In this document: piece by piece, positions 1 to 57,060 of the stretch | Position numbering within the stretch: the stretch's first letter is position 1 | Layout of the letters: each line of letters opens with the position of its first letter | Assembly: GCA_030633305.1 (NCBI GenBank) | Contig: DAOVTB010000007.1 | Coordinates: 1 to 57,060 of the forward strand | Reading direction: 5' to 3' | Length of the DNA stretch: 57,060 nt | Source: Candidatus Muiribacteriota bacterium | Lineage (GTDB): Bacteria > Muiribacteriota > DAOVTB01 | Translations under genes and position numbers: made by a program | The notes under the pieces: model-generated | Told to the model about the DNA's origin: nothing | Database searches by the model: none | Seen by the model: only the letters and a program-made list of their open reading frames with translations

Positions 1-885
1 CCTGTTTCCAAACAAAACAGCATATTTTCGATCTCCCAGTTTTCCTTTTTTCTTATAATGGGAAAGCCATTCGTATGCATCAGAATACGGGCGCCCAGCA
101 TCCTTCCCCATATGACCCAATTCACTCATATGGATTGGAAGTATTAATTTCCTGGGATTAATCAAATCTATAGCACTCTCCATCTCAATGTAATCATCAA
201 CTAGTGGCGAAACACCACCAGCCTTAAACAGTAATACATCAACAGGATATTTATCATACCAGTAAAATCCATCAGGATTAGTTGAATCCGCATCTGCAGT
301 ATGAAGAATATTGTTTTGCCCGTCCCAGATGGATGTTGTCAACATTTTTATGTTTCTTCCATTATCATATGCATGTATTGACTCACGAAAATTGAACTTT
401 ATTTCATTCCAGATATATTCCTGTCCATCTGAAATTCCAATACAGCCATCTGGAATTTTTTTCCCCTTATCAGTTGAAAATCCATCAGGCACAAGTACAG
501 TTTTCTTTTTATGAATCATATATTCAATCAATTCAATCCAACAATGATCCCAGTGTCCATGAGAGACAATAAGGATATCCAGCTTATCGACTAATTCATC
601 GTAAAGTTCTGATGGAATCTCCCAATCCTGACCATCATAATAGTTTTCAATCAACGCCAGATCTATACCAATAAGTTTTTTCTGTGGAGTCCAGATCAAT
701 GTTCCGCAATTATACGGAACCGCAATTGCAGAATTATAATTATAAATTCCAGTCAAAATATCATTAAAAGAGCCTATAAAATAATCCTGTATCTCTTTAT
801 CGCAGATATTACTAGTTTGCAGTTTGGTATCGATATATCTTACATTTGCCAGATCTTCATGATTAAATCTCATTTCCTGTATCAT
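1..885 (-). CDS. MBL-fold metallo-hydrolase, 3' end runs off the window (partial)
   Basis: Minus-strand translation from ATG at 885: MIQEMRFNHEDLANVRYIDTKLQTSN...LDILIVSHGHWDHCW; HxHxDH metal motif. Not in the ORF track because it is open at the window edge. Confidence 0.75.
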   Translation of the reverse strand, partial: MIQEMRFNHEDLANVRYIDTKLQTSNICDKEIQDYFIGSFNDILTGIYNYNSAIAVPYNCGTLIWTPQKKLIGIDLALIENYYDGQDWEIPSELYDELVDKLDILIVSHGHWDHCWIELIEYMIHKKKTVLVPDGFSTDKGKKIPDGCIGISDGQEYIWNEIKFNFRESIHAYDNGRNIKMLTTSIWDGQNNILHTADADSTNPDGFYWYDKYPVDVLLFKAGGVSPLVDDYIEMESAIDLINPRKLILPIHMSELGHMGKDAGRPYSDAYEWLSHYKKKGKLGDRKYAVLFGNR

Positions 886-1059
886 CAATATTTCCTTTAT
901 TTATACTGTTCTTTTTTTATCTATCTTTCCTTCATATTCTTCATGGTGATTTTTTTCTTTTCTTCATGCCCTTCATGCTCTTCATGGTGATTTTTTTCTT
1001 TTCTTTTCTTTTTTAATCTAGTGTCTTTCATGGTTTCATTTTTATGTTATCATAGTCAC

Positions 1060-1923
1060 ATGACGGAAGAGAAAATAATAATTCAAGAACCACTTGTCGA
1101 AGTCAAAGTACCTAAAAGCCTGAAGGAAAAAATCAGATTTTACCTTATTGACTGCAACACTACAATCGGAAAAGGTATTGATATTTTCATTATCTTATTG
1201 AACCTTCTGGTTTGTGTGACTTTTGTTATTGAAACATATTCCATATCTAAAGAAACAGCAAATATTTTGTGGAATATCGAAGTTATCGCTGTCATTTTCT
1301 TTATAATCGAATATATTGCACGACTTTACGGCGAAAAAAATCGCCTTTCTTTTGTTTTCAGCATATATGGTTTCATTGATATTATGGCTATTCTTCCCAC
1401 AATTGTCCTAATTCTGCCAGGCGCGGGAAACTTAGCTTTTATTAAAGCTCTTAGAATATTCAAAGTTTTCAGGATATTCAGATTTTTGAGATTTCTATCA
1501 AATCCAAACTTTTTCTTTGGAAAAATTAATATGCAGCTCCTCAGAGTTGTAAGGCTGATCGTCACAATATTGATTATATTTTTCATAGCATCAGGCTTCT
1601 TCTATCATGTGGAAAATTCGATCAATACAAATGTAGAAACTTTCGGAGATGCCTTTTATTTCTGTGTAGTAACACTTACAACGGTTGGTTTCGGAGATAT
1701 AATACCTCAAAGCGAAAGCGGAAGATGGGTGACAATCCTTCTTATCCTTTCAGGCATCATCCTTATCCCATGGCAGGCAAGTCAAATAGTGAAAGAATGG
1801 GCAAAAATATCAGATAAAGTAAATGTTATCTGTAAAAACTGTGGTCTTAAGTATCACGATAAAGACGCTTCGCATTGCAAATCCTGCGGAAACATAATTT
1901 ATCAAGAATACGACGGAGAATAA
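1060..1923 (+). CDS. Voltage-gated K+ channel-like ion transporter with C-terminal zinc ribbon
   Basis: Selectivity filter TTVGFGD, Arg-rich S4 (ALRIFKVFRIFRFLRFL), C-terminal CxxC...CxxC (CKNCGLKYHDKDASHCKSCG). Start set at MTEEKIII because the upstream ORF extension overlaps an intergenic repeat. Confidence 0.85.
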   Translation: MTEEKIIIQEPLVEVKVPKSLKEKIRFYLIDCNTTIGKGIDIFIILLNLLVCVTFVIETYSISKETANILWNIEVIAVIFFIIEYIARLYGEKNRLSFVFSIYGFIDIMAILPTIVLILPGAGNLAFIKALRIFKVFRIFRFLRFLSNPNFFFGKINMQLLRVVRLIVTILIIFFIASGFFYHVENSINTNVETFGDAFYFCVVTLTTVGFGDIIPQSESGRWVTILLILSGIILIPWQASQIVKEWAKISDKVNVICKNCGLKYHDKDASHCKSCGNIIYQEYDGE

Positions 1924-1927
1924 CCTC

Positions 1928-2049
1928 CAACGTTCTGAATGAGCGAATCTTGAATTTTTATGCATCATCCCAAATCTGCGGAGTATAATAATACACCTCA
2001 ATTTAGGCTAATACAGAAAAATCCAACCTTCATCTCATTCAGAACGTTG
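1928..2049 (-). repeat. ~120-bp structured repeat, copy A (R3 family)
   Basis: Perfect 16-bp outer arms CAACGTTCTGAATGAG (1928-1943) / CTCATTCAGAACGTTG (2034-2049); core GAGGTGTAT-TATT-ATACTCCGCA on minus strand; boxes ATGAAGGTTGGA and TTCAAGATTCG shared with copies B-D. Confidence 0.85.
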
Positions 2050-2191
2050 TAGGGGTTAATTAAATAAAAGAAAAAATATAGTAAAATACTTAAGATTCAT
2101 TTTCTCAGACTGTATAATAATTCAAAAATAAGAAAATTTTAAAACAGATTAAAAAGTTTTTTAACATCTGAGATCATTATTTCTATATAAA

Positions 2192-2284
2192 TTTTGGTGG
2201 AAACAACTTATCTGGCGCAGGGGTCAAAGCAACTTTCATGAACTTAGATTTCAAGTTCACAAAAGTTCCATGTGATCTCATCTT
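2192..2284 (+). repeat. GGGGTCA..TGA(T)C hairpin repeat (R1 family) with 5' leader TTTGGTGGAAACAACTTATCTGGCGCA
   Basis: ggggtcaaagcaactttcatgaacttagatttcaagttcacaaaagttccatgtgatctcatct; matches copies at 14998, 22843, 45674, 47171. Confidence 0.8.
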
Positions 2285-2323
2285 TCTTTTTCTCTGTGTT
2301 CTCTGTGGTAAAATCTTCTTCTT

Positions 2324-3829
2324 TTACAAGATCAGGGATTGACCAGTCATTTCAGCAGGTTGTTCGATCCCCAAAAGTGAAAGAATAGTAGGAGCAATAT
2401 CGCAAAGTTTGCCAGAATCACGCAATTTCGCACTATCAAGTCCAACGATTGTTAGAGGGACAGGATTTGTAGTATGCGCAGTCATCGGAGAACCATCATC
2501 AAGTCTGGTTTTTTCAGCATTACCATGATCGGCACAGAGAATACAAACTCCATTTTTTGCAAGAACAGACTGCACAACATCATTTACACATGTATCAACA
2601 GTTTCAACCGCTTTCAGGATTGCGTCATATATACCAGTATGTCCTACCATATCGCCATTTGCAAAATTACATATAATCACATCATATTTATCAGACTCTA
2701 CTGCTTCAACAAGTTTATCTCTAACAGTTTCTGCACTCATCTCAGGTTGAAGATCATAGGTAGCTACTTTTGGACTATTTACAAGTATACGGTCTTCGTT
2801 TTCGTATGGATCATTTCTAAGGCTGTTAAAGAAAAAAGTAACATGGGCATACTTTTCAGTTTCAGCACATCTAAGTTGTTTAAGTCCATTTTTACTCAAA
2901 GTCTCCCCTAGATTATCTTTAATTTTAAGTTCCGGAAAAGCCTCATCAAAATTTCCGTCATCATAATAATGAGTCATTGCAGTGAGTTTCACATCATGTT
3001 CAATTGTGTTAAATTCAGAAAAATCACTTTCAACTATAGCTTTAGTCAACTGTCTTGTGCGATCAAAACGAAAGTTAAAGAATATGATTGCGTCATCTTT
3101 TCCAATTCCTTCATAATCAAGGAGTCTTGGTTTTATGAATTCATCATTTTCATCGTTGGAATAAGCATCTTCTACCGCTTCTTTCCAACTGGAACATTTT
3201 TTTCCTTCGCCACACATAATCGCTCTATATGCAAGCTCAGTCCTGTCCCATCGAGTATCTCTATCCATAGCAAAATATCTTCCAATAAGACTCGCAATCC
3301 GACCAACACCAATACGATCAATTCCGTCCTGTAAAAAACCAAGATGTTCCATAGTTGATCTTGGTGGAGTATCTCTTCCATCAGTCAATGCATGAACAAC
3401 AACTTTTTCAAGACCCTCTTTCTTACACATTTCAAGTATTGAAAGGCAATGTCTGGTAACAGAGTGAACACCTTCAGATTGAATAAGTCCTATAAGATGC
3501 AGCGTTGAGCCATTCTTCAATGCAGTTTTAATAGATTTTAAAAACGCAGAGTTTTCAAAAAAGTCACCATCTTCAACGGATTTATCTATTCTGGTAAGGC
3601 TCTGATAAACTATTCTTCCTGCACCTATATTAAGATGTCCTACTTCACTGTTTCCCTGATACCCAGCAGGAAGTCCTGCACTTACTCCAGATGTTTTTAC
3701 CAGCATCGTTGGATTTTCTTTTTCATATATATCAGTATATTTTGTATTTCCTGAGTAAATTGCATTTCCTTCCTCTTCAAGCCCTTTCCCCCAACCATCA
3801 CGGATTATTAAACAAACAGGTTTTTTCAT
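2324..3829 (-). CDS. gpmI: 2,3-bisphosphoglycerate-independent phosphoglycerate mutase
   Basis: 501 aa; DGWG N-terminus, GNSEVGHLNIGAGRIVYQ, ADHGNAE, full-length iPGM features. Confidence 0.95.
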   Translation of the reverse strand: MKKPVCLIIRDGWGKGLEEEGNAIYSGNTKYTDIYEKENPTMLVKTSGVSAGLPAGYQGNSEVGHLNIGAGRIVYQSLTRIDKSVEDGDFFENSAFLKSIKTALKNGSTLHLIGLIQSEGVHSVTRHCLSILEMCKKEGLEKVVVHALTDGRDTPPRSTMEHLGFLQDGIDRIGVGRIASLIGRYFAMDRDTRWDRTELAYRAIMCGEGKKCSSWKEAVEDAYSNDENDEFIKPRLLDYEGIGKDDAIIFFNFRFDRTRQLTKAIVESDFSEFNTIEHDVKLTAMTHYYDDGNFDEAFPELKIKDNLGETLSKNGLKQLRCAETEKYAHVTFFFNSLRNDPYENEDRILVNSPKVATYDLQPEMSAETVRDKLVEAVESDKYDVIICNFANGDMVGHTGIYDAILKAVETVDTCVNDVVQSVLAKNGVCILCADHGNAEKTRLDDGSPMTAHTTNPVPLTIVGLDSAKLRDSGKLCDIAPTILSLLGIEQPAEMTGQSLIL

Positions 3830-3847
3830 TTTATTTCTCCTAAGAGT

Positions 3848-5224
3848 TTATTTATCTATATCGTTTTTTTCAATTTTAAACAACGGTGAAACACTATCAG
3901 GTTCTTTCATCCCTATTGGATAAAGTCGAAGTCCCACTGTCTTCCTGGTCTCACTATACTTTACTTCAAAATGGGCGGTTTCAAAACCCTTTGCATCAAC
4001 GCTAATTTGCAGTGGATGATATTTCTCTGGATATGCTAATTTAAGTCTCCCCTTTTCGTCTAGAATAGCATAATCAATTCCATTATAACCGTCCATAATC
4101 TTTTTCATTTTGATCTGTTTTCCTTCAAACATAATCTTAAAATCAAAAACCGCAGTCGCTTTAATATTTAAACAATCGTTTTTTTCCTTATTTGTGATCT
4201 TGCTTCCGTCTCCAAATTTCATTTTAGTAAATCTGAAAGGCTGTTTATAAATAAAAAAACCCGGAGTTTCTTCGCCGATCTCGATTTTATCGTAAAAAAC
4301 CATACTGTTACAGTAATAAGTCACATCATAGGATTTATAATTTTCAAGATCGCTGATAATAAATCGGTCACCTCTTAATGCAATAGGAACTCCGTTAACA
4401 CTTTTCTTTCCTTGTATCTTCATTTCTATTCCATTTCCAAAAGGATTACCACCCTTATCCTTACAGTCCAGTATAATCGCAACTTTCTGAGTTCCTGGAG
4501 ATTCCAGATCATCAGATTTATTATCATCTTCATAAACATACTCAGTATCATTTACAAGGCTTTCATCAGAAACAATTTCATTATCCATCAGTACATCTTC
4601 AGGCCAGATAGAAAGATATTTTTCTCTTTCTTCTTCCGTAAATTTAAATACACCTTTTAATTTACGTTTAGCATCAACAAATGCTGTTTCATACTGCTTT
4701 ACAGTTAATATTTTTTTTATTCCAATAGGTGGAAATATCGATTTCTTTTTATCTACAACCTTAAATTTTACTATACCTTCATAAACGATCAGTTCAGATT
4801 TTACATTCTCTTCAGCAAGTACTTCAAAACAAGTTCCCTCTACTCCGGAAACTGAATTAAAAGTTTCAACTGCATATCCAGTTGATTTTACTTTTTTAGA
4901 AAAAATTGAAAGTAATCTTCCAAAAGCTAGAAAGATTCCTGATTTCTTTTTGTATTTTGTCTTTTCCCTGATAATTATTTGTGTTTTGGGTTGCATCATG
5001 ATGATCGTATCTTTAACATTCAACAGTAACTTTACGACACCTGTTCCTTTGTTTTCCAGTTTCTGATCAAATGATAGTTTATCTTTTGCTACAAGCGGTT
5101 TACCAGAATCAACATTTATTAGTTTGGCTCCTGGGTACAATTTGTCTACCACTCCTGCGGTTTTGCAGAAAAGAAAATTATTAATAGAAAAAATTACAAA
5201 AAGCAGTATTACTAATCTTTTCAT
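3848..5224 (-). CDS. Secreted FecR-domain protein
   Basis: Signal peptide MKRLVILLFVIFSINNFLFC; FecR-like segment (FNSVSGVEGTCFEVLAEENVKSELIVYEGIVKF). Confidence 0.65.
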   Translation of the reverse strand: MKRLVILLFVIFSINNFLFCKTAGVVDKLYPGAKLINVDSGKPLVAKDKLSFDQKLENKGTGVVKLLLNVKDTIIMMQPKTQIIIREKTKYKKKSGIFLAFGRLLSIFSKKVKSTGYAVETFNSVSGVEGTCFEVLAEENVKSELIVYEGIVKFKVVDKKKSIFPPIGIKKILTVKQYETAFVDAKRKLKGVFKFTEEEREKYLSIWPEDVLMDNEIVSDESLVNDTEYVYEDDNKSDDLESPGTQKVAIILDCKDKGGNPFGNGIEMKIQGKKSVNGVPIALRGDRFIISDLENYKSYDVTYYCNSMVFYDKIEIGEETPGFFIYKQPFRFTKMKFGDGSKITNKEKNDCLNIKATAVFDFKIMFEGKQIKMKKIMDGYNGIDYAILDEKGRLKLAYPEKYHPLQISVDAKGFETAHFEVKYSETRKTVGLRLYPIGMKEPDSVSPLFKIEKNDIDK

Positions 5225-5275
5225 GATACACCTCTTTTTTATTACTTTAAGGACTTTGCAACTTACCGAGTAGTC

Positions 5276-6145
5276 TTAGATTTCAAATTCCTGACCTACA
5301 CTCAAAAAACCAGCAAAACCATCATCGACAGCTTTTTTATCCCACTCGCATGGATCACCAAATGCATCTTTGTTTTCATTTTTGAAATCCTGATAATGTG
5401 ACAACCACATCTTACTTAAGATATCATCTGGCAGTTTGACACTATTCGCATCTTTATAACCAGCTAGCTGTCCATAATTAGCATGTACTCCAGAAGCAAA
5501 TTTCATAGGAAGAATCTCGCAATCCTGAACAATAAGATCGGCTTTTTTATAGAACACCTCAACCTGCTTTGGTGAACAATGCTGACTATCTGTTGTAAAA
5601 TATATAGTTTTATGTCCATCTTTATACATCATAAGACCAAATGTATTCATGATTATACTTCCAGTCATAACATGAACCTGTTGGATCAAATCACAAGTCC
5701 ATCCCTGCCATACCCATCTTTGATTTGGTTCCAGTGGTGTAGTCCTGTAATAGGTATCAAGAGAAGCATCAAAACCTTCCATACTTTCCAATCCACCTCG
5801 AAGACTCCTGTTCCATAGATCTTCAAGAAGTTTAACATTTGCTATAAGACGGGGTGCATATGTATTGCCATTTTCATCAAGATTCTCATCCCATCGCCTT
5901 GGTCGATTAGCCCAGTCATATCTGATAAAAGCCATCTGCTCGAGTCCACCAATATGATCTGAATGTAAATGAGAAATATAAATATCATCAATTGATTTAA
6001 TATCAACATTTGCATTTAAAAGAGCAAGTGGTGACTGATATCCATAATCAATAAGCATCCTTCTTCCATCTTCTTCCAGAAGAAAACACTGATTATAATT
6101 TATTTTTGAAAAAGCATTTCCGCAACCAAGTATCTTTATTTTCAT
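5276..6145 (-). CDS. MBL-fold metallohydrolase (ribonuclease Z-like)
   Basis: GCGNAF start, SHLHSDHIGG metal motif, TTDSQH, LSHYQDF. Confidence 0.8.
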   Translation of the reverse strand: MKIKILGCGNAFSKINYNQCFLLEEDGRRMLIDYGYQSPLALLNANVDIKSIDDIYISHLHSDHIGGLEQMAFIRYDWANRPRRWDENLDENGNTYAPRLIANVKLLEDLWNRSLRGGLESMEGFDASLDTYYRTTPLEPNQRWVWQGWTCDLIQQVHVMTGSIIMNTFGLMMYKDGHKTIYFTTDSQHCSPKQVEVFYKKADLIVQDCEILPMKFASGVHANYGQLAGYKDANSVKLPDDILSKMWLSHYQDFKNENKDAFGDPCEWDKKAVDDGFAGFLSVGQEFEI

Positions 6146-6346
6146 AATTCCCCCAAATAATTAACTATTTAAAAACTATATCTTACATTTTAACAAAATA
6201 TTATTATCAGTCAAGATATATATATATTAACAAGCAAATTGTATTGTAAACAAATTTTCTATTAATGAATAAAACTACCTCACACAAAGACCCAAAAGCA
6301 CAAAGGAAAAAATCACATCTACTATACTTTCGGATTATATCAGTAT

Positions 6347-6384
6347 ATAGAAAAAGAGCAGGTAAAAACCTGCTCTTTTTCTAT
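6347..6384. terminator. Rho-independent terminator-like hairpin downstream of htpG
   Basis: Perfect 17-bp inverted repeat ATAGAAAAAGAGCAGGT-AAAA-ACCTGCTCTTTTTCTAT just 3' of the htpG stop. Confidence 0.8.
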
Positions 6385-6401
6385 CATTTAAGACCTTATT
6401 A

Positions 6402-8348
6402 CTATTTTGAATTCACCATCAAATCAGAAAGTTTACTGACAAAGTCTGCTGGGTTTTCCAATTCCATCCCTTCAATAATAAGCGCCTGTGAATAAAGAAG
6501 GTCACAGTAATTAGAAAATCTATCTCCTTCAGGTTCTTTCTCATGCAGATCTTCAAGTATAGAGAATATTTTATGCTCAGGATTTAATTCCAGAATCCTG
6601 TCAGCTTTGAACATCTGATTATTATTCATCTCTGAAAATGCCTTTTCCATACCAAAACTAACACCGCTGTCTCCGCATACAAGACAAACGGGACTGGATT
6701 TCAATCTACTGCTCAATCGAACTTCGGTTATTTTTCCTTCAAGTTTTCCCTTGACCGCATCTAATATAGATTTCTTTTCCTTCTGGAGTTCTTCCTTATT
6801 CTTCTTTTTTTCTTCAGTTTCTTCTCCATCAAGTTCTAAATCTCCACGACTAACTGATTTAAACTTCTTATCCTTAAATTCCATCAATCTTTCAATTGCA
6901 AACTCATCAACACGATCAAAAAGATAAAGGACTTCGTATTTTTTTTCTTTCAATGCTTCCATCTGAGGAAGACTCTCTACACCTGCTCTATCTTTACCAC
7001 ATACGTAATAAATATATTTCTGATCTTCAGGCATTCTTGAAACATATTCTTCCAAAGCAAACAATTCATCAACCTTGTATGAGGTTTCAAAAACAAGAAG
7101 ATTAACAAGTTTATCTTTACTCTCAAAATTAGTATAAATTCCAGTCTTTAGCGCTACACCAAATTCCTTCCAGAATTCATCATACTTTTTTCGATCGTCT
7201 TTCATCATTTTTTTCAAATCAGAAAGAATTTTCTTTTCAACGTTTTTTGCAATTATTTTCAATTGCCTGCTATGCTGAAGTATTTCCCTTGAAATATTCA
7301 AAGAAAAATCTGGAGAATCAACAAGTCCCTTAACAAATTTAAGATAATCAGGAAGAAGCTCCTTACATTTTTCCATTACAAACACACGTTTTGAATACAA
7401 CTGCATACCTTTTTCAAAACCTTCAGTGTAGAAATCAAATGGAACTTTAGAAGGAATAAATATCAATGCAGTATATTCAACAGTTCCTTCTGCCTTTGTA
7501 TGAATAACATCAACAGGATCAGACCAGTCATGAAAATTATTCTTATAAAACTGGAAATATTCCTCTTCCTTGATATCTTTTTTATTTTTTTCCCAGAGAG
7601 GAACCATAGAATTAAGCGTTCTTGTTTCAATTTTTGTAATTGATTCAGCATCTTCAATGATCTTTCCTTCTTCATCTTTGGGCTTTTCCTCAACAGAAAA
7701 ATCCATTTCAATCGGATATCTGATATAGTCAGAATATTTTTTTATAAGTTCCTGGATTTTATATTGATCCATGAAATCATTATCAATGTCTTCTTTCTTC
7801 TTCAATTTTAACGTAATTGTAGTTCCACGTTCAGCTTTTTTAATATGTTCTACTGTATATTTACCATCTCCAGTCGATTCCCATTTAACACCCTTTTTTT
7901 TGCCAGCGGCTAAAGTCTCTACAGTAACCGTATCAGATACCATGAATGTAGAATAAAAACCAATTCCAAACTGTCCAATCATATCCAGGCTGCTTTTATC
8001 AAAATCCTTGTTTTTCATTTTTTCAAAAAAAGCAAGAGTACCAGACCTGGCAATTGTACCGATATTTTCGTTCACTTCAGCCATAGTCATACCAATTCCA
8101 TTATCAGATATAGATAATGTTCCATTGTCCTTGTCTACTTCCAACCTTATACGAAAATCAGAATCGCCCTTAAGAATATCATTGTCCGTTAATCCTTTAA
8201 ATCTGATTTTATCAAGAGCATCTGACGCATTTGATATAAGTTCTCTCAAGAATATCTCGTTATTTGTATAGACCGAATGAATCATAAGGTCCAGAAGTTT
8301 CTTAGTTTCAGTTTTAAATTCCCTTGTTTCTATTTTTTTCTCTGCCAT
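6402..8348 (-). CDS. htpG: Molecular chaperone HtpG (Hsp90)
   Basis: ETREFKTETKKLLDLMIHSVYTNNEIFLRELISNASDALDKIRF, DNGIGM, GQFGIGFYS. Confidence 0.97.
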   Translation of the reverse strand: MAEKKIETREFKTETKKLLDLMIHSVYTNNEIFLRELISNASDALDKIRFKGLTDNDILKGDSDFRIRLEVDKDNGTLSISDNGIGMTMAEVNENIGTIARSGTLAFFEKMKNKDFDKSSLDMIGQFGIGFYSTFMVSDTVTVETLAAGKKKGVKWESTGDGKYTVEHIKKAERGTTITLKLKKKEDIDNDFMDQYKIQELIKKYSDYIRYPIEMDFSVEEKPKDEEGKIIEDAESITKIETRTLNSMVPLWEKNKKDIKEEEYFQFYKNNFHDWSDPVDVIHTKAEGTVEYTALIFIPSKVPFDFYTEGFEKGMQLYSKRVFVMEKCKELLPDYLKFVKGLVDSPDFSLNISREILQHSRQLKIIAKNVEKKILSDLKKMMKDDRKKYDEFWKEFGVALKTGIYTNFESKDKLVNLLVFETSYKVDELFALEEYVSRMPEDQKYIYYVCGKDRAGVESLPQMEALKEKKYEVLYLFDRVDEFAIERLMEFKDKKFKSVSRGDLELDGEETEEKKKNKEELQKEKKSILDAVKGKLEGKITEVRLSSRLKSSPVCLVCGDSGVSFGMEKAFSEMNNNQMFKADRILELNPEHKIFSILEDLHEKEPEGDRFSNYCDLLYSQALIIEGMELENPADFVSKLSDLMVNSK

Positions 8349-8404
8349 AACGACACCTCCACTGTTACTTTATAATAAAAGCTAAAATAACCTATTATTA
8401 TTTT

Positions 8405-9274
8405 TTAGTCAATTTTTATGGTCTTTTTACCAGAATTTTTCTTTTCTTTCTTTAATGTTTTCTTAACAGATTTTTCATTAACTTCAGATATAAAACCTGC
8501 TTCTTTAAGCTCAAGTTCACATGTTCCAGCAGTGCTTTCAATATCAATAGCAAAAGGTGCTTTTCCAAATAAAACTTCATTTCCAGTTTCAGTAAAAAGA
8601 ACTTCAGTATCAGGATAATTCACAGAGCCACTTTTAGAATTTATTCGTGCCGAACATTCCCTATTGAATTGTAAAGCCAGCTTGCACGCAGTTAAATTCC
8701 CTTTCATCTTATTGATCCCTTTCGATGTATCAATATTTATGGATGATCCAGCAGAATTTACAATATAATGTCCTCCATCAGTATCGATATCACAATTGGT
8801 ACCATCAAGCTTTAATCTTACAGTAGAATTTCTGGGAATTAATATTTCGCCTGAAGCAGCAGTAACTTTCACTTTTACTTCATCATCAGAATTCATTATT
8901 TTCGGCTTTAAACCACTGATATTTACTTCCAGATTCTCAATTTCTTTAGCCTGGATGTCAAGATTACTTCCAGCAGAAATAATCACAATATTTCTACCAT
9001 TTACCGGGATTTTTTCCTCGTGACTACCAAACATGCCATTTACAGAATCCGTTGCATTTTTTATTGCTGTTTCGGCCGTTTGAAGCGCAGTACCTATTAC
9101 TCCGCCGATCAGATCTGAAATTGATTTATCATTTTTTTTATTTCCTGAAATTGTTTCTCTCGCCGAAGACGCAAGATTAATCTCTGAAATCAATTTTTGC
9201 GCATCAGCTGCAGATATTTTACCCTCTTCTACCATTTTAAGAACTTTCATTATTGCTTCCTGACTCATTTTCAT
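8405..9274 (-). CDS. SHOCT-like / DUF4097-type adhesin-like protein (YvlB-like)
   Basis: N-terminal IMKVLKMVEEGKISAADAQKLI and repetitive beta C-terminal region; overlaps the DUF2089-like gene. Confidence 0.55.
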   Translation of the reverse strand: MKMSQEAIMKVLKMVEEGKISAADAQKLISEINLASSARETISGNKKNDKSISDLIGGVIGTALQTAETAIKNATDSVNGMFGSHEEKIPVNGRNIVIISAGSNLDIQAKEIENLEVNISGLKPKIMNSDDEVKVKVTAASGEILIPRNSTVRLKLDGTNCDIDTDGGHYIVNSAGSSINIDTSKGINKMKGNLTACKLALQFNRECSARINSKSGSVNYPDTEVLFTETGNEVLFGKAPFAIDIESTAGTCELELKEAGFISEVNEKSVKKTLKKEKKNSGKKTIKID

Positions 9275-9636
9275 TTTCCTCCTTTTAAAGCTCTTATTAA
9301 TTCAAGAGCATGTTCAAAAGTAACTTCTCCACTTTCAAGTTTTTCAACTACCTCAATTACATCAGGGGATTTTTTTAAAAAGGACATTTCTCCAAGAACT
9401 GCATCCAATCTATTACGTACTGTAGGATGAGAAATATTAAGTTCTTTGGCAACCTCAGTAAGATTTCCTCTTTTTTGAAGCATTAATTCAATAAATTCAA
9501 CTGATGATGAAGTTAAATAAAACAGCGAGTTGGACTTAAACTTTCCACAGACAGTCGTTCCACACTCGAAACACTTAAGTTCAGTAATGAACAATTGATT
9601 TTCACATGACGGACATTTATTAGGCATTTTATTCAT
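9271..9636 (-). CDS. DUF2089-like zinc-ribbon/HTH regulator
   Basis: MPNKCPSCENQLFITELKCFECGTTVCGKF...LLF-type HTH region EVAKELNISHPTVRNRLD; overlaps next gene by 4 nt. Confidence 0.75.
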   Translation of the reverse strand: MNKMPNKCPSCENQLFITELKCFECGTTVCGKFKSNSLFYLTSSSVEFIELMLQKRGNLTEVAKELNISHPTVRNRLDAVLGEMSFLKKSPDVIEVVEKLESGEVTFEHALELIRALKGGK

Positions 9637-9814
9637 GAAATTATTTTACATTATACTTTCATGTTTTGCAAATTAATTTTCATATATCGAAATATTTATA
9701 TCGAAATTTTAATTTTTAAACTTAATTGCCACAAAAAAAGGGAAGAAAAATAAAAAAATCAACGTCCCTTCGATTTTACTTTTCCTTGTACACTATATAT
9801 AAGGAGAACAAATC

Positions 9815-10747
9815 ATGAAAAATCTATTTGTCATTATATTCATTATGATAATATGGTATACATTAAATCAATTTTCAGAAGGAAAAGAATTCAACATGGA
9901 ATATAATAAGCTTTCATCAAAAGAAGAATACATTATAATCAATAAAGGGACCGAGAAACCTTTTTCAGGAAAATTTCTAAAACATGATAAAAAAGGAACC
10001 TATATCTGTAAAAGATGCAATACTCCTTTGTATAATTCTGCCGACAAGTTTGAATCACATTGCGGATGGCCAAGCTTCGATGATGAAATTCCCGGAGCGG
10101 TAAAACGACAGAAAGATGCCGACGGACAACGTATTGAAATTCTTTGCAAAAATTGTAACGGACATCTTGGCCATGTTTTTTCTGGAGAAAATTTGACCTC
10201 TAAAAATACACGCCACTGTGTTAATTCTCTTTCAATGAAATTTATACCAGCAATTCCTGAAAAACTTAATGAAACTGTTTACTTTGCAGGAGGTTGTTTC
10301 TGGGGCACAGAATATCATTTTCAAAAATTAAAAGGAGTTACATCAACAAACGTTGGATACACTGGCGGAAAAACAGAAACTCCAACTTATGAATCCGTAT
10401 GTTCCGGGTTGACCGAACACGCAGAAGTAGTTGAAGTTATCTTTGATCCCGAAAAAGTTGATTACGAAAAACTCGTTAAACTTTTCTTTGAAATACATGA
10501 TTTTACCCAGATAGACCGACAGGGACCAGATATCGGAACACAATATAGATCTGAGATATTTTATACTACAGAAAATCAGAAAACACTTTCAAATAAAATC
10601 ATAACCCAACTGATACAAAAAGGATACGATGTAGCAACACAAGTAACCAAAGCCGAAAAATACTGGGAAGGCGAACGTTATCACCAGGATTATTACGACA
10701 ATAAAGGCACAACCCCTTATTGCCATATCTATAAAAAGCTATTCTAG
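9815..10747 (+). CDS. msrBA: Bifunctional methionine sulfoxide reductase MsrB-MsrA, exported or membrane-anchored
   Basis: MsrB domain (CKRCNTPLY...HCGWPSFDDEI...RHCVNSLSMKF) followed by MsrA domain (YFAGGCFWGTEYHF, YTGGKTETPTYE); hydrophobic N-terminus. Confidence 0.93.
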   Translation: MKNLFVIIFIMIIWYTLNQFSEGKEFNMEYNKLSSKEEYIIINKGTEKPFSGKFLKHDKKGTYICKRCNTPLYNSADKFESHCGWPSFDDEIPGAVKRQKDADGQRIEILCKNCNGHLGHVFSGENLTSKNTRHCVNSLSMKFIPAIPEKLNETVYFAGGCFWGTEYHFQKLKGVTSTNVGYTGGKTETPTYESVCSGLTEHAEVVEVIFDPEKVDYEKLVKLFFEIHDFTQIDRQGPDIGTQYRSEIFYTTENQKTLSNKIITQLIQKGYDVATQVTKAEKYWEGERYHQDYYDNKGTTPYCHIYKKLF

Positions 10748-10795
10748 ACCGCATATAGCATGATCGAATTTTGAAATTTTCTGGTATGAGTATAA

Positions 10796-10860
10796 GGTGC
10801 CAAAGCACTTTCATTTCAAAGAAATATTTTTAAGCAACGAAACAAAAGTCCAATGGCACC
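10796..10860. repeat. R1-type hairpin variant with GGTGCCA/TGGCACC termini
   Basis: ggtgccaaagcactttcat...acaaaagtccaatggcacc parallels ggggtcaaagcaactttcat...acaaaagttccatgtgacccc with both arms changed. Confidence 0.65.
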
Positions 10861-10872
10861 GGTATTAACTTT

Positions 10873-11511
10873 TTAAAACGAAGGGTCGGAATAAAAAGAA
10901 AGTTTCTCTTCTGTTTCAGGATGATAAAAACTCAAGAAATTCGCATGGAGTTTTAACTTGCCAATTTCTGTTTCTGTTCCATAAAAAGGATCACCCACAA
11001 TAGGAATTCCTAAACCTAAATGATGCGATGAATGCACACGCAGTTGATGCGTGCGACCTGTAACTGGAGTAAATTCAATCCGAGTTATACCATCCTTAAC
11101 TTCTAATTTTTTCCATTGGGTTATTCCCATTTTTCCAGACTCTGGATCGTAAATCTGAATAGGTCTATTATCAACATCCAGACGAAAGGCCAATTCAATC
11201 ATACCGCAATCACCTTCAACAATACCATCCAGCAATGCAATATAAGTCTTTTCTGTCCATCTATCCTGGAATTGAATTGATAAATTACGATGGCTTTCTT
11301 TGGTTAAAGCCACAACCATTAATCCACTTGTATCCATGTCCAGGCGATGTACCGAAGGCTGTTCTATACATTCAGGAAAAAGTTCTTTCACTCTTTCAGT
11401 TACACAATCTTTATGCTCAGGCCTTCTCCCGGGCACAGACAGAAAACCACTTTTCTTACTGATAACTACAAATGTCTTATCCTTATGAATAATAGTAATT
11501 GGATCAATCAT
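10873..11511 (-). CDS. RluA-family pseudouridine synthase
   Basis: HRLDMDTSGLMVVALT, RTHQLRVHSSHHLGLGIPIVGDPFYG; start overlaps upstream stop as ATGATTGA. Confidence 0.9.
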   Translation of the reverse strand: MIDPITIIHKDKTFVVISKKSGFLSVPGRRPEHKDCVTERVKELFPECIEQPSVHRLDMDTSGLMVVALTKESHRNLSIQFQDRWTEKTYIALLDGIVEGDCGMIELAFRLDVDNRPIQIYDPESGKMGITQWKKLEVKDGITRIEFTPVTGRTHQLRVHSSHHLGLGIPIVGDPFYGTETEIGKLKLHANFLSFYHPETEEKLSFYSDPSF

Positions 11512-12253
11512 GATTAAGTCCACAGAGCAAGAAACCTAGAATAGGTTGACAACGACTTTTACAACTGGGATAAAACTCACCATGAACTTTAGAACTGCTT
11601 TTTCCGCCCCAGTAAAATTCGGCAATACCAACAGGCTTCAGATTATTTTCCACAGCAAAACCAAGAAGTTTAGGAGCACAGCAATCACCCACACCACCAG
11701 GTATTCCCTGTTCAGAAGGAAAAATTTCAAGTAGTGATTTACTTTCACCATTAAAATTCTGGAAAGTATAATTCATCTGTAACTCTTTTATAAGTTTCTG
11801 AGAGTTCTGGGAACGCAGTTTTTTTTTGTCCTTATATACATCTGTGTCAGGTGATAGATGTTTAAGCTCTTTTGTTAAGGTCTTGATTTCGCTTTCGCCA
11901 GGTATTAAAAGATTATAATAAACGTCATCACTTAAAATCGGCGGGACCCATCCATCTATTTTACGGATACCCATATATAACGACGAGAAAGCTCTTAAAA
12001 CCACAACTTCTCCAGCTTCATTAAGACATTCAAGAACGCCAAACATATGCCCTCTTTCATACGACCCCAAGAGGTAATCAAATGAGAATGTATATTCAGA
12101 TTGTTCTTCTGTGACCAGATAATCCAGGCGTTTTATCCTATCGAATTCATCCATAACCTGTCGGGCATATAATTTTGCATTGCCATAACCAAGGGAATGA
12201 TATGTCTGACACTTTTCACAAAAGCCAAAGGTCGGGTTATTTTCTAAATCCAT
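11504..12253 (-). CDS. Conserved hypothetical protein resembling the N-terminal extension of long RluA-type proteins
   Basis: GGVGDCCAPKLLGFAVENNLKPVGIAEFYWGG...HGEFYPSCKSRCQPILGFLL; overlaps rluA-like ORF by 8 nt. Confidence 0.6.
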   Translation of the reverse strand: MDLENNPTFGFCEKCQTYHSLGYGNAKLYARQVMDEFDRIKRLDYLVTEEQSEYTFSFDYLLGSYERGHMFGVLECLNEAGEVVVLRAFSSLYMGIRKIDGWVPPILSDDVYYNLLIPGESEIKTLTKELKHLSPDTDVYKDKKKLRSQNSQKLIKELQMNYTFQNFNGESKSLLEIFPSEQGIPGGVGDCCAPKLLGFAVENNLKPVGIAEFYWGGKSSSKVHGEFYPSCKSRCQPILGFLLCGLNHD

Positions 12254-12301
12254 AGTAATTTTTACTTTTCTTTTCCCAGATTACATTGTACTAAAAGAAA
12301 A

Positions 12302-12667
12302 TTAACTTTTAATCCACTTCCAGGCAGCATCCATGTCTTCAGGTTTAAAATATTCTTCCCCAACTCCAACCAGTTTCCCAAAAGGTCGATCAAGTGCTAC
12401 GTACCATTTCCAGAAGTTGCTATCTGAAACAATCGCAAGCTTATTGATCTGTTTAATATGAGTCATAACCCATTTTAAATCTTCGATCCCGGCTTTAAGA
12501 CCCCAACTTGGATGATCATCAAGATGGACAATGATACTAATCTTTCCGTGTTCTTCAATTACTTTGTTAATATGAGCAAGCCATTCTTTTTCCATACCTA
12601 AAGAAATTTTTCCTGAAACTCTGAAACCTATAAACGAACCTGCACTTTCTTTTAATCTCTCAATCAT
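12302..12667 (-). CDS. STAS/SpoIIAA-like family protein
   Basis: 121 aa; VIHLDDHPSWGLKAGIEDLKW-type SpoIIAA-like pattern, C-terminal DAAWKWIKS. Confidence 0.65.
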   Translation of the reverse strand: MIERLKESAGSFIGFRVSGKISLGMEKEWLAHINKVIEEHGKISIIVHLDDHPSWGLKAGIEDLKWVMTHIKQINKLAIVSDSNFWKWYVALDRPFGKLVGVGEEYFKPEDMDAAWKWIKS

Positions 12668-12934
12668 AATAATCTCCTTTAATTTAAACTCCGATAAATC
12701 ACATACACTTGTATTTCATTTCTTCAATCATATTAAAGTATCATCACCCTCACTGTCAATTTTAGATTGCTCCTTGCTATATTCAACTCAGATTATAATT
12801 ATACCATTTCACTAATAAATAAAGTTATATTCTAAGATTATAAGGGCTTAATATATATTGCATATAAAGAAAAACACTATTCTTTATGGTAATATGTGTT
12901 ACATTAAATTAAATAAAACTTATCCTTAAAATCA

Positions 12935-14095
12935 ATGAATAAAAAATTTGATATAAAAAAAGTAGCATTAATTTCATCAAGTCATTTTTTTCATGACATA
13001 TATACATCATTCCTTTCTACAATGCTTCCACTTCTTATAAATAAATTTCAAATCACCTTATTTCTTTCAAGTTTTTTAGATGTAGCCAGAAAAATTCCAA
13101 CGCTTTTTAATCCATTATTCGGTTTAACTGCTGACAAAATGAAAATAGAGTATTTTGTCATATTTTGTCCTGCATTTACTGCAATTTCAATGAGCCTTAT
13201 AGGTATAGCAAATTCATATGCAGGATTAATCATCTTGCTAATGTTATCTGGAATCAGCAATGCTTTGTTTCATATTTCAACCCCTGTACTGATAAAGAGA
13301 TATTCAGGAAAAAATACAGCTACCGGAATGAGTTATTTTATGCTTTTTGGAGAATCGGCAAGAACACTTGGACCTATTCTTATAGCTTTTATATTGTTAC
13401 ATTTTGGACTTGAAAGGTCTTATATAGTCATGCCAATTGGAATAATTACATCTGTTGTTCTTTATATGAAACTAAAAAAAATGGTTCCAAAAGAGAAAGT
13501 AAGCAAAAAAGAAAAAATTACAAAACCTATAAAAGAAGCAAAAAAATTTATCCCTTTTTTTATTTCAGTTGGCGGATTTATAATTTTCAGAGCAGGAATT
13601 AAATTAGTTTTAACACTTTTTTTAACAGTTTTTTTAACCAAAAAGGGATTATCTTTATGGATTTCCGGGGTTTTTCTTTCTATATTACAATTTTCTGGGG
13701 CAATCAGTTCATTTGCCTCTGGTTATATTTCAGATAAAATTGGCTATAAAAATATGCTTTTATTAACTGCACTATTTACCCCTCTATTTACCTGGTTCAT
13801 ATCCATTTCAAACAATACATTTTTAATTCCAGTTTTACTGTTGCCAGTTGGATTCTTCATCTTTTCTCCAGGTCCTGTAATTCTTGGTCTTGTGCAGGAT
13901 CTTAAATCTGAATATCCCGCTTTCATTAACAGCATATATATGACATTAAATTTTTGCATAAGTTCATTGCTTGTAATTATTGTAGGTTATTCTGGGGATA
14001 AATTAGGACTTGAAACAACAATAGTAATTTTCTCTGCTTTATCTCTTTTTTCAATACCATTTGTATTTCTAATTCATAAATATCATAACCCGTAG
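12935..14095 (+). CDS. MFS transporter (fosmidomycin-resistance-like)
   Basis: SSSHFFHDIYTSFLSTMLPLLINKFQ start and 12-TM hydrophobicity pattern. Confidence 0.8.
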   Translation: MNKKFDIKKVALISSSHFFHDIYTSFLSTMLPLLINKFQITLFLSSFLDVARKIPTLFNPLFGLTADKMKIEYFVIFCPAFTAISMSLIGIANSYAGLIILLMLSGISNALFHISTPVLIKRYSGKNTATGMSYFMLFGESARTLGPILIAFILLHFGLERSYIVMPIGIITSVVLYMKLKKMVPKEKVSKKEKITKPIKEAKKFIPFFISVGGFIIFRAGIKLVLTLFLTVFLTKKGLSLWISGVFLSILQFSGAISSFASGYISDKIGYKNMLLLTALFTPLFTWFISISNNTFLIPVLLLPVGFFIFSPGPVILGLVQDLKSEYPAFINSIYMTLNFCISSLLVIIVGYSGDKLGLETTIVIFSALSLFSIPFVFLIHKYHNP

Positions 14096-14170
14096 CATGA
14101 GCAAAACTTGAAAATATGATATAATGTAACCTGATTATACAAAAATAAACAAATAAGCGGAGGTACAAAG

Positions 14171-14929
14171 ATGGGACACATTGATCCAAATGTAGAATAT
14201 CATATTAATATGAAAAAGGGAGATGTCGGAAGATATGTCCTTATGCCAGGCGATCCAGGACGCGTACCAAAAATAGCAGAATATTTTGATAACGCAAAAG
14301 AAGTTACTTTTAATAGAGAATATAGAACATATACCGGATATATTGACGGAATAAAAGTTTCCTGTACATCAACTGGAATCGGTTGCCCATCAACTGCAAT
14401 CGCCGTTGAAGAACTTATTAAAATCGGAGCTGATACTTTTATTAGAATCGGAACAGCTGGCTCACTTCAAAAAGAAGTAAAACTTGGTGATCTCTGTGTA
14501 ACTACGGGCGCAGTTCGAGAAGAAGGAACGACAAGACAATATGTACCAATGAGTTATCCTGCAATTGCAGATTTGGACGTTTCACTGGCATTAAGAGAAG
14601 CTGCAAAAAAACTTGGTTTCCCATGTCATACCGGAATTGGCCATTGTAAAGATGCATTCTATACTGAAGGTGATTGTGGATTACCTCTTGAAGAAGAAAA
14701 CAGATTGAAATGGGAAGCATGGTATAAATCAAATGTTATTTCCACTTCAATGGAATCTGCAGCTCTTTTTGTGGTTTCATCAATTCGGAAAGTTCGTGCA
14801 GGTGAAATTCTTGCTATTATCGGACTTACTTATGATGATGTTCCGATTGTAAAAAAAGTAGGTGTCGATGAAGCAATCAAAACTTCAATTGAAGCAATTA
14901 AGATTCTTCATGCTTTAGATAATAAATAA
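14171..14929 (+). CDS. udp: Uridine phosphorylase
   Basis: MPGDPGRVPKIAEYFD, STGIGCPSTAIAVEEL, RIGTAGSLQ, TSMESAALFVV; SD GGAGG upstream. Confidence 0.9.
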   Translation: MGHIDPNVEYHINMKKGDVGRYVLMPGDPGRVPKIAEYFDNAKEVTFNREYRTYTGYIDGIKVSCTSTGIGCPSTAIAVEELIKIGADTFIRIGTAGSLQKEVKLGDLCVTTGAVREEGTTRQYVPMSYPAIADLDVSLALREAAKKLGFPCHTGIGHCKDAFYTEGDCGLPLEEENRLKWEAWYKSNVISTSMESAALFVVSSIRKVRAGEILAIIGLTYDDVPIVKKVGVDEAIKTSIEAIKILHALDNK

Positions 14930-14997
14930 AAGATTCTCGCGCAAAGAACGCCGAGGACGCAGGGAAAAATAAGATAGTAAAATAATTCAATATAAAA

Positions 14998-15165
14998 GGG
15001 GTCAGAAGTGACTTTTGTGAACTTGATGTTCAAGTTCATGAAAGTTACCCTGACCCCAGCGCCAGATAAGTTTAATTCTCCCAAATAAATAAAGAGGATC
15101 AAGCAAATCACACAAAACAGGAAAACACCCTGACCCCTGCGCTAGATAAATTGTTTCCACCAAAT
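14998..15165 (-). repeat. R1 hairpin copy plus a second R1 leader in tandem
   Basis: ggggtcagaagtgacttttgtgaacttgatgttcaagttcatgaaagttaccctgacccc (palindromic), followed by cagcgccagataagttt, then ccctgacccctgcgctagataaattgtttccaccaaa (leader again). Confidence 0.8.
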
Positions 15166-15244
15166 GTATTGTGAAACATTTTACATGATCCACCCCTGCA
15201 ACATGTTCATTTAATACCTAAAATATCCAAGGAAATAAACACTA

Positions 15245-15694
15245 ATGAAAGAATTAAACTTTAATCAACTCAACGAAATTGAAAAAAACCTTATAAATGA
15301 AGCAATCAACATCAAAAGTTATTCATATTCCCCATACTCTAATTACCCCGTAGGAGCCGCTTTACTCGATAAAAATGATGCAATTCATACTGGATGTAAT
15401 GTCGAAAGTGCCGATTACACACTTTCAACACATGCTGAGATGGTCGCAATCAATTCAATGGTCAAATCAGGGGTTCATAAATTAAAAATCATGGTCGTCG
15501 TTGTAGAATCAAAAACAGGATATGGAATGCCATGCGGATTATGCAGACAGAAAATCAGGGAATTTGCAAAAGATCTTGATATTCCAGTTTATGGAATCAA
15601 TGTAACTCCCGAAAATAAAATCAGTAAAATCTATTGCGCCCCCCTTAAAGAACTCCTTCCCTGGTCATTTGATGTTGAGGTTTTGAATAACTGA
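15245..15694 (+). CDS. cdd: Cytidine deaminase
   Basis: SPYSNYPVGAAL, GCNVESADYTLSTHAEMVA, PCGLCRQ zinc ligands. Confidence 0.93.
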   Translation: MKELNFNQLNEIEKNLINEAINIKSYSYSPYSNYPVGAALLDKNDAIHTGCNVESADYTLSTHAEMVAINSMVKSGVHKLKIMVVVVESKTGYGMPCGLCRQKIREFAKDLDIPVYGINVTPENKISKIYCAPLKELLPWSFDVEVLNN

Positions 15695-15980
15695 ATCCAG
15701 CAAACACACTACACTGTCATTATGCGGCTTGACCGCATAATCTATTTCAATCGTTAATAAAGAAATAAGATTCTGTAATCTATTCTTTTGAAATTGCATC
15801 TCACAGCACACCAAAGGATTCAAAACACTTGATTTTTTGTTTTGATCTTTCTTTATCTTGTTAATCTTGTCCAATCTTCTTTTTTTCTTCGTGTCCTTCA
15901 TGGTAAATTCTTGTTTTTTTCATCTGTAATCCCTGCATTTTCAGTTGTTTTAGAAATATTTATTTTTTTTATTTTTACTG

Positions 15981-16009
15981 TTGACACTTTTATGATCTTC
16001 TGGCATAAT
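15981..16009 (+). promoter_or_regulatory. Sigma70-type promoter
   Basis: TTGACA - 17 nt - CATAAT, preceded by T-rich tract; near-identical promoter before the paralogue at 19019. Confidence 0.8.
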
Positions 16010-16063
16010 TCAAGGCTCTGAAAAAGCACAGAAATTAAAAATCAATTCGAGGAGAAAGAGAAG

Positions 16064-16435
16064 ATGAAAAAATTATCAGCACTTATTATTTTATTTGTTT
16101 TTATGTTTGGTGTTATGGGTTCAGTAGATCTTCAAGCGAAGGGACAGAAAAAATCATTATGGAATAGAATGAAATGCAAAGTTAAAAAAACTGGTGCAGC
16201 TGTAAATAACTCTGTTAAAGATTCTTATGTTTCTACAAAAAAATCAGTTACTGGAAAAAAAGATAAGACTTGGGTAAAAGGACATTGCACAGTTAGAAAC
16301 GGAAATAAACATTATACTAAAGGACATTGGAGAAAAGTAAAACAGACTGCTTCTCAGGGACCATCACAGGGAAATAGTCAGGGACCAGTTCAAGGACCAT
16401 CTCAGGGACCAGGACAAGGACCTTCACAAAGATAA
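16064..16435 (+). CDS. Secreted basic protein with C-terminal Gln-Gly-Pro repeats (paralogue 1)
   Basis: Signal peptide, WVKGHCTVRNGNKHYTKGHWRK, then (S/V/G)QGP repeats; SD GAGGAG upstream. Confidence 0.8.
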   Translation: MKKLSALIILFVFMFGVMGSVDLQAKGQKKSLWNRMKCKVKKTGAAVNNSVKDSYVSTKKSVTGKKDKTWVKGHCTVRNGNKHYTKGHWRKVKQTASQGPSQGNSQGPVQGPSQGPGQGPSQR

Positions 16436-16460
16436 ACTAACTTAATAATTTAATACCAAA

Positions 16461-16490
16461 AAGCCCTCCTATTAAAAGGAGGGCTTTTTT
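16461..16490 (+). terminator. Rho-independent terminator
   Basis: AAGCCCTCCT-ATTAAA-AGGAGGGCTTTTTT. Confidence 0.9.
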
Positions 16491-16857
16491 ATATTTACTG
16501 CATAATAAATTGGAAGAAAAATCAATTTTTATTGCTTGATTTTTGCATATTCCCTGGTAGAAAAAAACACAGTTAATTCCCATAATTTGCAATCAATTCC
16601 TACCCAAAATGTTCCACAAGGGCACCTCGATAAATATCCATTACACCAATTTCGATCATTTCATTTTTTACTGAAATAAATAACATTATCCGGGTTAATA
16701 CATCACTACAGAACTAATTTTCTTCTTGCACTTTTGCACAGAATTGTCTATCTGGCTCCTTTTTTTGTTTCACCCATTGGGCTAGGGAAATTTTTTGATA
16801 ATCCCTATTATACAACGAAAAAAGTTTTTTTCTATTAAACATCGCCGTTTTTAGTTC

Positions 16858-18387
16858 TCACTTGAAAGAAGCAAATTCGAGAACATGAATATGAGAAAAT
16901 TTCTTTTCATGGCGGAGAAACAGGCCGGATTTTTTAAAATAATTCTTGAAAACATTACTCGATGATTCAATTTTTCCATTGAAGTAGACTTGTCTGTTCT
17001 CGACCACTAGATAAAATCCATCCTGTTGTATTGTATAATCAAATTTTGATTTTTCTAAGGAACATTTCATCAAATCTAAATTCAGCGGAATTGGAACTGG
17101 AATTGCTTTTACATCTGGCAAATAATGATGAATAGGTGCTGAAAAATAAGACCGTCTTCCAGAATCCAAAATCCATTCTTTATGATCAGATTCAATTAGT
17201 GCTGGCGATATCAAAACTCTCTTTTGATCATTTTTCTGAAGCACTGAAAGATATACACAAGGTTCTCTCCAACTTGATTTTTTTGGAAGAATGAAAAATA
17301 TGGCCATACAAGAAATTGAGGTAATTATGAGTATTAAATTTCTGATTCTTGAATTCTCCAGGCATGAAAAAAAAGAAAGTATGATCAAAACAAATCCAAG
17401 ATAATTTGAACCTAAATACAGTCGTGATAGAATAGATGCTTTGAATAATTTAGAAACTACAAAAAATATCGATGATGGAACAAGGAACCAGCATATCCCA
17501 ACTATGATTGTGTTAAAATTCTTTGAGAGTTTTTTTGCCGAATCACGTTGTAATATTAAAACTGATATTAGTATCAGACTAATAAGAAGTGGAACCAAAG
17601 GAAAAGTTATATTTATCCAAGTAGATAAACTTGCCTCAGGTATGTAATTATAGACAAAACGTTTTCTGAATACCATAATAATCTGATACAAATTTGGGGA
17701 TGATAATATTCCAATAAAAAAAAGACTGCTGATCCATTTTTTTAAAAACACTTTTTTTTGCACAACGCATGCGATTAAAACTAATAAGGATTGTACAAGT
17801 AAAATCGAGCCAAGCAACCAATGTCCATAGATAATAGCAACTGAACAAAACAGATGTAAAACTTGACTTTTTTTACTACCAGTCTGCAGCCAGACTATGA
17901 AATAATATTGTGACGCTATTAGAAATGCAGTTACAAAACCATAAGGTCGAGCTTCAAGAACCGATGTAAACATAAATAAAAATGAAGTACCCAAAAGAGT
18001 CCCATAAAGGGAGAGTTCTCTGGAAAATTTGAGACGATATAAGAAATACTGAAACACACTCCCTGAAGTAATGCATAAAAGGCTGAAAAAACGGAGTATC
18101 CATTCTGTTGACCCAAAAATTTTTGACCAGGCGTGAATCATTATAAAGTATAAAGGACTTTGCCCTTGATAATTAAGTGCACGGTGAAAAGTAGTTTGAA
18201 AGTCTTCAGATATGATCCAGGCAGTTAAGCTTTCATCCAACCATAATCCTGCCGGCAGCCTGGTGCAAATATAATACAAAAGTCCAACAAATAAAATTAA
18301 AAATTGGCTGAAAAACCATACTTTTTCAAATATTTTATGTTTGTTTTTCAAATCTTGCTTTCTTTTTTTATTTGGAAAAACATCCAA
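16858..18387 (-). CDS. Multi-TM glycosyltransferase family 39-like protein
   Basis: GLWLDESLTAWIISEDFQTTFHRALNYQGQSPLYFIMIHAWSKIFGSTEWILRFFSLLC, typical N-terminal GT39-like motif with Asp-Glu, many TM segments. Confidence 0.7.
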   Translation of the reverse strand: MDVFPNKKRKQDLKNKHKIFEKVWFFSQFLILFVGLLYYICTRLPAGLWLDESLTAWIISEDFQTTFHRALNYQGQSPLYFIMIHAWSKIFGSTEWILRFFSLLCITSGSVFQYFLYRLKFSRELSLYGTLLGTSFLFMFTSVLEARPYGFVTAFLIASQYYFIVWLQTGSKKSQVLHLFCSVAIIYGHWLLGSILLVQSLLVLIACVVQKKVFLKKWISSLFFIGILSSPNLYQIIMVFRKRFVYNYIPEASLSTWINITFPLVPLLISLILISVLILQRDSAKKLSKNFNTIIVGICWFLVPSSIFFVVSKLFKASILSRLYLGSNYLGFVLIILSFFSCLENSRIRNLILIITSISCMAIFFILPKKSSWREPCVYLSVLQKNDQKRVLISPALIESDHKEWILDSGRRSYFSAPIHHYLPDVKAIPVPIPLNLDLMKCSLEKSKFDYTIQQDGFYLVVENRQVYFNGKIESSSNVFKNYFKKSGLFLRHEKKFSHIHVLEFASFK

Positions 18388-18461
18388 GTATCCATTTTGA
18401 TTTTAAGCATTTATGAGGCTTGCATGAACCTGCCGTTCCACAATAACTGCTCCATTTCCAA

Positions 18462-18623
18462 TTAGCTATTACTATCAATCGTAGTATCTACATTGTCAGC
18501 TAATGGGACTTTACCCTCTTTTGCATCTTTAGCCATTTTCTTTAACTTCTTTTTTTCTTCCTTTTTCTTCTTCTTTGCAATTTCTTTTTGCCTTTTTTCG
18601 TATGAGTAATTAGGTTTTGCCAT
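18462..18623 (-). CDS. 53-aa Lys-rich small protein
   Basis: Below ORF-track cutoff. Manual translation: MAKPNYSYEKRQKEIAKKKKKEEKKKLKKMAKDAKEGKVPLADNVDTTIDSNS*. Confidence 0.65.
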   Translation of the reverse strand: MAKPNYSYEKRQKEIAKKKKKEEKKKLKKMAKDAKEGKVPLADNVDTTIDSNS

Positions 18624-18932
18624 TAGAATTCGCTTACCTTTGCTTGGATTTAAATGATGATTACATTAAACTATAACACCCATTATACTGCTTATAACCA
18701 CAATATAATGCATAATTACAATTTTATTTATTTTCATCATTTCTTCTATGATTCTAATCTTTTATCACTAGCATGTCAAACCATGTCTGTACTTTCCGTG
18801 TGTACATAAGTCGATAAATCTATAATCAATTTAAGCAGTTTATCAGACAAGATGAACAACAGTTCATGTAAATAACACTAGGAGTCTGTCTTTTAAACAG
18901 TTTTGAAAATAATATTTTTTTTATTTTTTACT

Positions 18933-18962
18933 GTTGACACTTTTATATTCTTCTGGCATAAT
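18933..18962 (+). promoter_or_regulatory. Sigma70-type promoter of paralogue 2
   Basis: TTGACA-N18-CATAAT; same flanks as the promoter at 15981 (actgttgacacttttat..tctggcataattcaaggctct). Confidence 0.78.
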
Positions 18963-19018
18963 TCAAGGCTCTAAAAGAGCACGAAATCAAAATTCAAGTT
19001 TTTAAGGAGATTAAGAAG

Positions 19019-19414
19019 ATGAAAAAAATATTAGCACTTATTATTTTATTTGTATTTATGTTTGGTGTTGTAGGTTCAATCGATCTTCTCGCTAAAGGAC
19101 ACAAAAAATCAATCTGGAAAAAAATGGCATGCAAGGTTAAAAAGACTGGTGCAGCTGTAAATAACACAGTTAAAGATTCATATGTTTCTGCAAAGAAAAC
19201 TGTGACTGGTAAAAAAGATAAGACTTGGGTAAAAGGTCATTGCACAGTTAAAAATGGTAATAAACATTACACGAAAGGACATTGGAGAAAAGTTAAACAG
19301 ACTGCTTCTCAGGGACCATCTCAAGGAAATAGCCAGGGACCAGTTCAAGGACCTGCACAGGGAAATAACCAGGGGCCATCTCAGGGACCAGGACAAGGAT
19401 CTTCACAAAGATAA
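19019..19414 (+). CDS. Secreted basic protein with C-terminal Gln-Gly-Pro repeats (paralogue 2)
   Basis: Highly similar to 16064-16435, longer repeat tail (QGPVQGPAQGNNQGPSQGPGQGSSQR). Confidence 0.8.
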   Translation: MKKILALIILFVFMFGVVGSIDLLAKGHKKSIWKKMACKVKKTGAAVNNTVKDSYVSAKKTVTGKKDKTWVKGHCTVKNGNKHYTKGHWRKVKQTASQGPSQGNSQGPVQGPAQGNNQGPSQGPGQGSSQR

Positions 19415-19437
19415 ATTAAAACTAAAATTTAATAACA

Positions 19438-19468
19438 AAAGCCTTCCTTTTAACAGGAGGGCTTTTTT
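19438..19468 (+). terminator. Rho-independent terminator
   Basis: AAAGCCTTCCTTTTAACAGGAGGGCTTTTTT. Confidence 0.85.
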
Positions 19469-19762
19469 ATATATGATTAAATTCCCGCAGGATATTTTTA
19501 AAAAATCGCTCCCAGCAAGGAAAGGATACCAAGGATTCCTAGTCTTGACCCAACCATTTTTTTTATGATATAATTCGGAAAGTTTTGTGAAGGCCGCCTA
19601 ACTTCTGAAGTGCTGCCCGACGCATTGTTGGCGGGTGTAAACTCGGATAGGTCAACCAGCCTTCGCGGAGTTCCCTGGCGTCTTCTGAAATCATCAGAAT
19701 TACTGTTAACGCAAGTAACGCTGTTAGATTGGTTGTGGAAAATCATAAAAAAGGAGTGTTTT

Positions 19763-20329
19763 ATGTGGAGTAGACGGATATTATTGGGATTGTATATTTT
19801 TTGTTTTATTCTTGCCACCTGTGCAATCGCAGGAGTAGGAGCTGGTAGGGGCATGAAGGCTTTTTGGACCAGCTGTGTTTATGGGCCATCTTTTCTCATT
19901 TTGGGTTTAATTTTTTTTACAGGGAGGGCTGTTTTAGAATATCAGGATAAAAAATATTTCAGAATAGCGGTGTATATGGTAATTTTCCTTGTTTTGGGAG
20001 TCAGTTTTCTTATGATAGGAAATCTGCCCCTAAATATAAGCTCAGTACCCTTCATATTATTTGCAGCGCTATATTTTTCTGCTATATTAGTGCTTTCAAA
20101 TATGAACCAGAACTTTTACCTTGCGATTACGACGAATCCAATCGTTGCCAAAACCAAAAGTAAAGTTTCAAGTGGGGTAGAGGTTGCAAAGGCCAAGGTA
20201 TTAACTAAAGTGAAAAATGTTTTGGATAATGTAGAGGCTGCCAAACAAAAAGACAAAGCAGCCGATGAAAATCCGACAACTGAATCCACCGATAAAAATG
20301 AACCCTCGAAAGAGAAGGAAACAGAGTAA
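19763..20329 (+). CDS. Membrane protein of unknown function with Lys/Glu-rich C-terminus
   Basis: SD AAAGGAG before ATG 19763 (MWSRRILLGLYIFCFIL...), four hydrophobic segments; ORF-track start 19610 lies in non-coding-looking sequence. Confidence 0.65.
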   Translation: MWSRRILLGLYIFCFILATCAIAGVGAGRGMKAFWTSCVYGPSFLILGLIFFTGRAVLEYQDKKYFRIAVYMVIFLVLGVSFLMIGNLPLNISSVPFILFAALYFSAILVLSNMNQNFYLAITTNPIVAKTKSKVSSGVEVAKAKVLTKVKNVLDNVEAAKQKDKAADENPTTESTDKNEPSKEKETE

Positions 20330-20610
20330 AACGAGGTTGAGTCGTCATTAGTGTGTCAAATTGAATTAAGTATTATGTCCCCAGATATTTTCTCATCACT
20401 CAATAAATCGAGCTTTTCAGAAATCATACAGTGTGTTTTGCATCTGAAATTAAAAGTATCTGTAGATTTCATTTTAACATCCAATTAATATAAAAAATAT
20501 TATTCCTTAATCTAGAAATAGTTTAAGACTCACTCAAATTATTTTGTTTTTCTTTCTGCTCTTTTTTTTACTTTTTTAAACACCAATTCTGGAAACATAT
20601 TCGGATTCGT

Positions 20611-20710
20611 ACGAAGTGAAGATTGGATTATACAAAGCGATCCAATCCGAGGCGTATTTTTATACGTTGAGGACTGGATCGTTGCATTAAAATTCAAGAT
20701 TCGCTCAAGC
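20611..20710 (+). repeat. R3 structured repeat, copy C
   Basis: gaagtgaagattggatta...gatccaatccGAGGCGTATttttATACGTTGAGgactggatc...attaaaattcaagattcgctca. Confidence 0.78.
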
Positions 20711-20758
20711 TATTTTCTTCCTTGCTCTTTGTTTTTATTTATTATTTTTTTCAATCCT

Positions 20759-20885
20759 CGTCTGAGAATTGATTGAGATGAAGGTTGGAACTTTCAAGCC
20801 AATTTATGCTGAGGTGTAGTACTCTACTCCGCAAGCATAAATTGGTGCAGAAAGTTTCAAGATTCGCTCAAGCTATTTTCAGACG
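20759..20885 (+). repeat. R3 structured repeat, copy D, abutting the amidohydrolase stop codon
   Basis: Outer arms cgtctgagaattgattgag (20759-20777)/ctcaagctattttcagacg (20867-20885); 12-bp stem CCAATTTATGCT/AGCATAAATTGG; core GAGGTGTAG-TACT-CTACTCCGCA. Confidence 0.85.
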
Positions 20886-22112
20886 TTAGACGTCTAGTCC
20901 TTTTCTCATGGCCTTCTTGTCCACCAATTTTCCGTGGCTCACAACATGAAGAGGCTCTTTATGATACCAGAGTGCTTCATAAACTGTTTTAGCATCAAGA
21001 ACAACAAGGTTAGCTGGAGCACCTTTTTCTACTCTAAATTTAGGAAGGTTAATACAATCAGCTGCATCTATGGTGATCATATCGTAAATTTCTTCCATTT
21101 CAGGGAATGTTGTCATCCATAAAAGATGTACATTCAAAAAACCAACTTCCAGCATATTGTTCTGTCCAAAAGGATAAAATGCATCTGCTATATCATCCTG
21201 TCCAAGACAAACAAGATTACCTTCTGCTCTGAGTTCTTTAACTTTAGCATGAAGTGGTCCAGTATGTGGATCACTTACAACACCCATTCCAGCTTTTTTC
21301 AAAAGAGCGGATATTCTTTTAAAATAAGGAGTGGAATATTGACTCATTGCACGAGCATGATGAGCAAGGTCTCTTCCTGTCCTTTTATCTTTGATCGATC
21401 TAACAGCCATTTTTTCAAGTGTGTGAAGTTGATCACAACCTGCATCATCAACCAGCATTGAAACATCTGCATCAAAATCCTTAGCTATATCAAACATTTC
21501 ATCGATATGAGTCTGTTCATCTTCTACTGTATATTCTATCCATGGAATACCACCAACAACATCACAACCTAATTCCATAGCTTTTCTGATGAGTTTAACA
21601 GTTCCTGGTTCACGAACAACACCGTCTTGAGGAAAAGCAACGATCTGAAGATCCACAATTCCTTCAAATTCTTTTTTCATCTTCAAAAGAGCCTTCACAC
21701 CAATGAGCTTGGCCTTTGAGTCAACATCAGCAAATGCCCTGATATGAGTATTTCCATGAAGTGCTGCTAATTTCAAAGCTTTTCTGACATTTATCATAAT
21801 CGATTTTTCGTTATAATTAGCTTTGACTCTGGAAGCGGCTTCAATCGCAGTCATCGCTCCACCCATATCTCCACTGTGATATTCTAAAAGAGCTTTTGAA
21901 TCAAGCTGTTCAGTGGTATATACTTTACAAAGATGCAAATGAGTATTTACAAATGATTCAGTTACAAGGTTACCTTTTGCATCAATTACTTTTTTCGCTT
22001 TTTCCTTGATAGTTGCAGCAATCTTTTTGATTACACCTTTTTCTACTGCAATGTCTACTTTTCCTTTTCTTTTCCTCAGATGTGCATTCCTTATTATAAG
22101 ATCGTATGCCAT
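20886..22112 (-). CDS. Amidohydrolase, cytosine deaminase-like
   Basis: DLIIRNAHL..KKVIDAKGNLVTESFVNTHLHLCK, CDVVGGIPW, GQDDIADAFYPFGQNNMLEV. Confidence 0.8.
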   Translation of the reverse strand: MAYDLIIRNAHLRKRKGKVDIAVEKGVIKKIAATIKEKAKKVIDAKGNLVTESFVNTHLHLCKVYTTEQLDSKALLEYHSGDMGGAMTAIEAASRVKANYNEKSIMINVRKALKLAALHGNTHIRAFADVDSKAKLIGVKALLKMKKEFEGIVDLQIVAFPQDGVVREPGTVKLIRKAMELGCDVVGGIPWIEYTVEDEQTHIDEMFDIAKDFDADVSMLVDDAGCDQLHTLEKMAVRSIKDKRTGRDLAHHARAMSQYSTPYFKRISALLKKAGMGVVSDPHTGPLHAKVKELRAEGNLVCLGQDDIADAFYPFGQNNMLEVGFLNVHLLWMTTFPEMEEIYDMITIDAADCINLPKFRVEKGAPANLVVLDAKTVYEALWYHKEPLHVVSHGKLVDKKAMRKGLDV

Positions 22113-22149
22113 TTACTAAATCCTCCTACCCTTTTTGTTTTTTTAATTC

Positions 22150-22177
22150 GGACAGGCACAGGGGCCTGTCCCTACAT
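22150..22177. repeat. Mini-palindrome GGACAGGCACAGGGGCCTGTCC-CTACA (R2)
   Basis: Identical or near-identical at 22787, 30369 and 55164. Confidence 0.85.
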
Positions 22178-22195
22178 TATATTTTTAGGTTTATT

Positions 22196-22224
22196 GCGGG
22201 AGGGTCACAGACCCTCCCCTACAA
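22196..22224. repeat. Mini-palindrome GGGAGGGTCACAGACCCTCCC-CTACA (R2, different stem)
   Basis: Inverted repeat with the same CCCTACA 3' tail. Confidence 0.75.
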
Positions 22225-22280
22225 TATTAACCGTTTTATTCTTTTCTCTGCGTCCACCGCGATCTCTGCGCGAGAATCTT

Positions 22281-22760
22281 TTATTTCTTTCCTTCCTTCA
22301 TATATTTTTGAGCAAGAAGCGCCCCGCTTAAAATCGCTTCATATCCCGTACAACGACAGAAATGTTTTTCGAGAGCATCTTTGATTTCATCGAGTGAAGC
22401 ATCAAGATTATTAGTATATAAAACACATAATTCCATTACAATTCCAGGAATACAATATCCACATTGCACTGCGCCTTCTTCTATAAGAGCAGTCTGAATA
22501 GGATGTAAATCTGTTCCATTAGCCAAACCTTCAACTGTAACGATTTCCGCTCCATCATATTTTTTTGCAGGAAGAACACAACTTCTTTTTGCTTCACCAT
22601 TAACAATCACAGTACAGGCTCCGCAACTTGCATCATCACATCCACGTTTAGTTCCCGTCATCTCAAAATCCTCGCGGATCACGTCTATAAGCTTTTCCCA
22701 CCCTGCTATTTCAATAGTTTTTTTTCTTCCATTAACTTTAAGGGTTATTTTTTCACTCAT
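22281..22760 (-). CDS. [2Fe-2S] subunit of xanthine dehydrogenase-family molybdenum hydroxylase
   Basis: GCDDASCGACTVIVNG, CGYCIPGIVM, HFCRCTGYEAI. Start set at MSEKITLK with SD GGAGG; the ORF-track start is inside an R2 repeat. Confidence 0.92.
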   Translation of the reverse strand: MSEKITLKVNGRKKTIEIAGWEKLIDVIREDFEMTGTKRGCDDASCGACTVIVNGEAKRSCVLPAKKYDGAEIVTVEGLANGTDLHPIQTALIEEGAVQCGYCIPGIVMELCVLYTNNLDASLDEIKDALEKHFCRCTGYEAILSGALLAQKYMKEGKK

Positions 22761-22786
22761 CTTTTCCTCCATCATATCCTGGTCTT

Positions 22787-22814
22787 GGACAGGCACAGGG
22801 GCCTGTCCCTACAT
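22787..22814. repeat. Mini-palindrome R2
   Basis: ggacaggcacaggggcctgtccctacat. Confidence 0.85.
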
Positions 22815-22842
22815 TATTAATTTTTATTTTACTCTTGTTCCA

Positions 22843-22910
22843 GAGGGGTCAAAGCAACTGTGATTTTTTTTGAGACTTCAAAGAAAATTAAAGTTCCATC
22901 TGACCCCATC
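22843..22910 (+). repeat. R1 hairpin, second subtype (TTTTTTGAGACTTCAAAGAAAA loop region)
   Basis: gaggggtcaaagcaactgtgattttttttgagacttcaaagaaaattaaagttccatctgacccc. Confidence 0.8.
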
Positions 22911-23063
22911 TTATTTACTATTTTGTCCTTTTTCTTACTCTTTTTTTTAATCCTGTCTAATCTTCTTATTTTTTCTCTGCGCCCTCAGCGATCTCTGCGC
23001 GAGAATTTTCTTTCTTTATTTTTTCTTCATGCCCTTCATGCTCTTCATGGTAAAATCTTCTCT

Positions 23064-25379
23064 TTATTTTTTATCCATTTCAGCTTTCAATATTTCCGCT
23101 GTGAGCGGTATTCTGAAGAAATCAATCCCAACAGCATCGTAAACAGCATTCAAAATAGATGGTGCTACACCGATAACTGGATGTTCTCCAATTCCTCTAG
23201 CTCCAAAAGGACCAATTTCACCAGGTGTTTCAACAAACTCTATCGTCTGTTTTTCTGGAGCATCCTTGATGGTTGGAAATCTATATTTTCTAAACATGGC
23301 ATTATGACATCTACCTTCACTATCAAACACAAGCTCTTCACAAAGACTTGCACCAATAGCCATCATTACACCACCTGCAACCTGTCCGCGAATCTGCTGA
23401 GCATTAATTACTCTGCCTACATCAAACGCAGAAGCAAAATGATCTATTATGATTTTACCAGTTGCTTTTTCTATTTTAATTTCACAACCCTGTGCTCCAA
23501 ATGTATGAGAAACACCCATAGTACCCTGCCCATTTGCATCTGGAACAGAATATCTCGGAAGTCTAGCATCAGAAGTAGTATGAACTACATCTCCAACTGT
23601 CATTCCATCATCATACATATAACCTCTTGCAAGACTTTCTACAGTAAGTTTAAGACTCGGATCATTTCTCAGATAAACATGCTCTCCGTCATATTTAAGA
23701 TTATCTATATTAACACGTAGAACTTGCGCAGCGGTCTTTTTCATCATTTTGATTGCTTTTTTACAAGCTCTCACAACAGCACGACCACCTTGTGTTGTAA
23801 ACATAGAACCTATCGTCTGCCATTCCCATGGAGAAAACTGTGTATCTATTTCAGTATAAACCTTGATTTTTTCAGTTGGGATCATAAGAACTTCAGCTGC
23901 AACCTGTTGAACAACCGTTCTAAGTCCCTGCCCAACTTCTGCTCCACCCATATTGATTGCAACACTTCCGTCTGCATTGAATTTCAAATAACAGCTCTTG
24001 GATGAAAAAGGTGCACCTTTTGGAGTCTTCATAACACCAGAAAATCCGCGCCCATAATAATATTTATCATCTTCAGCAGGCTTTTCTTTTGAAAAGATTG
24101 CTTCCCGTACTAAATCTGCACATTTTTTGACATCTCCATGAGATGTGATCAATTTTTCTCCGAGAGCCGTAACACTTCCATCACCCATATAATTTTTCTC
24201 TCTGAGATCAAATGACGACATATTAAGTTTTCTAGCAAGGATATCTATTAGCCTTTCAGTTGCAAACTGTGATTCCTGATGACCATAACCTCTATATGCA
24301 CCTACAGGCGGTGTATTTGTATATACAAGATATGACTGAAGATGAGCATTTGGAAATTCATATGCTCCGCCACAGTTATGGCCTGCACCAATAGAAACAT
24401 GAACACCAGTATCAGAATATGCACCAGTTGATTGATAAATAGTAGTTTCCATTGCAGTAAAAGTACCATCTTTCTTTGCACCTATCTTCATTCTTGTTCT
24501 CATTCCATGACCAAGCAAAGTACTTAAAAGATCTTCTTTTCTTGTAGCAACCCATTTTACCGGATGACCTGGCACAAAGCTGGCTATCCATGCAATAGTC
24601 TGCTCGACAGTAATATCAGATTTATATCCAAAACATCCACCGAGTTCTGGAATATGTACTCTTACATCAGAAAGAGGAAGATCATATACACGACCTAGTT
24701 CTTCTCTTATGATAAAAGGACAGATCGATGAAGACCAGCACTCTATCGTTTTATCTTCATGAAACCACACAATGGAACCATGTGGTTCAATTGCAGCTGA
24801 AGAACCCCATGGATATACAAATTCACCTTCTACAAACACTTCAGCATCATCAAAACCTTTCTTAATATCACCTTTTTTTAATTCATAATGATTAGCTATA
24901 TTTGTTCCTGCTTTTGGACCAAGACCTGGAAGGTGCCAGTATTCTCCACTTTTTTCATGTATCAATATGGCATCGTCTTTAAGAGAATCAAGAGCATCAA
25001 CAAGTACTGGAAGTGGTTCATATTCAACTTTTATCTTTTTAACAGCTTCCCGCGCAAGATGTGTATTTTCAGCAATTACAGCTGCTACGGGTTCGCCGAT
25101 ATATCTTACCTTATCAACAGCAAACGGAGTAAGATCTCGAATATTATCTCCATACTTAAATTCACAACCTTTTCCGGTAACAACTTTTACTACTCCTTCA
25201 CATTTTTCCGCTTCAGAAGTATCAATCGAAATAATTTTTGCATGTGCATACTCCGGTCTAAGAATTGCTGCATACAGCATACCTGGAAGTTTAACATCAT
25301 CCAGAAAATACGCTTTTCCTGTAACTTTTTTTACAGCGTCGGGACGCTGAATACTTTTTCCTACATATTTAAATTCCAC
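23064..25379 (-). CDS. Molybdopterin-binding subunit of xanthine dehydrogenase-family hydroxylase
   Basis: YVGKSIQRPDAVKKVTGKAYFLDDVKLPGMLYAAILRPEYAHAKI, GGAEVGQGLRTVVQQ, GPFGARGIGEHPVIGVAPSILNAVYDA. GTG start 25379 preceded by GGGAGGG. Confidence 0.92.
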   Translation of the reverse strand: MEFKYVGKSIQRPDAVKKVTGKAYFLDDVKLPGMLYAAILRPEYAHAKIISIDTSEAEKCEGVVKVVTGKGCEFKYGDNIRDLTPFAVDKVRYIGEPVAAVIAENTHLAREAVKKIKVEYEPLPVLVDALDSLKDDAILIHEKSGEYWHLPGLGPKAGTNIANHYELKKGDIKKGFDDAEVFVEGEFVYPWGSSAAIEPHGSIVWFHEDKTIECWSSSICPFIIREELGRVYDLPLSDVRVHIPELGGCFGYKSDITVEQTIAWIASFVPGHPVKWVATRKEDLLSTLLGHGMRTRMKIGAKKDGTFTAMETTIYQSTGAYSDTGVHVSIGAGHNCGGAYEFPNAHLQSYLVYTNTPPVGAYRGYGHQESQFATERLIDILARKLNMSSFDLREKNYMGDGSVTALGEKLITSHGDVKKCADLVREAIFSKEKPAEDDKYYYGRGFSGVMKTPKGAPFSSKSCYLKFNADGSVAINMGGAEVGQGLRTVVQQVAAEVLMIPTEKIKVYTEIDTQFSPWEWQTIGSMFTTQGGRAVVRACKKAIKMMKKTAAQVLRVNIDNLKYDGEHVYLRNDPSLKLTVESLARGYMYDDGMTVGDVVHTTSDARLPRYSVPDANGQGTMGVSHTFGAQGCEIKIEKATGKIIIDHFASAFDVGRVINAQQIRGQVAGGVMMAIGASLCEELVFDSEGRCHNAMFRKYRFPTIKDAPEKQTIEFVETPGEIGPFGARGIGEHPVIGVAPSILNAVYDAVGIDFFRIPLTAEILKAEMDKK

Positions 25380-25458
25380 AAATACCCTCCCTGTTGAATT
25401 CAATAACTTTGTATTTTTTCCCTCTGCGTCCTCCGCGTTCTCTGCGCGAGAATCTTCT

Positions 25459-28400
25459 TTATATTCTGTCCACTTCGAGTACATTCGATGTGGCTTCTGC
25501 TTTAATAAAATAATCCATTTTATTTTCAAGCTCTGTTATATGAGAAATTACAAAAATCTGTTGATAAAGTTTTTCCATCATTCTTAAAAGTTCTATAAAC
25601 GCATTCTGCCTTTTCTGATCAAAAGAACTTATCGGTTCATCGAGAAACAGGAACTGATGAAAAGAAATACCATCATCGGTATCATGCATGCCAGGAAATA
25701 AGGCCTTTGAAAATGCAAGTCTGAACATCAAAAGGATCTGATCTTCTGTTCCTCCTGACAAATTCTTGATTGGCACATAGTCATTTTTTTCATCAGAAAA
25801 TATCTGTATAGAAAAATCTTCCTGCAGCAAAACCTTCTTGTACCTGTTATTTGTCAATTTCGGCAGATAAGTAGCAAAATATCTCTCAATCTGAGGTTTA
25901 ATCTTCTTAATAACATTATCCCTGGTAAGATCATACATTTTAATAACTTCAGGAAAATACAATATATTATCCCTCATATTCCGTTCCAGTTCTTCTGTCT
26001 CAGATAGTTGTTCAAGAAGATTTTTCTTCATCCTTTCAGCATCTCCAAATTTATCAAGAAATCCATTCTTTAAAGCAATTTTTTCAAGGATATCCCTTAC
26101 TTTCAGATTAAACCCATTCACATCTTCCCTTAGGACGGCAAGAGTTTCTACACTGAAACCTATCTTTTCAAGTCCCTTTTCGAGGTTATCATATTCCTGG
26201 TAAATATCTTTGATCTTTCCTTCAAGGATCATTTTCTCTTCTTCAAGTTTTGAATGATCCTGTTTTTTTACAGAAACCAGATTTTGTTTTTCCTTAAGCC
26301 TTACAATCCGTTCCTTTAATTCAATAATATTTTTATCGAGAGCCTTTTCATCCGAAGATAATTTTTCTTTATCTTTATCCGTGACTTCTACGATTGTTTG
26401 AGCATTCATATTTTTCTTAAGATCAGCAATTTGAGTTTCGATTATTTTCAATTCCCCAGCTAAAAAGCTATTTTGATCTTTATGCTTTTCCGATTCTTTT
26501 TCCTTCCTTTTAATCCTGTCTTCAACTTTCTTCAGACTTTCTGAATATTTTTCCAACAAACTTCTTTTTTCTTCGATCAATCTAATATCACTACCTGATT
26601 TTTCAATCTCAGTCTTTAGATTCTCTAATTCATCTTTTTTATCATTTAGGGCCTTTAATTCTGAGCTAATCGATTCATAATATTCTGTTAGCGTTCCGTC
26701 TATCTCATTTTCCTTCAAAAAAGTCTGGATTTTAAGAAGACTGAATTCAAAATTATTATCACTAAAATCCCTGAGTTTTTCCAGACTGTCTTCAATAGAA
26801 TATCTATCATTAAGATTGATACTTTTTATCATCTCAGATTTTTTCTTTATTTCCTGAAGCTGGATTTCATAATTAGATTTTTCTTCACTATTGCTTTTGT
26901 ATTCAGCATCGATAACGCCTTTCTTTTCTTTATTTAAAAAAATGTCACTTTCAAGTTCTTTTTCAAGAACAATTCCCTTTTTCCTGGAAACTATGGCAAC
27001 AATCAGAAACAACAACGGGAAAATCCCAAAGCTTGCATATATATACACTTTTGTATAAAAAACCCATCCCAATATTGCTACAAGAGAAAGTGCAAACAAG
27101 CCACCAAAAAGATTTTCCTTTCCAAAATGATTTTTTAATAAAACTTTCTTACTGTCAATAATATCCTGATCATTAAATTTAATTATTTTCTGTCCAAGTT
27201 CAACAAGAAGCTGTTTTACTTTTTCCAGATTTCCATTACACACATTCTCTTCTTTGTAGTACTTTGAATTCAGAACTTCAATTTCTTCATCAATCGTTTC
27301 AGAAAACACCTTAATACTTCCAGCTTCTTCAAGTTTCTCACGGACTTCTTCAAATCCCTCGAGTTCTTTTTCAAGATTCTTTTTATTTTCTGTTTTTTCT
27401 ATCAGAGAACTTTTCATCTCGCTTAGATTTCCAGTAGCTTTTTCACATTCCTGAGTTCCTTTTATTATTTCATCTTTCTCTTCTTTCAGATCTTTCAATT
27501 CCTCAGAAATAATATCTTGCGTCTCTTCAAGTGATGCAATTGAAGCTTTTTTCACTGATTCTGCTTTCTCAAATGACTTTAATTCTGCCTGGAGCTTAGT
27601 GTATTCAATCGCCTGTACGCCCTGTTCGTGGAGTCTAGCTTCGGTTTCCTCAAGACTGTTTTTCTCATTATTCAACTTCTCAAGTTCTTTTTCAGATGTT
27701 TCCAATTCTTCAGACAGATTTTTCGATTCCAATTCATACTGACTAAAATTTTCCATCTTTCCAACTAATGCTTCAAGATTATCCTTCAACAACAGTTCCT
27801 TTTCTTTCAAAATCCTACATTGCTGTGAAGAATCCTCAAATTCCAGTAATTGATTAAGTTTATCTTCTTTTTCTTTTATATTTACATCTATTGACTCTTT
27901 TTCCAGAACAAGCTTATCTATTTCATCAACAACTTCCTGCTTTTCAGCAAGTTCAAGTTGAACTTCAGAAAGGTCATCTTTAAGTTTCTCTATTTTTGAA
28001 TCAATAGATTTGCTATCTTTTTTAGATATATCAAATTCTTCTTTTAACGCATCCTTTGCCACATCAAGTTTATTAAGACCAAGCATACTGCTTATAACTT
28101 CCAGCCTGTCTTCCTTATGACTTTGAATAATAGACAATTCTTTCTGAGCAACATAGGAGGAATATCTGAATTCTTTAAAAGACAGCTTTAATTTATTTTG
28201 ATAAAAGCCTTTCATTTCATCTTCAGAAAGATCAATATTCTGATTCACATTTCGTATAGAAATAGATTCATCTTCTTTTGAAAAAGTCCTGGTAATTAAA
28301 AATAATTCTGTCCCGAAAGATACCTTTACCTCAACAAAACCATCTTTTGCGCCCCAGAACATAATATTCTCTACACCTGAATCTTCACGGGTACACTGAC

Positions 28401-28551
28401 CGAACAAACCATAGGAAATAGCTTCACCAATAGTTGATTTTCCAGCTTCATTTTCTCCAATGATGCCAATTAGCCCTTTTTCCGGAATTTCCCTGATTCG
28501 GAGCTCTTTAAACTTCATAAAATTCTTACAATATAGGGATTTTATAATCAT
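25459..28551 (-). CDS. Rad50/SbcC-like (YhaN-like) coiled-coil ATPase with central transmembrane hairpin
   Basis: Walker A GENEAGKST, signature LSGGTEDQ, Walker B FLFLDEP; long coiled coils; central LFGGLFALSLVAILGWVFYTKVYIYASFGIFPLLFLIVAIV; no CxxC hook. Confidence 0.85.
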   Translation of the reverse strand: MIIKSLYCKNFMKFKELRIREIPEKGLIGIIGENEAGKSTIGEAISYGLFGQCTREDSGVENIMFWGAKDGFVEVKVSFGTELFLITRTFSKEDESISIRNVNQNIDLSEDEMKGFYQNKLKLSFKEFRYSSYVAQKELSIIQSHKEDRLEVISSMLGLNKLDVAKDALKEEFDISKKDSKSIDSKIEKLKDDLSEVQLELAEKQEVVDEIDKLVLEKESIDVNIKEKEDKLNQLLEFEDSSQQCRILKEKELLLKDNLEALVGKMENFSQYELESKNLSEELETSEKELEKLNNEKNSLEETEARLHEQGVQAIEYTKLQAELKSFEKAESVKKASIASLEETQDIISEELKDLKEEKDEIIKGTQECEKATGNLSEMKSSLIEKTENKKNLEKELEGFEEVREKLEEAGSIKVFSETIDEEIEVLNSKYYKEENVCNGNLEKVKQLLVELGQKIIKFNDQDIIDSKKVLLKNHFGKENLFGGLFALSLVAILGWVFYTKVYIYASFGIFPLLFLIVAIVSRKKGIVLEKELESDIFLNKEKKGVIDAEYKSNSEEKSNYEIQLQEIKKKSEMIKSINLNDRYSIEDSLEKLRDFSDNNFEFSLLKIQTFLKENEIDGTLTEYYESISSELKALNDKKDELENLKTEIEKSGSDIRLIEEKRSLLEKYSESLKKVEDRIKRKEKESEKHKDQNSFLAGELKIIETQIADLKKNMNAQTIVEVTDKDKEKLSSDEKALDKNIIELKERIVRLKEKQNLVSVKKQDHSKLEEEKMILEGKIKDIYQEYDNLEKGLEKIGFSVETLAVLREDVNGFNLKVRDILEKIALKNGFLDKFGDAERMKKNLLEQLSETEELERNMRDNILYFPEVIKMYDLTRDNVIKKIKPQIERYFATYLPKLTNNRYKKVLLQEDFSIQIFSDEKNDYVPIKNLSGGTEDQILLMFRLAFSKALFPGMHDTDDGISFHQFLFLDEPISSFDQKRQNAFIELLRMMEKLYQQIFVISHITELENKMDYFIKAEATSNVLEVDRI

Positions 28552-28564
28552 TACAGTTCCTTTC

Positions 28565-29701
28565 TCAGTTTTTTAAATATTTAAGGCCTAGCTGGCGAAC
28601 ATTTTTATAGAATTTACTGTAGTCAGAATCTTTTTTCTTTTTATAATATTCAATCTTTGAGTCCAGAAGATTACTGAATTCCTTTTCAACAGAAAAGATC
28701 CTGATATCATCAAATTTATCGATTTCCAAGTCTTCTATCTGTATTTCATTTTCAATAACATGAAAAAAGAATCTATTTCCTAAAATGTTTTCCACTTCAA
28801 GCCTGCTGTAATTTTTGTATATCTCAAAAAGAACTTTCCCGGTAAGGGCAAGTTTCAGGATTTTATCCTTCCTGCCACGCTTGATTCTTTTCTTTATTTC
28901 ATTCAGGATAGAACTTGTTGAAAGCGAAAGATCAATTTTAACAATTTCCATCGGCCGACATGGTAACCTTTTGAATTCTACTGAAACATCATTTTTATTT
29001 TCGATAGTTATCAAGTGAAAACCTTTCAAGTGATCTATTTCTTTAAAAGAGACTTTTTCAAGACCCGGAGTCTGGATCAATGCATTTTTTCCATTTAGCT
29101 GGACTGATTCCTTACCAACCGTTGTGATTATATTTATTCCATTGCTATACATTTCTTCTTTAGACATTCCAAAATAAAGAGTTTTACCTGAATCGGCATC
29201 AATATGTTCTCTGTCTAAAACGATTACATTCAAATCCTTTTCTTTAAGACCATTTAGTTTCATTTCACTGGAGATACTTTTATGAAAATATTTTTTTCCA
29301 TAAAAAACTATATTTTTTCCATATTTTTGAAATGTTAGAGGAGAAACTTCTTTTTCACTAAATACAGAAATCCCGTCATGCCCCAGAAAAGAATCACAGG
29401 AAAAAACTGCATCATCTTTTGAAATATCACATGGACCACTACCAATAATAATTTCACATTTTACTGAAGTCAAACGATCGAACTGCTGAAGAGCACTGCT
29501 TACCTGCCTTGGATCCGGCTTCGGAATATCAAAGAAATTACTTGTGATCAAATAAAAATCTGCTTTTTCTTCAATGGCAAAATCCACTGAAGAAACAAAA
29601 TTATCAAAAAAATCTTTCTGTCTGGCTGCAAGTGTTTCTGGATCAAGATAGTAGTACTGTGGACAAAGATTCAGATTTCCAACCTGGACTATTTTAACCA
29701 T
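28565..29701 (-). CDS. Degenerate SbcD/Mre11-like protein (putative pseudo-nuclease)
   Basis: Colinear with Mre11 motifs but substituted: VGNLNL for ADIHL, ITSNFFD for IAGDLFD, GPCD for GNHD; C-terminal FKRLPCRPMEIVKIDLS resembles SbcD; adjacent to the SbcC-like gene. Confidence 0.7.
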   Translation of the reverse strand: MVKIVQVGNLNLCPQYYYLDPETLAARQKDFFDNFVSSVDFAIEEKADFYLITSNFFDIPKPDPRQVSSALQQFDRLTSVKCEIIIGSGPCDISKDDAVFSCDSFLGHDGISVFSEKEVSPLTFQKYGKNIVFYGKKYFHKSISSEMKLNGLKEKDLNVIVLDREHIDADSGKTLYFGMSKEEMYSNGINIITTVGKESVQLNGKNALIQTPGLEKVSFKEIDHLKGFHLITIENKNDVSVEFKRLPCRPMEIVKIDLSLSTSSILNEIKKRIKRGRKDKILKLALTGKVLFEIYKNYSRLEVENILGNRFFFHVIENEIQIEDLEIDKFDDIRIFSVEKEFSNLLDSKIEYYKKKKDSDYSKFYKNVRQLGLKYLKN

Positions 29702-29954
29702 TTGTAACATACCCCACTTATTTATATATAGTATTATTATAGTATAGGGGTAATACAAATTCAAGAAAACATTGAGGAAATACAGAATAATTATTAGAAA
29801 AATTCTAGACAGGATTAACAAGATAAACAGGATCAAGAAATAATAAAATTTTTGCCACAGATAAAAACAGATTGAGCACGGATAAAAAAGTAAGAAATAT
29901 ATAGAAGCTAAAATATAAGAAATCTTTTGAAAATTTGGGAATTAGTAGGAAAGA

Positions 29955-30131
29955 TCAGTGGTTATTTGAAACAGTTCTGATAAAAAAGTAAGAGAGAAAG
30001 AGAATTGCGATAATCGTGAATTCAAGATTGTCCGTAAAACAATCATTCACTAAAAAAGAAATCACATCTGATGAAAAACCTGTTTGATTGATTGCAAAGA
30101 TTAACATTATGCCGACTATGATTAGCATCAT
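29955..30131 (-). CDS. Small membrane protein (58 aa)
   Basis: SD CTGGAGG before ATG 30131: MMLIIVGIMLIFAINQTGFSSDVISFLVNDCFTDNLEFTIIAILFLSYFFIRTVSNNH; longer ORF-track start has no evident SD. Confidence 0.45.
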   Translation of the reverse strand: MMLIIVGIMLIFAINQTGFSSDVISFLVNDCFTDNLEFTIIAILFLSYFFIRTVSNNH

Positions 30132-30368
30132 TTTATATACCTCCAGCAATTGGATTTTGTTTATTCCATTTCCTATATGAAATATTTGTTCCAAAACAGA
30201 CAAACCATAGATAGATCCTTTATTTAAAGTGGTTTTCATATGATTCAATGTTTTTTTTGAGAAACAGCAGCAACAGCAACTGAAGCAAATTATATACACT
30301 TTGTCAAAATAGCGTTCACTATTTTCCAATATAAGCCAAAATAAAGAAAATTTTAAACATTTGATATT

Positions 30369-30396
30369 GGACAGGCACAGGGGCCTGTCCCTACAA
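30369..30396. repeat. Mini-palindrome R2
   Basis: ggacaggcacaggggcctgtccctacaa. Confidence 0.85.
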
Positions 30397-30446
30397 CGTT
30401 TATTATATATTCAGATATTTTTTCTTCATGTTCTTCATGTTCTTCT

Positions 30447-33400
30447 TTACTTCAACCTTAAAATCTTACGGCTAACTCTTTTAATATCTTCCATTACCAG
30501 ATATACACATGGAATAACAATAAGCGTAAGAATTGTTGAAAATGTCAGTCCCCAGGCAAGTGATTGAGCCATCGGAGCAAGAAAAGCAGCCTGGCCAGTT
30601 GTCGCGAGACACATTGGCAAAAGTCCAAAAATGGTTGTTATTGAAGTAAGAATAATGGGTCTTATTCGAATACGGCCAGCTTTAGCTACAACTTCCTTAA
30701 TTTCCATATCTTTTTCTTTCTCTTTCAATCTGAGAACAAAATCTAAAAGAACAAGCGAATCATTGACTACTATACCACTTAAAGCTACAACTCCAATCAA
30801 TGACAGAAGTCCAAGAGATTGCCCGGATACAAAAAAACCGAAAATAACACCAATAAATCCAAATGGGACAGTTGCCATAATTGTTATTGGATGTATAAAA
30901 GACTGAAACTGGGTTCCAAGAATCATGTAGATAACAAGACCAGCAAAGCAAAGAGCATACAGAAGACCTTTCATGGATTCCTTTGTATCATCAGCTTCAC
31001 CACCAAACTCAGCTCTATAATCCGGATATCCAGAAAAAATTTCAGGAATTTTCTTTTTAAACTCCTTCATCACTTTCATCGATGTATTTTTGCTTCTAAT
31101 AATATCACCTGTTACTGTAATCGTTGATTCCTGATTATGTCTGCTAAGTTTTTGAATCCCTTTTACAATTTTAATTCCGGCAATGTCGTTCAGCAGAATA
31201 TGTTTTCCGCTTTGAGTAATTATTGGCATATTCAGCACATCTTTCTTTTCATTCCGCCATTTTTCATCAAAAATGACTCTTATCTTGATTTCCTCATCCC
31301 CTGTCCTAATCGACGAGGCCACTTCACCTGCCACGCACGCTCGCAAAGTCTGAGCTACAGTCAAGACATCAACACCAAGACTCTTAGCTTTTTCTTCATC
31401 AAGTTCAACAACAATTTCACTTTTTCCTTCAGGAAAATCATCAGAAAGTTCTACAACTCCCGGCAATGTTTTAAGATACTCCATAGCTCGGCGTGCAAGT
31501 AGTTTTAAAACTTTGATATCTTCACCTTTAAAACGATATGAAATCGCATCTCCTACAGGCGGCCCACCTCGGGCAAGAAGTATATTAAAATAAATAAAAC
31601 CATTTATTTTTTTTGATTTAGTTTTCAAATCATTAATAATTTTTAGAGTATCTGTTTTCCCGTTCATTTCCTCAATATCCAGTTCCACAATAACACTTGC
31701 CTTGTTATCTCCACGCTCCATAGAATGAGAAAGCATGTACATTCCAATTCTTGTAGTAACTGTTTTGATATACTTTTTGTCAATATTATCAGCAATAAAC
31801 TTTTCAACTGTTCTTACCTGTTTTTCCGTGTCTTCAAGCGAACTATCAGAAAAGGCTTCCATATTAACCATGAAAATTCCCATATCAACTTTCCCAAAAA
31901 GAACAAACTTCATACGACTAGCTGTAAATCCTGCAATAACTGCTGCAACAAGTAATAATACAATAACCAGATAACGCATTTTGAGAACTTTTACCATAGT
32001 AATCTCATAAAAATCAAAGTACTTGTCATACCATCTAGTTTTACGACTTCCGCATTTCTCTACTTTTAAAGGGCGAACAAAATCGGCAAGATGAGAAGGC
32101 AGGATAAATAAGGCTTCAACAAGTGAACAACAAAGCGCAAGCACAATAATTACAGGGATATTGGACATGAATTTCCCCATGACTCCTGGAAGAAAGAAAA
32201 GCGGAGCAAACGCTGCAATAGTAGTAGAAACAGCAGCTATAACTGGCCACATAACCTCTTCGGTCCCTATTATCGCAGCATCCTTTGGAGAATAACCCAT
32301 TTCAAGATATCTGAAAAAATTTTCACATATTACAATTGCATCATCAACAATCATTCCCAAAACAACAATCATCCCAAATAAAGAGAGCATATTGATAGAA
32401 ATTCCAAGTGTCTTCATCAAAATAAATGTGCCTAGAAAAGCAAAAGGAATACCAATAGCAGTCCAGAACGCCATTTGAAAATTAAGAAGCAGACACAGAC
32501 TTATAAGAACAAGAATCAAACCCGAGAGTCCATTGGTCTGCATCAGGTCAATACGATCTTTGATATGAATTGATCTATCATTTATAACATTCAATTTTAT
32601 GCTTGGCGGAAAGCTTTCCTGTAATTTTTTTATTATTTTCCGCGTGGCTACAACCATTCCAATAGTGTCGCCATTTTTTCTTTTTTCAATATCAAGATTT
32701 ATGGCAAAATTTCCATTTACCTTACTCAAAGAGTTTCGTTCTTCAAAATCATTCCTGATATTTGCAACATCTCCTACAAATAGATTAGATATCCCATTTG
32801 AAGATTTCAAGACTATTTCAGCGATATCCCTGTCAGTAGAAATTTCACCAAGTGTCCTGATCAGGAATTCACCTTCTCTGGTTTTTAAGCGACCACCAGG
32901 GAGATTAAGATTTTTTCTCCGTATTGCTGAAATTACTGATGAAATCGGAAGATTATTCTGAATCAGTTTTTCTCTATCCAGCTCAACCCATATTTCTCTA
33001 TCTCTATAACCAACAAGATTTATTGTTCCTACACCACTAATATTCTTTAACTGATCTTTTGCTCTTTTGGCATAAGTCCTTAGTGTTTTTTCAGATACCT
33101 CCCCAGAGACTGTAACTGTACAAACCGGGAATTCAACTTTGATTTCTTTAATATACGGATCCTCTGCATCATCAGGAAGCAAAGATCTTATTTTATCTAC
33201 TTCACTCTTTATATCCTGTTCAACTCGATAAATATCAAACCCATCAAGTACATCAATTACAATTGTAGACATCCCTTCGTATGACACAGAAATAATATCG
33301 TCAATACCATCAATCCCGCTGATTTCTTCTTCGATTGGTTGTGTTATAAGTTTTTCAATCTCTTCAGAAGTCGCACCAGGATAAACTGTAGAAATAACTA

Positions 33401-33533
33401 TTTTATCTACTGAGATCAATGGAAGAAGTTCACGTCCCATAGTAAAGTAAAAATACAACCCTGCAATCAAGACTAAAATGATTATCATATTGGTTAAAAC
33501 AGGTTGTTTGACTGAAAATTTAGCTATACTCAT
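30447..33533 (-). CDS. RND efflux permease (AcrB/MexB-type family)
   Basis: 1028 aa; KFSVKQPVLTNMIIILVLIAGLYFYFTM, TVYPGATSEEIEKLITQPIEEEISGIDGID, GIVVNDSLVLLDF. Confidence 0.95.
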   Translation of the reverse strand: MSIAKFSVKQPVLTNMIIILVLIAGLYFYFTMGRELLPLISVDKIVISTVYPGATSEEIEKLITQPIEEEISGIDGIDDIISVSYEGMSTIVIDVLDGFDIYRVEQDIKSEVDKIRSLLPDDAEDPYIKEIKVEFPVCTVTVSGEVSEKTLRTYAKRAKDQLKNISGVGTINLVGYRDREIWVELDREKLIQNNLPISSVISAIRRKNLNLPGGRLKTREGEFLIRTLGEISTDRDIAEIVLKSSNGISNLFVGDVANIRNDFEERNSLSKVNGNFAINLDIEKRKNGDTIGMVVATRKIIKKLQESFPPSIKLNVINDRSIHIKDRIDLMQTNGLSGLILVLISLCLLLNFQMAFWTAIGIPFAFLGTFILMKTLGISINMLSLFGMIVVLGMIVDDAIVICENFFRYLEMGYSPKDAAIIGTEEVMWPVIAAVSTTIAAFAPLFFLPGVMGKFMSNIPVIIVLALCCSLVEALFILPSHLADFVRPLKVEKCGSRKTRWYDKYFDFYEITMVKVLKMRYLVIVLLLVAAVIAGFTASRMKFVLFGKVDMGIFMVNMEAFSDSSLEDTEKQVRTVEKFIADNIDKKYIKTVTTRIGMYMLSHSMERGDNKASVIVELDIEEMNGKTDTLKIINDLKTKSKKINGFIYFNILLARGGPPVGDAISYRFKGEDIKVLKLLARRAMEYLKTLPGVVELSDDFPEGKSEIVVELDEEKAKSLGVDVLTVAQTLRACVAGEVASSIRTGDEEIKIRVIFDEKWRNEKKDVLNMPIITQSGKHILLNDIAGIKIVKGIQKLSRHNQESTITVTGDIIRSKNTSMKVMKEFKKKIPEIFSGYPDYRAEFGGEADDTKESMKGLLYALCFAGLVIYMILGTQFQSFIHPITIMATVPFGFIGVIFGFFVSGQSLGLLSLIGVVALSGIVVNDSLVLLDFVLRLKEKEKDMEIKEVVAKAGRIRIRPIILTSITTIFGLLPMCLATTGQAAFLAPMAQSLAWGLTFSTILTLIVIPCVYLVMEDIKRVSRKILRLK

Positions 33534-33536
33534 AAA

Positions 33537-35000
33537 TTATTCTTTTGCCTTACCAGATATTAACATTACGGTTTCACCGCCAAGTAAAACATCTTTCCCC
33601 TCATTTACAATTTGATCTCCCTCATTCAGACTTCCAGGCATAACCTCTACAAAATCATCATTACTAAAACCAAGTTTAATTTTTACTTTCTCTGCAACAT
33701 AGTTAACAGAATCATTCTTCTTAGCAACAAGTCGATAAACATAATGCTGATCGTCATTGTATACAATTATTTTTTTGGGAAGCACTAAAACATTATCCTT
33801 TTTATCAATTATTACATCAGCTCTACAGAATTCTCCTTCAGAAAGCAGGATGCCTTGCGAAGATTTGAAATCTGAAAAAGCAGTATAACGTCCTGTTTCA
33901 CGATCTTTATGAGGAATAAGCCTGTTTAATTTGCACTTAATTTTTATACCTCTATATGGAAAAAAAACATCTACACTCATACCTGTACTTAATTTAGCAA
34001 AACTTTTTTCACCTACTACAAACTCCAGTTCACACTGGTCAACGCTGGCAAGTATAAACAGACTTTTCTGCGGTGAGACCATCTCCCCAGGACCAACTGC
34101 TCTATCAGAAAGAACGCCATCAAAGGGAGCTTTCAAAAGTGTATCTTTTATTTTTTCATCAACTTCAGAAATCCTGTTCTCAAATTCTTTCACAGATAAT
34201 TCAAGACCTTCGATATCAAATTCCATTGCCTTTAGATTTTCTTCATCGAGTTTCAAATTGCTGAGTTTTATCTTTGAAATATCCAAAGAAATTTTCCCCG
34301 TTTTCTTATCCTCAACTCTACTACCTTTTTTCAACAGATTATTGCGGGCTTTCGTTGCAAAATACTGCGATTTTGCTGAAATCAGTTGTGAGTTAGCTTC
34401 ATCAAAGGCCTGTGAAGATACAGATTTTTTCTTGTATAGATTGTTTATCCTGGTAAAATTTTTCTTAGCGTTGCCATAAAGAGCATCAGCTTTTTTTAGA
34501 TTTTCCTCCATCTCAACAAGTTCCTCAGAACGTGCACCTCTGTTTAATTTTAATAATCCCTGTTTTCTAAGATCTACTTCATAGTCAGAAATTTGCAGAT
34601 TATTCTGGTACTGTTTTTTCTTCATTTCATAGATCATTCGCTGCTTTTTGAGAGTCGTGTTTGTTTTATCACATTGGAGTTCCAGACCTTTTTTCTGAAT
34701 AAGAAGGTATTTATCATCGGTCTTGAGAATAACGTCACCTTTTTTTACTTTTTCTCCCTCAAATTTTGAGACACTAAGAACTTCACCACTATTTTTTGAT
34801 ATAAGGGGTATCTTGTATTTAAACCGTGACTGGCCAGTCAAATAGATTCGTTTTTCCAAAGTCGTTTGTATTACTTTGATAGATGAAACACTGACACTTT
34901 TTTGATCTGATTTTTCCTTTTTAAACTTATCCTGACTACCAGTTAAACCAGAAGGCATAAAAATATTGAATAAAAATAATATGATCAGTATTCTTTTCAT
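33537..35000 (-). CDS. RND periplasmic adaptor (HlyD/MFP family)
   Basis: Signal peptide, lipoyl-like halves, APFDGVLSDRAVGPGEMVSPQKSLFILAS. Confidence 0.9.
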   Translation of the reverse strand: MKRILIILFLFNIFMPSGLTGSQDKFKKEKSDQKSVSVSSIKVIQTTLEKRIYLTGQSRFKYKIPLISKNSGEVLSVSKFEGEKVKKGDVILKTDDKYLLIQKKGLELQCDKTNTTLKKQRMIYEMKKKQYQNNLQISDYEVDLRKQGLLKLNRGARSEELVEMEENLKKADALYGNAKKNFTRINNLYKKKSVSSQAFDEANSQLISAKSQYFATKARNNLLKKGSRVEDKKTGKISLDISKIKLSNLKLDEENLKAMEFDIEGLELSVKEFENRISEVDEKIKDTLLKAPFDGVLSDRAVGPGEMVSPQKSLFILASVDQCELEFVVGEKSFAKLSTGMSVDVFFPYRGIKIKCKLNRLIPHKDRETGRYTAFSDFKSSQGILLSEGEFCRADVIIDKKDNVLVLPKKIIVYNDDQHYVYRLVAKKNDSVNYVAEKVKIKLGFSNDDFVEVMPGSLNEGDQIVNEGKDVLLGGETVMLISGKAKE

Positions 35001-36289
35001 ATTTCAAGTTCCTTTCCTTGTGCATACCATTTTTCATAGCATGAAATATAGTAATCATAACGGGTATTTATCATTTTTGAACGAGTATCCGATTTCTGGG
35101 TTTCGGCTTCTGTAAGGTCCAGAACCGTAACCATTCCATTGAGATATTGATCTTTCATTATTTCATAATTTTCATTACTGAGTTTTATAGCATTTTCAAT
35201 GATTTTCAACCTGTCATTTGCCTCTTTCGCTTTAAGATGTTTGAAATATACCTGATGTGTTATCTGGTCCCTAAGATTATCTTTTTCTTTTTGAATTGCA
35301 ACTATTCCCTGTGCTGCACCCTTTATTCCATATCGGGTTTCACCAAAATCAAAAAATTTATATGCTAATTGAAGTGACGCGGTCCAGGTACTATTTGTAT
35401 CAGGATAAAATTCACTATCACTTTTGGTATATGTCGAAGAAAGATTAAGACTTGGCAGATTATCTGAAGAAACGATTTTTCTCTGGATTTCGGTTAAATG
35501 TTTTTGCTCATTCAAAATCTTATACTCATAACGCCTGTTATAGTCCATTTTTCCGGGAATATCAGAAAGTTTCAGTTCCAGCTTTATGTCTGCAGGATCA
35601 AATTTATGAAAAATTCCCCATCCAATAAGTTTATTCAGCTCCAGACATGCTATTGTATAATTATTATTAGCAATTATTACTTTCTCTTTTTCCTCGCTTA
35701 TAGCAAGTTCTCCTTTAAGAACATCCGTCCGTATTGTCAATCCACTGTTAAATCGATTCTGGATCATTTCAAACTGCAATTCAGACAGCTTAAGGTTTTC
35801 TTTTTCAAGATCATACAAAGCTTTTGCTTTTAGAATCTTTAAATATGCCAGAATTATCTGAAATTCGATCTCTTTCATTTGCATCTTGTATCGATACAAA
35901 GTAATTTTTTGTTGTACCAGAGACTGCCTGACCATCAAGGAAAATTTCCGGTTAAATACTGGTGTATTCATTGTATACGATGATGAATTCAGTGTTTGAT
36001 AAGATTGAAGCGTTCCCGTACCGGAACCAAAATTTGCAAACTGTGTTGAACTGAGATCCCTGTATTTCGTTCGAGAACGCTGACTGGATAATGAATAATT
36101 AAAATCAGGCAATAATAATCTAGTTGATTTCTTGTAATCATATACAGACTTCCTATATTCAGCTTTTCTAGCTTTTATTATAGGATTAAAACGCTGTGCT
36201 AGTTTCAAGGATTCCGAAAGTGTCAGTTTTTTACAATGTAAAAAGACAGAACATGTCAATAGAATAGAAATTATTAAAATTTTTTTCAT
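34997..36289 (-). CDS. TolC-family outer membrane efflux protein
   Basis: Signal peptide, NPIIKARKAEYRKS, repeated helical domains; 4-nt overlap with MFP gene. Confidence 0.88.
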   Translation of the reverse strand: MKKILIISILLTCSVFLHCKKLTLSESLKLAQRFNPIIKARKAEYRKSVYDYKKSTRLLLPDFNYSLSSQRSRTKYRDLSSTQFANFGSGTGTLQSYQTLNSSSYTMNTPVFNRKFSLMVRQSLVQQKITLYRYKMQMKEIEFQIILAYLKILKAKALYDLEKENLKLSELQFEMIQNRFNSGLTIRTDVLKGELAISEEKEKVIIANNNYTIACLELNKLIGWGIFHKFDPADIKLELKLSDIPGKMDYNRRYEYKILNEQKHLTEIQRKIVSSDNLPSLNLSSTYTKSDSEFYPDTNSTWTASLQLAYKFFDFGETRYGIKGAAQGIVAIQKEKDNLRDQITHQVYFKHLKAKEANDRLKIIENAIKLSNENYEIMKDQYLNGMVTVLDLTEAETQKSDTRSKMINTRYDYYISCYEKWYAQGKELEI

Positions 36290-36530
36290 AAAACCCTCTG
36301 TTTTTTAAAGATTGTTAAGTATATCAATATAGTTTCCAATTTTCAACGAACAGTCATAGCACAACTGTGTTTAAATTATACATTTTACTACGAAGATAAA
36401 AAGTGAGTTGCATAAAAATTCAAAATTCGCTCATGCAACACGCAGGGTTAAAAATAATTATAATATTTCTATAACATATTTGATTTTTTGTGATAGAATA
36501 TTATTGATTATGTTGACAACAAGGAAAGAA

Positions 36531-36941
36531 ATGAAGTTTAGAATAAAACGAAATGCTTTTACATTGATAGAGCTTATGATTGTTATCGCAATTATTGGTG
36601 TACTTGCAGCGATTGCGTTACCTAATTTTCGAAAAGCTCAATTTAAAGCAAAAAGCGTTGCATGTATAGAAACACTTAAAGGCATCGAAACAGCTCTAGA
36701 GATGTATATGATTGATTTTCCGCCGGATGGAATTCCAGTGGTAATGAATCTTACAAATGATCCTTTCCTTGCCTTTTTGCAAAAAAATTCTTATTACAAA
36801 AGTGTACCTCCAAAATGTGGACTTGGTGGTAGATATCAAATCCAACCAACCGTTCCAACTGGCAGTGGTGTAAATCTTGGTGTATATCATGTAGAATGTA
36901 CTTTTCACGGAACCCTGTCTCAGAACCTCGGCGGAAAATAG
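36531..36941 (+). CDS. Type II secretion/type IV pilin-like prepilin
   Basis: RNAFTLIELMIVIAIIGVLAAIALPNF class III signal; SD AAGGAA upstream of ATG 36531. Confidence 0.88.
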   Translation: MKFRIKRNAFTLIELMIVIAIIGVLAAIALPNFRKAQFKAKSVACIETLKGIETALEMYMIDFPPDGIPVVMNLTNDPFLAFLQKNSYYKSVPPKCGLGGRYQIQPTVPTGSGVNLGVYHVECTFHGTLSQNLGGK

Positions 36942-36970
36942 CCGATATCATATTTCCCTGTGTATCTAAT

Positions 36971-38665
36971 ATGAAAAAAATAATTATTCTTTTATTAATT
37001 CTCTTTGCTAATATCCTGCTTTTTTCACAAACTATCAGGAACGAAGAAGCAATGTACTGGTTTAATAATGGTAAATATTTTTTTGAAAGAAAAAAAGACT
37101 ATTTCAAAGCTTATCAGTGTTTTATAAAAGCAAAAGAACTTATTGGAGACAACCTGAAAATACAGAAATATATCAGGGATATTGAAAAAAAACTTAATAT
37201 AACCCAGGATGTAAACTTAATAAACATTGAAAATAGCGAACAGTTTGTTAGGCAAGCGATGTATCAGTACAAAACAAATAAAAATACAACTAAAGCTCTT
37301 CTCCTCCTGGAAAAATCATTGATCCATAACCCCAACAATGAAACCGCAAAAAACCTTATGGAAAAGATAAAGACAACAGTAGATTATGATTTAAAAAAAC
37401 AAATTCGTGCTGAAAAAAAAACTGATACACTGAAGGAATTTTACAAATTAATTATCGATAAAAAACATCATGACGCAATTGATTTTGCCTCTAAGCATTT
37501 CAAGGAACTGAAAATAAAACCTGCATTTTTAATCATATACTCTCATCTCCTGGCTTTTACACTTGATCACAAAGACTACATGAAAAACATTGCTCCACTT
37601 ATTACTGAACTTATCTCCATTTTACAGGAACGTTCTTTTTCAAAACTGATCAAAGTTGAATTATTTGATCTCTATGAGCGTCTTCGTCTTCAAAAAGCAG
37701 TTTTTGAATTTAACAATGACATTTCTATTATGAAAAGGTCTATTGATCAGGACATTCTTTCGATACTTTCTGATAACATTTCTATTGACTTTGCTCCACC
37801 TGAGCCAATGACTATACTTGATATGGATAAACTCCAGAAATTTGATTTTTTGAAATCAATTCCAATATGTATTAAAAATGGTATGTTTTATCTGAATGAA
37901 AAAAATAATGTTGAATGTTCATACCATGGACTTAGTCGAGATACAGCAATTCTTGAGAAAATACTTAACAATCCTGATAAAAAATATCTTGATTTCTATT
38001 ATGAAAAGAAAAAGATTTCTGAAATAGAAATTACTCCGTTTATTAAATCAATTGATCTTGGTAGAAAATTCGAAAAAGATGGTAATCTTCTATTAAATCA
38101 GGACAAATTTAAAGCAGCTGGCGAAAAATTCGAAAAGGCGTTACAGGTTTCTGGCCTTGCGATTTATTATTTTTTTATTGGAAAATGTCAATACAAACTC
38201 AAGGATTATGTAAAAGCAGAGAAAAACTTTAGAGAATTTGAATCAAGAGTTGGAAAAAATCCTGATCTTTATGAATTACTTGCAATGACATATCTGCATC
38301 TTAGTAAATTTCCAGAAGCACTTGAATATTTCATGAAGTTAATGCCATATCGAAAAGATAATTCAGATTTCATGCTTCAAATGGGGAATCTTCATAATAA
38401 ACTAAAGCAAATTGATAACGCTGTATTTTATTTTCAAAAATCCGCAGAATTGAATCAGCAGGATTTCCTTCCTCATTATAAGATAGGATTAATATATTTA
38501 AAAGAAAAGAATTTTAATCGGGCACATCATTATTTCATGCTTGCCCTTGAAAGATTAAATATTGATACTGCCATCTATAAAAGAATTGAAAAAATTATCC
38601 AGAATCTTAACAAGCTAATAAAAAAAGAGAATAAGCTGAATGACAGAAAAATTGAGCTTTATTGA
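36971..38665 (+). CDS. Secreted TPR-repeat protein
   Basis: Signal peptide MKKIIILLLILFANILLFSQ, multiple TPR-like units (AGEKFEKALQVSGLAIYYFFIGKCQYKLKDYVKAEKNF). Confidence 0.8.
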   Translation: MKKIIILLLILFANILLFSQTIRNEEAMYWFNNGKYFFERKKDYFKAYQCFIKAKELIGDNLKIQKYIRDIEKKLNITQDVNLINIENSEQFVRQAMYQYKTNKNTTKALLLLEKSLIHNPNNETAKNLMEKIKTTVDYDLKKQIRAEKKTDTLKEFYKLIIDKKHHDAIDFASKHFKELKIKPAFLIIYSHLLAFTLDHKDYMKNIAPLITELISILQERSFSKLIKVELFDLYERLRLQKAVFEFNNDISIMKRSIDQDILSILSDNISIDFAPPEPMTILDMDKLQKFDFLKSIPICIKNGMFYLNEKNNVECSYHGLSRDTAILEKILNNPDKKYLDFYYEKKKISEIEITPFIKSIDLGRKFEKDGNLLLNQDKFKAAGEKFEKALQVSGLAIYYFFIGKCQYKLKDYVKAEKNFREFESRVGKNPDLYELLAMTYLHLSKFPEALEYFMKLMPYRKDNSDFMLQMGNLHNKLKQIDNAVFYFQKSAELNQQDFLPHYKIGLIYLKEKNFNRAHHYFMLALERLNIDTAIYKRIEKIIQNLNKLIKKENKLNDRKIELY

Positions 38666-39383
38666 TCATATTGATGAATTCAGAAGCAGAATAATCTTCT
38701 CTTTTAGTTTTTTCATACTTTTTTTTATCCTGTCTATCATTTATTATAATCAACTGCTTTCTATCTGCATGAATCCTCTGCGCAATATCAAAGATATAAG
38801 TTTTGTTTTTATTTCCCCTCTGGAACCCTTCTTAACAAAGATGAAATTATGTTTTTTTTCCGCACTAATATTGAATGTTCCTATTATTATGTATCATGTA
38901 ACAGCGTATATTCTTCCAGCCCTAAAATCAAATGAAAAAAAATATTTACTCTTCATGTTTCCACCAGTACTGGTTCTGTTCACAACAGGTGTCATTCTCA
39001 CATATTACATCATCATGCCAGTCGGGGTTTATTTTCTGATATCATCATCGGGGCCAAACATAAAAGCAATGCTATCTATTTCAATGTATATTGATTTTTT
39101 CATCTGTTTTGAATTATTGATAGGAATACTTTTTAATATCCCTTTATTGATTCTTATTCTCGGGAAAATCGGTATAATTAAAAGAGAGTTTCTTGTCAGA
39201 CACAGAAAAGACGCTATCATTGCAATCTTTATTATAGGAGCTGTTTTGACACCGCCTGATTTTATCACTCAAATAGCAGTTGCAATACCTATGCTTTTTC
39301 TTTATGAACTTTCTGTTTTGCTGCTTAAAATTATGACCCCAAAAAAGAAAATTTCTCACCATGAAGGGCATGAAGTAAAATAA
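38640..39383 (+). CDS. tatC: Twin-arginine translocase subunit TatC
   Basis: LSFIDHIDEFRSRIIFS, ISPLEPFLTKMKL, GAVLTPPDFITQIAVAIPMLFLYELSVLL; overlaps TPR gene. Confidence 0.93.
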   Translation: MTEKLSFIDHIDEFRSRIIFSFSFFILFFILSIIYYNQLLSICMNPLRNIKDISFVFISPLEPFLTKMKLCFFSALILNVPIIMYHVTAYILPALKSNEKKYLLFMFPPVLVLFTTGVILTYYIIMPVGVYFLISSSGPNIKAMLSISMYIDFFICFELLIGILFNIPLLILILGKIGIIKREFLVRHRKDAIIAIFIIGAVLTPPDFITQIAVAIPMLFLYELSVLLLKIMTPKKKISHHEGHEVK

Positions 39384-39439
39384 ATTTATCCTGTCTATTC
39401 CCCGATCAAGTCGAGTAATGAATCAATGCCATTAATAAA

Positions 39440-39466
39440 GGGCGGATTTGGAATCCGCCCCTACAA
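39440..39466. repeat. Mini-palindrome GGGCGGATTTGGAATCCGCCC-CTACA (R2, third stem)
   Basis: Inverted repeat with shared CCCTACA tail. Confidence 0.8.
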
Positions 39467-39493
39467 TTTTATTTGTACTTATTTATTGTTATC

Positions 39494-40657
39494 TCAAACT
39501 ATTTCGCATACATCAATTTTAAGTTCAATATCACGTTTTTCAAATTCTTTGAAAAAGATATCTCCTGAAATAGCCTTTTCCAAAGATACACAGCCTTTGT
39601 AGTCACCTTTAGTGATAATTATTGCAGTTGTTGACGCAGGATAAGCAGTTCCACGTTCCATTGCCGTAAATCCAGTTTTTTCATCCTCGCGATCAAACAT
39701 TCTGATTGTCATAAGAGATTTTTTTCCATTCATCATACCTTCTGCAAACATATACAAAACAATAATATCTTTTACATCTGGGTAATCAATATGTGGAAAA
39801 ATTAATTTTTTTAGAACTTCTCTAGGAATTATCTTCTGGCCATTCACATCAATTTCTTCAGTTGAAAAAAAACCAAGTTCCTTCAAAAAAGAAAGTTTTT
39901 CATAATGCCCTTTATATCTTAAGGTCTTATAATCTAGATTTTTAACTTTTCCTTCAAAACTCCACGGAGCTGTTGAAACACCCCCACTAGTTACTGCAGC
40001 TTCAAGATCTCCCAAAACTTCATCAGACATAAATTCCAATCCAGATAAAGTATCTACTTTATTAACTTTTCCATCTTTCAAAATGACAGCTTCCCCGCTG
40101 TACTCATTTATCAACCCATCAAGCGAAAAAACCTGCCTGTACTTAAACATTCCACATGGTTTTTCAGGAATTCCACCACATCTTAATTTAACAGTGTCTA
40201 CAGTATCAAATTTATCAACGGCATACCTTACCATTGTATTTCCTATTCCAGGCATTAACCCACAATCAGGAATAACACAGACTCCAGATTTTTCAGCTTC
40301 ATCATTTAAATTCAACTGTGAAAGAACAACATCAGTATTTCCGCCCAGATCAATCATATTGGCACCAGCTTTTATAGAAGCTTTGGTGACTCCAAGATTA
40401 TAGAAATATGGTACAGCACTGATTATTGTATCGAAACCATCAAATTCACGACTCATTGACTCAACATCTGAAACATCCATCTGTCTGGCTTCACATAATT
40501 TTATTTTTAATAAGCCATTGACTTTATCAGCAGCAATTTTAGAGATTGAAAGTTCTCTATCCCATAGAATTATTTTTTCAGCATCACCAAAAACACCTAG
40601 ATCATATGCAATCGCTTTACCTTGACAGCCAGCTCCAACTATTCCATAGTTATACAT
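39494..40657 (-). CDS. Saccharopine dehydrogenase-like oxidoreductase
   Basis: YNYGIVGAGCQGKAIAYDLGVFGDAEKIILWDR, DLGGNTDVV, VIPDCGLMPGIGN. Confidence 0.85.
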   Translation of the reverse strand: MYNYGIVGAGCQGKAIAYDLGVFGDAEKIILWDRELSISKIAADKVNGLLKIKLCEARQMDVSDVESMSREFDGFDTIISAVPYFYNLGVTKASIKAGANMIDLGGNTDVVLSQLNLNDEAEKSGVCVIPDCGLMPGIGNTMVRYAVDKFDTVDTVKLRCGGIPEKPCGMFKYRQVFSLDGLINEYSGEAVILKDGKVNKVDTLSGLEFMSDEVLGDLEAAVTSGGVSTAPWSFEGKVKNLDYKTLRYKGHYEKLSFLKELGFFSTEEIDVNGQKIIPREVLKKLIFPHIDYPDVKDIIVLYMFAEGMMNGKKSLMTIRMFDREDEKTGFTAMERGTAYPASTTAIIITKGDYKGCVSLEKAISGDIFFKEFEKRDIELKIDVCEIV

Positions 40658-40690
40658 CTTAAAATCTCCTTAAGTTAATTCAATATTTCT

Positions 40691-43138
40691 TTACTTATTG
40701 ACATTTTCATTCTGATTATTTAATGCAATCACTTTATCTATCACCCATTTAACCTTATTCACATATTTCACATCATGACTTGATTTTGCTGATTCATTGA
40801 TTTCATCTTCAAGTAATCTAATGATAAAATCCACTGGAAATGTTAAAAATAATTTAAAAATTTCCATATTCAATTCTCGTTTTCCAAGATTCATAACATT
40901 TATCAAAGGTCTTATCTGATTTTTAGTAAAATTAATTCCAATCATGGATATCATTTTTTTTTGTAATGTAAACTGAGATTCAAGCCTTAAACTAGTTAAA
41001 AGCTGATTAAACATTTCAGGTATATGATTTAAAGCCATGTTGCGAAGGATCATCAATTTGATATTTTTCTGATGAACTTTTAGAAAATAATTACAAAATT
41101 CCTTTTTAAAAACTACAACGGAACTTAATCGATACAGGTCTTCAAGCTGTTCATCAGAAACATCTGATTCCTCAAATTTGCTTCTGAATTCATCGAGCTG
41201 ATCCTTATATTTAAAAGATTTTTTTAAAAGAAGTGCTAAAAAAACACGATTAAAAGGATTCTCTATTTTTTGAAATTTTTCTTCCAGTTTTTCTCGATAT
41301 TCAGTAAGATCACACTCATTATTCAACATGAATACAATTACATCAAAACAGAATAAACTACTTTCAAATACATGGATTATAAGTTTATCAATAATCTTTT
41401 TTTCTACTTTACACCCAAAAATGCGCTTCAAATTATTGAAAATATAATTTCGTACAACAAGTTTTTCGCTGTCTAAAAAGCTTGTCAAAACATCAAAAAG
41501 TGTTTTAGTACTGCACTTGTTGATTAAGCTTTCAAAAAATATTGTGCTGGAAAGAGAATTCAACGATTTAATAAAATCAATAAGTTCTTCTTTTTCCATA
41601 ATATCAATAATAATGCTTGAAGCATTACCTTTGACTTTCTTGGAAATCGAAGGCATATTGATTATTTCACATAAAAATTCTTTAAACTGACTTGATACTT
41701 CAATCACATTTTTTTTATCAAGGACTTCCAAAAAATTATTTCTATCTTCAAGCGAACCTCTTGAAAAAGCATCTTTCAACATAACAATTGACTTTTGATG
41801 CTCTCCGCGAGAAAGATAGTACTTGAAGATAACATCCAGATATTTGCCATCAAAGATTGGTAAAACTGAATTTTTAACAAAATCATCTATTTGTTGAAAT
41901 TTATTTTTTTCAATATGTTTTTCTTCACTTAATTCACTGAAATAATCAATAAAATTCATCAGGATAACCGGATCAGTACAACTGAATGCGAGATCAATAA
42001 TTTTTTCAGATGGTTTTAACCTATTTCTTTTCATGTATTCAAGCAATGGATAGATGATCATATGTTCCGACTGAATTTCAGTCAAAAGTATCTTAAATAT
42101 TTTTTGCTCGAAAATAGTATTAATCATCCGATCTTTATGAAGTAGTAAAAGGGCATTTCCAATTACTATATCCAGATCACGATCACAGGAATTTTTTTCA
42201 ACTTCTACATCAATCTCATCCATAAGTTTATCTTCAATCTGATGAGTATCTATCTCTATAACAATTTCGATAAATTCCTGTAATAATTTACTAATGATTT
42301 TTTCTTCTTCAAGAAATTTGATATAATTTTCAGAAAAGGATTTTACAGAACCCTTGTCAAACGACTTTATACAAATCATTATCGGATCAGAAAAATTAAA
42401 TTCCTGCTTATTTTTAACAATAAATGAATATAATTCATGACTTTTCGTTTGGAGAACATTTAAAAAACTACTCTTCATTTTTTTACTAACTGGAACCAAT
42501 TCAATCATTATCTTGGAAAAAAGGTCTTTGCCTCCAGTAAGATCAATTGAGAGAAAAAGATTTTTAAATTTATTACTGTCAATACACAGTTCACCTAAAG
42601 ACTCAATAAGATTACTGGATCTTATCAACTCAAGAAAAACTTTTTTAAAAGACTGTCTATACTTTCTTCTAGTTGCAGAATCAAAAGTTACAAAAGTTCT
42701 AAATATGGAGATACTCTGATCTATGTTTACATGATTAAGAGTGCAGAGAATATCAATAAACTTTTCGAGATCCTTTTCAATACGCAATATGGGCTCAAGC
42801 CAAAGGTTATATCTTTCATCAGATATTTCCTTAATGGTATCAATAATAAGAGTTTTTAAAAATGGGTCTTTAACCTTGTTTTCATCTATAAACACAAGTG
42901 AATTTAATTTTTTTGATAGAACAGATAATCCAAGCTTTCTAATAATAACTATTAATTGTATCTGGATTTTTTTTGTTAATTTATTAAAATTTGATAATAG
43001 CTCTTCATACCCATCAAGATCACAAAATTCCAGGACATATTCAGGTAATTCATCACTATTTTTTTGTTTATTGATATATTCTAAATAACTTTTGAAATAA
43101 TTGCCAAGTCCTACTTGTCCAATTTCCAAACCAACCAT
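40691..43138 (-). CDS. Large all-helical (HEAT-like) protein of unknown function
   Basis: 815 aa, Leu/Ile/Lys-rich helical repeats, no signal peptide. Confidence 0.6.
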   Translation of the reverse strand: MVGLEIGQVGLGNYFKSYLEYINKQKNSDELPEYVLEFCDLDGYEELLSNFNKLTKKIQIQLIVIIRKLGLSVLSKKLNSLVFIDENKVKDPFLKTLIIDTIKEISDERYNLWLEPILRIEKDLEKFIDILCTLNHVNIDQSISIFRTFVTFDSATRRKYRQSFKKVFLELIRSSNLIESLGELCIDSNKFKNLFLSIDLTGGKDLFSKIMIELVPVSKKMKSSFLNVLQTKSHELYSFIVKNKQEFNFSDPIMICIKSFDKGSVKSFSENYIKFLEEEKIISKLLQEFIEIVIEIDTHQIEDKLMDEIDVEVEKNSCDRDLDIVIGNALLLLHKDRMINTIFEQKIFKILLTEIQSEHMIIYPLLEYMKRNRLKPSEKIIDLAFSCTDPVILMNFIDYFSELSEEKHIEKNKFQQIDDFVKNSVLPIFDGKYLDVIFKYYLSRGEHQKSIVMLKDAFSRGSLEDRNNFLEVLDKKNVIEVSSQFKEFLCEIINMPSISKKVKGNASSIIIDIMEKEELIDFIKSLNSLSSTIFFESLINKCSTKTLFDVLTSFLDSEKLVVRNYIFNNLKRIFGCKVEKKIIDKLIIHVFESSLFCFDVIVFMLNNECDLTEYREKLEEKFQKIENPFNRVFLALLLKKSFKYKDQLDEFRSKFEESDVSDEQLEDLYRLSSVVVFKKEFCNYFLKVHQKNIKLMILRNMALNHIPEMFNQLLTSLRLESQFTLQKKMISMIGINFTKNQIRPLINVMNLGKRELNMEIFKLFLTFPVDFIIRLLEDEINESAKSSHDVKYVNKVKWVIDKVIALNNQNENVNK

Positions 43139-43159
43139 TACTGCTACTCTTTCTACTGA

Positions 43160-43684
43160 CTACTCAGTTTTTTTTTTAGTGCTTCGACTTTTTTTTTCTT
43201 TTACTTCATCTGGACTCTTAGCTATTTTTTTTGGCTTTGCTACTTTTTTTGCAGGGACTGATTTTTTTGCTTTTTCTTTTATTTTCTTAGTTTCAATCTT
43301 TTTATCTGTCTCTATTGATTCAGATTTTTCTGTAGACTTTTTTTCTTCTACACTATCTGTTTTAACAGCTTCTTTTTCTGCATAATACTTTGCCAGCTGT
43401 TTTTGATTACTTAATTTTTTTCTACATTTTGAACATCTTTTCGGTCTACTGGTCTTATAGCTAAAGGAAACACCACATTCGTCGCAAATAGTGGTTTTTT
43501 CTTTATTCTCTTTAGTTGCTAGGAAAACTTTATACACTTCACAATCTTTACAACGGGAAAGATCCATTCTCTTACAGCATGGTTTTTCCTTATTCCATTC
43601 CCAACAGTTTTTCTTATTGAGATAAGCATTGCATATATTATAAAGACTTGCAGGACAGCAACGGATTTGCCAGCAGGTTGACAT
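43160..43684 (-). CDS. Cys-rich zinc-binding protein (two-CW-like) with histone H1-like Lys-rich tail
   Basis: CWQIRCCPASLYNICNAYLNKKNCWEWNKEKPCC...CKDC; CDECGVSFSYKTSRPKRCSKCRKK; tail KKSVPAKKVAKPKKIAKSPDEVKEKKSRSTKKKTE. Confidence 0.6.
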   Translation of the reverse strand: MSTCWQIRCCPASLYNICNAYLNKKNCWEWNKEKPCCKRMDLSRCKDCEVYKVFLATKENKEKTTICDECGVSFSYKTSRPKRCSKCRKKLSNQKQLAKYYAEKEAVKTDSVEEKKSTEKSESIETDKKIETKKIKEKAKKSVPAKKVAKPKKIAKSPDEVKEKKSRSTKKKTE

Positions 43685-43698
43685 CGTTTAAATTCCTC

Positions 43699-45642
43699 CT
43701 AAAGTTTTTCCCATTTATGATATTTTGTAAATAAAACCTTGTAGTCATATACTACAAATATATAACGATCATAAAACAGGACTTTCTTTAAAGTACCTTC
43801 TGGAAGATACCAGATTTTTTTCAAGTTCGTCTGACGCCTTGATGCAATTCGGATCAAGGCGTTCTTAAAAGTAACATATAACTTGTCATCGTGTAAACAA
43901 ATACTTTTAATTTCCTTAAATCCCAACAGGCTTTTCGCACCAATATCGATTGGTATATTCAGCACATTTTTTCCGTTCCAACGGAACAATCCGCCATGCT
44001 GTGTTCCAATATATAAATTTTTCTTATCTGAGCCAGCAAGTAGATCAGAAACGACCATGTCGTTTAAACCTTCTTTCAATCCAATTTTTGACCAGTTTCT
44101 GCCATCAAAGACACCAATTCCAAAATCTGTAGCAAAATAATATTTACCATTAAACCAACTGGTCTTTTTCACTTTCTGAAAAAGGTTGATATTCAGGTTG
44201 TAAAACCCTTTCCAACTTTCCTGATTATAACGGTTTATACCATCTGTGGTACCAAACCAGAATTCATTTTTTGCCGGTAAATAATCAGCACTGTTAACAT
44301 AGTTACTTAGAAGGCCCTGATTTTTTCCGATATGACTCCAGTTTTTTCCGTCATATCTGTATAAACCCTTTCCATATGTAGAAATAAACATAATAAATTG
44401 ACCAGAATACGGATAATTTTTGAATGCAATTTTCTTCACATTATTAGTTTCAAAAATCGAATTATCTTTATGATACCTATTGATCTGTTTTCCATTATCC
44501 AGAATTTCAAAAAAACCTCTTGTCGTTGCAGCATATATATTTACTGACTTTGATATCGACGAATACTTAAGGGCTAAATCATTAATTTTTGCACCACCAA
44601 AAATCCGGTCCAAGGTTTTCCATCTCTGGAAAAATGGTTCCTTTGATTTTTTTACTAATGTTCCTAAAATATCTGTTTTCCCAGGTTTTTTCTTATCAAA
44701 AACATAAAAACCATTACCACTTGTTGATACAAATATACTGTTTTTTGAAACTGAAAAATCTGTTGCATCAGATATTTTTCGTCCTTCCAGTTCAGTCTTC
44801 CAATAGATACTGTTAAAACTGAAAATTCCATCAGGCGTCAGAAAAAACAGTTCTTTTTCATATGCAATCATCCTGATTATGGAATTGCTTTTCAAACCAG
44901 AATTACTTCCATCAAGAAAGTCAATTTTCTTAAAATCATTTTTTAATCTTATGACTCCCTTAGAAACAGTTCCAACCCAGAACTTGCCAGACCAGTGTTT
45001 AATTGAAGTAATTCGTGTATCAGTCATAATGGTTTTAATATCACCACTTTTGTAATCCACAAGTTGAAGTCCAAAATCCCCATAAGCCAGAAATTTCCCG
45101 TTTTGTAAACTGACTTCCAATCCCTTTATATTGTCACTCAACAGGCCATCATGAATACTGAAACCTCCCCAATTATCAAGTTCATCCAGTACAGAAATTC
45201 CCTGTGAGGTAGCTATCAGCAAAACCTCGTCACCATTTCTATTTCTGATGACTTTAAGATCATTAATATAATCAGATAAAATTCCAGAATTTTTCATATC
45301 ATAATGAATAAATTCTCCACCCTGGATCTTATAAATTCCATTCCCAAATGTTCCAAACCATATAGTATTTTTATATTTTTCAATACTGGTAATCACTCTG
45401 GTATTAAGCGGCAGAGTCTTCATGCTCAAAAAACGATTAGTTCCCTTTGAAAACACGTTGAATCCGTCTAGTGTCGCTAGCCACAGTCGATTACTTTCAT
45501 TGAATATCCTGAAAATAATTGGACTACTCAATGGTGTATCTAAATAATGTTGGTCAGCGGAAATAAGATTGGTTGATAATGAACAGATCAACAGTATTAA
45601 CAATATCGATAAATGTATATTATTTATTATTTTATTTTTCAT
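43699..45642 (-). CDS. Exported beta-propeller protein (two-component-regulator-propeller-like)
   Basis: Signal peptide; repeated TIWFGTFGNGIYKI, FWVGTVSKGVIRL, NLYIGTQHGGLFRWNGK units. Confidence 0.75.
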   Translation of the reverse strand: MKNKIINNIHLSILLILLICSLSTNLISADQHYLDTPLSSPIIFRIFNESNRLWLATLDGFNVFSKGTNRFLSMKTLPLNTRVITSIEKYKNTIWFGTFGNGIYKIQGGEFIHYDMKNSGILSDYINDLKVIRNRNGDEVLLIATSQGISVLDELDNWGGFSIHDGLLSDNIKGLEVSLQNGKFLAYGDFGLQLVDYKSGDIKTIMTDTRITSIKHWSGKFWVGTVSKGVIRLKNDFKKIDFLDGSNSGLKSNSIIRMIAYEKELFFLTPDGIFSFNSIYWKTELEGRKISDATDFSVSKNSIFVSTSGNGFYVFDKKKPGKTDILGTLVKKSKEPFFQRWKTLDRIFGGAKINDLALKYSSISKSVNIYAATTRGFFEILDNGKQINRYHKDNSIFETNNVKKIAFKNYPYSGQFIMFISTYGKGLYRYDGKNWSHIGKNQGLLSNYVNSADYLPAKNEFWFGTTDGINRYNQESWKGFYNLNINLFQKVKKTSWFNGKYYFATDFGIGVFDGRNWSKIGLKEGLNDMVVSDLLAGSDKKNLYIGTQHGGLFRWNGKNVLNIPIDIGAKSLLGFKEIKSICLHDDKLYVTFKNALIRIASRRQTNLKKIWYLPEGTLKKVLFYDRYIFVVYDYKVLFTKYHKWEKL

Positions 45643-45673
45643 AGTTAAATAAATCCTTCATCGTGTTTCCAAA

Positions 45674-45735
45674 GGGGTCAAAGCAACTTTCATGAACTCG
45701 AATTTCGAGTTAACAAAAGTTCCATGTGACCCCAT
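45674..45735 (+). repeat. R1 hairpin
   Basis: ggggtcaaagcaactttcatgaactcgaatttcgagttaacaaaagttccatgtgacccc. Confidence 0.85.
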
Positions 45736-45861
45736 CTATATTCACTATTTTGTCATCTTCCTTCGTGGCATTTTTTTATTTAATCCTTTTTATCTTGTTA
45801 ATCCTGTCTAATCTTCTTTTATTTTCTTTGTGCCTTAGTGCCTTTGTGTGAACTATTCTTT

Positions 45862-47070
45862 TTATTTTTTTATGATCTTACCAAATTTTCTCTTTCCATA
45901 TTTTATGACCATTCCATCAGTAATTGTTACCGAACTAAAGGGATCCGTTACAGGTTTTCCATCAACTTTAAATCCACCCTGTTTGATAAGCCGTTTAGCT
46001 TCACTTTTTGATGGCGCAAATCCAAGTACTACACTGATATCTAAAGGACTAAGTTCAGATTCCGAAACTGCATATTCTTCCATATCAGTAGGGTTTTCCT
46101 TTTTACTAAATACTTTTTCAAATTCATCTCTAGCACCCTTAGCTTCTTCATGTGTATGAAACTGTGAAATAATTTCAACAGCCAGATCTTTTTTTACAGT
46201 CATTGGATGAAGTTTGCCTTCTTCCACTTCATTTTTCATTTTTTTAATTTCATTCATATCATGATCAGTAAGTAGTTCCCAGTAATTCCACATTATATTA
46301 TCTGGAATAGACATAAGTTTACCAAACATATCCTTTGGTGCTTCACTGATTCCTACATAATTTCCAAGAGACTTACTCATTTTTTCAACACCATCAAGAC
46401 CTACCAGAAGTGGCATGGTCAATATAACTTGTGGCACCTGACCATATTCTCTTTGAAGAGATCTACCAACAAGAAGATTGAATTTCTGATCAGTTCCACC
46501 AAGTTCTACATCTGCTTTCATCGCAACAGAATCATATCCCTGCATCAATGGATACAGAAATTCACTGATACTGATCGGCTGGTGTGTTTTATATCTGTTT
46601 TCAAAATCATCTCTTTCAAGCATTCTTGCAACAGTATACTTCCCTGCAAGCATCAGAACATCCTGGAAATTCATTTTGGATAACCAATCACTGTTAAAAA
46701 CAATTTTTGTGCGTTTCATATCAAGAACAGATCCAATCTGGTCACGATATGTCTGAGCATTTTTTCCGATTTCTTCTTTTGTAAGAACTGGCCGAGTTTT
46801 GGATTTTCCAGTTGGATCACCAATAAGTCCTGTAAAATCACCTATTAAAAACTGGACTTCATGTCCAAGATCCTGAAATTGCCTGAGTTTCCTAAGCACA
46901 ACTACATGGCCCAGATGGATATCAGGAGCAGAAGGATCAGCGCCAAGTTTCACAACCAGTTTTCGTGATTCTTTTTCCGCAAGCTTCAATTTATTTTCAA
47001 GTTCTTCAATTGAGATTACTTCTACACAACCTCTTTTCAGTATTTCTAATGCTTCTTTTATTTTAGTCAT
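45862..47070 (-). CDS. tyrS: Tyrosyl-tRNA synthetase
   Basis: GADPSAPDIHLGHVVVLRKLRQFQDLGH, KMSKS, C-terminal S4-like domain. Confidence 0.95.
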   Translation of the reverse strand: MTKIKEALEILKRGCVEVISIEELENKLKLAEKESRKLVVKLGADPSAPDIHLGHVVVLRKLRQFQDLGHEVQFLIGDFTGLIGDPTGKSKTRPVLTKEEIGKNAQTYRDQIGSVLDMKRTKIVFNSDWLSKMNFQDVLMLAGKYTVARMLERDDFENRYKTHQPISISEFLYPLMQGYDSVAMKADVELGGTDQKFNLLVGRSLQREYGQVPQVILTMPLLVGLDGVEKMSKSLGNYVGISEAPKDMFGKLMSIPDNIMWNYWELLTDHDMNEIKKMKNEVEEGKLHPMTVKKDLAVEIISQFHTHEEAKGARDEFEKVFSKKENPTDMEEYAVSESELSPLDISVVLGFAPSKSEAKRLIKQGGFKVDGKPVTDPFSSVTITDGMVIKYGKRKFGKIIKK

Positions 47071-47170
47071 TTTATGCTCCTGTTCAGGTCAATTTTTGGA
47101 CAGGTCACTATCTGTCCTTATATTTTTATATTCTTTGTTCGAAATCCCCTGTACCATCATATATGTTTAA

Positions 47171-47260
47171 TGGAAACAACTAATCTGCCACCAAGGTCAA
47201 AGCAACTGTGAATTTTTTTGAGACTTCAAAGAAAATTAAAGTTCCATGTGACCCCATCTT
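47171..47260 (+). repeat. R1 hairpin with leader
   Basis: tggaaacaactaatctgccaccaaggtcaaagcaactgtgaatttttttgagacttcaaagaaaattaaagttccatgtgacccc. Confidence 0.8.
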
Positions 47261-47293
47261 TTTTTCTCTCTGTGTCCTCTGTGGTGATTCTTT

Positions 47294-49912
47294 TTATTCT
47301 TTCAACTTCAGTTTCCCAGCCTGGAGGATTTCCTGATTCTTCAGTAATTCTACTTTCTGATTACGGCTTTTTTCTACAACAGCTTCAGGAGCTTTATCGA
47401 TAAAACTTTTATTGGACAATTTTTTCTCTATTCTATCAAGTTCTTTTGCAACTTTATCCAGTTCCTTATCCAATCTTAAAATCTCATTATTTATTTCTTC
47501 AGAACTCATTGGGATTGAAACAATTACCTCACCAACTTTTACAGTAGATGAATGTTTAAATTCCTGGTCAGAAAATTCGATTTCAGACAGTCGGCATAAT
47601 TTCGATATTTCAACTTTGTGAGTATTTATCAGACCTTCTATTGCCTTTTCACTTATCTTGAAGTACGCCTTTCGACTTTCTCCTGGTTTAATTCCTGTCT
47701 CGCTCCGCATTGTACGGATTCCAGTTATCAAATCAAGTACAAGCTGATATTCCTTTTCCAATCCATGATCAATATCCAATAATTCAGGCCATTTTTCAAA
47801 CATTATTGTCTTTTCTTCATTTCCAGGAATGTTCTTATAGATCAGCTCTGTTAAAAAAGGCATGAAAGGATGTAAAACAATCAGAGTTTTCTGCAGAATA
47901 TCCTTCAATGTATTCAAAGCACTTCCTTTGGAAGAATCATTACCATAAATCCTGTGCTTCACAAGCTCCAAATACCATTTACAGAAATTATCCCAGAAAA
48001 ATTCATAGATTGCCCGTGCAGAATCATTAAATCGATATTCTTCAAGTCCCTTATTAACCAAATCAAGATTATGGTAAAAACGAGTCTCAATCCATTTATC
48101 CATTGCTATCTTTTCACAATCAGAAGAAACGTCTCCATGTTCATTTAAAAATCCAATAACAAGTTTTGAAGCATTCAGCACTTTATTTGCAAAATTCCTT
48201 CCCATTTCAGCCATTTTCTCAGAGAAAAATACATCTTGACCAATAGGAGTCGTATAAACATAAGAAAACCTGAGAGAATCAGCTCCATATTTTTCAATCA
48301 ATGTGATAGGGTCTGGTGAATTTCCAAGTGATTTTGACATCTTTCTTCCAATATCATCACGTACAATTCCATGTAGATAAACATCAGTAAAAGGTTCTTT
48401 ACCCATAAACTCATATCCAGCCATTACCATCCTTGCAACCCAGAAAAAAAGTATCTCTGGAGCTGTAATAAGTGTGTCTGTTGGATAAAAATAATCAAGA
48501 TCCTCCGTTTTTTCCGGCCAGCCTAATGTAGAAAATGGCCATAGCCAACTTGAAAACCAGGTATCAAGTACATCAGTATCCTGATTTATATTAGTTTTCC
48601 CACATTTATCACAGGTTTTTACATCAACATCTGATACCATGATGTTCTCGCAATCATCACAATAATATGCAGGAATACGGTGACCCCACCAGATTTGACG
48701 GGAAATACACCAGTCACGGATGTTTTCCATCCAGTTATAATAAACTTTTTCCCAACGTTTAGGATGAAATTTCACTGTTTCATTCCGAACTGCATCAATC
48801 GCTTTAACACTTAATTCCTTCATGTTAACAAACCATTGGATGCTTACTCTGGGTTCTATTACCGTTTCGCATCTATAACAATGACCAATAGAATTTAAAT
48901 GAGGATCTGTCTTTTCCAAAAGACCCAGTTCCTGGAGATCCTTTATTATCAGCTTCCTGGCTTCAAAACGATCCATTCCACTGTATTTTCCGCCATTTTC
49001 ATTTATACCAGCAGTTTTAGTCATGATATTTACAATCGGAAGATTATGTCTTCTGCCCATTTCAAAATCATTCGGATCATGACCGGGAGTTATTTTTACG
49101 ACTCCTGTACCAAATTCCCGATCAACATAACTGTCTCCTATAACATCCAGTTCTCTTCCTATAAGTGGAAGAATTACCTTTTTCCCGATCAGATGCATAA
49201 AACGTTCATCTTCTGGATGAACTGCTACAGCAGTATCTCCAAGCATCGTCTCTGGTCGGGTAGTAGCAACAGTAACAAATTCATCACTATCTTTTACGGG
49301 ATATTTGATATACCAGAGATATGAATTTTTTTCTTCATGTTCAACTTCATCATCTGCAAGAGCAGTTGTGCATCTCGGACACCAGTTGATTATATATTCA
49401 CCTCTATATACCAGTCCCTTTTCATACAATTTTATAAAAACAGTTTTTACTGACTTGGACAAACCCTCATCCATGGTAAAACGTTCACGATCCCAATCAC
49501 AACTTGATCCAAGTTTCCTTAATTGTTGAATAATTGTTCCGCCGTGTTTTTCACGCCATTCCCAAACAAGTTCTAAGAATTTCTCTCTACCCAGATCTTC
49601 TTTTGTCTTTCCTTCTTTTTTCAATGCTTTTTCAACAACATTCTGTGTTGCAATACCCGCATGATCTGTACCTGGAATCCAAAGTGCATTATATCCTGAT
49701 AATCTTTTCCACCTGATCATAATATCCTGCAAGGTATTATTAAGAACATGTCCCATATGCAGAATACCAGTAACATTCGGCGGAGGTATAACTATAGTAA
49801 AAGCTTTCTTTGACTCATCTCTTTCTACTTTAAAAAAACCGCTTTCTTCCCAGTAACGGTATATCTCATCTTCAAATTTATTTGGTTCATATTTTGAGGG
49901 TAATTCAAACAT
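47294..49912 (-). CDS. valS: Valyl-tRNA synthetase
   Basis: PPPNVTGILHMGHVLNNTLQD, GTDHAGIATQ, GRKMSKSLGNSPDP, C-terminal coiled coil; SD TTGGAG before ATG 49912. Confidence 0.96.
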   Translation of the reverse strand: MFELPSKYEPNKFEDEIYRYWEESGFFKVERDESKKAFTIVIPPPNVTGILHMGHVLNNTLQDIMIRWKRLSGYNALWIPGTDHAGIATQNVVEKALKKEGKTKEDLGREKFLELVWEWREKHGGTIIQQLRKLGSSCDWDRERFTMDEGLSKSVKTVFIKLYEKGLVYRGEYIINWCPRCTTALADDEVEHEEKNSYLWYIKYPVKDSDEFVTVATTRPETMLGDTAVAVHPEDERFMHLIGKKVILPLIGRELDVIGDSYVDREFGTGVVKITPGHDPNDFEMGRRHNLPIVNIMTKTAGINENGGKYSGMDRFEARKLIIKDLQELGLLEKTDPHLNSIGHCYRCETVIEPRVSIQWFVNMKELSVKAIDAVRNETVKFHPKRWEKVYYNWMENIRDWCISRQIWWGHRIPAYYCDDCENIMVSDVDVKTCDKCGKTNINQDTDVLDTWFSSWLWPFSTLGWPEKTEDLDYFYPTDTLITAPEILFFWVARMVMAGYEFMGKEPFTDVYLHGIVRDDIGRKMSKSLGNSPDPITLIEKYGADSLRFSYVYTTPIGQDVFFSEKMAEMGRNFANKVLNASKLVIGFLNEHGDVSSDCEKIAMDKWIETRFYHNLDLVNKGLEEYRFNDSARAIYEFFWDNFCKWYLELVKHRIYGNDSSKGSALNTLKDILQKTLIVLHPFMPFLTELIYKNIPGNEEKTIMFEKWPELLDIDHGLEKEYQLVLDLITGIRTMRSETGIKPGESRKAYFKISEKAIEGLINTHKVEISKLCRLSEIEFSDQEFKHSSTVKVGEVIVSIPMSSEEINNEILRLDKELDKVAKELDRIEKKLSNKSFIDKAPEAVVEKSRNQKVELLKNQEILQAGKLKLKE

Positions 49913-49949
49913 TTGAAATATCTCCAACTTTATATATTTTTTTAATTTA

Positions 49950-50915
49950 TTATGGGTATTTTAATTGTCTGTCGAACTGAAGGTTCATTGCATGACCTTT
50001 ATCTTTGTTTCCGACAATCTCATTGTATCTCTTGAAATACTTACCAGCAGCAACTCTGTTTTGATTTGCGGCATAAAGAATGCCTAGATTATAATATGCT
50101 TCTTTTATATAAGGGTTACAGGAAATCGCTTTTTTGAAATATTCTACACTGATGTGATCTATTTTTATTTTTGCATATGCAAGTCCCATATTGAAATAAA
50201 TATATCCGTTATCTGGCATTATTTTTTCAGCTTTAGCCAAAAGAATAATAGACTTCTGGAAATTTTCCTTGAGAAAAGACTGATATGAACTATTCATGAT
50301 ATTTTTAACTTTTCTATATTCCTGAGACATGTTTTTGTAATAACTATAGAACCATCTAATTTTCTTGACAAAATTTCGAGTTTCCTTAAATGGTGGAATA
50401 GCACCAAGCTTTTGAACAATTGTAGGTCCTGCATTATAGGATGCAATTGCTAAAGTTGCATTTCCATTAAATCTTTTCTTCAAATACGCAATATATTTTA
50501 CGCCTATATCAATGTTAATACATGGATTATAAAGAAGATTTATCTTCCTGTTCGGAGCTTTATCAGGCATGAGCTGCATAAGACCTATGGCTCCTTTAGA
50601 GGAACATGCTTTATCATTAAAATCTGATTCAACCTTAATAAAAGCTTTTATCAGAAAAGGATCTACATCATATTTTGCAGCTGCGCGATTTATCTGTACT
50701 GAAAATTTTTCATTTTCATCAATCAAAAAATGTGTATCAAGGATTTTATTGATATCAAAATCAGCTAATAAACCTCTCTCATCCTTTGATTCACACTTTT
50801 CTGAATTACTTATCTTAAGGTACAAAAAACCATCTTCACCTTGAAAATAATCAACAGAGTATAGTTGCCCCAAGGTGAGAAGAAAAGTTAAAAAAATTAA
50901 TACGGTTTTTTTCAT
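49950..50915 (-). CDS. Lytic transglycosylase (SLT) with C-terminal TPRs
   Basis: AAKYDVDPFLIKAFIKVESDFNDKACSSKGAIGLMQLMPDKA, NIDIGVKYIAYL, ASYNAGP. Confidence 0.9.
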   Translation of the reverse strand: MKKTVLIFLTFLLTLGQLYSVDYFQGEDGFLYLKISNSEKCESKDERGLLADFDINKILDTHFLIDENEKFSVQINRAAAKYDVDPFLIKAFIKVESDFNDKACSSKGAIGLMQLMPDKAPNRKINLLYNPCINIDIGVKYIAYLKKRFNGNATLAIASYNAGPTIVQKLGAIPPFKETRNFVKKIRWFYSYYKNMSQEYRKVKNIMNSSYQSFLKENFQKSIILLAKAEKIMPDNGYIYFNMGLAYAKIKIDHISVEYFKKAISCNPYIKEAYYNLGILYAANQNRVAAGKYFKRYNEIVGNKDKGHAMNLQFDRQLKYP

Positions 50916-52801
50916 AATTCTAAATCTTTAATGCTATTTAAAATAGTCAGTTTTGCACGAAGTCCTTTTAATTTGTTTTCATTTTTCACATCTGGGTTAA
51001 TATCATATACTTTCTGGAAGCATTCAAGCGATTTCTCAAAGTTTCCAAGTTTCTCGTATACATCACCTTTAAGCCTGATAGAGTTTTCATTATCAGAATC
51101 AATTTTTAATGATTCCTCAAGCCGCAAAAGAGCTCCAGAATAATCTCCACCATGAAAATAACTTCTGGCAATTTTATAAAAAATTAATGCAGCTTTTTCT
51201 AATTCTTCTTCTTCCCCAATTGACGTAAGTATCATATCAACTCGGGCACCACAACCTGAGCAAAACTTATCATCAGATTTTACAGGTTTTAAACAACTGC
51301 TGCATTCCACACTGTTTTTAACAATGGTTACTTTGGCCTTTTTCAATACCAAATCCCTGAATATATAACCTTGTCCAACTTCATTTAAAACAACACCTTC
51401 AGGAAATTTTTCGCTTCTCACCGAACCTGCAAGTTCATGAAAAGCAGGATTATATTCAACACCAACAGTTTCAACAACAGAAAACCCAAATTCCTTGAAA
51501 ATAACTGTTGCAAAGTCCTTATCCTTTTGGTCCCATTCTTTACTTCTTTTTTCATAAAACTCAATAACTGGTTTTAAATTATCAATTTGATTTGTAGAAA
51601 TCTCATATTCAGGTGAAGCCTCAACTGCTATTTTCAATTTTTCTTCAAGACTTTTATTTACCATTTCCAGATCATCTTTGAGTTTTAAAGCTACCGATAA
51701 CTCCTCAAAAAGTTTTGACTTATCGTCCTTATCATCAGAATTACTGGTGATTACTTTCATTTTATCAATTTGTAAACTCAAGTCTTCCTTTTCTTTCTGT
51801 AACCTCAAAATCAATTCTTTTTCACCAACAAGCTCTTTTTCAAGATCATTAAGCTTTAAAATCAATTCTTCGACTTCGTCAGACACTGTACTTTCAAGTT
51901 TTTCTACATCCGCAACCGAATCTTTTCCCTGTATCTGGTCTTCAACAGCCTGTTGAAGAATCGAATATTCTTCAGACAATTTTTTATTCTTTTCTCTTAA
52001 ACCTTCTAGTTCCAAACTTTTTTCTTCTAATTCTTTCACAATTGATGTACTACTGGCATCAACATCTGTTTTATTTTTAATTGATTCATTTAATTGATTC
52101 CCAGTGGTTTCCAATTCCTGTTTTAAACTTTCAAGTTCAAGTTGAGTTTCAGAGCGAATAGTATCAAGCTCAGTTTCCAGAGATTTTATCTGAACTTCGT
52201 ATTTGGAGATAATTTCTTCATCAGATGAATCATTTAAAGATGAACTTAATTCACTGTTTTCTTCTGAAAGCTCTTTTATCTTCCTGTCTCGATTTCCAAG
52301 TTCAACTTCCATCATTTCAATTCTGCTCTGAAGTTCTTTTGCATCCTCTTCTAAAGTATCCTTGAGTTCCTTAATAGAATCACTTCCACTCAACTGATTC
52401 TGCAATTCCATCAATTCATTTCCCTGCTGATTTATTTTAAATTCAAGTTTTTCAACTTTTTCAATAAATGCATTTATTTCATTATCTTTTTCAGCAAGCT
52501 GATTATTTAAAAATTCAATTTTTCTGATATCTTCTTCAACTGGGGAAGAGTTTTCTTCAAATTTTTCAATTACTCTGTTTAAATCTTCATTCTCTCTTTT
52601 AAGATTTTCAATCTGATTAAGAAGATCACTGTGGTCTTCATCATTTGATTCAATTGACATTCCATCTTTTAGTTTTTCAATATGCTTCTGAAGCATTTTT
52701 ATAAGTTTATCTTTCTGAACTATCTGCTGATTGAGTTTTTTATAAAATTCTGTGTTCAGATTTTGATTTATGTCATTTTCATTTTCTTCAAACATTGTCA
52801 C
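50912..52801 (-). CDS. Coiled-coil protein with GrpE-like domain, zinc ribbon and TPR
   Basis: FGFSVVETVGVEYNPAFHELAGSVRSEKFPEGVVLNEVGQGYIFRDLVLKKAKVTIVK resembles the GrpE C-terminal beta domain; CSSCLKPVKSDDKFCSGCG; TPR GDVYEKLGNFEKSLECFQKVYDINP. Confidence 0.75.
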   Translation of the reverse strand: MTMFEENENDINQNLNTEFYKKLNQQIVQKDKLIKMLQKHIEKLKDGMSIESNDEDHSDLLNQIENLKRENEDLNRVIEKFEENSSPVEEDIRKIEFLNNQLAEKDNEINAFIEKVEKLEFKINQQGNELMELQNQLSGSDSIKELKDTLEEDAKELQSRIEMMEVELGNRDRKIKELSEENSELSSSLNDSSDEEIISKYEVQIKSLETELDTIRSETQLELESLKQELETTGNQLNESIKNKTDVDASSTSIVKELEEKSLELEGLREKNKKLSEEYSILQQAVEDQIQGKDSVADVEKLESTVSDEVEELILKLNDLEKELVGEKELILRLQKEKEDLSLQIDKMKVITSNSDDKDDKSKLFEELSVALKLKDDLEMVNKSLEEKLKIAVEASPEYEISTNQIDNLKPVIEFYEKRSKEWDQKDKDFATVIFKEFGFSVVETVGVEYNPAFHELAGSVRSEKFPEGVVLNEVGQGYIFRDLVLKKAKVTIVKNSVECSSCLKPVKSDDKFCSGCGARVDMILTSIGEEEELEKAALIFYKIARSYFHGGDYSGALLRLEESLKIDSDNENSIRLKGDVYEKLGNFEKSLECFQKVYDINPDVKNENKLKGLRAKLTILNSIKDLEL

Positions 52802-52894
52802 CTTTCTCCTGAATTTTAAATTTTTTGTAATTATAACATATTTTTGTCAACTTACATAATATATATTAATAGTAAATTTTAATTTATAAATTGA

Positions 52895-53608
52895 TTATTC
52901 GGAATAAAAATCGCCCAAAGATACATTATGATTGAATTTTAAATAACCTGAGAAAAAATTCGAAATTGTTTCAAATTGCCGATTGCTAATCACTAAAGAA
53001 GAAGCGGGGGTTTTCTCGATAAATTCAAGAATTTTGAAAAAATCTGATCCCAGTTTTACTTTAGATCCACTAAATTTCCGACTACAGTCAGAGCACAAAA
53101 ACATCATTTCAGAAACCACTCCATATTCAAGAAGTTCGTTCTTTCCACACTCGCTACACGAATAAATATCAGGGTAAAAACCAAAATATTTCAACAGTAT
53201 TATGAGTTTCTTTACAAATTCAATTTGATTTGTTACAGGCAAACTATGCATAATACTAAAAAGAGTTTGAATTTTCATCCCAGATGGCACTAATGCCCGA
53301 ATTACTTCAATAAAATATCCTGTTGAAAGATAACAGAAGGAATTTTTTATTAACTGAGTATTTGATTTCAATGTACAAAGCTGTGTAATCCTAGACAAAG
53401 TGTTCCGAAATTCTGAAAGTAATGCTGTATTTTCAGTTCCATCCAGTATAAGAAATTCGACCAAATCAAAAAACTGTAGAAATCCTTCTTTTTTTTTTCC
53501 ATCAGGTACTAAAAAACTGTTTATTCCATGATTTTCTGTCAACATGGTTACAATAAGATCCTTCTCTTTGTAATCCAGTTTCTCTAATATATACCCTTTG
53601 CAAATCAT
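52895..53608 (-). CDS. recO: DNA repair protein RecO
   Basis: KGYILEKLDYKEKDLIVTMLTENHG, CSECGKN...CSDC zinc motif. Confidence 0.85.
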   Translation of the reverse strand: MICKGYILEKLDYKEKDLIVTMLTENHGINSFLVPDGKKKEGFLQFFDLVEFLILDGTENTALLSEFRNTLSRITQLCTLKSNTQLIKNSFCYLSTGYFIEVIRALVPSGMKIQTLFSIMHSLPVTNQIEFVKKLIILLKYFGFYPDIYSCSECGKNELLEYGVVSEMMFLCSDCSRKFSGSKVKLGSDFFKILEFIEKTPASSLVISNRQFETISNFFSGYLKFNHNVSLGDFYSE

Positions 53609-54651
53609 GATGGCAACAATCCATAAACCTGTTTCAGACTTGAAGAAAAAACTGTTGGCCCAAACTTATTCCATGCACGCCATTTAGCAGAATCACGCAT
53701 TGCATTATACAATTCCTCGTTGTTATGTAATTGTATTATTTTATCTACTGCATCTGTACAATTACAACAATCAAAAAGTAATCCTGTTTTATCTTCCTCA
53801 ACAAGCTCCTCAAAAGCATCAATTCGTGGCAAAACTACCGGAATCCCATATTTCATTGCTTCAAGCACTGAGATTCCAAATGACTCTATTAATGAAAACT
53901 GAGTATAAACATCAATTTTTGAAAAGAATTCAGAAACATTAGAAACAACTCCTAAAAAATCAACGGTATCATCAATTCCAAATTCATGAATCAATTTAAG
54001 ATATTTCTTATCTTCACAACCGCCTACAATCCCTTTTACTTTTATCCCCTTTGCTTTTAACATTGCCAGAGTCTGCAGGAAAAAAGGAATCCCTTTTACT
54101 TCCAGATCCCTGACAAGTGTACCTATTACAAGCTGATTTTTTTCAAAATTTGTTTTTGGCTTTTTTTCATCCAATTTTAAATACATCTCTGGAGTACATG
54201 GATAAATCAGTTCAGATTCAAGACCTGTTATTTTTTTTGTTCTATTTTTCATAAAAATACTAGGTACAATAATTATTGTTTTTCTTAAATACTTTAAAAT
54301 CCATTCACTGCCAAAACCATTAATTGTAAAAAATGATTTAGAGAAAAAGTTTAACCAGCAAAACACGTCACCACATATCGCCATACTATAACTGAAGGAA
54401 TGATATACGACAGGTTTAAATCTAAGAATTAGACGCAATATATCAAAAAACATAAAAAATGGATTATTTCTGATAATTTCGATTTGCATATCATACTTTT
54501 TGAACATATCAGTACATTCCGAAGCACTATTTGTTATAACTATTGGTACCAGATTCATTTTTTTCAGTTCAAAAGCAGTAGCCAGAACCAGTCTTCCCGG
54601 TCCGTTAATATCAAGAGAAGATCTCAGGAGAAATATTTTATTTTGTAGCAT
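53605..54651 (-). CDS. Glycosyltransferase family 4
   Basis: FSKIDVYTQFSLIESFGISVLEAMKYGIPVVLPRIDAFEELVEEDKTGLLFD. Confidence 0.9.
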   Translation of the reverse strand: MLQNKIFLLRSSLDINGPGRLVLATAFELKKMNLVPIVITNSASECTDMFKKYDMQIEIIRNNPFFMFFDILRLILRFKPVVYHSFSYSMAICGDVFCWLNFFSKSFFTINGFGSEWILKYLRKTIIIVPSIFMKNRTKKITGLESELIYPCTPEMYLKLDEKKPKTNFEKNQLVIGTLVRDLEVKGIPFFLQTLAMLKAKGIKVKGIVGGCEDKKYLKLIHEFGIDDTVDFLGVVSNVSEFFSKIDVYTQFSLIESFGISVLEAMKYGIPVVLPRIDAFEELVEEDKTGLLFDCCNCTDAVDKIIQLHNNEELYNAMRDSAKWRAWNKFGPTVFSSSLKQVYGLLPS

Positions 54652-55129
54652 GTTTTTTCAATCGTTTATTATGTATTTTTCGATAATAAACAACGAACTT
54701 AAAACTTCCAAAATAGATGATTGGAACACTAATAAATCCCAGGACAACGCAACCAAGTAATAACGGATAAAGTATATCCCCGCCAAGTTCTATGATCTTC
54801 CAGAACGTAGTACACTTGCTGATTGCCCATTCAACATCTGGATCCCCCAGCATCCATCTTCCAACCCTAAAATTGAAATAATAAAAAGGGATAAAAGTAA
54901 CTGGATTACTGATCCAAACTCCAATGGCCGAAGTTACTTTACTGGCTCTAAATAAAATGGCTAATGGAATTGCGACAATTGTCTGAAATCCCATTATGGG
55001 TAAAAATCCAACAAAAACACCAATAGCCAAGCCTAAAGCTATGTCATGTGGAGATGACCTTATTGCTATAATATTCTGGTATAGAAAATGCCGGAATCTT
55101 TTTATATATGAAACTATACTTTCTTTCAT
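54638..55129 (-). CDS. DUF2062 domain membrane protein
   Basis: SSPHDIALGLAIGVFVGFLPIMGFQTIVAIPLAILFRASKVTSAIGVWISNPVTFIPFY. Confidence 0.88.
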   Translation of the reverse strand: MKESIVSYIKRFRHFLYQNIIAIRSSPHDIALGLAIGVFVGFLPIMGFQTIVAIPLAILFRASKVTSAIGVWISNPVTFIPFYYFNFRVGRWMLGDPDVEWAISKCTTFWKIIELGGDILYPLLLGCVVLGFISVPIIYFGSFKFVVYYRKIHNKRLKKHATK

Positions 55130-55163
55130 CTTTTTTTAAACTTTATTATTTATTATTTATATC

Positions 55164-55190
55164 GGATAGGCACAGGGGCCTGTCCCTACA
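55164..55190. repeat. Mini-palindrome R2
   Basis: ggataggcacaggggcctgtccctaca. Confidence 0.8.
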
Positions 55191-55219
55191 TTGTTTTATA
55201 TTTCTTTTATTAACTATTT

Positions 55220-55343
55220 CCTGCGTCCTGAATGAGATGAAGGTTGGATTATTCAGTATTCGGGTAGACCGAGGCGCACTACTCGTGCGTTGAGGTCTGC
55301 ACGGATGCTTAATAATTCAAAATTCGCTCATTCAGGACGCAGG
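55220..55343 (+). repeat. R3 structured repeat, copy B, abutting the priA stop codon
   Basis: Perfect 17-bp arms CCTGCGTCCTGAATGAG (55220-55236)/CTCATTCAGGACGCAGG (55327-55343); core GAGGCGCAC-TACTC-GTGCGTTGAG (55271-55294). Confidence 0.88.
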
Positions 55344-55346
55344 ATA

Positions 55347-57060
55347 TTATAGCACACTGGATGGGTCTATATCTATTATAATCTTAACACGGGAATGGTA
55401 CTTTGTCCCCCGCGCGACCTTATCAATTAAGCTTACAGCACTTTTTAATGAAATATCATTATGGGCTTTCAGAAGCATCTGCCATCTGTATCTACCCCTT
55501 ATTTTAGCAATTGGTGCCGGAATCGGACCAAGAATAATTACATCCACATTTTCTGCATCTTTTTTAAATTGATTTCCAAATTTTTCTAGAAAATTTACAA
55601 GATTGTCTTCATTATCCGAACTGAATACAATATTGGCTATTATGCTGAATGGTGGATAGAAAAGCTTTTCCCTATGTTTTATTTCAGATTCATAAAAATT
55701 CTGATAACTGTTTTTGACAAATGCCTGTAATGTATAATGTCCTGGGTTATAGGTCTGGACAATGACACAACCTGGTTTTTCACCTCTTCCAGCGCGCCCT
55801 CCGACCTGAGTAATCAATCCAAATGATCTTTCACATGAATGATAATCTGGAAGTGATATCAATGAATCATACGCAACTATACCAACGAGCGTTATATCTG
55901 GAATGTGTAGTCCTCTCGATACCATCTGAGTTCCAACAATAATATCAACTTCTTTATTCTTGATCATTGAATATGCTTTTTCGTGATGTTTCAAGGAATT
56001 TATACTGTCAGAATCTACTCGTAATATTCTTGCTGCTGGAAGAAACTTCCTGATTTGAAATTCAAGCTGTTCTGTGCCTAATCCAAAGTACTTTATCGCT
56101 CTACTTGAACAGGCCGGACATTTTTCCGGAACATTAACCTTGTAATCGCAATAATGACACTTTAATGTTTTATTTGATTGGTAATATTTAAGTGCAAGTT
56201 CACATTCCGGACATCGCATCTCATGACCACAGATTCGGCAGAACACGAAAGTTGAAAATGCACGTCTATTATGAAATATAATTGTCTGTTCGCCAGCTTC
56301 CAGGTTTTCTCGCATCCGCTTTAAAAGAAGTCGTGAAAAAATACTTCTGTTTCCACGTTTCAATTCCTGCCTCATATCAACAATAAAATTTTCAGGAAAA
56401 GCTCTTTTGGATACTCTATTATGAATCTTTGAGCTCTGGAGAATAGAATTTTCAGATGCATGAAAAGTTTCTATTGAAGGAGTAGCACTTCCCATAAGCA
56501 CCATACAATTTCCAGATAGCTCTGCTCGAAAATTGGCTACTTTTTTGGTCTCATAACGGGGATCTTCGCCTTGTTTATAAGAACTTTCTCCTTCTTCATC
56601 AACAATTATAAGACCCAGATTGGAAAATGGTGAAAAAACTGCACTTCTTGCTCCAATTGCTACTTTTGCAAGACCACTTTTAATCCTCAGCCATTCGCTG
56701 ATTCGTTCTTTTTTTGTCAATCTTGAATGATAGACAGCAACCAGATCACCATATCTTTCTTTCAAAATTCTTACTATCTGAGGAGTTAGTGAAATTTCAG
56801 GGACAAGATAAATCACATCTCTATTATTTTTCAACATACTGTCTATAACACGCAAATATATTTCTGTCTTTCCACTTCCAGTCACGCCATAAAGTAAAAA
56901 TGATTGAACACCTTTGCAGTCACCATCATCCTGAAGCATTGAAAAAATATTTTCAAGTGCTGAATTCTGTTCTTCTGTAAGTATAAGTTCCTCATCTCTT
57001 TTAATCTCTATTTTTTTATATGGAGTCTTAAACTTTTTAATCATTATTTCTTCTAAAACA
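55347..57060 (-). CDS. priA: Primosomal protein N' (PriA helicase), 5' end beyond window
   Basis: LLYGVTGSGKTEIYLRVI, IIVDEEGESSYKQ, CRICGHEMRCPECELALKYY zinc cluster, QVGGRAGRGEKPG; frame stays open through the window end. Confidence 0.93.
   Translation of the reverse strand, partial: VLEEIMIKKFKTPYKKIEIKRDEELILTEEQNSALENIFSMLQDDGDCKGVQSFLLYGVTGSGKTEIYLRVIDSMLKNNRDVIYLVPEISLTPQIVRILKERYGDLVAVYHSRLTKKERISEWLRIKSGLAKVAIGARSAVFSPFSNLGLIIVDEEGESSYKQGEDPRYETKKVANFRAELSGNCMVLMGSATPSIETFHASENSILQSSKIHNRVSKRAFPENFIVDMRQELKRGNRSIFSRLLLKRMRENLEAGEQTIIFHNRRAFSTFVFCRICGHEMRCPECELALKYYQSNKTLKCHYCDYKVNVPEKCPACSSRAIKYFGLGTEQLEFQIRKFLPAARILRVDSDSINSLKHHEKAYSMIKNKEVDIIVGTQMVSRGLHIPDITLVGIVAYDSLISLPDYHSCERSFGLITQVGGRAGRGEKPGCVIVQTYNPGHYTLQAFVKNSYQNFYESEIKHREKLFYPPFSIIANIVFSSDNEDNLVNFLEKFGNQFKKDAENVDVIILGPIPAPIAKIRGRYRWQMLLKAHNDISLKSAVSLIDKVARGTKYHSRVKIIIDIDPSSVL

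Follow-up and report, generated by a model that had tools for sequence, protein, structure and literature searches.

The DNA analysed here, referred to as the window, is a stretch of 57,060 nt of contig DAOVTB010000007.1 from Candidatus Muiribacteriota bacterium (GCA_030633305.1; genome label G000), an assembly in 350 contigs that is about 90% complete. Three full copies of a palindromic element (A, C and D) were found in the window, along with a degraded copy and a half relic (Table 1). The 3′ end of copy A lies 5 nt beyond the stop codon of a plus-strand ion channel gene, copy C directly abuts the stop of a minus-strand amidohydrolase gene, and copy D is located 2 nt from the stop of the minus-strand gene for PriA. 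In all three full copies the opposite strand folded less well (z -6.9 to -9.3 against shuffled sequences). A preliminary description had listed four full copies; this was correct for 1928-2049 (minus strand), 20759-20885 (plus) and 55220-55343 (plus), in which the boxes, arms and cores quoted at that time are all present, but not for 20611-20710, which covers only positions 17-112 of the 127 model positions, has outer arms that form no clean pair and carries a 5′ box with three mismatches. Degenerate 3′ boxes could also be seen on the minus strand at 10748-10780 and 14096-14115, just past the stops of plus-strand genes ending at 10747 and 14095; judged by sequence, these are possibly relics of the element, although by themselves they are not significant.

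Table 1. Copies of the element, their conserved parts and adjoining genes in the 57,060-nt window
Feature	Position	Strand	Evidence
Host gene of copy A, ion channel (Ion_trans), stop 1921-1923	1021..1923	+	profile match
Full element, copy A	1928..2049	- (better-folding strand)	covariance model R1 122.8 bits, E 1e-25; fold -61.4 kcal/mol, z -11.0
3′ box of copy A, TTCAAGATTCGCTC, pairs with 5′ box	1941..1954	-	exact match
Core hairpin of copy A, TGAGGTGTATTATTATACTCCGCA	1977..2000	-	sequence, folding
5′ box of copy A, GAGATGAAGGTTGGA (bulged A, 2x2 GG/GA loop, conserved G.U)	2022..2036	-	exact match; columns near-invariant in 103 copies
A-rich, C-poor tract beyond copy A, gene-sense strand	2050..2082	+	sequence; genome-wide composition
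Degraded partial copy, outer arms unpaired	20613..20706 (listed earlier as 20611-20710)	+	R1 45.7 bits, model 17-112
Full element, copy C	20759..20885	+	R1 107.4 bits; z -9.7
Host gene of copy C, amidohydrolase / cytosine deaminase-like	20886..22112	-	profile match
Half relic, 3′ arm and 3′ box only	36409..36446	+	sequence match
Full element, copy D	about 55218..55344	+	R1 124 bits; z -16.3
Host gene of copy D, PriA	55347..57044	-	residues 7-563 of 565 matched, profile to 787/788

Throughout G000 the element is a unit of about 125 nt (about 121-126 nt) with at least about 143 matches, i.e. some 140 copies or more, and resembles a dispersed palindrome of about 100-130 bp of the ERIC or MITE kind. 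A DNA search of the same genome gave 42 matches, and the covariance-model search that the preliminary description had proposed, carried out with a model built from ten copies, gave 145 matches among only 150 candidates scored, a few of them partial and at least one a duplicate on the reverse strand. The family is thus far larger than the four copies originally noticed. All genome-wide statistics were obtained with a set of 103 distinct full-length copies with flanks. Reciprocal best pairs of copies reached up to 98.4% identity at unrelated places and genes, indicating that at least some copies have dispersed recently; part of the divergence between copies may therefore reflect the subfamily history of mobile copies and not selection at each locus. 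At one orthologous locus in two Uhrbacteria genomes the element was present in one genome and missing in the other, with flanks that were recognisable but not cleanly joined. A search for a clean target-site duplication around the elements gave none.

The element folds into one long bulged hairpin, whose bulges, 2x2 internal loop and two G.U wobbles are nearly invariant in the 103 copies. Standard pairs occupied 94.6% of the pair cells of the 103-copy alignment, compared with 81.6% after shuffling and at most 43% when pairing partners were slid, where the alignment was fitted to the model and so favours structure, and the cells count sequences rather than events. Changes on both sides were seen in 40 of the 51 pairs, and the covariation score was 0.415 as against 0.176 for shuffled columns and at most 0.089 with slid partners, under a null that does not include phylogeny. 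The same hairpin was obtained with MAFFT and RNAalifold from ten copies, with 25 compensated pairs, and arms folded better with their own partners (-10.8 kcal/mol) than with swapped ones (-6.2 kcal/mol; sd of means 0.19). The covariation originally claimed from four copies thus holds on the genome-wide set. The wobbles beside the boxes were retained as U.G in 100 and as G.U in 98 of the 103 copies, and the element strand folded better than the opposite (mRNA) strand in 103/103 copies with both RNA and DNA parameters; the same preference for one strand was observed in 20/20 and 12/12 copies in other genomes. On the complementary strand each wobble becomes an A.C mismatch, so that the conserved features can be assigned to one strand. 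Covariation, near-invariant wobbles and bulges and the one-strand preference all bear out the initial view that a folded single strand, of RNA or of ssDNA, is under constraint. The antisense position at gene stops and the recent dispersal of some copies had been overlooked.

Position relative to genes was investigated in the same 103 copies. In 90 of them the 3′ end of the element is no more than about 20 nt away from the stop of an opposite-strand ORF of at least 80 codons. The mirrored arrangement, used as a control, occurred in five, and 6% of points drawn at random from the parts of these loci outside ORFs fell at such stops. ORFs were called simply as longest frames, which might be wrong in single cases but does not affect the overall contrast. 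Most commonly the stop codon is found at the first base of the element, and in 103/103 copies it is the antisense strand of the host gene that folds better. One copy in G000 adjoins tRNA-Glu without a gap, a divergent hairpin abuts tRNA-Leu at locus L130 as read from the sequence, and a few copies sit after a T-run resembling an intrinsic terminator instead. The examined host genes are intact: profiles of, among others, IspD, ClpC, phosphofructokinase (PFK), RNase G, TldD, ROK kinase and PriA matched close to the C-terminus, and these core genes are neither truncated nor cassettes. A reading of the elements as gene cassettes was rejected for this reason. In the gene-sense flank, the 10-20 nt beyond the element contain 70% A and 4% C against a background of 40% and 13%; the A-tract is absent from other carrier genomes, but the poverty in C just past the hairpin is present there. 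The A-rich tract following the hairpin in gene sense speaks against an intrinsic terminator, as does the scarcity of T-runs relative to other genes (T5 within 60 nt in 11% vs 26%). With regard to the RYYYAAC / GTTRRRY boxes of integron attC sites, GTTAA follows the element in 27/101 copies compared with 5% of other genes, and no fixed box was present on the gene side.

Searches with RNA models within the same phylum yielded only one credible match, G003, a genome of another family with some 20 full-length hairpin copies and about 36 matches when fragments are included. A match at locus L039 was rejected as an unrelated perfect palindrome. The hairpins of G003 have boxes that differ from those of G000 and arms AGGCTGTTCAAAAA/TTTTTCAACAGCCT; their core stem, GAGGCGTAC..GTACGYTGAG, is common to some G000 copies. 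A search with the core pattern gave 11 places in named genomes, i.e. in Saccharibacteria, three Uhrbacteria records, Paceibacterota, Zambryskibacteria, a deltaproteobacterium (three places), Nitrospirae and one further host, all of which fold as hairpins of about 120-126 nt. The core pattern was not found in viral contigs or in a plasmid search, the exact box pattern was not found in the genome and viral contigs searched, and even with three mismatches allowed the core pattern gave no match in G000, owing to the shorter loop of its elements. The G000 family is nevertheless likely, though not proven, to be kin to the wider group of hairpins, as suggested by a core stem and a geometry common to both and by a single covariance-model match (E 4.9e-5).

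Carrier genomes are of two sorts, with copies either locked to gene ends or freely dispersed. Antisense placement at stop codons is the rule in G047 (15/19, control 0), G048 (3/4, control 0) and the group G040-42/46 (7/7, control 0). It is weak in G003 (8/17, control 4), where copies are also found next to tRNA-Arg and tRNA-Ala, at distances of 0 to 4 nt, and it is absent in G043 (1/13, control 1), G044 (4/11, control 3) and G045 (15/59, control 10); in these last, two Uhrbacteria and one deltaproteobacterium, the hairpins are dispersed with no bias towards gene ends. The Uhrbacteria genome G045 is the richest in copies, with 83 core matches, and its consensus ends are TA...TA; a TA duplication could not be demonstrated in G000. 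At three loci of G045 (L199 2529-2615, L210 17248-17379 and L212 7465-7605) a GC-rich palindrome (CCCCGCC...GGCGGGG) or a GGTATGAAGTAAGC palindrome was observed inside the stem, as if one palindrome had been inserted into another.

Known families and enzymes were compared with the element. None of 4227 Rfam families reached its gathering score in the window, a check already suggested in the preliminary description, and at a loose threshold the sole match was a generic long hairpin of a plant miRNA family. No description of the family was found in the open-access literature searched for its sequence motifs and for palindromes linked to stop codons. Six Y1 transposases are encoded in G000, and their loci contain no copy of the family except for the divergent hairpin at tRNA-Leu in L130; the Y1 profile gave no match in G045 or G040. 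Copying driven by a reverse transcriptase, as in a retroposon, was rejected because RVT_1 has no match in G000 or G045, nor was one obtained in G003 and G047. Tyrosine recombinases in G000 (assembly about 90% complete) were XerC and XerD only, both far below the cut-off for integron integrases. Among Y1, RVT_1 and tyrosine recombinases only the last was found in all carriers, which is uninformative, since Xer is nearly universal.

The family, with its strand-specific hairpin, its intact host genes and its near-identical copies at unrelated genes, suggests a mobile palindrome of the REP/ERIC type, dispersed and non-autonomous, that is recognised as a folded single strand by some enzyme, an explanation to which we give about an even chance. 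We infer both the single-strand substrate and its enzyme. According to this model, one strand of about 125 nt would fold into the long hairpin with its fixed bulges, the 2x2 purine loop, tandem G.A beside the GAGGCGYAC core and G.U (G.T) wobbles. The folded strand would most likely be ssDNA arising in replication or transcription, and a nuclease or recombinase would read the conserved bulge, loops and wobbles; stems would be free to drift while paired and the unpaired boxes would stay fixed. Placement at gene ends in G000 might come about through targeting or through selection. The mobile palindrome is weakened as an explanation by the Y1 loci, which carry no elements, by G045, which has no Y1 match, and by the fact that neither a clean target duplication nor a clean empty-site comparison was obtained. 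Its closest likeness among enterobacterial repeats is ERIC (IRU, RU-1), a 127-bp imperfect palindrome with a long stem-loop, dispersed intergenic copies and co-location with genes (PMC2229807); the comparison was made with its published description, which mentions no stop-codon lock in one antisense orientation. IS630-type MITEs such as RUP are also similar, being palindromes of about 107-125 nt, and the TA ends in G045 recall them, but the window's genome lacks a demonstrated TA duplication. To our knowledge, mobile palindromes occur near gene ends, but none has been described as fixed there in a single antisense orientation. More tentatively, the elements could represent a class of folded single-strand elements that spans phyla and has not been described before, with a recombinase or nuclease of its own, deposited at the 3′ ends of genes (stops and tRNA ends) in a fixed antisense orientation that leaves the gene unharmed.

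The hairpin might alternatively function as a structured RNA, transcribed antisense from a start downstream of the gene or carried by the mRNA as a 3′-UTR hairpin, and control stability, processing or antisense transcription of the gene. Its position at stop codons and tRNA ends, the covariation and the conserved wobbles are in agreement with such a role, and ERIC provides a precedent, since its co-transcription with genes alters mRNA stability in an orientation-dependent manner (PMC2229807). A plain 3′-UTR role is, however, opposed by the mRNA carrying the worse-folding strand in every copy; upstream flanks of the element strand contain TATAAT-like sequences in 66% of cases compared with 68% for the other strand, giving no promoter signal above background, and no Rfam family corresponds to the element. 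We consider a structured RNA rather unlikely. Covariation could also have arisen by mutation, if template switching (quasi-palindrome correction) used one arm as the template for the other in the absence of selection. Compared with changes that break a pair, compensated double changes are frequent even among near-identical copies, and in a few copies the arms extend into gene-specific sequence, which looked striking by eye; as a general rule this extension was rejected, being not above the swapped control. Template switching should, moreover, erase fixed mismatches and wobbles, and these persist in 95-100% of copies, which makes it an improbable source of the pattern.

Movement by a RAYT (REP-associated tyrosine transposase, Y1 family) seems similarly improbable. 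REPs share with the element a strand-specific hairpin, a high copy number and a location within 20 bp of ORF 3′ ends, where the stop codon is often part of a GTAG REP (PMC3733652), and Y1 transposases are available in G000. REPs are, however, 20-40 nt long, carry a GTAG/CGTC tag and are accompanied by a RAYT gene, whereas the present hairpin is of about 125 nt with several loops, no such tag was conserved in its flanks, and an association with RAYT was rejected at the available loci. A match to a known REP family had been named at the outset as a result that would refute the initial view; REP-like families have the gene-end location in common with the element, but not the anatomy. The geometry is also that of integron attC sites. 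These are hairpins of similar length at a stop codon, with variable stems and conserved unpaired features, whose recombinogenic bottom strand is antisense to the gene, and the excess of GTTAA after the element points in the same direction. With no integron integrase, no cassettes and core genes as hosts, an attC-like site is largely refuted and is by far the least probable of these explanations.

We know of no mechanism by which DNA is positioned at stop codons and tRNA ends irrespective of the gene. If the interpretation is correct, gene ends are recognised by a mobile or regulatory hairpin, or retain it, with near single-base precision and in one orientation, in the phylum of the window and in several CPR lineages, and the hairpin would offer a testable route to a new nuclease or recombinase or to a class of antisense-strand structures.

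Other repeats were also observed in the window. A second dispersed palindrome, GGACAGGCACAGGGGCCTGTCCCTACA, is located at 22132-22183, 22769-22820, 30351-30402 and 55146-55197, and was also seen beyond the window, where it lies downstream of several elements. A third repeat family, GGGGTCAAAGCAACTTTCATG...AAAGTTCCATGTGACCCCATC, was found in both orientations at 2182-2288, 14980-15164, 22847-22919, 45673-45751 and 47195-47267. The Y1 transposase locus L133 carries a hairpin, GGGGTCAGGTCTTTAGATTTGA, that is similar to this third family and is perhaps the REP of that transposase. A unit of about 500 bp is duplicated at 15933-16488 and 18886-19479 (300 nt at 87% identity), and each of the two has a similar hairpin-like end, GGAGGGCTTTT.
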